From Wenzhouxiangella sp. (GTDB lineage: Bacteria > Pseudomonadota > Gammaproteobacteria > Xanthomonadales > Wenzhouxiangellaceae): a stretch of 34,016 nt of DNA. Below, piece after piece: positions 1 to 34,016 of this stretch. The stretch's first letter is position 1, and each line of letters starts with the position of its first letter. The DNA lies in NCBI GenBank assembly GCA_007131235.1, contig SLQY01000310.1, forward strand, positions 1 to 34,016, read 5' to 3'. Under the pieces are notes generated by a model, which ran no database searches, was not told where the DNA came from, and saw only the letters and a program-made list of their open reading frames with translations. The position numbers and the translations under genes were made by a program.

Positions 1-11
1 CCTCTCCCCAT

Positions 12-1388
12 TCAGACGCCGCCTTCGGTGAGCTTCAGGGGGTCGAGCAGTTCTTGCAGTTCGGTCCGGCTCAGACCGGAGACTTCCTCGGCCACGTCGA
101 TGATGGGGCGGCCTTCGCGGTAGGCCTGCTTGGCAGCCGCCGCGCCTTTTTCGTAACCGATCACGCGGTTGAGCGCGGTGACCAGGATCGGGTTCCGGGC
201 CAGGGCGTCGTTGAGGTTATCCTCGCGAACCTTGAAGGTAGCGATGGCGCGGTCGGCCAGCAGACGGCTGACATTGGCCAGCAGCCCCAGCGATTCCAGC
301 AAGGTGGCGCCCACCACTGGCAGCATCACGTTGAGCTGGAAATTGCCCGACTGGCCGGCCACGGTAATGGTCGTGTCGTTTCCGATCACGCGCGCAGCCA
401 CCATGCACACCGCTTCCGGAATGACCGGGTTGACCTTGCCAGGCATGATCGAACTGCCCGGCTGCAGGGCTTCCAGTTCGATCTCGCCCAGCCCGGCCAG
501 CGGACCGGAGTTCATCCAGCGCAGGTCATTGGCCATCTTCATCAGGCCAACGGCCAGGGTCTTCAACTGGCCGGAGAGTTCCACTGCGCCGTCCTGGGTA
601 GAAATACCTTCGAACTTGTTGGCCGCCGACTCGAACTCGAAACCGCTGATCCGGGCCAGGTGGCCGGCGACGCGCTCGCCGAACTCGGGGTGACAGTTGA
701 CCCCGGTTCCTACCGCCGTGCCGCCCTGCGGCAGCCTCCGCATCCGCGCCAGCGCATCAGTCAGACGCTCGCAGGCACTTTCGATCTGGGCCGCCCAGGT
801 GTCCAGCTCCTGGCCCAGTGTTACCGGCATCGCATCCATCAGGTGGGTGCGGCCGGTTTTGGCCACCGTGACCAGTTCCCCAGAACGGCGCTTCAACACC
901 TGGTGCAGGTGCTTGAGCGCCGGCAGCAGCTGTTCGGCCGTGGCCAGGCAGGCAGAGACCTGGATGGTCGTCGGAATCACGTCATTCGAGCTCTGGCTCA
1001 TGTTGACATGATCATTCGGGTGCACGCCCAGGCTGCCGTCAGGATCGGCCAGGCGTGAAATCACCTCGTTGGCGTTCATGTTCGAGCTGGTGCCCGAACC
1101 GGTCTGGTAGATGTCCACCGGAAACTGGGTGTCGAATGCGTTCGCCGCCACCCGGTCAGCGGCATTACTGATCGCTTCGGCCTTGTCGGCTTCGAGCAGG
1201 TCCAGATCGCGGTTGGCCTCGGCACAGGCCCGCTTGACCAGCCCCAGCGCGCGAATGAATGCCGCCGGCATCGGCCGTCCGCTGATCGGGAAATTCTGCA
1301 CTGCCCGCTGCGTCTGGGCACCCCACAGTGCCTCGGCCGGCACTTTCAGTTCACCCATGCTGTCGCGTTCGATCCGAAACTCGCTCAT
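12..1388 (-). CDS. fumC: Class II fumarate hydratase
   Basis: Predicted to interconvert fumarate and malate in the TCA cycle as a cytoplasmic, iron-free homotetramer. The 458-residue protein has the family landmarks: the SSNDVIPT segment near residue 133, the GRTHLMDAMP segment near residue 180, and the fumarase/aspartase signature GSSIMPGKVNP near residue 310 with the catalytic serine. Its length is close to that of E. coli FumC. I chose the ATG at 1388 because MSEFRIERDSMG is the normal family N-terminus. An upstream in-frame ATG at 1448 would add 20 residues that do not look like fumarase. The 215 bases upstream, before the end of mtnA, show no clear promoter. Identification is firm. Confidence 0.96.
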   Translation of the reverse strand: MSEFRIERDSMGELKVPAEALWGAQTQRAVQNFPISGRPMPAAFIRALGLVKRACAEANRDLDLLEADKAEAISNAADRVAANAFDTQFPVDIYQTGSGTSSNMNANEVISRLADPDGSLGVHPNDHVNMSQSSNDVIPTTIQVSACLATAEQLLPALKHLHQVLKRRSGELVTVAKTGRTHLMDAMPVTLGQELDTWAAQIESACERLTDALARMRRLPQGGTAVGTGVNCHPEFGERVAGHLARISGFEFESAANKFEGISTQDGAVELSGQLKTLAVGLMKMANDLRWMNSGPLAGLGEIELEALQPGSSIMPGKVNPVIPEAVCMVAARVIGNDTTITVAGQSGNFQLNVMLPVVGATLLESLGLLANVSRLLADRAIATFKVREDNLNDALARNPILVTALNRVIGYEKGAAAAKQAYREGRPIIDVAEEVSGLSRTELQELLDPLKLTEGGV

Positions 1389-1603
1389 GCTGCTCACCCG
1401 CTGGAAATCAAACCCTAAATTATAATCCGCCGGACAAAGTCTGGGCACAGTTTCTCATGGCGGTCAAAGCCGATGCGGCTACAACGCTACCGGTTCGATA
1501 CGGCTGATTCGGAGCAGACCTTCCCGGCATTCTTGCTGCGACGCATCGGCATCGCCCAAGCTTCTGTTTCCGAGGCAGTTCAAGTCTGCACCATTTGAAC
1601 TGG

Positions 1604-2623
1604 TCAGCTGAAGCGGTACGGTGGTCGGAAGACGCCCTGCTCGGTGACGATCACGTCGACCAGTTCGCTGGGGGTGATATCGAAAACCGGGTTCCAGGCG
1701 GCGCCCCCCGGGGGGGCGGTCTCGAGTCCGGCCGCGCGCCAGATTTCGGCCGGGTCGCGCTGCTCGATGGCGATGTCATGGCCGGATTCCAGATCGGGAT
1801 CCAGGGTGGTGCTGGGGGCAACGACCATGAAGCGCAGACCGTGGTGGCGAGCAAGCACGGCCAGGTTGTAGGTACCGATCTTGTTGGCGACGTCACCGCG
1901 GGCGGTGATGCGGTCGGCGCCGGTGATGATCCACTGGACCTGACCTGATGCCATCAAGGCACCGGCAGCGCCTTCGACGACCACCTTTGCATCGACGCCG
2001 GCACGGGCCAGCTCCCAGGCAGTCAGGCGTGAGCCCTGCAGCCAGGGGCGGGTTTCGTCGGCAAAGACCTGGGCAATGCGCCCTGCCCTGGCACCGGCAA
2101 CAATCACGCCCAGGGCGGTACCGATGCCACCGGTAGCCAAAGAGCCGGTGTTGCAATGGGTCAGAACGCCGGCACCGGGTTCGATCAGCTCACTGCCCAG
2201 GGTTGCCATGCGCCGGTTGGCGGCAATGTCGTCGCGGTGAATGCTCAGCGCCAGTGCGGCCAGTGCATCCGGGTCCAGGCGGCCGGATTGCTCCACCTGC
2301 CTGCACATGCGCCCAACCGCCCAGCTCAGGTTGACCGCAGTTGGGCGAGCCTGCTCGAGCTGCGCCATGTCAGCCTGCCATCCGGCCACATCGCCGTCGC
2401 GTTGGCGAGCAGCCAGAACGGCGGCGTAGGCGGCAGTAATGCCAATGGCCGGGGCACCGCGTACGACCAGGTCGGCGATGGCCTGTCCGGCCTGGTCAGC
2501 CGAGTTCACGTCCAGCCAGACCTCTTCGGCTGGCAGGCGGCGCTGATCCAACAGCTGCAGGCGCTGGCCGTTGAATCGGATGGCCTGGAAGCCGTCATCT
2601 TGTTCAGAAAACTTGTAATTCAT
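1604..2623 (-). CDS. mtnA: S-methyl-5-thioribose-1-phosphate isomerase
   Basis: Predicted to isomerise methylthioribose-1-phosphate to methylthioribulose-1-phosphate in the methionine salvage pathway. The 339-residue protein has the eIF2B-like fold signatures: VVRGAPAIGITAAYA near residue 50, the CNTGSLATGGIGTALG segment with the catalytic cysteine near residue 156, and TGADRITARGDVANKIGTY with the catalytic aspartate near residue 236. The C-terminal PVFDITPSELVDVIVTE is also typical. The ATG at 2623 starts the conserved region. The frame stays open to 2875, but that extension would overlap the cyclophilin gene on the other strand. No other methionine-salvage gene is visible nearby, so the partner enzymes must be elsewhere or the gene has an isolated role. 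Confidence 0.94.
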   Translation of the reverse strand: MNYKFSEQDDGFQAIRFNGQRLQLLDQRRLPAEEVWLDVNSADQAGQAIADLVVRGAPAIGITAAYAAVLAARQRDGDVAGWQADMAQLEQARPTAVNLSWAVGRMCRQVEQSGRLDPDALAALALSIHRDDIAANRRMATLGSELIEPGAGVLTHCNTGSLATGGIGTALGVIVAGARAGRIAQVFADETRPWLQGSRLTAWELARAGVDAKVVVEGAAGALMASGQVQWIITGADRITARGDVANKIGTYNLAVLARHHGLRFMVVAPSTTLDPDLESGHDIAIEQRDPAEIWRAAGLETAPPGGAAWNPVFDITPSELVDVIVTEQGVFRPPYRFS

Positions 2624-2720
2624 GGGGCAAGTATAGGCAGTGAAGTGGCGAGGCTGACAAGCGCGTTGCGAAAAGACAGTATCATTGTCGGCCCACCAAC
2701 CGAGATGGATATTGCTTGCC

Positions 2721-3317
2721 ATGCGCAAACTGATTCCTTTCCTGATCATGCTGCTGCCGTTGATGGCTGCAGCCGAAGAAACTGCCGAAACGGCGGAAAC
2801 CGAAACCATGGAGTACCCCACAGTGATTCTGCATACCAACCACGGCGCCATTACCCTGGAACTGTTCGAAGACAAGGCACCAAAGTCGGTCGAGAACTTC
2901 CTCCAGTACGCGCGTGACGGTCATTACGATGGCACCCTGTTCCACCGCGTGATCCCGAATTTCATGATCCAAGGCGGTGGTTTCGATACCGACTTCAACC
3001 AGAAATCCACGCGCGAGCCAATCGAGAACGAAGCTGACAATGGCGTGCCGAACGTGCGCGGCAGCGTTGCCATGGCGCGGACCAACGACCCGCACTCGGC
3101 CACCTCCCAGTTCTTCATCAACGTGACCGACAACAGCTTCCTCGACCACCGCAGCAAGGTATCCGGCCAGACCTGGGGCTACGCCGTGTTCGGCCAGGTC
3201 ACCGCAGGCATGGATGTGGTCGACAAGATCCGCGAAGTGGAAACCGGACGCCACGGCATGCACGCCGATGTGCCGCGTGAGCCGGTGATCATCGAGCGGG
3301 TCGAAATCCCTGAGTGA
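2721..3317 (+). CDS. Periplasmic peptidyl-prolyl cis-trans isomerase, cyclophilin type
   Basis: A 198-residue cyclophilin predicted to catalyse proline isomerisation during protein folding. Residues 1 to about 18 form a signal peptide ([18 protein letters not shown]), so the enzyme should act in the periplasm like E. coli PpiA. A short Glu/Thr-rich linker precedes the catalytic domain. The domain shows the cyclophilin landmarks: [14 protein letters not shown] with the catalytic arginine, GSVAMART, and [11 protein letters not shown] chose the ATG at 2721 because it begins the signal peptide; an earlier start at 2685 would place charged sequence before it. The 3' end overlaps the start region of lpxH by 8 bases, which suggests cotranscription and translational coupling. 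Confidence 0.93.
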
Positions 3318-4092
3318 AGCTCCGATCTACCTGATTTCCGACCTCCACCTGGAGGCCGGACGGCCGGGGATCACCGATCTCCTGCTGGATTTTCTCGCGG
3401 GCCCAGCGACTCGGGCCCGCGCGCTTTACATTCTTGGCGACCTGTTCGAGGTCTGGATCGGCGACGATGCGGCCGACCTACTGGCCGAACGCGTTGCCGG
3501 AGCACTGACTGCCCTGGCAGCGCAAGGGGTGGCTATCCACTTTCTCTGCGGTAACCGCGATTTCCTGGTCGGCGACGAGTACTGTGCCCGCGCCGGCATG
3601 ACGCGCATCACCGAACCGTACCTGCTTGCCGCATGCGAGCCAAACGCCCTGCTCCTGCACGGCGACACGCTATGCACCGATGACCTGGCCTACCAGCGTT
3701 TTCGCAGAAAGGTACGCAACCCGGCCTGGCAAGCTCGGGTGCTGTCACGTCCGGTCTGGTGGCGCCGAGGCCTGGCGCGACTGGCCCGCAGCATCAGCCG
3801 CTACCGGGGGCAGCGCAAACCGGCCGCGATCATGGATGTCAATCAGGCCGCAGTCGAGCGCTGCTTTCGCCAGCAGAATGTCGAGCTGATGATTCACGGC
3901 CATACCCATCGGCCCGCCGTGCATCACATCGACGTCGATGGCAAGCCGTGCCGGCGAATCGTGCTTGGCGACTGGCACCAGGACCATGGCAGCGTTGTTC
4001 GCCTGGTCGAAAACGAGGCGGAGCTACTGGTGCTGGATCGTGACGCCGAGGGCAGCCTGCGCCTCCACCCGCCGGCTCAGTCGGCGCGCTGA
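3310..4092 (+). CDS. lpxH: UDP-2,3-diacylglucosamine diphosphatase (LpxH), apparent CTG start
   Basis: Predicted to hydrolyse UDP-2,3-diacylglucosamine to lipid X in lipid A synthesis, at the inner face of the inner membrane, using a two-metal calcineurin-like site. Metal-binding motifs are present: DLHL (D11, H13), GDLFEVW (D44), GNRD (N82) and GHTHRP near residue 197. The start is odd. An in-frame TGA lies at 3286-3288, and between it and the essential DLHL motif there is no ATG, GTG or TTG. The best candidate is CTG at 3310, which overlaps the cyclophilin stop (CTGAGTGA). The first conventional start, GTG at 3529, would remove two metal motifs. The product from CTG is 260 residues, close to the usual LpxH length. 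A sequence error is the alternative. Confidence 0.9.
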
Positions 4093-5060
4093 GTCAGCCA
4101 GGCGGCAGCCGCACGGCCACTGCGCCAGGCACCTTCGATACGGTTGCCGGCGCACCAGTCGCCGGCCACGGCCAGGCGCTGATCAGCACAGGCCAGGAAG
4201 TCACAGTCCAGCGGATTGTCGGCGTGAGCGTAACGCCAGCGATGCACTGTCTTGAGCGCCGGCCGTCGGCCATGTGCTGCCGGCACCAGTTCGAGGAAGA
4301 CGGGCCACAAGGCCTCGATGACTGCCTCAGGCGAGGCTTCGAGATGCGCTGACGACCATTTTCCGGAAGCCTGCAGGATCCAGCTCTCTTCCTGCCGACC
4401 AGGCTTGGCACCGTTGCGAGCCAGCCAGCTCACCGGACCCGAGTTGACGAAAGCGGCCTCCGGGGCCTGGTCCAGTCGGCGATCGAACCCCACCATCAAG
4501 GTCCAGCACGGTGCCATGCGCACCGCGCCGACCCGATCGGCCAGCGGGTGGGTCTTGCCGATCAGCTGCAAAGTCTGGGGTGCCGGTGCGGTAAGCACCA
4601 GATGCTTGGCCTCGATGCGCTCGCCCGCGGCCGATTCCAGCTGCCACTGCCCATCCTTGTACTGCATGGCGGCCAGATGCCAACCGTAGCGACAGGCCAG
4701 CGGTCTGGCCAGGTAGCCCAGCACTGCATTCATGCCTGGCGTACCAACCAGCCGTTCGCTTGGACGTTGGCCGGCGTCGTCGGGCCGGTCGCCGATCACC
4801 TCGATGCTCGGGTCCCAGCTTTGCACCAGGCCAAGATCTCGCCAGGCCTGGACCTGCTGAACAAAGGCATCGCTGCGTGCGGTGAAATACTGCGCGCCAT
4901 GGTCCAGCGAGAAGCCGGCCTGGCGTCGCGTGGCGCTGCGCCCACCAGCGCCACGGGCCTTTTCAAGCACCAGCACTTCGCGGCCACACGCCGACAGCAT
5001 GGATGCGGCACTCAAACCGGCCCATCCAGCCCCGATAATTGCGCATTCAACGCGGTTCAT
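4077..5060 (-). CDS. FAD-dependent oxidoreductase, renalase/amine-oxidase-like
   Basis: A 327-residue flavoprotein of the NAD(P)/FAD-dependent amine-oxidase superfamily. The N-terminus has a Rossmann dinucleotide motif, AIIGAGWAGLSAA (residues 7-19), an acidic residue ending the second strand in VLVLEKARGAGGRSATRR (residues 30-47), and the DHGAQYFTAR segment that recurs in bacterial renalase-like proteins. The C-terminal GDWCAGNRIEGAWRSG segment fits the second FAD-contacting region. The substrate cannot be read from sequence. The start at 5060 overlaps the end of the lipocalin gene by 14 bases, so the two are probably translated together. The 3' end overlaps lpxH tail to tail by 16 bases. 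Confidence 0.82.
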   Translation of the reverse strand: MNRVECAIIGAGWAGLSAASMLSACGREVLVLEKARGAGGRSATRRQAGFSLDHGAQYFTARSDAFVQQVQAWRDLGLVQSWDPSIEVIGDRPDDAGQRPSERLVGTPGMNAVLGYLARPLACRYGWHLAAMQYKDGQWQLESAAGERIEAKHLVLTAPAPQTLQLIGKTHPLADRVGAVRMAPCWTLMVGFDRRLDQAPEAAFVNSGPVSWLARNGAKPGRQEESWILQASGKWSSAHLEASPEAVIEALWPVFLELVPAAHGRRPALKTVHRWRYAHADNPLDCDFLACADQRLAVAGDWCAGNRIEGAWRSGRAAAAWLTQRAD

Positions 5061-5625
5061 GTGGTGTCCAGCTCAACTTGTCAGTATCGAATCCCTGGGC
5101 GCGGGCCTGTGCCAGCAACTCGTTCAGGCGTTCATCGGCCACGTCCGTTTGCCTGGCCAGTATCCACAGGTAGCGTCGGTTCTCCGTGCCGACCATGGCA
5201 AGCTGGTAATTATCATCCAGGGCGATGATTCGGTACTCCCCCCAGACCACGGGCAGCCAGGCCAGCCAGCGCGGTGCGAAACGCACTTCCAGCGCCGAAC
5301 TCGGCAGGTCGTCGCCGGCCGGGCGTGCCTCGCCTACAACTTCGATCCAGCGACCGTCGGCGCGCTGGCAGCGGTTACTGACCTTGACCCGCCACTGTTC
5401 AAGCAGCTCGTAGTTGGCCCGGGTATTGGCCACGCATCGGCGCTGGAAGCGATTCGGCAGCAGGGCAATCTCGTACCACACGCCCTGGTAACGCGACAGA
5501 TCCACGTCGTCGACCAGTTCCAACGGTGGCTGTGCCTGACTCATACCAGACAGCATGAGGCCAGCCAGGAACAAAGCCAAGCGCCAGGGCGCTGCACCGC
5601 ACTTCGAGCACGCAGCGGATGTCAT
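5047..5625 (-). CDS. Lipocalin family protein (Blc-like)
   Basis: A bacterial lipocalin of 192 residues, a small barrel expected to bind hydrophobic ligands in the cell envelope. The lipocalin N-terminal signature is clear in the mature region (LSRYQGVWYEIALLPNRFQRRC, split here as LSRYQGVWYEI and ALLPNRFQ), followed by the strand pattern of Blc proteins, including VWGEYRIIALDDNYQLAMVG and RYLWILARQ. Residues 1 to about 33 look like a signal peptide with a hydrophobic core LALFLAGLML, probably cleaved after SQA. There is no lipobox cysteine at that site, so unlike E. coli Blc the protein is probably soluble in the periplasm. It sits 7 bases after lysS and overlaps the following oxidoreductase gene. 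Confidence 0.88.
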   Translation of the reverse strand: MTSAACSKCGAAPWRLALFLAGLMLSGMSQAQPPLELVDDVDLSRYQGVWYEIALLPNRFQRRCVANTRANYELLEQWRVKVSNRCQRADGRWIEVVGEARPAGDDLPSSALEVRFAPRWLAWLPVVWGEYRIIALDDNYQLAMVGTENRRYLWILARQTDVADERLNELLAQARAQGFDTDKLSWTPHEPR

Positions 5626-5632
5626 GCGCGCA

Positions 5633-7174
5633 TCATTGCTCGGGCCGCAGGTACGGAAACAGCAAGACATCACGAATCGACGCCGAATCGGTCAGCAACA
5701 TCACCAGGCGATCGATGCCGATGCCCTCCCCGGCCGCCGGCGGCATGCCGTATTCCAGGGCTCGGATGTAATCATGATCGAAGTGCATGGCTTCATGGTC
5801 GCCGGCGTCGCGGGCGGCAACCTGGGCACGAAAGCGATCGGCCTGGTCTTCCGGGTCGTTGAGCTCGGAAAAACCGTTGGCAATCTCGCGACCAGCCACG
5901 AACAACTCGAAACGGTCAGCCAGCTCGGGGTCCTGGTCGTTGCGCCGCGACAGGGGTGAAACTTCGATCGGGTAACCGGTGACGAAAGTGGGTTGGATCA
6001 GCAAGGGCTCCACACGGTGCTCGAACAGCTCCATCAGCAGCCGTCCCCAGCCCCACCCATCGTCGACATGCAGGTCCAGGCTGCGGCAGGCCTGGGCCAG
6101 GCGCGGGGTGTTGCGCAGGTCCACGTCGGCCAGTTCGGGATAATGCTCCAGCACGGCCTCGGTGACCGATACCTGGCGAAAGCCAGCGGCAAAATCGATT
6201 TGTTCGCCCTGGTACGGCACTTGACCCGCGGACAGGTCGGGCAACGAGGTGACCACGCTGCGCAGCATGTCCTGGGTAAGCTCGATCAGATCACGATAAT
6301 CGGCATGAGCCCAGTAAAACTCCAGCATCGTGAATTCGGGATTGTGCCGGGTCGAAACGCCCTCGTTACGGAAATTACGGTTGATTTCGTAGACCCGCTC
6401 AAGGCCGCCCACCACCAGGCGCTTCAGATGCAATTCAGGGGCCACACGCAGGTAAAGGTCGATACCCAGGGCGTTGTGATGGGTGACGAAGGGACGCGCC
6501 GTGGCACCTCCCGGTATGTGATGCATCATCGGCGTCTCGACTTCAAGAAAGCCCTTGTCGTCGAGGAAGCGACGAATGGCACGGACAACGCGACTACGGA
6601 TCTCGAAGGTGCGGCGCACGTCCGGGTTGACGATCAGGTCGACGTAGCGCTGCCGATAGCGCATCTCCTGGTCGGTCAGACCATGCCACTTTTCCGGCAG
6701 CGGTCGCAGTGACTTGACCAGCAAACGCAGTTCGCTGGCATGCAGGCTGAGCTCTCCGGTCCGGGTTCGCATCAGGCTGCCGCGCACACCGATGATGTCG
6801 CCGATATCCCAGTGCTTGAAGGCCTGGTAGACGCCCTCTGGCAGATCATCACGGCGCAGGTAAAGCTGAAAGCGCTCACCCGAGCCATCCTGGATATGAA
6901 CGAAGCTGGCCTTGCCCATGATGCGTCGGCTGACGATACGTCCGGCCAGACTGAATTGTTGCTCCAGGTCGGCCAGCGCCTCCTGTGGCCAGCGCTCCTC
7001 GTCGCCATAGTCTTTGAGCAGCGCCGACGCCTCGGTGTCGGTGCGCCAGTCGTTGGGATAGGCCTGGCCGGCCTCGCGCAACTCACCCAGCTTGCCGCGT
7101 CGTTCGGCGATCAGGCGGTTTTCATCGGCCGCGCTGGCTTCTGCCGGCGCGTCATTGCTTTTTTCCTCGGTCAT
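5633..7174 (-). CDS. lysS: Lysyl-tRNA synthetase, class II
   Basis: Predicted to charge tRNA-Lys in the cytoplasm. The 513-residue protein has an acidic N-terminal leader, an OB-fold anticodon-binding domain (about residues 70-180), and all three class II motifs: motif 1 around [17 protein letters not shown], motif 2 with [15 protein letters not shown], and motif 3 with [13 protein letters not shown] near the C-terminus. I chose the ATG at 7174 (MTEEKSNDA) because the preceding open frame runs into prfB and does not resemble LysS. It begins 25 bases after prfB, the same gene order as in E. coli, and continues into the lipocalin gene. Confidence 0.96.
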
Positions 7175-7199
7175 TGCATTTCCACCTTGCACGTCACGA

Positions 7200-8298
7200 T
7201 CAGGCCAGCCCGGCCTTGAGTTGGGCGGCGATGAACTCGTCGATGTCGCCATCGAGCACTTTCTGGGTATCAGAGCGTTCCACGCCAGTCCGCAAATCCT
7301 TGATCCGGGACTGATCGAGCACATAGTTGCGAATCTGGCTGCCCCAACCGATGTCGGACTTTTCGTCCTCGGCCGCCTGCGCCTTTTCCTGCTGTTTTTT
7401 CAGTTCCATCTCGTAGAGCTTGGCCCGCAGCTGGGCCATCGCGCGATCCTTGTTCTTGTGCTGGGATCGATCAGTCTGGCATTGGACGACAATACCCGAG
7501 GGCTCGTGAGTGATCCGAACGGCCGACTCGGTGCGGTTGACATGCTGACCACCGGCTCCCGAGGCTCGGTAGACATCAATGCGCAAATCGGCAGGATTGA
7601 TCTCGATATCGATATTGTCATCAACTTCCGGCGAAACAAAGACGCTGGCAAACGAGGTATGCCGCCTGTTGCCCGAATCGTACGGTGACTTGCGGACCAG
7701 GCGGTGAACGCCGGTCTCGGTCCGGCACCAGCCGAACGCATAGTCACCCTCGACCCGCACGGTGGCGCTCTTGATGCCGGCTTCTTCGCCGGCCGATACT
7801 TCGATCAACTCGGCTTTCCAGCCGCGCCGCTCGGCCCAGCGCAGGTACATGCGAAGCAGCATCTCGGCCCAGTCCTGGGCTTCGGTGCCGCCGGCACCGG
7901 CCTGGATATCGACAAAGCACGGCCGGTTGTCCATTTCACCGGCAAACATGCGCTGGAATTCCAGGTCGGCCACGCCGCGCTCAAGGCGTTTGAGATCATC
8001 GGCCACGCTGGCCATGGTTTCCTCGTCGTCCTCGGCCAGGGCCATGTCCAGCAATTCTGCCGCATCGCTGACGCCATCAATGACTTCGCGCTGGGCATCG
8101 ACCGAGCGTTCCAGATCGGCTCGCTCCTTGCCCAGCTTCTGGGCGTATTCAGGCTCGTCCCAGACCGACGGATCCTCAAGCTCGCGCGTTACTTCTTCGA
8201 GACGTTCCTGCTTGCCTTCGTAGTCAAAGGTACCCCCTAAGCGCAGCAACGCGGCGCTCCAGGTCTTCCAGCAGCAGTTTCAGCGAGGTCTGTTCCAT
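7200..8298 (-). CDS. prfB: Peptide chain release factor 2, made by programmed +1 frameshift
   Basis: Release factor 2 terminates translation at UGA and UAA. The coding sequence is in two frames: residues 1-24 from ATG at 8298 to a UGA at 8226-8224, then after skipping one T the second frame runs from 8225 to the stop at 7200. The joined product is 365 residues, the same length as E. coli RF2. The GAGGQ catalytic loop is present ([16 protein letters not shown]), and the stop-codon recognition tripeptide reads SPY rather than the usual SPF. The residue before SGAGGQ is alanine, not the threonine of E. coli K-12. An annotation pipeline may wrongly start this gene inside the second frame near 8249. 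Confidence 0.96.
8223..8238 (-). promoter_or_regulatory. prfB autoregulatory +1 frameshift site
   Basis: Read on the minus strand the site is AGGGGG TAC CTT TGA C. It combines a Shine-Dalgarno-like AGGGGG three bases before CTT, the slippery CTT codon, and an in-frame UGA followed by C, which is a weak termination context. This is the RF2 feedback device: when RF2 is scarce the ribosome pauses at UGA and slips forward one base. It differs from the E. coli site only in TAC for TAT. The two coding frames meet exactly here. Confidence 0.95.
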
Positions 8299-8427
8299 GC
8301 GCGAGTCCAGGTTGGAGGCAAACCGCCAATTGTAACTTGCCGGCGCAAAGCCTGGCCAGCGCTTCATGTCTTTTGAACGTTGAAGCCGGTTTGCGACCTG
8401 ATCGGCTTTTTTCCCGGCGCTCGGTGG

Positions 8428-8459
8428 TGCTAGCATAACTTTCCAGGGAATCAGGAGAG
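8428..8459 (+). promoter_or_regulatory. Possible promoter and ribosome-binding stretch before the electron-transfer operon
   Basis: The 246-base divergent region between prfB and the ferric-reductase-like gene contains TGC-TAGCAT at 8428-8436, which fits an extended -10 element, with only a poor -35 (TTTTCC at 8409-8414). A strong purine run AGGAGAG follows at 8453-8459. The AGGAGAG is 13-18 bases from the ATG at 8471 and the TTG at 8476, which is longer than ideal. I saw no FNR-type TTGAT-N4-ATCAA or CRP-type site here. This is a weak, sequence-only prediction. Confidence 0.3.
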
Positions 8460-8544
8460 TTTTCGGCAGCATGGCTTGGGTCGGAGATACGGGAAGATTC
8501 GGGCGGCAGTTTGGAGCGTCAATCGACGCCGAGGTGTTGCCGTC

Positions 8545-9867
8545 GTGCTGATCAGCGCGCGCCTGGCTCGTGGGCTGGTCTGGGGCCTGGCGCTGGTACC
8601 GCTGGCCGTGTTCCTGGCCGGGCTGGGGGCACACGATTTCAGCTCTCTGTCGTCCATCCTCAACATGCTTGGTCGCCTGACCGGGGTACTGGGGCTGGCG
8701 CTGCTGCTGCTGGCCGCGGCCTTGAGTGCGCGCGTGCCCGGGTTCGATCAGCCGTTCGGGGGGTTGACCAAGCTCTGGCATACCCATCACCTGCTCGGCG
8801 CGGGGTCGCTGTTGCTGCTGCTGGCCCATCCGCTGCTGCTGGCCCTGGCCAGTGCCGCCCACGGTTACCACCTGCCGGTACAGATGCTGTTTCCACCGCT
8901 GAGCGACACGGCCACCTGGAGCGGCTGGCTGGCGCTGCTGCTGATGATGATCTTCCTGGCACCCAGCTTTGCCTTTTTCGGTCGGCCCAACTATGAGCGC
9001 TGGAAACGGATTCATGCCCTGGCCGGGCCGGCGGCGATCCTGGCCCTGGCCCACACCTTTCTGTTCAGCCGCACCATGCCGGCCAATCTCGATAAGGTGG
9101 TCTGGGGCCTGTTCGCACTGCTGGGCGTCGGCGCGGTGGCCTGGCGACTGGTGTTTTCACGCCGGGCCGGCCGGCTCAAGTACACCATCAGTGCAGTCGA
9201 GGCCGTGGCCAACAACGTGGTCGAGCTGACCCTGCAGCCGGAACGATCCGAGAAACGGCTGAAATACCAGGCCGGCAACTTTGTCTACATGACACCGCTG
9301 GACAAGAGCCTGGGTGCCGGCTGTGGTGAAGAACACCCCTATACCTTGTCGTCATCACCGAGCGAGCCGGACCTGCGCATTGCGATCAAGGATCTGGGTG
9401 ATGCCAGTCGCGCCATCCAGTCGATTCGTCCCGGCACCAAGGTTCGAATTGAAGGTCCGTATGGCCGCTTCTTTCCGGTCAAGGCCAACCCCAAGCAACC
9501 CGAGCTATGGGTCGCCGGCGGCATCGGCATTACGCCGTTCCTGGCCCGTCTGCGCCATCTCAAGGCGCTGGGCCAGGCCGCTGACGTGCACCTGGTTTAT
9601 GCCGTGCAGGATGAGGCGCGTGCCCTGTATGCGGCCGAGCTGCAGTCGCTCATCGACACCATCGAGGGTGCCCGGCTCACCTTTCACTACTTCTATCGCG
9701 AGGGGCCGATCAGCGCCGCCTACCTGGTCGAAACCTGCCCGGACCTGGACCAGCGCGAGGTCTATATCTGCGGTCCGCTGCCGCTCAACAAGCTCGTCCA
9801 GGATCATCTGCGCCGGATCGGCCGGCCCCTGTCCAGCATTCATACCGAGGAGTTCGAACTGCTATGA
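8545..9867 (+). CDS. Ferric-reductase-like transmembrane flavocytochrome (FRD/FNR fusion)
   Basis: A 440-residue inner-membrane protein predicted to move electrons from NAD(P)H through FAD to two b hemes. The first 200 residues hold about six hydrophobic segments with two histidine pairs, H82/H95 and H157/H170, each spaced 13 apart, as in ferric reductases and NADPH oxidases. The cytoplasmic half has an FAD-binding HPYTLSSSPSE (residues 264-274), the nucleotide-binding AGGIGITPF (324-332) and CGPLPL (409-414), and ends with EEFELL. I prefer the GTG at 8545, preceded by GAGGTG at 8531-8536; a TTG at 8476 is possible. Its stop overlaps the next gene (ATGA). The neighbours suggest it feeds a periplasmic and outer-membrane electron conduit; a ferric or flavin reductase role is the alternative. 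Confidence 0.88.
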   Translation: MLISARLARGLVWGLALVPLAVFLAGLGAHDFSSLSSILNMLGRLTGVLGLALLLLAAALSARVPGFDQPFGGLTKLWHTHHLLGAGSLLLLLAHPLLLALASAAHGYHLPVQMLFPPLSDTATWSGWLALLLMMIFLAPSFAFFGRPNYERWKRIHALAGPAAILALAHTFLFSRTMPANLDKVVWGLFALLGVGAVAWRLVFSRRAGRLKYTISAVEAVANNVVELTLQPERSEKRLKYQAGNFVYMTPLDKSLGAGCGEEHPYTLSSSPSEPDLRIAIKDLGDASRAIQSIRPGTKVRIEGPYGRFFPVKANPKQPELWVAGGIGITPFLARLRHLKALGQAADVHLVYAVQDEARALYAAELQSLIDTIEGARLTFHYFYREGPISAAYLVETCPDLDQREVYICGPLPLNKLVQDHLRRIGRPLSSIHTEEFELL

Positions 9868-10223
9868 AGAAATTCATGTTTGCCGCCTTCATTGCCTTCT
9901 GGTCCTGCATTGCCACCCTGCTGGCCGTGCATGCGATGAGCCCTGAGCCACGCTCAGCCGAGGCCGACGATGACCTGCCCGAGTACACCCTGGCCGACAT
10001 CGCCGAACACACCACCCTGGAAAGCTGCTGGATGGCAATCGAAGGCAAGGTTTACGACTTTACCGACTATATCCCGAAGCACCCCACTCCGCCTTTCGTG
10101 ATGGAGCAATGGTGCGGACGTGAAGCGACTGATGGCATGCGCACCAAGGGCTATGGCCCCGACCACTCGCCAGCCGCCTGGGCAATGATGGAGCCCTACC
10201 TGATCGGCACGCTGGCAGAGTGA
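9864..10223 (+). CDS. Exported cytochrome b5-like heme protein
   Basis: A 119-residue protein with a signal peptide or single membrane anchor (residues 1 to about 24, MKKFMFAAFIAFWSCIATLL) followed by an acidic linker and one cytochrome b5-like domain (about residues 39-118). The domain starts with YTLADIAEHTTLESCWMAI and GKVYDFTDYIPKHP, typical of the fold. The usual HPGG around the first heme ligand is changed to HPTPP (H73); H101 in GPDHSPAAW is the likely second ligand. Two cysteines, C55 and C84, could form a disulfide in the periplasm. The start overlaps the upstream flavocytochrome stop by 4 bases and its stop overlaps the decaheme start, so it is probably an electron shuttle between them. 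That role is inferred from position. Confidence 0.85.
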   Translation: MKKFMFAAFIAFWSCIATLLAVHAMSPEPRSAEADDDLPEYTLADIAEHTTLESCWMAIEGKVYDFTDYIPKHPTPPFVMEQWCGREATDGMRTKGYGPDHSPAAWAMMEPYLIGTLAE

Positions 10224-11170
10224 TCAACGTGGGCCGGCTGATGCGATCAAGGTTCGCGCTGGTTGCGCTGGCAGCGCTGAGCCTCACCCTGACGGCGCTT
10301 GCCAATGAAGCGAGCGTGCAGTTTCCCGATCACATTGCCAACTGCACGCGCTGCCACGGTGCCAGTGAAGATGACCCGGTCCTCGCCATCTTCGCCACGC
10401 CACACGCAGTGCTGGCTGATTCTCGCACCGGCATGGCAGATCAAGGCTGTGCGGCTTGTCACGGACCAAGCCTGGATCATGCCCGGCTGCCAGCGCGGGC
10501 CGGTGGGGCCGAGGTCGAGATTGCCTTTCACGGCGACCGCAAGGCCAGCACCCAGGTTCGCAACCAGGCCTGCCTGACCTGCCACGCCGGTGGCGACATG
10601 ATGCATTGGCAAGGAAGCGTACATGACTTCGATGGCATGGCCTGCGTGGACTGCCATCGCGTCCATCAACAACAGGATCCGGCCCTGGATCCGCTCCAAC
10701 AGGCACAGGCCTGCACCAGCTGCCACCAGGCCCAGCATGCCGAGTTCCATCGACCATTCGCCCATCCGGTTCATCAAGGCCAGATGCTGTGTTCGGACTG
10801 CCACAACCCGCACGGTGGTGCCGGCCCTTCCGACCTCCACGCCATGACGCTCAACGAAAGCTGCTACAGCTGCCATGCCGACAAGCGCGGACCGTTTCTG
10901 TGGGAGCACCAACCGGTGCGCGAGGACTGCACCCTGTGCCATCAGCCGCACGGCTCGGTGCATCGCGACCTGCTTGCCCAGCGCACGCCGTTTCTTTGCC
11001 AGCAGTGCCATATGAGCCAGTTCCACCCGTCGACTGCATTGAGCGCCACTGGCTTGCCTGGCGCAAGCATCCCGTCCGGCAGCCAGTCCATGCTGGGACG
11101 CGACTGCATGAATTGCCATGCGCAGGTTCATGGTTCCAATCACCCGTCCGGAGTGGGCCAGACGCGGTAG
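10220..11170 (+). CDS. Decaheme c-type cytochrome, MtrA/PioA/DmsE family
   Basis: A 316-residue periplasmic cytochrome with exactly ten CXXCH heme motifs, at C42, C77, C118, C142, C165, C191, C215, C237, C260 and C296. A signal peptide (core LVALAALSLTLTALA) ends near residue 29. Length, heme number and spacing fit MtrA, PioA and DmsE, which form a heme wire that inserts into an outer-membrane barrel and carries electrons across the periplasm and outer membrane. The GTG at 10220 overlaps the previous stop (GTGA); ATG at 10241 (MRSRFALVAL) is an equally reasonable start and gives a cleaner signal peptide. The barrel partner follows 21 bases downstream. Direction of flow, outward reduction or inward oxidation as in Fe(II) oxidisers, cannot be read from the sequence. 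Confidence 0.95.
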   Translation: MINVGRLMRSRFALVALAALSLTLTALANEASVQFPDHIANCTRCHGASEDDPVLAIFATPHAVLADSRTGMADQGCAACHGPSLDHARLPARAGGAEVEIAFHGDRKASTQVRNQACLTCHAGGDMMHWQGSVHDFDGMACVDCHRVHQQQDPALDPLQQAQACTSCHQAQHAEFHRPFAHPVHQGQMLCSDCHNPHGGAGPSDLHAMTLNESCYSCHADKRGPFLWEHQPVREDCTLCHQPHGSVHRDLLAQRTPFLCQQCHMSQFHPSTALSATGLPGASIPSGSQSMLGRDCMNCHAQVHGSNHPSGVGQTR

Positions 11171-11191
11171 GCCAGGGAGACCAAAACGCCG

Positions 11192-13411
11192 ATGAAGATT
11201 CGAACGCTTGTGCTGCTTTCTGCCGCTCCCGCCTGGCCGCTGGCTGTGGCTGCCGTCGAGCAGCCGGAGTTTCAACGCCTGACCCAGCCCGAGAACTACG
11301 TGGAAGTCGGTGCCGGCTGGGTCAGCGACGAGTCGGCCCGCTTTGGTCGCTACAACGCACTCTACCGGGATGGCCTGTTCGCGGTTCTTGGTCTGGAATA
11401 CCTGGTTCGGCCGCGGTTTGATGATCCCAGCCCACTGCATTGGCACGTCAGCGCGCGCGACCTGGGCCTTGGCAACAGGCAGGTCAGCCTGCGCGTGGGC
11501 CAGCAGGGGCGCTTTGGCCTGGAGGCCGGCTACCGAGAAAGGCGCTCCCGTGGCGGCGACGGCCTGGTCTCGGTCTACAACCACCGCGACCCGGCCAACC
11601 TGCGCTTGCCGACCGACTGGCAGCCGGCTGCCAATAGCGCCGGGATGAACCTGCAGCTGCCCGTCCTGCACGAGTTCAGCCTGGCACAGCGACGCCGCGA
11701 AACCCGGCTTGCTGCCTCGGCCAATCCGGGCGAGCGTTGGCAGATCAACGCCCAGGTCCGCCAGGAAGACCGTGACGGTACCAGCCTGCTGGCCGGGCTG
11801 TTTGGAAACTCCGGTGGCAATCCCAGGGCAGCTTTTCTGCCCGTGCCGGTGGATTACCGAACGCGCCTGTTCGACCTCAACCTGGCCTACGGCGACCGCC
11901 AACGCCAGCTGCGTCTTGCCTACCACGGCTCACTGTTTTCCAACAACGAACCGCAGCTCACCTTCGCCAATCCATTTTCTACCATTGGTGGATGGGCGAC
12001 CGGCTCCGGCTTCCCGGACGGGCGCGGAGCACTGGCCCTGGCACCGGACAACCAGTTTCATCAGCTCAGCCTGGCTGGCACCTGGCAGCTTCGCCCTGCC
12101 CTGCACCTCAGCGGCCAGGTAGCCTCCGGCCGCATGACCCAGAACGAGCCCTTTCTCGCCTATACCGCCAATCCGCTGCTGGCCCAGGCCGTCGTCCAGC
12201 CGCTGCCGATCGACTCGCTCGACGGTCGCATCGACACCACGACGGTTCACTTGCGCCTGAGCGGCAGGAACTTCACACGCCTGAACTGGAACCTGAGTTA
12301 CCGGCTGGACGACCGCGACAACCGCACCGAGCTGCACGAGTGGGTGTACGTTGGCGGCGACTCCCAGGTCCAGGACACCAGTCCTGCCAGCAGCCGACGC
12401 CGCTACAACCTGCCCCAGGACTACCGCCACCAGCGCCTGCGCCTGGATGGACAGTGGCGGCTGGATGAGCGGACCCGACTGGGCAGCACCATTCAGCAAA
12501 GTCGTACCGAGCGCAGTTTCAGTGCCCGTGAGCAGGTCGACGAAACCCTGCTTGAGTTCAACGCCCGCCATCGCGCCGGCCATCGTGTGCAACTTGGCGC
12601 ACAGATACACTGGGCCGACCGCGACGGCAGCGCCTACGATGGAGCGGCCGCTTTTCTGGCCAACCACGACCCCGCCTACACCGACACCCTGGCCGGCCAA
12701 TGGGCCAATCTGCCTGCTCTTCGCATGTACCACCTCGCTGATCGCCGTCGCCAGCGCCAGGCCGTCTCGGCCAACCTCACCCCGCATGAACACTGGGCCC
12801 TGGGCCTGGAGGCTGCGCGTGCCGTCGATGACTATCGGAACTCCAGTATCGGCCTGACCGAAAGCCGCCAGGCCCTGTTGTCGACGACGCTGACCTGGGC
12901 TCCGTCAAACCAGCTATCGGCGCATGCGTTTTACACCTGGGAACGCCTGGCCAGTGATCAGGCGGGTTTCAGCTTTCGCGGCGGGGCCAACCGGCTCATT
13001 GACATCGCCGATCCCGAGCGCGCCTGGGCGGTCGACCATCGTGACCGCATCGACACGCTCGGTGCCGGCCTGCAGCGCTACCTGAACGATGGCCGCATCA
13101 AGCTGCAGCTGGATTGGGTTCATGCGCGGGCAAAGGCGAAACAGCAAGTTGCCGCCGGCACGTCATTGACCGCCGCCGCATTGCCAACGGTGAGCAACCG
13201 GCTGGATTCGGTCATGCTGCGGGCCAGCTACCGGCTCTCGGAACCGCTCAGCCTGCACTTCCGCTACTGGTTCGAGCGCTTTCGTTCAGACGACTGGGCT
13301 TTCGACGGAGTCGGGCCGGATCAGCTGGCCAATATCATTCTGCCCGGCGAAACGGCTGACAACTACCGGGTTCATGTCGCCTCCGTCAGCCTGCGCTTCC
13401 GATTCCAGTAG
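11192..13411 (+). CDS. Decaheme-associated outer-membrane beta-barrel protein, MtrB/PioB family
   Basis: A 739-residue outer-membrane barrel expected to sheathe the decaheme cytochrome and let electrons cross the membrane. Residues 1 to about 21 are a signal peptide (MKIRTLVLLSAAPAWPLAVAA). The remainder is rich in alternating hydrophobic and aromatic strands with polar charged turns, such as QVSLRVGQQGRFGLEAGYRE near residue 95, and it ends with strands finishing in VSLRFRFQ. The length fits MtrB/PioB. I see no cysteine in the whole protein, so the N-terminal CXXC found in Shewanella MtrB is missing, as is reported for some PioB/MtoB-like members. It is the last gene of the four-gene unit and abuts the convergent arginine deiminase gene with no spacer. 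Confidence 0.9.
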   Translation: MKIRTLVLLSAAPAWPLAVAAVEQPEFQRLTQPENYVEVGAGWVSDESARFGRYNALYRDGLFAVLGLEYLVRPRFDDPSPLHWHVSARDLGLGNRQVSLRVGQQGRFGLEAGYRERRSRGGDGLVSVYNHRDPANLRLPTDWQPAANSAGMNLQLPVLHEFSLAQRRRETRLAASANPGERWQINAQVRQEDRDGTSLLAGLFGNSGGNPRAAFLPVPVDYRTRLFDLNLAYGDRQRQLRLAYHGSLFSNNEPQLTFANPFSTIGGWATGSGFPDGRGALALAPDNQFHQLSLAGTWQLRPALHLSGQVASGRMTQNEPFLAYTANPLLAQAVVQPLPIDSLDGRIDTTTVHLRLSGRNFTRLNWNLSYRLDDRDNRTELHEWVYVGGDSQVQDTSPASSRRRYNLPQDYRHQRLRLDGQWRLDERTRLGSTIQQSRTERSFSAREQVDETLLEFNARHRAGHRVQLGAQIHWADRDGSAYDGAAAFLANHDPAYTDTLAGQWANLPALRMYHLADRRRQRQAVSANLTPHEHWALGLEAARAVDDYRNSSIGLTESRQALLSTTLTWAPSNQLSAHAFYTWERLASDQAGFSFRGGANRLIDIADPERAWAVDHRDRIDTLGAGLQRYLNDGRIKLQLDWVHARAKAKQQVAAGTSLTAAALPTVSNRLDSVMLRASYRLSEPLSLHFRYWFERFRSDDWAFDGVGPDQLANIILPGETADNYRVHVASVSLRFRFQ

Positions 13412-14656
13412 TCAGACCGCGCCGCGGGCCAGCGGCATGGTCATACAGCGGCATCCACCGCCGCCACGTGACAGCTCGGCACCGTCCATGGTCACCACCA
13501 CCGGGCGGTCGGAATCCAGGGCCTTAGATCCGGCAATGATGTCGGCCGCCCTGAGCACGCCGAATCCGGCTCGGTCCAGCGCCTCGACCGTGTACTGGTT
13601 ATGGCCGTAACCGATGATCTTGCCCGGCCCGAAGGCAAAGAAGTTGGCACCGCTGGCCCACTGCTCGCGCTCCTGGTGGAAGTCATCATCACCGCCGCAG
13701 TTGATCGGCTTAAGGTCCAGCCCCAGCGCCGACAACGCCTCCAGTACCCCGTCATACTCTCGAATCGTGGCCTGGGTAGCGTTATCGAAGCGGCAGTGAA
13801 ACGCACGGCAGCGCTGCCGTCCGGTGATCAAGGGTGGAAACACCACGCACTTGTCGCGGTCGACCATCGTGAAAATCATGTCGAGGTGAATGGTTGCCCG
13901 GGTCTTCGGGATTTCCACCACGACGAAGTTGCGCACCGGCCCCTGGCTGGCAAAGGCCCGCATGATCCGGTCAACTCCGGAAACCGAGGTGCGTTCGCTG
14001 TACCCGATGACAACCAGGTCTTCGCGAATGACAAGCAGATCGCCGCCCTCGATGGTCAGCTCGGCATCGCGATTCTCGGTGCCATCAAAGTAGAAGCCCT
14101 CACTGTCAATATCCGGGTGATACTTGAACACCGCCTTCAGCAACAGTGCTTCGGCCACGCGCGCCTTGTAGGCCATGGAACCGATGACGACCCGCCGATT
14201 GAGACACATCGTGGCATCTCGGGTAAAAAACGTGTTGGGCAGAGGCGGAATGGCATAGCGTGAGGGGTCCAGGTACTTCTCCAGGCTGATGGCCTTTTTC
14301 GGCGTGCCCTCAATCAGCCGGGCGGACAAGGACTCCGGCGGCATCGCGCCCAGTTCGTCAATCAGCTCAGGACACTCGTAAAGTTTGCACAGGGCCTCGA
14401 CCAGTGCCGAGCGCACCTGCTCCTGGCCCAGTACCTCGGTCAACAGGGCGCGCAACTCCACCGTGCGGGCCACGGTCGAAAGCACGCCCTTGAGTTGTTG
14501 ATGCTCTTCGCTGGCCAGGCCCAGGTTGAGAATGTCGTCGTAGAGGACGTCGGCGGCCGTTTGCGGAGTCATATTCTCGATTTCCTGGCCCGGGGTGTGG
14601 ACTACCACCGTCTGCAAGGGTCCGATCTCTGAATTCAGGTCGATTCGAATAGTCAT
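13412..14656 (-). CDS. arcA: Arginine deiminase
   Basis: Predicted to hydrolyse arginine to citrulline and ammonia, the first step of the arginine deiminase pathway. The 414-residue protein has the guanidine-modifying enzyme motifs: FTRDATMCLN, the EGGDLLV glutamate region, TIHLDMIFTMVD with the catalytic histidine and aspartate, and the C-terminal GGGGCRCMTMP where C404 corresponds to the nucleophile. I chose the ATG at 14656 because MTIRIDLNSEIGPL is a family-like N-terminus and AGGA lies about 10 bases upstream. No ornithine carbamoyltransferase, carbamate kinase or arginine/ornithine antiporter gene is adjacent, unlike classical arc operons. The pathway may be completed elsewhere, or the enzyme may serve nitrogen release or acid resistance only. 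Confidence 0.93.
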   Translation of the reverse strand: MTIRIDLNSEIGPLQTVVVHTPGQEIENMTPQTAADVLYDDILNLGLASEEHQQLKGVLSTVARTVELRALLTEVLGQEQVRSALVEALCKLYECPELIDELGAMPPESLSARLIEGTPKKAISLEKYLDPSRYAIPPLPNTFFTRDATMCLNRRVVIGSMAYKARVAEALLLKAVFKYHPDIDSEGFYFDGTENRDAELTIEGGDLLVIREDLVVIGYSERTSVSGVDRIMRAFASQGPVRNFVVVEIPKTRATIHLDMIFTMVDRDKCVVFPPLITGRQRCRAFHCRFDNATQATIREYDGVLEALSALGLDLKPINCGGDDDFHQEREQWASGANFFAFGPGKIIGYGHNQYTVEALDRAGFGVLRAADIIAGSKALDSDRPVVVTMDGAELSRGGGGCRCMTMPLARGAV

Positions 14657-14838
14657 GACTGAACATTCCTGTCTGGTGAGCGCATGGCGGTATTTTGGCC
14701 GCGTATTGACTATGAAAATGCCTGCAAAATTCATGGAATAAGCAGGCCGCGAATGCAACAATAAAGGATGGGCGAAGTGTACGGGCTTTGGGCGAAGTCG
14801 TCAGCTCGAAGAATGAATTGACTTTTGGCGAATCAAAA

Positions 14839-14854
14839 TGTGATATATATCACA
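14839..14854. promoter_or_regulatory. Perfect CRP-type operator dyad
   Basis: TGTGATATATATCACA is a perfect 16-base palindrome matching the TGTGA-N6-TCACA consensus of CRP and its relatives Vfr and Clp. It ends 43 bases before the kinase ATG at 14898 and lies about 180 bases upstream of the arginine deiminase start, so it could serve either gene. A TACAAT at 14879-14884 could be a -10 element, putting the dyad near the -35 region as at class II CRP promoters, but the leader would then be only about 7 bases. Confidence 0.65.
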
Positions 14855-14897
14855 ATCCGGATTTAAATCGGACCGGCGTACAATTCCAGGTATTGGC

Positions 14898-15803
14898 ATG
14901 AGTAGCAACAAGGAGTTTGACTATCGCGCCGCGATCGGGCGAGAGTTTGGCAACTTCGTGGTGGTTCGCGAAATCGGCCGCGGCGCCATGGGAGCCGTTT
15001 TTCTGGGCTATCAGAAGACCCTCAAGCGGCAGGTCGCCATCAAGCTATTGCCCAAGGATCTGGCACGAACCCGCCTGGCCCAGCAGCAGTTTCGTGACGA
15101 GGCCGAAACCATCGCCATTCTAGACCATCCCAACATCATCACGATTTTTGAAACCGGCGAAGACGATGAGTTCTTCTTCCAGGTCATGCGCCTGGTCGAT
15201 GGCCAGGATCTGGCATGTCTGCTCGAGAAACTCCAGAAACACCCCGTACCCGCCAGGCGCATGCTGCCTCAGCAGCACGCCCTGCGGCTGATCGATGAAA
15301 TCTTAAGCGGTCTGTCACATGCCCATGCCGCCGGCGTCATCCACCAGGACCTCAAACCGGCCAACATTCTGATCGGCAACAAGGAGGGACGTGCCCTCAT
15401 CGCCGATTTCGGCATTGCCAAGACCATGCAACTGGAGTATGCGGCCCGTGGCATGGTCGTGGGGACGCCGATCTACCTGTCTCCCGAGCAGGCCGCCGCG
15501 CGCGATACGGATCATCGAACAGACCTGTATGCTGTCGGCGTCATGTTGTTCGAGCTTCTGGCCGGTCGGCTGCCGGTCCGGTCCGAAGGTGCCCGCGAGA
15601 CCGTGCTGCGAAAGGTTCGCGAACCTGACTCCTTTTTCCTGCGGACACCTTCAGGTTGCCAGCGCAGCATTACACCAGACATGGAAAGGATCATCCTGAA
15701 GGCCGTTGCCACCCAGCCGGAACAGCGCTACCAGGATTGTGAAACCTTCAAGGCGGACCTGGCCGGTCTTGCTACCACCAGCGCCATTGGCGCATCGGCA
15801 TGA
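14898..15803 (+). CDS. Serine/threonine protein kinase (Hanks type, soluble)
   Basis: A 301-residue kinase made up almost entirely of the catalytic domain. Visible elements are the glycine-rich loop GRGAMGAVFLG (residues 28-37), the ATP-binding lysine in VAIK (K49), the helix-C glutamate E68, HQDLKPAN with catalytic D151, DFG (D170), an APE-like SPEQ (residues 195-198) and DLYAVGVMLFELL. The arginine of the HRD motif is replaced by glutamine (HQD), so it is a non-RD kinase that may not need activation-loop phosphorylation. There is no membrane segment or sensor domain. The stop overlaps the next gene by 4 bases (ATGA), so the 720-residue protein is the obvious candidate partner or substrate. 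A CRP-type dyad lies upstream. Confidence 0.92.
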   Translation: MSSNKEFDYRAAIGREFGNFVVVREIGRGAMGAVFLGYQKTLKRQVAIKLLPKDLARTRLAQQQFRDEAETIAILDHPNIITIFETGEDDEFFFQVMRLVDGQDLACLLEKLQKHPVPARRMLPQQHALRLIDEILSGLSHAHAAGVIHQDLKPANILIGNKEGRALIADFGIAKTMQLEYAARGMVVGTPIYLSPEQAAARDTDHRTDLYAVGVMLFELLAGRLPVRSEGARETVLRKVREPDSFFLRTPSGCQRSITPDMERIILKAVATQPEQRYQDCETFKADLAGLATTSAIGASA

Positions 15804-17962
15804 GCGATCAAGATCCGTCCGGACTGGATGCGCGCTCGGCCGAACTGCTGGCGCGCCAGGTCAACACCGCTTTCACCATGGTCAGCGGCTATGGCACCGA
15901 ACATCCCATGTTCCACAAAGCCTGCGAAACCCTGCAGGAATCGCTGACATCTGCGCTCGATAGCCTGGCATCGGTTTCGCTGCTGATGGATCGCGGCGCG
16001 CTGTTCATCGACAAGTTTCCGGTGGGACAAAGATTCAACCCCCGGCGCCTGATGAACCTGCTCTCCCAGCTCGGCATAGAATCAATCAGTTTCTCGCGCG
16101 GCGTTGGCGTAGACGACCTCCAGCACCTGATGATGATGTCCGCAGACCAGTCCCAGTACCCGGACGTCGAATCGATCAGCGCCGGCCTGGAAAGCCTGGG
16201 GGTTGCCGCTATCCGCCTGAACTACATCACCTTCCGCCAGGTAACCGCCGATCAGAAAGTAGTCGGCGAAGGGGAGCCGGACCAGCTGACCTCCCATTCC
16301 ATGCCAGGCATACCGGATCAGCACCTGGCCAACCTGGCGCGGGCTTCCGACAGTTTCGATCCGATTGCCTCCCTGCTTTCACTCGATGAGCTGGTCAAGA
16401 ATCCCGAGCATTACGCGTCACAATTGCAGGAGCACAGTAGCGACGATGGCCAACGTCGGCAACTGGTGCGCCAGCTTCGTAACCTGGTCGCCCAGGTCGA
16501 ACGCGGCGAAATCAAGGCCGACGGCGCGCTGTCATCGGAAGCGGTACTTGGCGCTGTCAACGATCTGCGCAGCAAGGTCCGTCGCAATCTCGATACGCGC
16601 CGCGATGTGGAGCTCATCCTGTCCGAAGAAGACCAGGTCATGGGCGAGATCGACCAGCTCACCTACAGCACGCTGGTTTCTCTGGTCCGCGAGGAGTTTC
16701 GCGACGGTCAATTCTCGGCCTCGCGCATGGCCCAGATCATCAACCGGATGCTGCCCGATGCCAGGGATCTGAAGCGCCTGTTGCCGCAGCTCAAACAAGG
16801 TCTGCTGGCCGAAGGCATGAGCATGTCCGAGTGGGGCAAGCTGGTGCATGAGCTTTCATCCGAACTGCGCGGCGAGCACCTGGTCAAGGCGCTGGAACAG
16901 GGTGCAGACAGTGTCGGCCTGGACGTCGACGAAATTGTTGACCAGATCCGCGAAGATCCTGCCGAAGCTGCGCGCCTGATCGTCATGGCGACCGAGCTGC
17001 GCCGCAGCGGCGCTGGAGAAGAGGAACAATTGTCGGCCGCTTTCACCGACTACATCGAGCGGATCAGCGACAAGCTGTCATTGGAGCTGGGGCAGGAACA
17101 TCCTGGCGAAGGCGTGCTGGACAGCCAGCTGATACGTGTTCGACAGCTGCTGGTTGACCAGCTCAACCGCCAGGGCTTGCCACCGGAGCTGATCGAAAGC
17201 GTACGCGAGCGCCTGCAGGCGGCAAGATCACAACCGGTCAGGAAGTCGCCGGAGGCGCCTTCAAGCCCGGCCGGAGAAGCCGAACTGCCTGACGGCGCCG
17301 CGCAACTGGTTGAATCCAGTCCAACTGAGCAGACTGCCGTGCCCGCAGATGCTGGCAACGCCGACAGTATCGACGCTGTCGACCCTGCCAGCGGCACCGA
17401 CGCGGCCAGCCCGCCGAAGGGGGCTGAGCCACGGCCAGTTCTGCCTGCACGGGTATTGAACCCCAGCAACACGGCTTTCTTTCTCAACCGCGAAATCAAG
17501 AGCTCGGAACGCTACAAGACACCGTTTTCCGTGATCAAGGTTTCCGTGGAACTGGTTCGCGATCGTCCCGGCAAGCCGAGAACCCCCGAGGCCGAGGACC
17601 TGGTCGAACTGATGCCGCAGGTCTACCGTGAAATCATTGCTCAGCTCAGAGACCTGGACCTGGTCGGATCACTGGACAAGGCCCACCAGGCCGTTCCGCT
17701 GATGATTCTGCCGATGACGGCGGCAGACGGCGTAGAAATCGTTATCGATCGACTGCTCAAGCGCCTGAAGCGAACCCCTTTCCGCCTTGCCGGCATGCCG
17801 ACGCAAGTCATGTGTGCCGTCTCCAGCGCCTCTTTCAACGCCGACGACGAAGAGAGCAGTCAGGCGTTCATAGAGCGCATCGACGAAGAGCACGAAATTG
17901 TTCGCGAAATGCTGCACCTCGACCAGGAAACCGACGACCACCAGCGCCAGTCGCTGCGCTGA
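15800..17962 (+). CDS. Unknown protein with a degenerate GGDEF-like C-terminal domain
   Basis: A 720-residue soluble protein with no signal peptide or membrane segment. The N-terminal part (about 1-150) is helical and contains GYGTEHPMFHKACETLQESL and LFIDKFPVG, which I cannot assign to a named family. The middle (about 190-475) is charged and helical. A low-complexity Ala/Pro/Ser/Glu linker follows (about 475-545). The C-terminus (about 552-715) has a nucleotidyl-cyclase-like pattern: FFLNREIKSSERYKTPFSVI, then RDLDLVGSLDKAHQAVPLMI and LPMTAADGVEIVIDRL. The place normally held by GGDEF reads SLDKAHQ, so diguanylate cyclase activity is unlikely. Translational coupling to the kinase suggests a shared signalling role. 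The domain call is by eye and uncertain. Confidence 0.7.
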   Translation: MSDQDPSGLDARSAELLARQVNTAFTMVSGYGTEHPMFHKACETLQESLTSALDSLASVSLLMDRGALFIDKFPVGQRFNPRRLMNLLSQLGIESISFSRGVGVDDLQHLMMMSADQSQYPDVESISAGLESLGVAAIRLNYITFRQVTADQKVVGEGEPDQLTSHSMPGIPDQHLANLARASDSFDPIASLLSLDELVKNPEHYASQLQEHSSDDGQRRQLVRQLRNLVAQVERGEIKADGALSSEAVLGAVNDLRSKVRRNLDTRRDVELILSEEDQVMGEIDQLTYSTLVSLVREEFRDGQFSASRMAQIINRMLPDARDLKRLLPQLKQGLLAEGMSMSEWGKLVHELSSELRGEHLVKALEQGADSVGLDVDEIVDQIREDPAEAARLIVMATELRRSGAGEEEQLSAAFTDYIERISDKLSLELGQEHPGEGVLDSQLIRVRQLLVDQLNRQGLPPELIESVRERLQAARSQPVRKSPEAPSSPAGEAELPDGAAQLVESSPTEQTAVPADAGNADSIDAVDPASGTDAASPPKGAEPRPVLPARVLNPSNTAFFLNREIKSSERYKTPFSVIKVSVELVRDRPGKPRTPEAEDLVELMPQVYREIIAQLRDLDLVGSLDKAHQAVPLMILPMTAADGVEIVIDRLLKRLKRTPFRLAGMPTQVMCAVSSASFNADDEESSQAFIERIDEEHEIVREMLHLDQETDDHQRQSLR

Positions 17963-17973
17963 GTTCGAAAAAC

Positions 17974-18060
17974 TGGTGCCCGGGGCCGGAATCGAACCGG
18001 CACGGAGTTTCCTCCGAGGGATTTTAAGTCCCTTGCGTCTACCAATTTCGCCACCCGGGC
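17974..18060 (-). tRNA. tRNA-Leu (anticodon TAA)
   Basis: On the minus strand the gene begins GCCCGGGTGGCG and ends with CCCGGGC-A-CCA, giving a perfect 7-bp acceptor stem and an encoded CCA end. The anticodon arm AGGGA-CTTAAAA-TCCCT carries TAA. A long variable arm (TCGGAGGAAACTCCGT) marks a type II tRNA, and the T arm has GGTTCGATTCC. At 87 bases it is a normal leucine tRNA and would read UUA. Confidence 0.96.
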
Positions 18061-18140
18061 ATGGTCGTCAATGATACTTGACCATTACCGACCTGCGGGG
18101 CCGGATGCGCGCGGCCCCGCCGTGATTGACAGACAGGGCA

Positions 18141-18899
18141 TCAGTCGGTATCCACCTCATCCTCGACGAGTTCGAAATCCCTGATCGAAACATTACCACC
18201 GTGCAGAGCACTGACCAGCTTGCTCTCGGTTTCGATGACCTTGTTGAAGTCCCAGTCCGCGCGGTTATAGAAAGCGTTGCCATCAGTCTGATGACCAGTG
18301 TAGTAGATCGTGATTCCAAGGGCGTTTTCATCAAATCGAACACCCCCTTCTACTTCAAGAACCTTTAGATTGCCAACATGACCAACGCGGGAGCCGGTCA
18401 CTCTGCGCCTTTCGCGGTTCATTCTTCTCATCGTCCGGGCGATCGCCGCTTCGTCACCGTAAGTCTCCAGCAGTTCATTTTCCAGGATTCTCTTCGCTTC
18501 ATGCTGCTGCTCGGCATCCAGTCGGTCCCAAAGCAGTTCGGCTAGCTCACGCATCTGCGGATATTCGCGCTCGGCGGCCAGCTCGAACCAGGCCCATGCT
18601 CTTGGCACATCCTGCTCGGTTCCCTTGCCGTGGTAATACATCACGCCGACATTGTAGTGGCCAAACTTGTCTGCCCAGTAAGCTGCCCGACGATAGTGCT
18701 GCAGCGCGGTGGAATACTGGCGCGCCCGGTAGGCGCTGTGCCCGTCGGCCATCCTCTGCTGCCCGGGCGTGCGGTCGGCGTAGGAAAGCGTTTCGCTGGC
18801 AACTGCCGGCGAAGCCAGCCCAAGCATGACCAGGGCGAGCAGGCAAATGCCCAGCGAGCTATAGGTGTGTCTGAAAGTGCGGTGAGTGCAAATATTCAT
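18141..18899 (-). CDS. Exported Sel1-repeat-like protein
   Basis: A 252-residue protein with a signal peptide (core SSLGICLLALVMLGLASPAVA, cut near residue 35 after VAS or AVA). The mature part has a TPR/Sel1-like stretch: MADGHSAYRARQYSTALQHYRRAA, then the Sel1 pattern GHYNVGVMYYHGKG and DVPRAWAWFELAAE. After a charged helical region rich in Arg and Glu, the last 70 residues form an unassigned region with VGNLKVLEVEGGVRF and ADWDFNKVIETESK. Function is unknown; Sel1 proteins are usually scaffolds. ATG at 18899 is chosen because GGGAGA lies just upstream. The gene sits between tRNA-Cys and tRNA-Leu on the same strand, which is unusual for this tRNA set. Confidence 0.75.
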   Translation of the reverse strand: MNICTHRTFRHTYSSLGICLLALVMLGLASPAVASETLSYADRTPGQQRMADGHSAYRARQYSTALQHYRRAAYWADKFGHYNVGVMYYHGKGTEQDVPRAWAWFELAAEREYPQMRELAELLWDRLDAEQQHEAKRILENELLETYGDEAAIARTMRRMNRERRRVTGSRVGHVGNLKVLEVEGGVRFDENALGITIYYTGHQTDGNAFYNRADWDFNKVIETESKLVSALHGGNVSIRDFELVEDEVDTD

Positions 18900-19034
18900 C
18901 AATATTCTCCCTGTTGGAAGTTCCAGCAACGTTGACGACCAAGATTGGCCGTTAACTGGAAAGACGCGGATAAAGGGAGAAAGGTTGGAATTCCACTCAC
19001 CTGCAGTGCCGTGCCGGCACTGAAAAGTGGTAAA

Positions 19035-19108
19035 TGGAGGCTAGGCCCGGAGTCGAACCGAGGTACACGGCTTTGCAGGCCGCTGCATAACCACTCTGCC
19101 ACCTAGCC
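19035..19108 (-). tRNA. tRNA-Cys (anticodon GCA)
   Basis: On the minus strand the gene begins GGCTAGGTGGCAGAGTGG and ends CCTAGCC-T-CCA, with a perfect 7-bp acceptor stem and encoded CCA. The anticodon loop in CGGCCTGCAAAGCCG carries GCA. The T arm shows CGGTTCGACTCCG. Length is 74 bases. Confidence 0.96.
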
Positions 19109-19186
19109 TTGGTGGAACGCTTGATTCTAACGCATCCGATAAAGCTGGCAAAGCCTGACGCGGACGCAATGTTACCTGGAGGAACG

Positions 19187-19213
19187 AAAAGGCCCCGACA
19201 CTCGGGGCCTTTT
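19187..19213. terminator. Strong bidirectional hairpin between tRNA-Gly and tRNA-Cys
   Basis: AAAAGGCCCCGA pairs perfectly with TCGGGGCCTTTT around a 3-base loop, giving a 12-bp stem with a GC-rich core and a T run on either strand. This is a textbook intrinsic terminator shape and would work in both directions. It lies 9 bases downstream of tRNA-Gly on the minus strand, so it probably ends that transcript and separates it from tRNA-Cys. Confidence 0.85.
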
Positions 19214-19222
19214 CCTGAAGCT

Positions 19223-19298
<76 letters not shown>

Positions 19299-19449
19299 AA
19301 ACGAGCCGCCCATTTTAGGCATATTTTCGAGACTGTCAAGGCCTGCGGAAAGGATTCACATCGGCCCGGCCAAACGTGAATTTCCATTGCCGAAACGAAT
19401 CGGCGACAATAGCCGGCCACGTCAACCGTCACCAGTCACACCTCTCGCC

Positions 19450-22104
19450 ATGACCCGAAACTCTGTCAAAGATGACAGCGGTAAGCCCTGCGAACCGGAG
19501 TATTCGATCGTCGTGCCTACCCTTGACGAGGGGGAAAACATCGACCGCCTGCTTGAACGGGTATTCGCAAGCCTGCCGGCCAGTGATTCGATGGAAGTCA
19601 TCATCGTCGACGATGCCTCCGGAGACCAGACCGTTGCCCGTGCCCGCGCCTGGGCGTCCGAACACCCAGTGCGGGTGATCGAACGACAGGGACCGGCTGA
19701 CCTGTCGGCGTCGGTGCTGGCAGGTGCCGAGGCGGCGCGCGGGCGCTGGGTCGTGGTGATGGATGCTGATGGGTCACACCCGCCGGAAAGCCTGCCGGCG
19801 TTACTGGAGCCGCTTCGCACCGGTCGTCATGATGTCAGCATCGGCTCCCGACATGCGGCTGGCGGAAAAACGATTGGCTGGCCCTGGCTCCGACACCTCA
19901 CTTCGCGTGTAGCCACCCTGCTGGCCTGGCCCTTTACCGAGGTGCGCGATCCCATGGCGGGCTTTTTTGCCACGTCGCGAGAGCGGCTGCTGGCGCTGCC
20001 AGCCCATGCTGCAGGCTACAAGATCCTGCTCGAGCTGCTGGTTCAGGGTGGAGACCGAATCCGCACTGTTGAAATCCCGATCACTTTCGAAGACCGGCAA
20101 CATGGCCAGTCCAAGCTGGGTTTGCAGCAACAGTTGACCTACCTGCGTCGGCTGAGTTACCTCGGCGGTGGCCGAATTTCCCTCGGCAGCGCATCACGCT
20201 TTGGCCTGGTGGGGCTGAGCGGGATGTTGATCGACCTGCTGATCTTCCATTTCCTGATTAGCAGTGGCGCCCGGCTGGGCTCGGCTCACGTTGCCAGTTT
20301 CGTTGTGGCCACACTCACCAATTTCGTCCTCAACTACCGCTGGACCTTTCGCGGCGACGCGCAAACGGAGATGAAGCTTTCGCTGCGCTACTTGCGGTTT
20401 CTGACCGTTGCCATCCTGGCGTTGATGATGCGCGGCGGCGTCCTGGTGTTGCTGGTCCAGGTCTTCGATGTTTCGCCGACGCTGGCGATCTTTCCTGCTA
20501 TCGTGGTAACGGCCGGGGTCAACTATCTGGGGTCGGCTTTTTACGTGTTTGCCTCGACCGCCTCCGGGGTCATTCCGCGGGTGCGCTGGCACCTGGCCGC
20601 GATTGGCCTGTTTGCCTACGTGCTGGTCTTGCGCATGCTCTACATGGGTCAGGTGGAGCTGATCCCGGACGAGATGTACTATTGGATGTACAGCCAGCAC
20701 CTGGCCTTGTCCTACCTCGACCATCCGCCGCTGGTCGGCTGGCTGATTGCGGCCGGCACGCACCTGTTTGGCGATACCGTGTTTGGCGTCCGTGCGATGC
20801 TGATTCCGCTCAGCCTGCTCGGTGCCTGGTACTTCTACTGCTATGGGGCCACGATGGGTGGGCGCACCGCCGGCCTGTTATGCGTCATGGCCGTGGCAGT
20901 GGTTCCGTTTTTCACCGTATCTGGCGTGCTGATGACGCCGGATGCTCCGATGATCGTGGCCTGGGTGGCCGCGCTTTACTACTTCAAGCGCGCCCTGATC
21001 GACGATCAGCCCGGTGCCTTCCTCGGGCTCGGCCTGGCCATGGGGCTGGGCCTTTTGGCCAAGTACACCATCGCCCTGCTCGCTCCGGCCGCATTTATCT
21101 TCATGTTGCTGGACGCGCGCGCGCGACGCTGGTTCTTCCGCCCTGAACCTTACCTGGCGGCCCTGCTGTCCACGTTGATTTTCCTGCCGGTACTGGTGTG
21201 GAACTGGCACAACGAGTGGGCTTCTTTCCTGTTCCAGGGCACTCGCCGCCTGTTCGAAAACCCGGACTTTGCCAGCTACCTGGTCGTGGTTTACGCGCTG
21301 CTGCTGCTGTCGCCGGTGCTGGCGATGGCCTGTTTCCAGGCTTTCGGCTCGCTCCGCCTTGCGCTGGAACCAGACCAGCGCCGGCGCCGCTTCATGCTGA
21401 TCATGACCGCCTTTCCGCTTGCAGTGTTCCTGGTCTACGGACTGTTCACCGTCATCAAGTTTCACTGGACATTGCCGGCCTGGATCGCGCTCCTGCCGAT
21501 GGTCCTGGTTGGGCTGGTCAGAAACATATGGCCTGGCCAGGTGGCCTTGAGCCGATTGCATGGCAGACTGATGAGCGCCTGGATTCCATCCATTCTTGTC
21601 CTGGTCATGCTCTACGGCATGCTCCTGCATTACCTGACACTGGGGCTGCCAGGACTGCAGGCTCGTGATTTCGACAGCGGCTACCTGGGATGGCAGGAAA
21701 CCGCGATCGAGGTGGCGCGGATAGAGCGCGAGGTGGCCCAGCGCACCGGGCAGGATCCCATTGTGGCTGGCACCAGCAAGTGGGCCGTATCAGCGGCCAT
21801 CGCGTTTCATCACCCCGCGGGTCGCCACGACCACATCACGGCTCAGAACATCATCGGCATGAGCGGATCGATGTGGGAGTTCTGGTTCGACGAGCACTCG
21901 GACCCGAATCGGCCGGTCATCCTGGTCAACTATTCTTCCAAGCTGATCGACGAAGACTGGCTGGAGCTGGCCCTGGTCGGGCTTGGGCCCCTGCAGCAGC
22001 GCGACATCATGCGCGATGGCGAAGTCATTCGCACCCTGTACTATCGAGTTGCCGCCGGTTTTCGGCCCGAGCAACTCAGGACGCCCCACCAAATTCCCGA
22101 GTGA
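19450..22104 (+). CDS. Three-domain membrane glycosyltransferase: GT2 + GtrA + GT39-like
   Basis: An 884-residue fusion of three activities usually made by separate proteins. Residues about 15-250 form a GT2 dolichol-phosphate-mannose-synthase-like domain with YSIVVPTLDEGENI, VDDASGDQT and the metal-binding DADGSHPPE. Residues about 250-370 are a four-helix GtrA-like segment (RFGLVGLSGMLIDLLIF, FVLNYRWTFRG). The remaining half is a multi-pass PMT/ArnT-like transferase, beginning near VLRMLYMGQVELIPDEMYYW with the acidic pair of this superfamily, and ending in a soluble tail. Inference: it makes a polyprenyl-phosphate sugar, moves it across the membrane and transfers it to an envelope acceptor such as lipid A, glycan or protein. 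ATG at 19450 is preferred over TTG at 19387. It has no glycan-gene neighbours. Confidence 0.86.
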   Translation: MTRNSVKDDSGKPCEPEYSIVVPTLDEGENIDRLLERVFASLPASDSMEVIIVDDASGDQTVARARAWASEHPVRVIERQGPADLSASVLAGAEAARGRWVVVMDADGSHPPESLPALLEPLRTGRHDVSIGSRHAAGGKTIGWPWLRHLTSRVATLLAWPFTEVRDPMAGFFATSRERLLALPAHAAGYKILLELLVQGGDRIRTVEIPITFEDRQHGQSKLGLQQQLTYLRRLSYLGGGRISLGSASRFGLVGLSGMLIDLLIFHFLISSGARLGSAHVASFVVATLTNFVLNYRWTFRGDAQTEMKLSLRYLRFLTVAILALMMRGGVLVLLVQVFDVSPTLAIFPAIVVTAGVNYLGSAFYVFASTASGVIPRVRWHLAAIGLFAYVLVLRMLYMGQVELIPDEMYYWMYSQHLALSYLDHPPLVGWLIAAGTHLFGDTVFGVRAMLIPLSLLGAWYFYCYGATMGGRTAGLLCVMAVAVVPFFTVSGVLMTPDAPMIVAWVAALYYFKRALIDDQPGAFLGLGLAMGLGLLAKYTIALLAPAAFIFMLLDARARRWFFRPEPYLAALLSTLIFLPVLVWNWHNEWASFLFQGTRRLFENPDFASYLVVVYALLLLSPVLAMACFQAFGSLRLALEPDQRRRRFMLIMTAFPLAVFLVYGLFTVIKFHWTLPAWIALLPMVLVGLVRNIWPGQVALSRLHGRLMSAWIPSILVLVMLYGMLLHYLTLGLPGLQARDFDSGYLGWQETAIEVARIEREVAQRTGQDPIVAGTSKWAVSAAIAFHHPAGRHDHITAQNIIGMSGSMWEFWFDEHSDPNRPVILVNYSSKLIDEDWLELALVGLGPLQQRDIMRDGEVIRTLYYRVAAGFRPEQLRTPHQIPE

Positions 22105-22140
22105 AAACCCACTTTTCGGGGCTGGCGATCGCGCTTTTGC

Positions 22141-22169
22141 TTGCGTCTTCCGCCAAAGATGGCACAATA
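22141..22169 (+). promoter_or_regulatory. Possible infA promoter
   Basis: TTGCGT at 22141-22146 and ACAATA at 22164-22169 are 17 bases apart and resemble sigma-70 -35 and -10 boxes. They would give a leader of about 25 bases before the infA ATG at 22200. This lies 37 bases after the glycosyltransferase stop, consistent with independent transcription of infA. Confidence 0.4.
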
Positions 22170-22199
22170 GCTCGGTTTTAACACGCCCACTCAAAGGTT

Positions 22200-22418
22200 A
22201 TGCCGAAAGACGATCATTTAGAAATGGAAGGCAAGGTGCTCGACACTCTGCCAAACACCATGTTCCGTGTGGAACTGGATAACGGACACGTCATCACCGC
22301 ACATATTTCCGGCCGCATGCGAAAGAACTACATCCGCATCCTCACCGGAGACCGGGTCAAGGTCGAAATGACCCCGTACGACCTCACCAAGGGCAGAATC
22401 ACCTACCGCATGAAGTAG
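22200..22418 (+). CDS. infA: Translation initiation factor IF-1
   Basis: A 72-residue OB-fold protein that binds the 30S A site during initiation. It carries the near-invariant family core: [39 protein letters not shown] and [13 protein letters not shown]. Length matches E. coli IF-1. It converges with clpA, leaving only 13 bases between the stops, and the infA/clpA/clpS neighbourhood is shared with many gammaproteobacteria. Confidence 0.98.
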
Positions 22419-22431
22419 GTCTGCATTCGGC

Positions 22432-24720
22432 TCAGGCCTCAGGCGAGGCCGGCACTGCCTCAGAACCATTTGCGGCCTTGACACTCAAGGCCAGTCTGGA
22501 CTTGTCCTCGGCGACTTCGACGGTGACCGTTCCACCGTGTTCAGACAACTCTCCGAATAGAAGCTCATCGGCCAGGGGACGCTTGATGTTGTCCTGTATC
22601 ACCCGTTTCATGGGTCGCGCTCCCATCTGCTCATCGAAGCCGTGCTCGGCCAACCACTGCCGCGCGGCCTGGTTGACCTCCAGCGTGACGCCCTTGTCGG
22701 CCAGCTGATTCTCCAGGTCCATCAGGAACTTGTCGACCACCTTCATGATGACTTCCAGTGGCAGGGAAGAAAACTGGATAACGGCATCGAGGCGGTTGCG
22801 GAATTCGGGCGTGAACTGGCGACGGATCGCTTCCATGCCGTCGGTCGCATGATCGGACTTCGTAAAACCGATACCGCGTCGGTTCATCAAGGCGGCCCCG
22901 GCATTGGTCGTCATCACCAGGATCACGTTGCGGAAGTCGGCGGCACGGCCGTTGGCATCGGTCAACTTGCCGTGGTCCATGATCTGCAACAGCAGATTGT
23001 AGACATCCGGGTGAGCCTTCTCGATTTCGTCCAGCAACAGCACGGCGTGGGGCGTCTGGGTAACCGCCTCGGTCAACAGGCCGCCACGATCAAAGCCGAC
23101 GTATCCCGGCGGTGCACCCACCAGGCGCGACACGGTATGCGCTTCCATGTATTCCGACATGTCGAAGCGGATCAGCTCGATGCCCAGGGTCATGGACAGC
23201 TGGCGGGTGACTTCGGTCTTGCCGACACCGGTCGGACCGGCGAAGAGGAAACTGCCAATCGGCCGATCGGCATCGCCCAGTCCGGAGCGAGACATCTTGA
23301 TGGCCGCTGCCAGCGTGGTGATTGCCTCATCCTGGCCGAACACGACCATTCTCAGATCGCGCTCGAGGGTCTTGAGCGCATCCCGATCGGAACGCGACAC
23401 CTGGCGCGGTGGAATGCGCGCCATGCGGGCCACGACTTCCTCGATTTCATGAACGCCGATGGTCTCGACGCGGTCGGCCTCGTCTTTCAGGCGCTCGCGC
23501 GCGCCAGCTTCATCGATGACGTCAATCGCCTTGTCCGGCAGATGCCGGTCGTTGATGTGCCGAGCTGACAGGGTGGCGGCTGCTTCCAGCCCATCCGGCG
23601 AGTAACGAACCCCGTGGTGCTCCTCGAAGCGGTGCTTGAGGCCATTGAGAATTTCGATGGTTTCACCGACGGTGGGCTCGACGATATCGATCTTCTGGAA
23701 GCGGCGGGCCAGTGCCCTGTCTTTTTCGAAGATGCCGCGGTACTCATCAAACGTGGTCGAACCAATGCAGCGCAGCTCGCCGTTGGCCAACACCGGCTTG
23801 ATCAGGTTGGACGCATCCATGACCCCACCCGAGGCGGCCCCTGCCCCGATAATGGTGTGAATCTCGTCAATGAACAAAACCGACTTGTCGCGCTGACGAA
23901 GCTCTGACAAAACCGACTTCAGGCGCTTCTCGAAGTCGCCGCGATACTTGGTGCCCGCCAGCAGAGCGCCCAGGTCCAGGGCCCAGATTTCGGCGTCAAG
24001 CAGTATCTCCGGGACTTCCTTTTCGACAATCCGCCGGGCCAGGCCCTCGGCCAGCGCAGTCTTGCCCACCCCGGACTCGCCGACGTAGAGGGGATTGTTC
24101 TTGCGGCGGCGGCACAGGATCTGGATCGTGCGTTCGACCTCCAGCGCCCGGCCGATCAGGGGGTCGATCTTGTCGGCACGCGCCCGCTCGTTGAGATTGA
24201 CCGCGTAGGCGGCCAGGGCCGACTTGCCTTCCTCGTCGCCCTGTCCATCAATTTTCTGGACCGGCTCCGCTGCCCCTTCCTGGGCCTCTTTCTTGGCGAT
24301 ACCGTGAGAAATGAAGTTCACCACGTCCAGGCGGGCCAGGTCCTGCTTGCCCAGCAGGTAGACCGCGTGCGAGTCCTTTTCTCCGAAAATGGCCACCAGC
24401 ACGTTGGCACCCAGCACTTCCTTGCGTTCGGCCGACTGCACATGGTAGAGGGCGCGCTGTAGGACGCGCTGAAAGCCCACGGTTGGCTGGGTATCGCGCT
24501 GGTCGGCAGCCGACAACACCGGAATGGTCTCATCCAGTACCTGGCCCAGTTCATGTCCCAGCCGCTTGATGTCGACGCCACAGGCGTCGAGCACTTCTCG
24601 CGCCGACTTGTTGTCGAGCAAGGCCAGCAGCAGATGTTCCACGGTCAGGAACTCGTGGCGTTTGCTGCGGGCCGTGTGATAGGCCTGGGAGATGGAGAGC
24701 TCGAGATCCTTGCTGAACAT
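22432..24720 (-). CDS. clpA: ATP-dependent Clp protease ATP-binding subunit ClpA
   Basis: A 762-residue AAA+ unfoldase that feeds substrates to ClpP. The N-terminal Clp-N domain (about 1-145) begins MFSKDLELSISQAYHTARS. The first AAA domain has Walker A GESGVGKTALAEG and an FIDEIHT Walker B. The second has GPTGVGKTEVTRQ and LLLDEIEKAHPD. The segment NRRGIGFTKS contains an IGF loop of the kind that docks on ClpP. There is no long ClpB-type middle coiled coil, which separates it from the disaggregase. The adaptor clpS lies 76 bases upstream on the same strand, as in E. coli. Confidence 0.97.
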   Translation of the reverse strand: MFSKDLELSISQAYHTARSKRHEFLTVEHLLLALLDNKSAREVLDACGVDIKRLGHELGQVLDETIPVLSAADQRDTQPTVGFQRVLQRALYHVQSAERKEVLGANVLVAIFGEKDSHAVYLLGKQDLARLDVVNFISHGIAKKEAQEGAAEPVQKIDGQGDEEGKSALAAYAVNLNERARADKIDPLIGRALEVERTIQILCRRRKNNPLYVGESGVGKTALAEGLARRIVEKEVPEILLDAEIWALDLGALLAGTKYRGDFEKRLKSVLSELRQRDKSVLFIDEIHTIIGAGAASGGVMDASNLIKPVLANGELRCIGSTTFDEYRGIFEKDRALARRFQKIDIVEPTVGETIEILNGLKHRFEEHHGVRYSPDGLEAAATLSARHINDRHLPDKAIDVIDEAGARERLKDEADRVETIGVHEIEEVVARMARIPPRQVSRSDRDALKTLERDLRMVVFGQDEAITTLAAAIKMSRSGLGDADRPIGSFLFAGPTGVGKTEVTRQLSMTLGIELIRFDMSEYMEAHTVSRLVGAPPGYVGFDRGGLLTEAVTQTPHAVLLLDEIEKAHPDVYNLLLQIMDHGKLTDANGRAADFRNVILVMTTNAGAALMNRRGIGFTKSDHATDGMEAIRRQFTPEFRNRLDAVIQFSSLPLEVIMKVVDKFLMDLENQLADKGVTLEVNQAARQWLAEHGFDEQMGARPMKRVIQDNIKRPLADELLFGELSEHGGTVTVEVAEDKSRLALSVKAANGSEAVPASPEA

Positions 24721-24796
24721 GATGACTTTGCTCGGTGGTTCGTCAGATTTCAGACCAGTATGACGGAAGATGATTCAGTGCGGTGTGGGCAAACAC

Positions 24797-25135
24797 TCAC
24801 GACTCACCGGCTTCTTCCAGCGTCGACTGCAGCGGGTGCTCGTGTTCGCGGGCGTAGTCGTTGACCATGATGACCTTGGTTTCGGCAATTTCGTAGGTGT
24901 AAACACCGGCCACACCCCGTCCACGCGTATGGATATGCAGCATCACGGTCGTGGCGCGGTCGTGGGAAAGGCCAAAGAAACGCTTGAGAACTTGCACAAC
25001 GAAGTCCATTGGCGTGTAGTCGTCGTTGAGCAGGACAACGCGGTACAGCGGCGGTTTCTTGACTTTGGGGCTGGCTTCCTGCAGCGCCAGGCCGTCGCCG
25101 GCGGAGTAGTCTGGGTGTTGTTCGTTTTCGCTCAT
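24797..25135 (-). CDS. clpS: ClpS adaptor protein for ClpAP
   Basis: A 112-residue adaptor that delivers N-degron substrates to ClpA. A flexible N-terminal tail (MSENEQHPDYSAGDGLALQ) precedes the conserved core YRVVLLNDDYTPMDFVVQVL, with the LNDDYTPM residues that line the N-degron pocket, and MLHIHTRGRGVAGVYTYEIA. I chose ATG at 25135 because it gives the normal short tail; the upstream frame to 25201 is extra. It is the first gene of a clpS-clpA pair. Confidence 0.97.
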   Translation of the reverse strand: MSENEQHPDYSAGDGLALQEASPKVKKPPLYRVVLLNDDYTPMDFVVQVLKRFFGLSHDRATTVMLHIHTRGRGVAGVYTYEIAETKVIMVNDYAREHEHPLQSTLEEAGES

Positions 25136-25241
25136 GGATGCCGCGCTTCGGTTGCAAGAATCGACAACATACTGCGGCAGAGTCAATTGCTTTTCAACCA
25201 TCTCCCTGCCAGGTTGGCAGGGAGCGGCAGTCGAGGCCCGA

Positions 25242-26534
25242 TCAGGCCCCGACTTTTTCTTCGAACTGGTCTTCTTCTGTCGAGCCCTTCAAGGCACTGA
25301 GTGACGACTGCCCGGCGCTGATGGCCTGGGTCAGTTGATCAAAGTAGCCCGTTCCGACTTCACGCTGGTGGCGGGTGGCCGTGTAGCCCTGCGACTCGGC
25401 GGCGAACTCCGCTTCCTGCAGCTCGACGTAGGCCTCCATCTGGCGTGCCTTGTAGTCACGGGCGAGCTGGAACATGGAGTGATTGAGGGCATGGAAGCCC
25501 GCCAGGGTAATGAACTGGAACTTGTATCCCATGGCACCAAGCTCGCGCTGGAACCGCGCGATATCGGCATCTGACAGGTTCTTTTTCCAGTTGAAGCTCG
25601 GCGAGCAGTTGTAGGCCAGCATCTTGTTCGGATACTTGCCCCGGATGGCCTCGGCAAAGTCCTTGGCCTGATCCAGGTTCGGTGTGGAGGTCTCGCACCA
25701 GACCAGGTCGGCATACGGGGCGTAGGCCAGTCCTCGGGCCACGGCCTGCTCATGGCTGGCGCGCACTCGGTGGAAGCCCTCCACGGTACGCTCGCCGGTC
25801 ATGAACTCCCGATCGCGCTCGTCAATGTCGCTGGTCAGCAGATCGGCACCCATGGCATCGGTTCTTGCAACGATGATGGTCGGTACATTGCAGATATCGG
25901 CCGCCAGTCGGGCTGCCACCAACTTCTGCACCGCCTCCTGGGTCGGAACCAGTACCTTGCCGCCCATGTGACCACATTTCTTGGCCGAGGCCAGCTGGTC
26001 CTCGAAGTGAACGCCCGCCGCACCGGCCTCGATCATGGCCTTCATCAGTTCGTGGGCGTTGAGTACACCGCCGAATCCGGCTTCTGCATCGGCCACGATC
26101 GGGGCAAACCAATCGATGTCGCCCTTGCCCTCCATGGTCTGGATCTGGTCGGCGCGCTGGAAGGTATTGTTGATGCGCTTGACCACGGCCGGGACCGAGT
26201 CGGCCGGATACAGGGACTGGTCGGGATACATCTGGCCTGCCAGGTTGGCATCCGCGGCCACCTGCCAGCCAGACAGGTAGATCGCATTGAGCCCGGCACG
26301 GACCTGCTGCATGGCCTGGTTACCGGTCAGCGCGCCCAGCGCATTGACAAAAGGCTCATCGTGCATCAACCGCCAGAGTTTCTCGGCTCCCATGCGCGCC
26401 AGGGTGTATTCAATCGTGATACTGCCGCGCAGACGCATCACCTCGGCGGCGTCGTACGGCCGCTCCACGCCCTTCCAGCGCGGATTCTCCAGCCAGTCCT
26501 TTTCCATCTCGATGATGCTGCTTACGTTGGTCAT
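25242..26534 (-). CDS. aceA: Isocitrate lyase
   Basis: Predicted to split isocitrate into succinate and glyoxylate, the first enzyme of the glyoxylate shunt. The 430-residue protein shows the catalytic KKCGH motif (about residues 185-189, cysteine at about 187), [15 protein letters not shown] with metal-binding acids, and [12 protein letters not shown] near the C-terminal third. Length is close to that of E. coli AceA. The ATG at 26534 opens the conserved [14 protein letters not shown]. It lies 44 bases after aceB, so both are likely one operon read from the aceB promoter. Confidence 0.97.
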
Positions 26535-26578
26535 TTCAATTCGCTCCGTGTACAAAAACTGCAGGTTGGGTGTTGCTT

Positions 26579-28210
26579 TCAATCCAGCCTCTGGTAGGCC
26601 GGCAAGGTAAGAAATTCGACGAAATCATCGCTGGCCGTCACCTCGGCGAGCAGCTCATCGGCCTCGCCATAACGACCCTGGTCGAAGGCCTCGGCGCCGA
26701 CATCCTGGCGGATAAGCGCGAGCTCTTCGGCCTGCCAGCGCTTGATCAAAGCGTGATCGATGTCACGCCCGTCTTCCAGGCGTCCGGCCGGGTGGCGAAT
26801 CCACTGCCAGACCTGGGCCCTGGCAATCTCGGCGGTCGCCGCGTCTTCCATCAAGTGGTTGATCGGCACGCATCCCTGGCCGCTCAGCCAGGCCGCCATG
26901 TAACGGATGGCCACGTTCAGGTTGCCACGCACGCCTGCCTCGGTGATGGTTCCACCACAAGGCTCGATCAAGTCGGCAGCGGCCACGCTGACATCCTCGC
27001 GCAGACGGTGAACCTGGTTGGCGTGGTCGCCGAGATGACGATCGAAGATCTCCATCGCGACCGGAATCAGGCCGGGATGGGCCACCCAGGTACCGTCATG
27101 CCCGTCTCCAGCTTCGCGCTCCTTGTCTTCGCGCACCCTTTTGAGTGCCTGCTCGTTGGCCGCCGCGTCACCCTTGATCGGAATCTGGGCCGCCATGCCG
27201 CCCATGGCGAACGCACCGCGGGCGTGGCAGGTTCGAATTAGTAACTGGGAATAGGCGCGCAGGAACGGGACGCCCATGGTGACCTGGGCACGGTCCGGAA
27301 GGACTTTATCAGGATGTTTCTGGAAGCACTTGATATAACTGAAGATGTAATCCCAGCGACCGCAGTTCAGCCCGACGATGCGAGTGCGAAGCGCGTGCAG
27401 GATCTCGTCCATCTGGAAGACCGCCGGTAGCGTCTCGATCAGAATCGTGACCTTGATGGTGCCCGGCTCGATCTGCAAGGCCTGCTCAATGTCGGTCAGG
27501 ACAGACTCCCACAGCTCCGCCTCGCGCCAGTGCTCCAGCTTGGGCAGGTAGAGATAGGGGCCAGTGCCCTGGGCGAGCAGCGACTCGGCATTGTTGAACA
27601 GGTAGACGGCCGCATCGAACAAGCCACCCGGCAAGGGCTTGCCGTCAACGAGCACGTGCTTTTCATCCAGGTGCCATCCACGAGGCCGAACGATCAGCAC
27701 GGCCGGGTCTGGATCGAGCCGGTAATGCTTGCCGCCCGGCGCTTTCAGGTCGATGGTCCGTCGGACCGCATCGAAGAGATTGACCTGGCCTTCAATCATG
27801 TTGCTCCAGGTCGGGGTCGATGAATCCTCGCAGTCGGCCATGAACACCCTGGCACCCGAATTCAGGGCATTGATGATCATCTTGCGGTCCACCGGCCCGG
27901 TAATCTCGACGCGCCGGTCGCGCAAGTCAGCAGGAATCCTGGCCACTCGCCAATTGCCTTCGCGGATAGCCGCCGTCTCGGGATCGAAATCCGGCACATC
28001 GCCAGCATTGAACCGGGCCTGGCGCTCACGCCTGGCCGCCAGCAACTCATCAACCCGTCCGCGATACTTCTGCCCCAGCTTTCCAAGCAGGTTCAACATG
28101 CCGGTGGAGAAGAGATGCTTCGCGCCCTCGGGCAACGCCGATACGATGTCAGGCTGCACTGTGTCTGCCTTGAGACTGTCTCCCGAGTAATGCTGGGTGG
28201 GCTGGTTCAT
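26579..28210 (-). CDS. aceB: Malate synthase A
   Basis: Predicted to condense glyoxylate with acetyl-CoA to give malate, completing the glyoxylate shunt. The 543-residue length fits the short malate synthase A form rather than the roughly 720-residue G form. Family landmarks include [44 protein letters not shown] and the signature [18 protein letters not shown]. The start at 28210 faces the LysR-family gene across a 176-base divergent region that contains an ATC-N9-GAT dyad. Gene order aceB-aceA is as in E. coli, but no aceK is present after aceA. Confidence 0.97.
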
Positions 28211-28274
28211 GGCACTCCGTTCGCTAGCGTATGGTTAAAAGTGAAGGGTAGTCCCTGGGCGCGCTATTTGGCAA

Positions 28275-28289
28275 ATCAAATGTTTTGAT
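28275..28289. promoter_or_regulatory. LysR-type operator dyad between aceB and the regulator
   Basis: ATCAAA-TGT-TTTGAT is a perfect 6-bp inverted repeat that also fits the ATC-N9-GAT and T-N11-A patterns typical of LysR-family binding sites. It is 65 bases upstream of the aceB start and 98 bases before the regulator start, in the only region the two divergent genes share. The assignment to the adjacent regulator is an inference. Confidence 0.6.
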
Positions 28290-28386
28290 CTAAAGTATTG
28301 GTTTATTCAATACAGCAGATCCGGGAAGGAATAGCAATCGGCCGTGACTCCCTGCCCGCCCACTCAGCCAACCCCTTTCCACTTGC

Positions 28387-29289
28387 ATGTACAAAGGTAA
28401 CCTGCTCAAACATTTGCGCGCGTTCATACACACGGCCCGAAATGGCAGTGTATCGGCAGCCGCCGAGAAGTTGTTTCTGAGCCAGCCGTCGGTCAGCCAG
28501 CAAATTCGCGCCCTCGAGGATGGCCTGGAGACGGTGCTGTTCGAGCGTCACGGTCCGCGCATGCAGTTGACGCCGGCCGGCAAGGCGCTGCTCGAAATCG
28601 CGCGCCCACTCGTGGACCGCCTTGATGCCCTGCCCGATGACTTCGCCAAGCGCTACGGTTCGCTGGACTCCGGCGAAGTCCGCATCGCCGCCGGCGAGTC
28701 GACCATCATGCATCTGCTGCCAGCACTGCTGACTCGGTTCCGGCGCAAGCATCCCGGCATTTTCGTGCATTTTCATAATGTCTCCGGCGCCGATGGCCTG
28801 GGCATGATTCGCGATGACGAGGTCGACTTTGCCGTCGGCTCCATGCTCGACGTCCCGGCGGATATTCACTATCGACCGATTTACCGGTTCAACCCGGTTC
28901 TGATCATGAGCCCGGATCACCCGCTGAGCCGAAAGCGCAAACTGAACCTGGCCGACATCAGCCCGCATGGTCTGATCCTGCCGCCGCGGCGTCGAACCAC
29001 CTATCAGCTCGTCGACCTGGTCTTTCAAAAACACCGCCTGCCGTTTCGAGTCACCCTGGAAGTTGGCGGCTGGGAGGTGATCAAGCGTTACGTCAGCCTC
29101 GGTCTGGGCATTTCAATCGTTACCAGCATCTGCATCACCGAGGCCGATCGCGAGCGCTTGCTGGTGCGCGACATGAGCGATTACTTTCCGCAGCGATCCT
29201 ACGGGGTTGTCATGCGTCGCGGCGCTTACCTGTCCCCCCAGGCCGAGCGCTTCATCGACTTGATGAGCCCGGAATTGTTCGGCGAGTAG
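28387..29289 (+). CDS. LysR-family transcriptional regulator, probable regulator of aceBA
   Basis: A 300-residue LysR-type regulator. The winged helix-turn-helix occupies residues 1-60 (LLKHLRAFIHTARNGSVSAA and LSQPSVSQQIRALEDGL), and the rest is a periplasmic-binding-protein-like effector domain, for example VRIAAGESTIMHLLPALL and DEVDFAVGSM. The domain resembles CysB/Cbl-like regulators in outline, but the effector cannot be told from sequence. It is transcribed away from aceB, the classical arrangement for a LysR regulator and its target, so control of the glyoxylate shunt is the simplest idea. The ATG at 28387 has no strong ribosome-binding site upstream. Confidence 0.9.
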   Translation: MYKGNLLKHLRAFIHTARNGSVSAAAEKLFLSQPSVSQQIRALEDGLETVLFERHGPRMQLTPAGKALLEIARPLVDRLDALPDDFAKRYGSLDSGEVRIAAGESTIMHLLPALLTRFRRKHPGIFVHFHNVSGADGLGMIRDDEVDFAVGSMLDVPADIHYRPIYRFNPVLIMSPDHPLSRKRKLNLADISPHGLILPPRRRTTYQLVDLVFQKHRLPFRVTLEVGGWEVIKRYVSLGLGISIVTSICITEADRERLLVRDMSDYFPQRSYGVVMRRGAYLSPQAERFIDLMSPELFGE

Positions 29290-29327
29290 CCTTTAGCTTT
29301 TGCCCTTCACCCCCAATATCCGTGGCC

Positions 29328-30476
29328 ATGAATGATCGCAAACCCCTGATCATGGTGGCGCTATCAGGCGGCGTCGATTCGGCAACGACTGCCTGGCTAC
29401 TGCAACAACGTGGCGAACGCATCGCCGCCATGTTCATGAAAAACTGGGAAGAAGAGGATACCGAGGGCGGCTGCACCGCCGAAGCCGACGCGGCTGACGC
29501 GCGTCAGGTCAGCGAACTGCTCGGCATCGATTTCCATGGCCGCAATTTTGCCCTCGAGTACTGGGAAGAGGTGTTCGAACACTTTCTCGCCGAGCTGGCC
29601 GCTGGTCGCACTCCCAACCCGGACATCCTGTGCAATCGCGAAATCAAGTTCAAGGCCTTTGTCGAACACGCACGTGATCTCGGTGCCACTTATGTCGCCA
29701 CCGGTCACTACGCTCGCCGTCGCGATAACCCGGATGGCTCGGTCGCTCTGCTCAAGGGGGTCGATGCGGGCAAGGACCAGTCGTACTTTCTCCATGCCCT
29801 GACCCAGGAACAACTGCGGGTAGCGTTGTTCCCCCTCGGCGATCTGCAGAAAGCAGAAGTTCGCCGGCTGGCCGACCAGGCCGACCTGCCGGTTGCCCGA
29901 AAGAAGGACTCGACCGGCATCTGCTTTATCGGCGAACGCAACTTCGACAGCTTCATCGCGCGCTACCTGAAAGCCGAGCCCGGAGAGATCTGCACCAGTG
30001 ACGGGCAGACAATCGGCACTCACCGGGGCCTGATTCATTACACGCTGGGGCAGCGCAAGGGACTGGATATCGGCGGGGTACGGGGATTTCCCGAAGCGCC
30101 CTGGTTTGTCGCCTGCAAGGACCTCGCCGGCAATCGGCTGTTCGTGGTTCAGGATGGCCAGCACCGGCTGTTGATGTCGACCCGGCTTGTCGCGGCCAGG
30201 CTGAACTGGATCTCCGGCCAGCCGCCCGCCGTCGGCTCGAGACTCTCGGCCAAGGTTCGCTATCGGCAGCCAGACCAGCCCTGCCGCATCGTCGAACTGG
30301 ACGCTGACCAACTGGAGCTGACCTTCGATCAACCGCAGCGCGCCGTGACCCCGGGTCAATCAGTGGTGTTGTACGATGGCGATGAATGCCTGGGTGGTGG
30401 GGTGATCCAGACTTGCAACGCGCCGCTGCCCACCCCACTAACCCAACCAGACAAGGACACCGAAGCCAAAACATGA
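29328..30476 (+). CDS. mnmA: tRNA-specific 2-thiouridylase MnmA
   Basis: Predicted to thiolate U34 of tRNA-Lys, tRNA-Glu and tRNA-Gln in the cytoplasm. The 382-residue protein has the ATP-pyrophosphatase P-loop LSGGVDSATTAWLL, a cysteine in PDILCNREIKF and a second cysteine in DSTGICFIGERNF, the pair used for sulfur transfer. The ATG at 29328 is preferred over a GTG six bases upstream because MNDRKPLIMVALSGG is a typical N-terminus. Its stop overlaps hflD by 4 bases, the same pair as in E. coli. Confidence 0.97.
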   Translation: MNDRKPLIMVALSGGVDSATTAWLLQQRGERIAAMFMKNWEEEDTEGGCTAEADAADARQVSELLGIDFHGRNFALEYWEEVFEHFLAELAAGRTPNPDILCNREIKFKAFVEHARDLGATYVATGHYARRRDNPDGSVALLKGVDAGKDQSYFLHALTQEQLRVALFPLGDLQKAEVRRLADQADLPVARKKDSTGICFIGERNFDSFIARYLKAEPGEICTSDGQTIGTHRGLIHYTLGQRKGLDIGGVRGFPEAPWFVACKDLAGNRLFVVQDGQHRLLMSTRLVAARLNWISGQPPAVGSRLSAKVRYRQPDQPCRIVELDADQLELTFDQPQRAVTPGQSVVLYDGDECLGGGVIQTCNAPLPTPLTQPDKDTEAKT

Positions 30477-31084
30477 GAGAAGCCACGATCGCTTTTGCCG
30501 GAATGCTGCAGGCCAGCGAACTGGTGCGCCAGACCGCCACGTCAGGCACCTGCAGTCAGACAGCGGCTCGCGCCAGCCTGGGCAGCATCTTCGCCATGGC
30601 ACCGGAATCTACCGAAGCGGTGTTTGGTGGCATCGGTGGCGTTCGGATGGGCCTGAGGGTCATGGTCGAGCTGTTCAGCGCCCGCAGCGGCCAGGAGAAT
30701 CTGCAGAGCCTCAACTATGCGCTGGGGATCGCGAAGCTGGCCGGCCAGGTCGTGCGCGACGGCAAGCGTCAGGCCGAGCTGGGGCGCGAAATCGAGTTAA
30801 TCGAGTCAGCGTGGCAGGATAGCGAGGAAGTCCTGGATGAAAGCGTTCTCAGTCAGCTTGCCGACGCCTACCAGCGTCACATTTCGAGCCTGGACTTCCG
30901 CCTGTCGATCAATGGCAAGCCGGAATACCTGAAACAACCCGAGAAGGTAGCGTTCATCCGCGCCCTGCTCCTGGCCGGGATCCGGTCAGCATTTCTCTGG
31001 CGCCAGGTGGGCGGCCGGCAATGGCGGCTTGTGTTTCAGCGGCGCAAGATGCTTGGCCAGGCCCAGGCCCTGTTGGCAGCCTGA
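30473..31084 (+). CDS. hflD: High frequency lysogenization protein HflD homolog
   Basis: A 203-residue helical protein of the HflD family, which in E. coli is membrane-associated and binds phage lambda CII. Family-like segments are FAGMLQASELVRQTA, LNYALGIAKLAGQVVRDG and a C-terminal VAFIRALLLAGIRSAFLWRQ followed by basic residues. The ATG at 30473 lies inside the mnmA stop (ATGA), which fixes the start and predicts translational coupling. In E. coli purB follows; here aconitase follows instead. The cellular role outside lambda is unclear. Confidence 0.93.
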   Translation: MREATIAFAGMLQASELVRQTATSGTCSQTAARASLGSIFAMAPESTEAVFGGIGGVRMGLRVMVELFSARSGQENLQSLNYALGIAKLAGQVVRDGKRQAELGREIELIESAWQDSEEVLDESVLSQLADAYQRHISSLDFRLSINGKPEYLKQPEKVAFIRALLLAGIRSAFLWRQVGGRQWRLVFQRRKMLGQAQALLAA

Positions 31085-31183
31085 ATTTTTTAGACTGCGC
31101 CAGCGGCCAGCTTGGCTGAAAATCGACAAGATTTAGCCCGGGCCTTGAAGGTCCTCGCCCGTGGGCGCGCCGGGATCACGGCA

Positions 31184-31192
31184 TGGTAAAAT
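31184..31192 (+). promoter_or_regulatory. Possible extended -10 promoter for acnA
   Basis: TGG-TAAAAT in the 176-base gap after hflD matches an extended -10 element, with no recognisable -35 box at the usual distance. It would give a leader of about 60 bases before acnA. The gap otherwise shows no clear terminator for hflD. Confidence 0.3.
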
Positions 31193-31260
31193 GATGGTTT
31201 GAATGGATCGGCGTGAAAGACCGTTCCCTTACCCATTGAAAGTACTTGAGGAGACTCCCC

Positions 31261-34016
31261 ATGCGTGACGAGCTTGGCTGCCGCGACAGTTTCGAAGCCG
31301 ATGGCAAGCGCTTCGGTTTTTACAGCCTGAAAAAGCTGGCCGAAAAACACGACAGCGTCAATCGGCTGCCCTATTCTCTGAAAATCCTGCTCGAGAACCT
31401 GCTGCGTCACGAAGACGGCGTGAACATCACCGCCGATGATATTGCCGGCCTGGCCAACTGGAAGGCTGACGATGAACCCGCCACCGAGATCTCGTTCACG
31501 CCGGCACGGGTGGTTCTGCAGGATTTCACCGGCGTACCGGCCATCGTCGATCTGGCTGCCATGCGCGACGCGATGAAAAAGCTTGGCGGCGACCCCAAGC
31601 GCATCAACCCACTTTCTCCGGCCGAACTGGTCATCGATCACTCTGTCCAGGTTGACAACTACGGTCGTGCCGACGCGCTGGACCTGAACAACGAGATCGA
31701 ATTTCAGCGCAACAAGGAACGCTACGCATTCCTGCGCTGGGGCCAGGGGGCCTTTGACAACTTCAAGGTAGTGCCACCCAACACTGGTATCGTCCACCAG
31801 GTCAACCTTGAACATCTCTCGCGCGTGGTTTTCGGCGAAAAGGTCGACGATGAGCTGATGGCGTGGCCCGACACCGTGGTGGGTACCGACTCCCATACCA
31901 CCATGATCAACGGCCTGGGCATCCTGGGCTGGGGCGTGGGCGGCATCGAGGCCGAAGCGGCCATGCTCGGCCAGCCGATCTCGATGCTGATTCCTCAGGT
32001 GATCGGCTTCAAACTCAACGGCAAGCTGCCGGAAGGTACGACCGCGACTGACCTGGTCCTGACCATTACCGAGATACTTCGCGAGAAGGGCGTGGTTGGC
32101 AAGTTCGTCGAGTTCTTCGGCGACGGCCTGTCGCACCTGCCCCTGGCTGATCGGGCCACCATTGGCAACATGTCGCCGGAGTTCGGCTCGACCTGCGCCA
32201 TTTTTCCGATCGACGCCGAAACCATTCGTTACATGGAGCTGTCAGGGCGCAGCGCTGGTCACCGCGAGCTGGTTGAAAACTATGCCCGCGCCCAGGGCAT
32301 GTGGCGCGCGGACGGTGATGCCGATCCGCGCTACACCGACATCATCGAGCTAGACATGGGCGAGGTCGTGCCAAGCCTGGCCGGGCCGAAGCGCCCGCAG
32401 GATCGCGTGCTGTTGAGCAACGCCAAGAATGACTTCCTGGCCGCCAAAAACACAATGACAGCCGACCGGGATGCCGCACACGACAAGGAAGACGCCCGGT
32501 TCAAGGGCGAGGGTGGCGGCACTGCGGTCGGCGCTGGCATTCAGCCGGGCTGCGCGGAAGTCACCTACAAGGACCAGACCTTCCTGCTCAAGGACGGCGC
32601 GGTGGTCATTGCAGCGATCACGTCCTGCACCAACACATCCAACCCGGCGGTCATGCTGGGCGCGGGCCTGCTGGCACGCAATGCCCGGCAGCGCGGACTG
32701 AACGTCAAGCCGTGGGTCAAGACCTCGCTGGCTCCAGGCTCCAAGGTGGTCACCGACTACCTGACCAAGGCTGGACTGGTCGATGACCTGGAGGCACTCG
32801 GTTTCTACACCGTCGGCTACGGCTGCACGACCTGCATCGGCAACTCAGGCCCCCTGCCGGAAGCAATCGAGGCGGCGGTCAAGGACCGCGACATGGTCGT
32901 GTGCTCCGTGCTGTCGGGCAATCGCAACTTCGAAGGCCGAATTCATGCTGAAATCAAGATGAATTACCTGGCCTCGCCACCGCTGGTCGTCGCCTACGCC
33001 ATTGCCGGGCGCATGGATGCCGATCTGATCAATGACCCGCTGGGCGAAGACCCCGATGGCAACCCTGTGTTCCTGAAGGACATCTGGCCGGACGCAAAGG
33101 AACTGCAGGAATTCATCGCCAAGAACGTTTCGTCCGAGATGTTCCAGGCCTCTTACAAAAACGTCTTCGAAGGGGACGATCGATGGAAGCGCATGGACAC
33201 CCCGACCGGCGAGATGTTTGCCTGGGATGACGATTCAACCTACGTCCAGAACCCGCCCTACTTCGAGGGTATGGACATGGAGGTAGCAGGCGTATCTGAC
33301 ATCCACGGTGCGCGGGTACTGGCCAAGTTGGGCGACTCGGTCACCACCGACCATATTTCGCCGGCCGGAAATATCAAGGCCGACTCGCCGGCAGGTGAGT
33401 ACCTGCAGAAAAACGGCGTATCACCGGTGGACTTCAATTCCTACGGCTCCCGTCGCGGCAACCACCAGGTCATGATGCGCGGCACCTTTGCCAATGTCCG
33501 CATCCGCAACCAGATTGCCCCCGGAACCGAGGGTGGCTTCACCAAGTACCTGCCCGACGATGCCGTCATGCCGATTTATGATGCGGCCGTCAAGTACCAG
33601 GCCGACGACACACCGCTGATCGTGATTGCTGGCAAGGAATACGGATCCGGTTCCTCTCGTGACTGGGCCGCCAAGGGCACCCGCTTGCTTGGCATCAAGG
33701 CAGTCATTTGCGAAAGTTTCGAGCGTATCCACCGCTCCAACCTGGTTGGCATGGGAGTCTTGCCACTCAACTTCATCGATGGCGACACGCCAGACAGCCT
33801 GGATCTCGACGGCACCGAGACCTACGACATCATCGGCCTGGGCGACGGCACGGCCAAGGAAGTGGACGTTACTGCGACCAGGACCGACGGCTCGAAGATC
33901 GAGTTCAAGGCGCGCGTTCGTCTGGATACGCCCAAGGAAGTCGAGTACTACCGTCATGGTGGCATTCTTCACTACGTGCTGCGCCAGATGGCAGGCGGTG
34001 ATCCCGGCGAGGCTGC
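31261..34016 (+). CDS. acnA: Aconitate hydratase, AcnA/IRP1 type (3' end outside the window)
   Basis: Predicted to interconvert citrate and isocitrate with a [4Fe-4S] cluster, supplying the glyoxylate shunt and TCA cycle. The visible 918 codons are near full length, so only a few C-terminal residues should be missing. Landmarks are [20 protein letters not shown], the cluster cysteines in TSCTNTSNP and in [13 protein letters not shown], and the swivel-domain [16 protein letters not shown]. The long N-terminal form with [17 protein letters not shown] marks the AcnA/IRP1 branch rather than AcnB. GAGGAGA lies about 8 bases before the ATG. No stop codon is reached before the window ends. Confidence 0.96.

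Follow-up and report, generated by a model that had tools for sequence, protein, structure and literature searches.

The MtrAB wire is, in the cited passages of the literature, mostly tied to quinone-linked proteins. Shewanella MtrAB is reported to reduce soluble Fe(III) chelates even without MtrC (PMC7096707, PMC7198977), and haem potentials of 0 to −400 mV are given in the second of these sources. For Wenzhouxiangella, MtrCAB is covered by Baker et al. 2022, whose main text contains no occurrence of 'ferric reductase' or 'cytochrome b'. SpNOX, a bacterial NADPH oxidase, is described as accepting NADH or NADPH and reducing cytochrome c (PMC11031084).

Here we describe a locus in which a flavocytochrome of the NOX/FRE type (FRD), a cytochrome b5 whose N-terminus is of the export type and an MtrA-MtrB wire stand in a single operon-like array. 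The arrangement suggests a way for cells to send NAD(P)H electrons outside without recourse to the usual quinone pool. Every part is known; the combination of FRD-b5 with MtrAB appears to be undescribed among the open-licence full-text matches listed.

The four-gene array

The window, the whole stretch of 34,016 nucleotides that was analysed, carries a four-gene array from a Wenzhouxiangella-like gammaproteobacterium. Our ORF check found four abutting plus-strand ORFs (FRD, cytochrome b5, MtrA and MtrB) at positions matching an earlier note on this DNA, which had described four genes joined by 4-base overlaps and a 21-base gap; the junctions found are the same (4, 4 and 21 bases, the last between MtrA and MtrB). 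The features are as follows:

8545..9867, plus strand: FRD, GTG start (Pfam domains, haem-His alignment, SpNOX match, hydrophobic segments)
9864..9867, plus strand: ATGA stop/start overlap of FRD and b5, 4 bases
9864..10223, plus strand: cytochrome b5 with an N-terminal hydrophobic segment (Pfam, His alignment, 1cxy match, model)
10220..10223, plus strand: GTGA stop/start overlap of b5 and MtrA, 4 bases
10220..11170, plus strand: MtrA/DmsE-type decahaem c cytochrome, GTG start (NCBIfam, ten CXXCH, 6r2q_A alignment)
11192..13411, plus strand: MtrB/PioB-type outer-membrane barrel (Pfam and NCBIfam)

The longest ORF for FRD begins at 8476, and the GTG at 8545 is the assigned start. The ATGA overlap may reflect translational coupling of FRD and b5, and a 4-base overlap of these two genes is also found at seven other loci (L107, L111, L112, L116, L119, L120 and L122). 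In a single pairwise comparison of the window, against the relative G022, each of the four genes shows a dN/dS of about 0.14. The array is flanked on the left by prfB and lysS (named by eye) and on the right by an arginine deiminase and a kinase (Pfam). No fifth co-directional operon gene was noticed by eye in the flanks of 10 loci; an arginine-deiminase-like gene recurs near some of these loci, on the opposite strand.

FRD belongs by sequence to the ferric reductase/NADPH oxidase (NOX/FRE) superfamily: it is a predicted flavocytochrome with six TM, two haems b, an FAD domain and an NAD(P)H domain. It matches the Pfam domains Ferric_reduct, FAD_binding_8 and NAD_binding_1 and has the six hydrophobic segments and the two His pairs on TM3 and TM5 that define the NOX/FRE branch. 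The four expected haem histidines (H81/H95 and H157/H170) are invariant across the 13 aligned sequences (window plus 12 relatives), and together with the domains they agree with the two-heme, FAD/NAD-binding ferric-reductase-like protein that had been noted here earlier. SpNOX is the best match by both sequence and fold (E 4.6e-22, TM 0.73/0.80), the predicted model of FRD being weak around TM4-TM5 (block-mean pLDDT 45-67, residues 131-210).

The second gene product matches PF00173 (E 4.2e-19), and its axial histidines H73 and H101 are likewise identical in 13 of 13 aligned sequences (window plus 12 relatives). Its model has a pLDDT of 86 and its best solved match is 1cxy, a cytochrome b5 (E 6.6e-31) that we take to be Ectothiorhodospira vacuolata b558. 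The hydrophobic N-terminus (residues 4-22) could act either as a cleavable signal or as an anchor in the membrane, and we propose that this protein may serve as a periplasmic relay.

The remaining two genes form an MtrAB porin-cytochrome conduit, with a decahaem MtrA/DmsE and an adjoining MtrB/PioB barrel. MtrA scores 283.9 bits against the NCBIfam DmsE decahaem model TIGR03508 (cut-off 192.2), contains exactly ten CXXCH motifs and aligns over residues 36-311 to 6r2q_A, while MtrB matches Pfam MtrB_PioB (E 2.4e-134) and the NCBIfam MtrB/PioB model TIGR03509 (405 bits, cut-off 240). A DmsEFAB-type reductase operon was rejected, the DmsA and DmsB genes being absent from the cluster and its flanks.

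Distribution of FRD-b5 and its linkage to MtrAB

Within the genus Wenzhouxiangella, FRD is present in 21 of the 22 MtrB-bearing genomes, counting one (G009) whose MtrB is a 21.7-bit fragment only, and in 2 of the 8 others (Fisher p 3e-4, uncorrected for kinship). The genes are arranged as FRD-b5-MtrA-MtrB, as MtrA-MtrB-FRD-b5 or on opposed strands, and FRD-b5 adjoins MtrBs of separate clades, with at least 6 linkage changes on a quick MtrB tree. The pairing of FRD-b5 with an arginine-deiminase-like gene occurs in the absence of MtrAB, together with a colinear MtrAB, and with a different MtrAB lineage lying inverted between the two. FRD-b5 appears to be a portable exporter that has been coupled to the MtrAB wire several times.

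At distant FRD loci, b5 lies directly downstream in 29 of 63, and MtrAB was found near none of the 63 within the stretch examined. The class-wide sample of 369 genomes (thresholds E 1e-60 for FRD and E 1e-20 for MtrB) contains five with FRD, and in three of the five MtrB is absent at E 1e-20 and MtrAB is not beside FRD-b5. MtrB is also absent in four of six Betaproteobacteria with distant FRD-b5. The FRD-b5 pair of W. limi lies apart from MtrAB, and about 1.5 kb beyond it comes an ORF, identified by eye as TonB-receptor-like, that would suit iron uptake. Because FRD-b5 is also found without MtrAB, as in those three class-wide genomes, we regard it as a separate module; judged from sequence, it is a free-standing, widespread two-gene module plugged into the MtrAB wire. 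An obligate four-gene unit was rejected on the same observation, and the absence of MtrB from the class-wide and betaproteobacterial genomes implies that FRD-b5 must have other uses.

One explanation for this distribution is that FRD-b5 is an independent exporter that shares an operon with MtrAB because the two respond to one and the same signal, with no direct electron hand-over. It could be an assimilatory ferric reductase, a superoxide-making bacterial NADPH oxidase or a source of reductant for periplasmic enzymes, and the many lineages with FRD-b5 and no MtrAB fit such roles, as does the ORF in W. limi. SpNOX is reported to generate superoxide and not to be itself a ferric reductase (PMC5676040), and an iron transporter gene is described in some PF01794 clusters (PMC8238504). 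We nevertheless consider this explanation unlikely in view of the four-base overlaps, the repeated adjacency to different MtrAB lineages and the near-complete co-distribution of FRD and MtrB in the genus, even where unlinked; nor did reading the flanking sequence by eye, at the window and at 10 loci, show an iron-uptake gene beside the linked operons.

Quinol donors and the proposed electron route

The window's own genome (93.7 % complete, 355 contigs) has no match to PF03264 (CymA/NapC, the NapC/NirT family) or to TIGR03507 (the surface decahaem MtrC/OmcA), and MenD, the menaquinone gene tested, has a match only far below the cut-off. A canonical Mtr system with a distant CymA or MtrC was rejected, neither being detected in this genome. 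Outside the genus, NapC is absent in six of nine FRD genomes and present in three. NapC proteins also occur in two genomes (G018 and G021) that both carry the colinear FRD-b5-MtrAB operon, and complete MtrCAB plus CymA-like clusters exist alongside FRD-b5 in the same genus; no more than 2-3 independent pairs underlie the MtrC/NapC correlation. The earlier note had proposed a four-gene module, to be given up if the families did not co-occur in relatives. FRD-b5 does adjoin MtrAB in several arrangements and lineages, and this recurrence, along with the results for CymA/NapC, MtrC and MenD, favours the module, although not as an obligate unit.

We propose, with a probability of about 0.58, that the locus encodes an outward electron export line bypassing the quinone pool, in which NAD(P)H is the donor, FAD, the two haems b, b5 and MtrA are the successive carriers and the exterior is the destination. 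Cytosolic NAD(P)H would reduce the FAD of FRD, whose two haems b would carry electrons across the inner membrane to cytochrome b5. MtrA is reported to protrude only about 20-30 Å into a periplasm of about 200 Å (PMC7096707, PMC7198977), so that a b5 anchored in the inner membrane would hardly reach it unaided; b5 would pass electrons to MtrA as a relay that is either soluble or tethered, perhaps with the help of a further periplasmic cytochrome. MtrA inside MtrB would conduct them through the outer membrane to acceptors that are probably soluble, since MtrC was not found, such as Fe(III) chelates and electron shuttles.

In a quinone-linked variant, to which we give very little credence, ubiquinol would feed the FRD haems in the way suggested for the inner-membrane proteins of FRD type in PCC3/PCC4. 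Against it, FRD contains FAD and NAD(P)H domains of its own, MenD in the window's own genome is not over the cut-off, and the potential of ubiquinol is too high to feed haems at 0 to −400 mV. The precedent for this variant comes from He et al. 2017, in whose proposal the two-haem b proteins that accompany porin-cytochrome clusters are quinone-active (PMC5566968).

Alternatively, electrons could flow inward, with MtrAB drawing them from a cathode or Fe(II) and b5-FRD delivering them to NAD(P)+, which would accord with the failure to find a NapC-family quinol donor in the window's own genome (PF03264). The NAD(P)+ potential, near −320 mV, is too low for most environmental donors. The Mtr complex is reported to conduct in both directions in liposomes (PMC7198977), but FRD proteins are described as moving electrons outward from the cytoplasmic side (PMC11031084), and the genus has been described genomically as aerobic, with one strain also denitrifying (PMC7691419). 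We find inward uptake quite improbable.

The outward export line would skip complex I and carry negative charge outward. For this reason energy-conserving respiration seems less likely, and disposal of reductant or reduction of external metal or oxidants likelier. The metal reduction suggested by the earlier note is doubtful as metal respiration, with complex I skipped and presumably no energy conserved, and an iron-reducing tool stays the likelier form of it. We also suggest tentatively, at somewhat less than even odds, that the physiological acceptor of this NADPH-oxidase homologue is the b5 feeding MtrAB, independently of quinone, and that the system acts as a reductant and charge/pH valve, notably for alkaliphiles. 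Such a valve would export NAD(P)H electrons, leave protons in the cytoplasm and make reducible low-potential external acceptors beyond the reach of ubiquinol. More generally, feeding MtrAB from NAD(P)H would free extracellular electron transfer from its dependence on the quinone pool and would explain why MtrAB occurs in genomes where neither a CymA/NapC nor a MenD gene is detectable. It would also provide a compact four-gene part by which laboratory strains could be connected directly to NAD(P)H.

Comparison with known systems

In PCC3/PCC4 of Fe(II) oxidizers, too, an inner-membrane protein that resembles FRD and carries two haems accompanies a porin-cytochrome cluster. This protein has five TM and two WX3HX13H motifs, is proposed to be quinone-active and has no flavin domain described in the relevant section (PMC5566968), whereas FRD has six hydrophobic segments, HX12H as its second pair and a flavin domain. 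MsrQ-like flavinylated systems are likewise PF01794 extracytosolic electron exporters, often with a PF00175 NAD-binding domain, but their partners are ApbE-flavinylated, and the main text describing them makes no mention of cytochrome b5 or MtrB (PMC8238504). DmsA and DmsB belong to DmsEFAB, and the window cluster has neither. For the b5 protein, the cytochrome b5 1cxy is the closest solved relative.

With MtrCAB/CymA of Shewanella and relatives the locus shares the wire of MtrA decahaem and MtrB barrel through the outer membrane; unlike those systems, the window genome is without detected MtrC or CymA, and an NAD(P)H-type flavocytochrome plus b5 replaces the quinol dehydrogenase. Bacterial NADPH oxidases, SpNOX among them, share with FRD the fold, six TM, two haems b and the FAD and NAD(P)H domain, but the known acceptor of the SpNOX type is O2, whereas here the candidate partners are a b5 of export type and a cytochrome conduit in the outer membrane. 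In Fre-MsrQ-MsrP of E. coli, as described, an FRD protein also takes flavin-derived electrons over the inner membrane to a periplasmic partner; here, in contrast, the flavin domain is fused, the partner would be b5/MtrA and not a molybdenum enzyme, and the path apparently continues to the cell surface.

Anatomy of the four-gene array

The earlier note read this array as a candidate conduit from NAD(P)H to the cell surface, and the four proteins it named are borne out by profile matches. The ORFs are joined by overlaps of 4 and 4 bases and a gap of 21 bases.

8545-9867, plus strand: FRD, ferric reductase/NADPH oxidase-like flavocytochrome (PF01794 3.2e-11, FAD_binding_8 7.1e-10, NAD_binding_1 3.9e-10)
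9864-10223, plus strand: b5, cytochrome b5 (PF00173 4.2e-19)
10220-11170, plus strand: MtrA, MtrA/DmsE-type decahaem cytochrome (TIGR03508 283.9 bits, cut-off 192.2; ten CXXCH)
11192-13411, plus strand: MtrB, MtrB/PioB-type barrel (TIGR03509 405 bits, cut-off 240)
13412-14671, minus strand: arginine deiminase gene, its end one base past MtrB

FRD has six hydrophobic segments, and H81/H95 (HX13H) and H157/H170 (HX12H) are invariant in the window and 12 relatives, a spacing typical of NOX enzymes. By both sequence and fold search the nearest solved protein is SpNOX, a bacterial NADPH oxidase. The fold match to 8qt6 (E 4.6e-22, TM 0.73/0.80) comes from a predicted model of moderate quality (pLDDT 78.9, low over residues 131-210). 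The b5 model combines an N-terminal helix (residues 2-25) with a b5 domain (pLDDT 86.3); its closest solved relative is 1cxy, and H73, H101, C55 and C84 are invariant in 13/13 aligned proteins. MtrA residues 36-311 align with chain A of 6r2q, which we take to be the Shewanella baltica MtrCAB structure, the chain being labelled with another enzyme's name in the file. In a single pairwise comparison with the relative G022, all four genes give dN/dS values of about 0.14.

Upstream of the array, prfB (release factor 2; minus strand) carries at 8220-8296, by eye, what appears to be its usual programmed-frameshift signature, AGGGGGTACCTTTGAC, with the N-terminal piece of prfB in a different frame. 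The region 5' of FRD (8428-8551) holds an extended -10-like element, TGCTAGCAT, also found in G015 and G022, with the version TGCTAGGAT in G011 and G028; an AGGAG-like stretch recurs in all four genomes. A candidate 26-codon leader ORF (8471-8551, by eye) ends over the FRD start.

Recurrence of the array and independence of FRD-b5

We scanned genome contigs with the FRD alignment and took the best 80 of at least 577 matches, a sample and not a census. The named relatives among them are Wenzhouxiangella, including W. limi, other Wenzhouxiangellaceae, Lysobacterales/Lysobacteraceae, Pseudomonadales, Haliea, Porticoccaceae and unclassified gammaproteobacterial MAGs. These 80 loci split into 17 close (51-84% identity) and 63 distant ones (24-37%). 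The b5 gene lies directly 3' of FRD in 16/17 close loci, the exception (L117) stopping at a contig end, and in 29/63 distant loci (L123-L185), which include candidate-phyla bacteria, some archaea and Betaproteobacteria. Within the flanks compared, up to 9 kb on either side, MtrAB is present in 11/17 close loci vs 0/63 distant ones. Since b5 adjoins FRD in many distant loci with MtrAB near none, FRD-b5 is a module in its own right. The co-occurrence in relatives that the earlier note proposed to check is seen: the FRD-b5-MtrA-MtrB order recurs, but it is not a fixed unit, as FRD-b5 is also found without MtrAB.

Layouts of FRD(-b5) relative to MtrAB, five in number (ARRANGEMENTS; G, genomes compared; L, loci compared)
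A, colinear FRD-b5-MtrA-MtrB: window, G015, G018, G021, G022, G026, G029, G030; on partial contigs, G008, G011, G028
B, FRD-b5 on the strand opposite MtrAB: G003, G010, G016, G024, G041 (about 5 kb apart); class-sample G400
C, MtrA-MtrB-FRD-b5: L115, L118, L121, L117 (b5 past the contig end)
D, FRD-b5-MtrA-MtrB with a very diverged MtrB: Haliea, Porticoccaceae
E, a different FRD (28-31% identity, without b5) divergent from MtrAB: G055, G064, G085, G097

On a quick MtrB tree with open forks, the MtrBs of layouts A to D fall at several separate points, some B and C members sharing one larger, poorly resolved group, and FRD-MtrAB linkage requires at least 6 changes. The Wenzhouxiangellaceae FRDs form one group (SH-aLRT 93) on an equally quick FRD tree. 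In G015 (L086/L106) MtrA is broken into 3-haem and 7-haem ORFs by a frameshift or assembly error. In L095-L098, from two other families of the order, the FRD set divergently beside MtrAB belongs to a second, distant subfamily that lacks b5; the MtrBs of these loci form the sister clade to the window's. By contig coordinates, several loci come from genomes of the same-genus set (among them L107 = G022 and L110, W. limi = G017), and the genus assignment is based on this.

Flanking genes, named by eye outside the window, place colinear MtrAB between FRD-b5 and the arginine-deiminase-like gene in the window and G022, and an inverted MtrAB of another lineage there in G003. In L108, L109 and L112 that gene follows FRD-b5 without MtrAB. 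The prfB-lysS left flank is common to the window, G022, L108 and L109 and differs in L112 and G003.

We compared distributions in 101 genomes (100 relatives and the window's own), scoring FRD above 600 bits and MtrB at E <=0.001; 41 of the 51 MtrB-positive genomes exceed the family cut-off. FRD is present in 26/51 genomes with MtrB vs 2/50 without, and within the genus in 21/22 vs 2/8. With G009 (a 21.7-bit MtrB fragment only) recounted as negative, the genus figures become 20/21 vs 3/9. G008, the sole genus MtrB genome missing FRD, has its b5 at a contig end, and the two genus FRD carriers without detected MtrB are 65% and 89% complete. Outside the genus, all nine close-FRD genomes checked have MtrB, two below the family cut-off (by coordinates G107-G109 are the relatives G042, G035 and G041). 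Counter to this pattern, distant FRD-b5 Betaproteobacteria have MtrB in only 2/6. Of 369 genomes sampled across the class, 5 have FRD, 28 have MtrB and 2 have both, the window's own genome and G400, where they adjoin; with the best 3-4 candidates per genome scored, 3/5 FRD-b5 genomes gave no MtrB. All of these counts are uncorrected for kinship.

Alternative electron donors

The genome carrying the window (3.3 Mb, 93.7% complete, one MtrB) gave no profile match to NapC/NirT, the quinol dehydrogenase type of the usual Mtr route, or to the surface decahaem MtrC, and its best MenD (menaquinone gene) score was 76 bits, below the cut-off of 244.2. Within the genus, NapC occurs in 8/8 of the MtrB genomes that have MtrC (seven over the cut-off, a fragment in G005) and in 2/14 of those that lack it (G018, G021), weak MtrC matches of G003, G009 and G016 being scored absent. 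The association has a Fisher p of 2.2e-4 on 21 rows, which represent just 2-3 independent pairs. NapC is also in G001 and G002, FRD carriers without detected MtrB, and in 3/9 FRD genomes outside the genus. Because the MtrC-bearing genus genomes retain FRD-b5, on a different contig or opposed, the two feeds are not mutually exclusive.

The own genome further contains a multihaem ORF that has 8 CXXCH, is hydrophobic at its N-terminus and runs off its contig end (contig 104, 1-1512; L102), and a second FRD protein (31% identity; contig 343, 3330-4658; L105) by what look by eye like cytochrome oxidase genes.

Proposed route and known systems

Gene composition, haem ligands, linkage and the lack of other detected donors in the own genome are established. 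By inference, electrons would pass from NAD(P)H through FAD, the b haems, b5 and MtrA to the exterior. Mtr haem potentials are reported at about 0 to -400 mV (PMC7198977), and soluble Fe(III) chelates can be reduced by MtrAB on its own (PMC7198977; PMC7096707). By their redox potentials, NAD(P)H suits such a chain as donor and ubiquinol does not. SpNOX is described as accepting NADH and NADPH alike and able to reduce cytochrome c (PMC11031084). The chain is weakest at the periplasmic gap; to bridge it, b5 would have to be a released shuttle or work with a partner.

Because the route would by-pass complex I and move negative charge outward, conserving no energy, we think a valve or a reductive tool likelier than respiration. 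In W. limi (L110) the unlinked FRD-b5 has a TonB-receptor-like ORF (12177-14396, by eye) nearby on its downstream side, encoded on the opposite strand, a hint of iron uptake.

In the open-licence full texts searched we found no description of the FRD-b5-MtrAB combination. Baker et al. 2022 (PMC8805035) report MtrCAB in Wenzhouxiangella and find that most MtrCAB groups have CymA homologues; their main text names neither ferric reductase nor cytochrome b. FRD-like proteins have been proposed as quinone-active (He et al. 2017, PMC5566968), and a flavinylation study reports MsrQ-like exporters that have NAD domains and flavinylated partners (PMC8238504). The Methylobacter cluster (PMC13322032) is described as an MtrAB cluster that lacks MtrC but includes monohaem c cytochromes.
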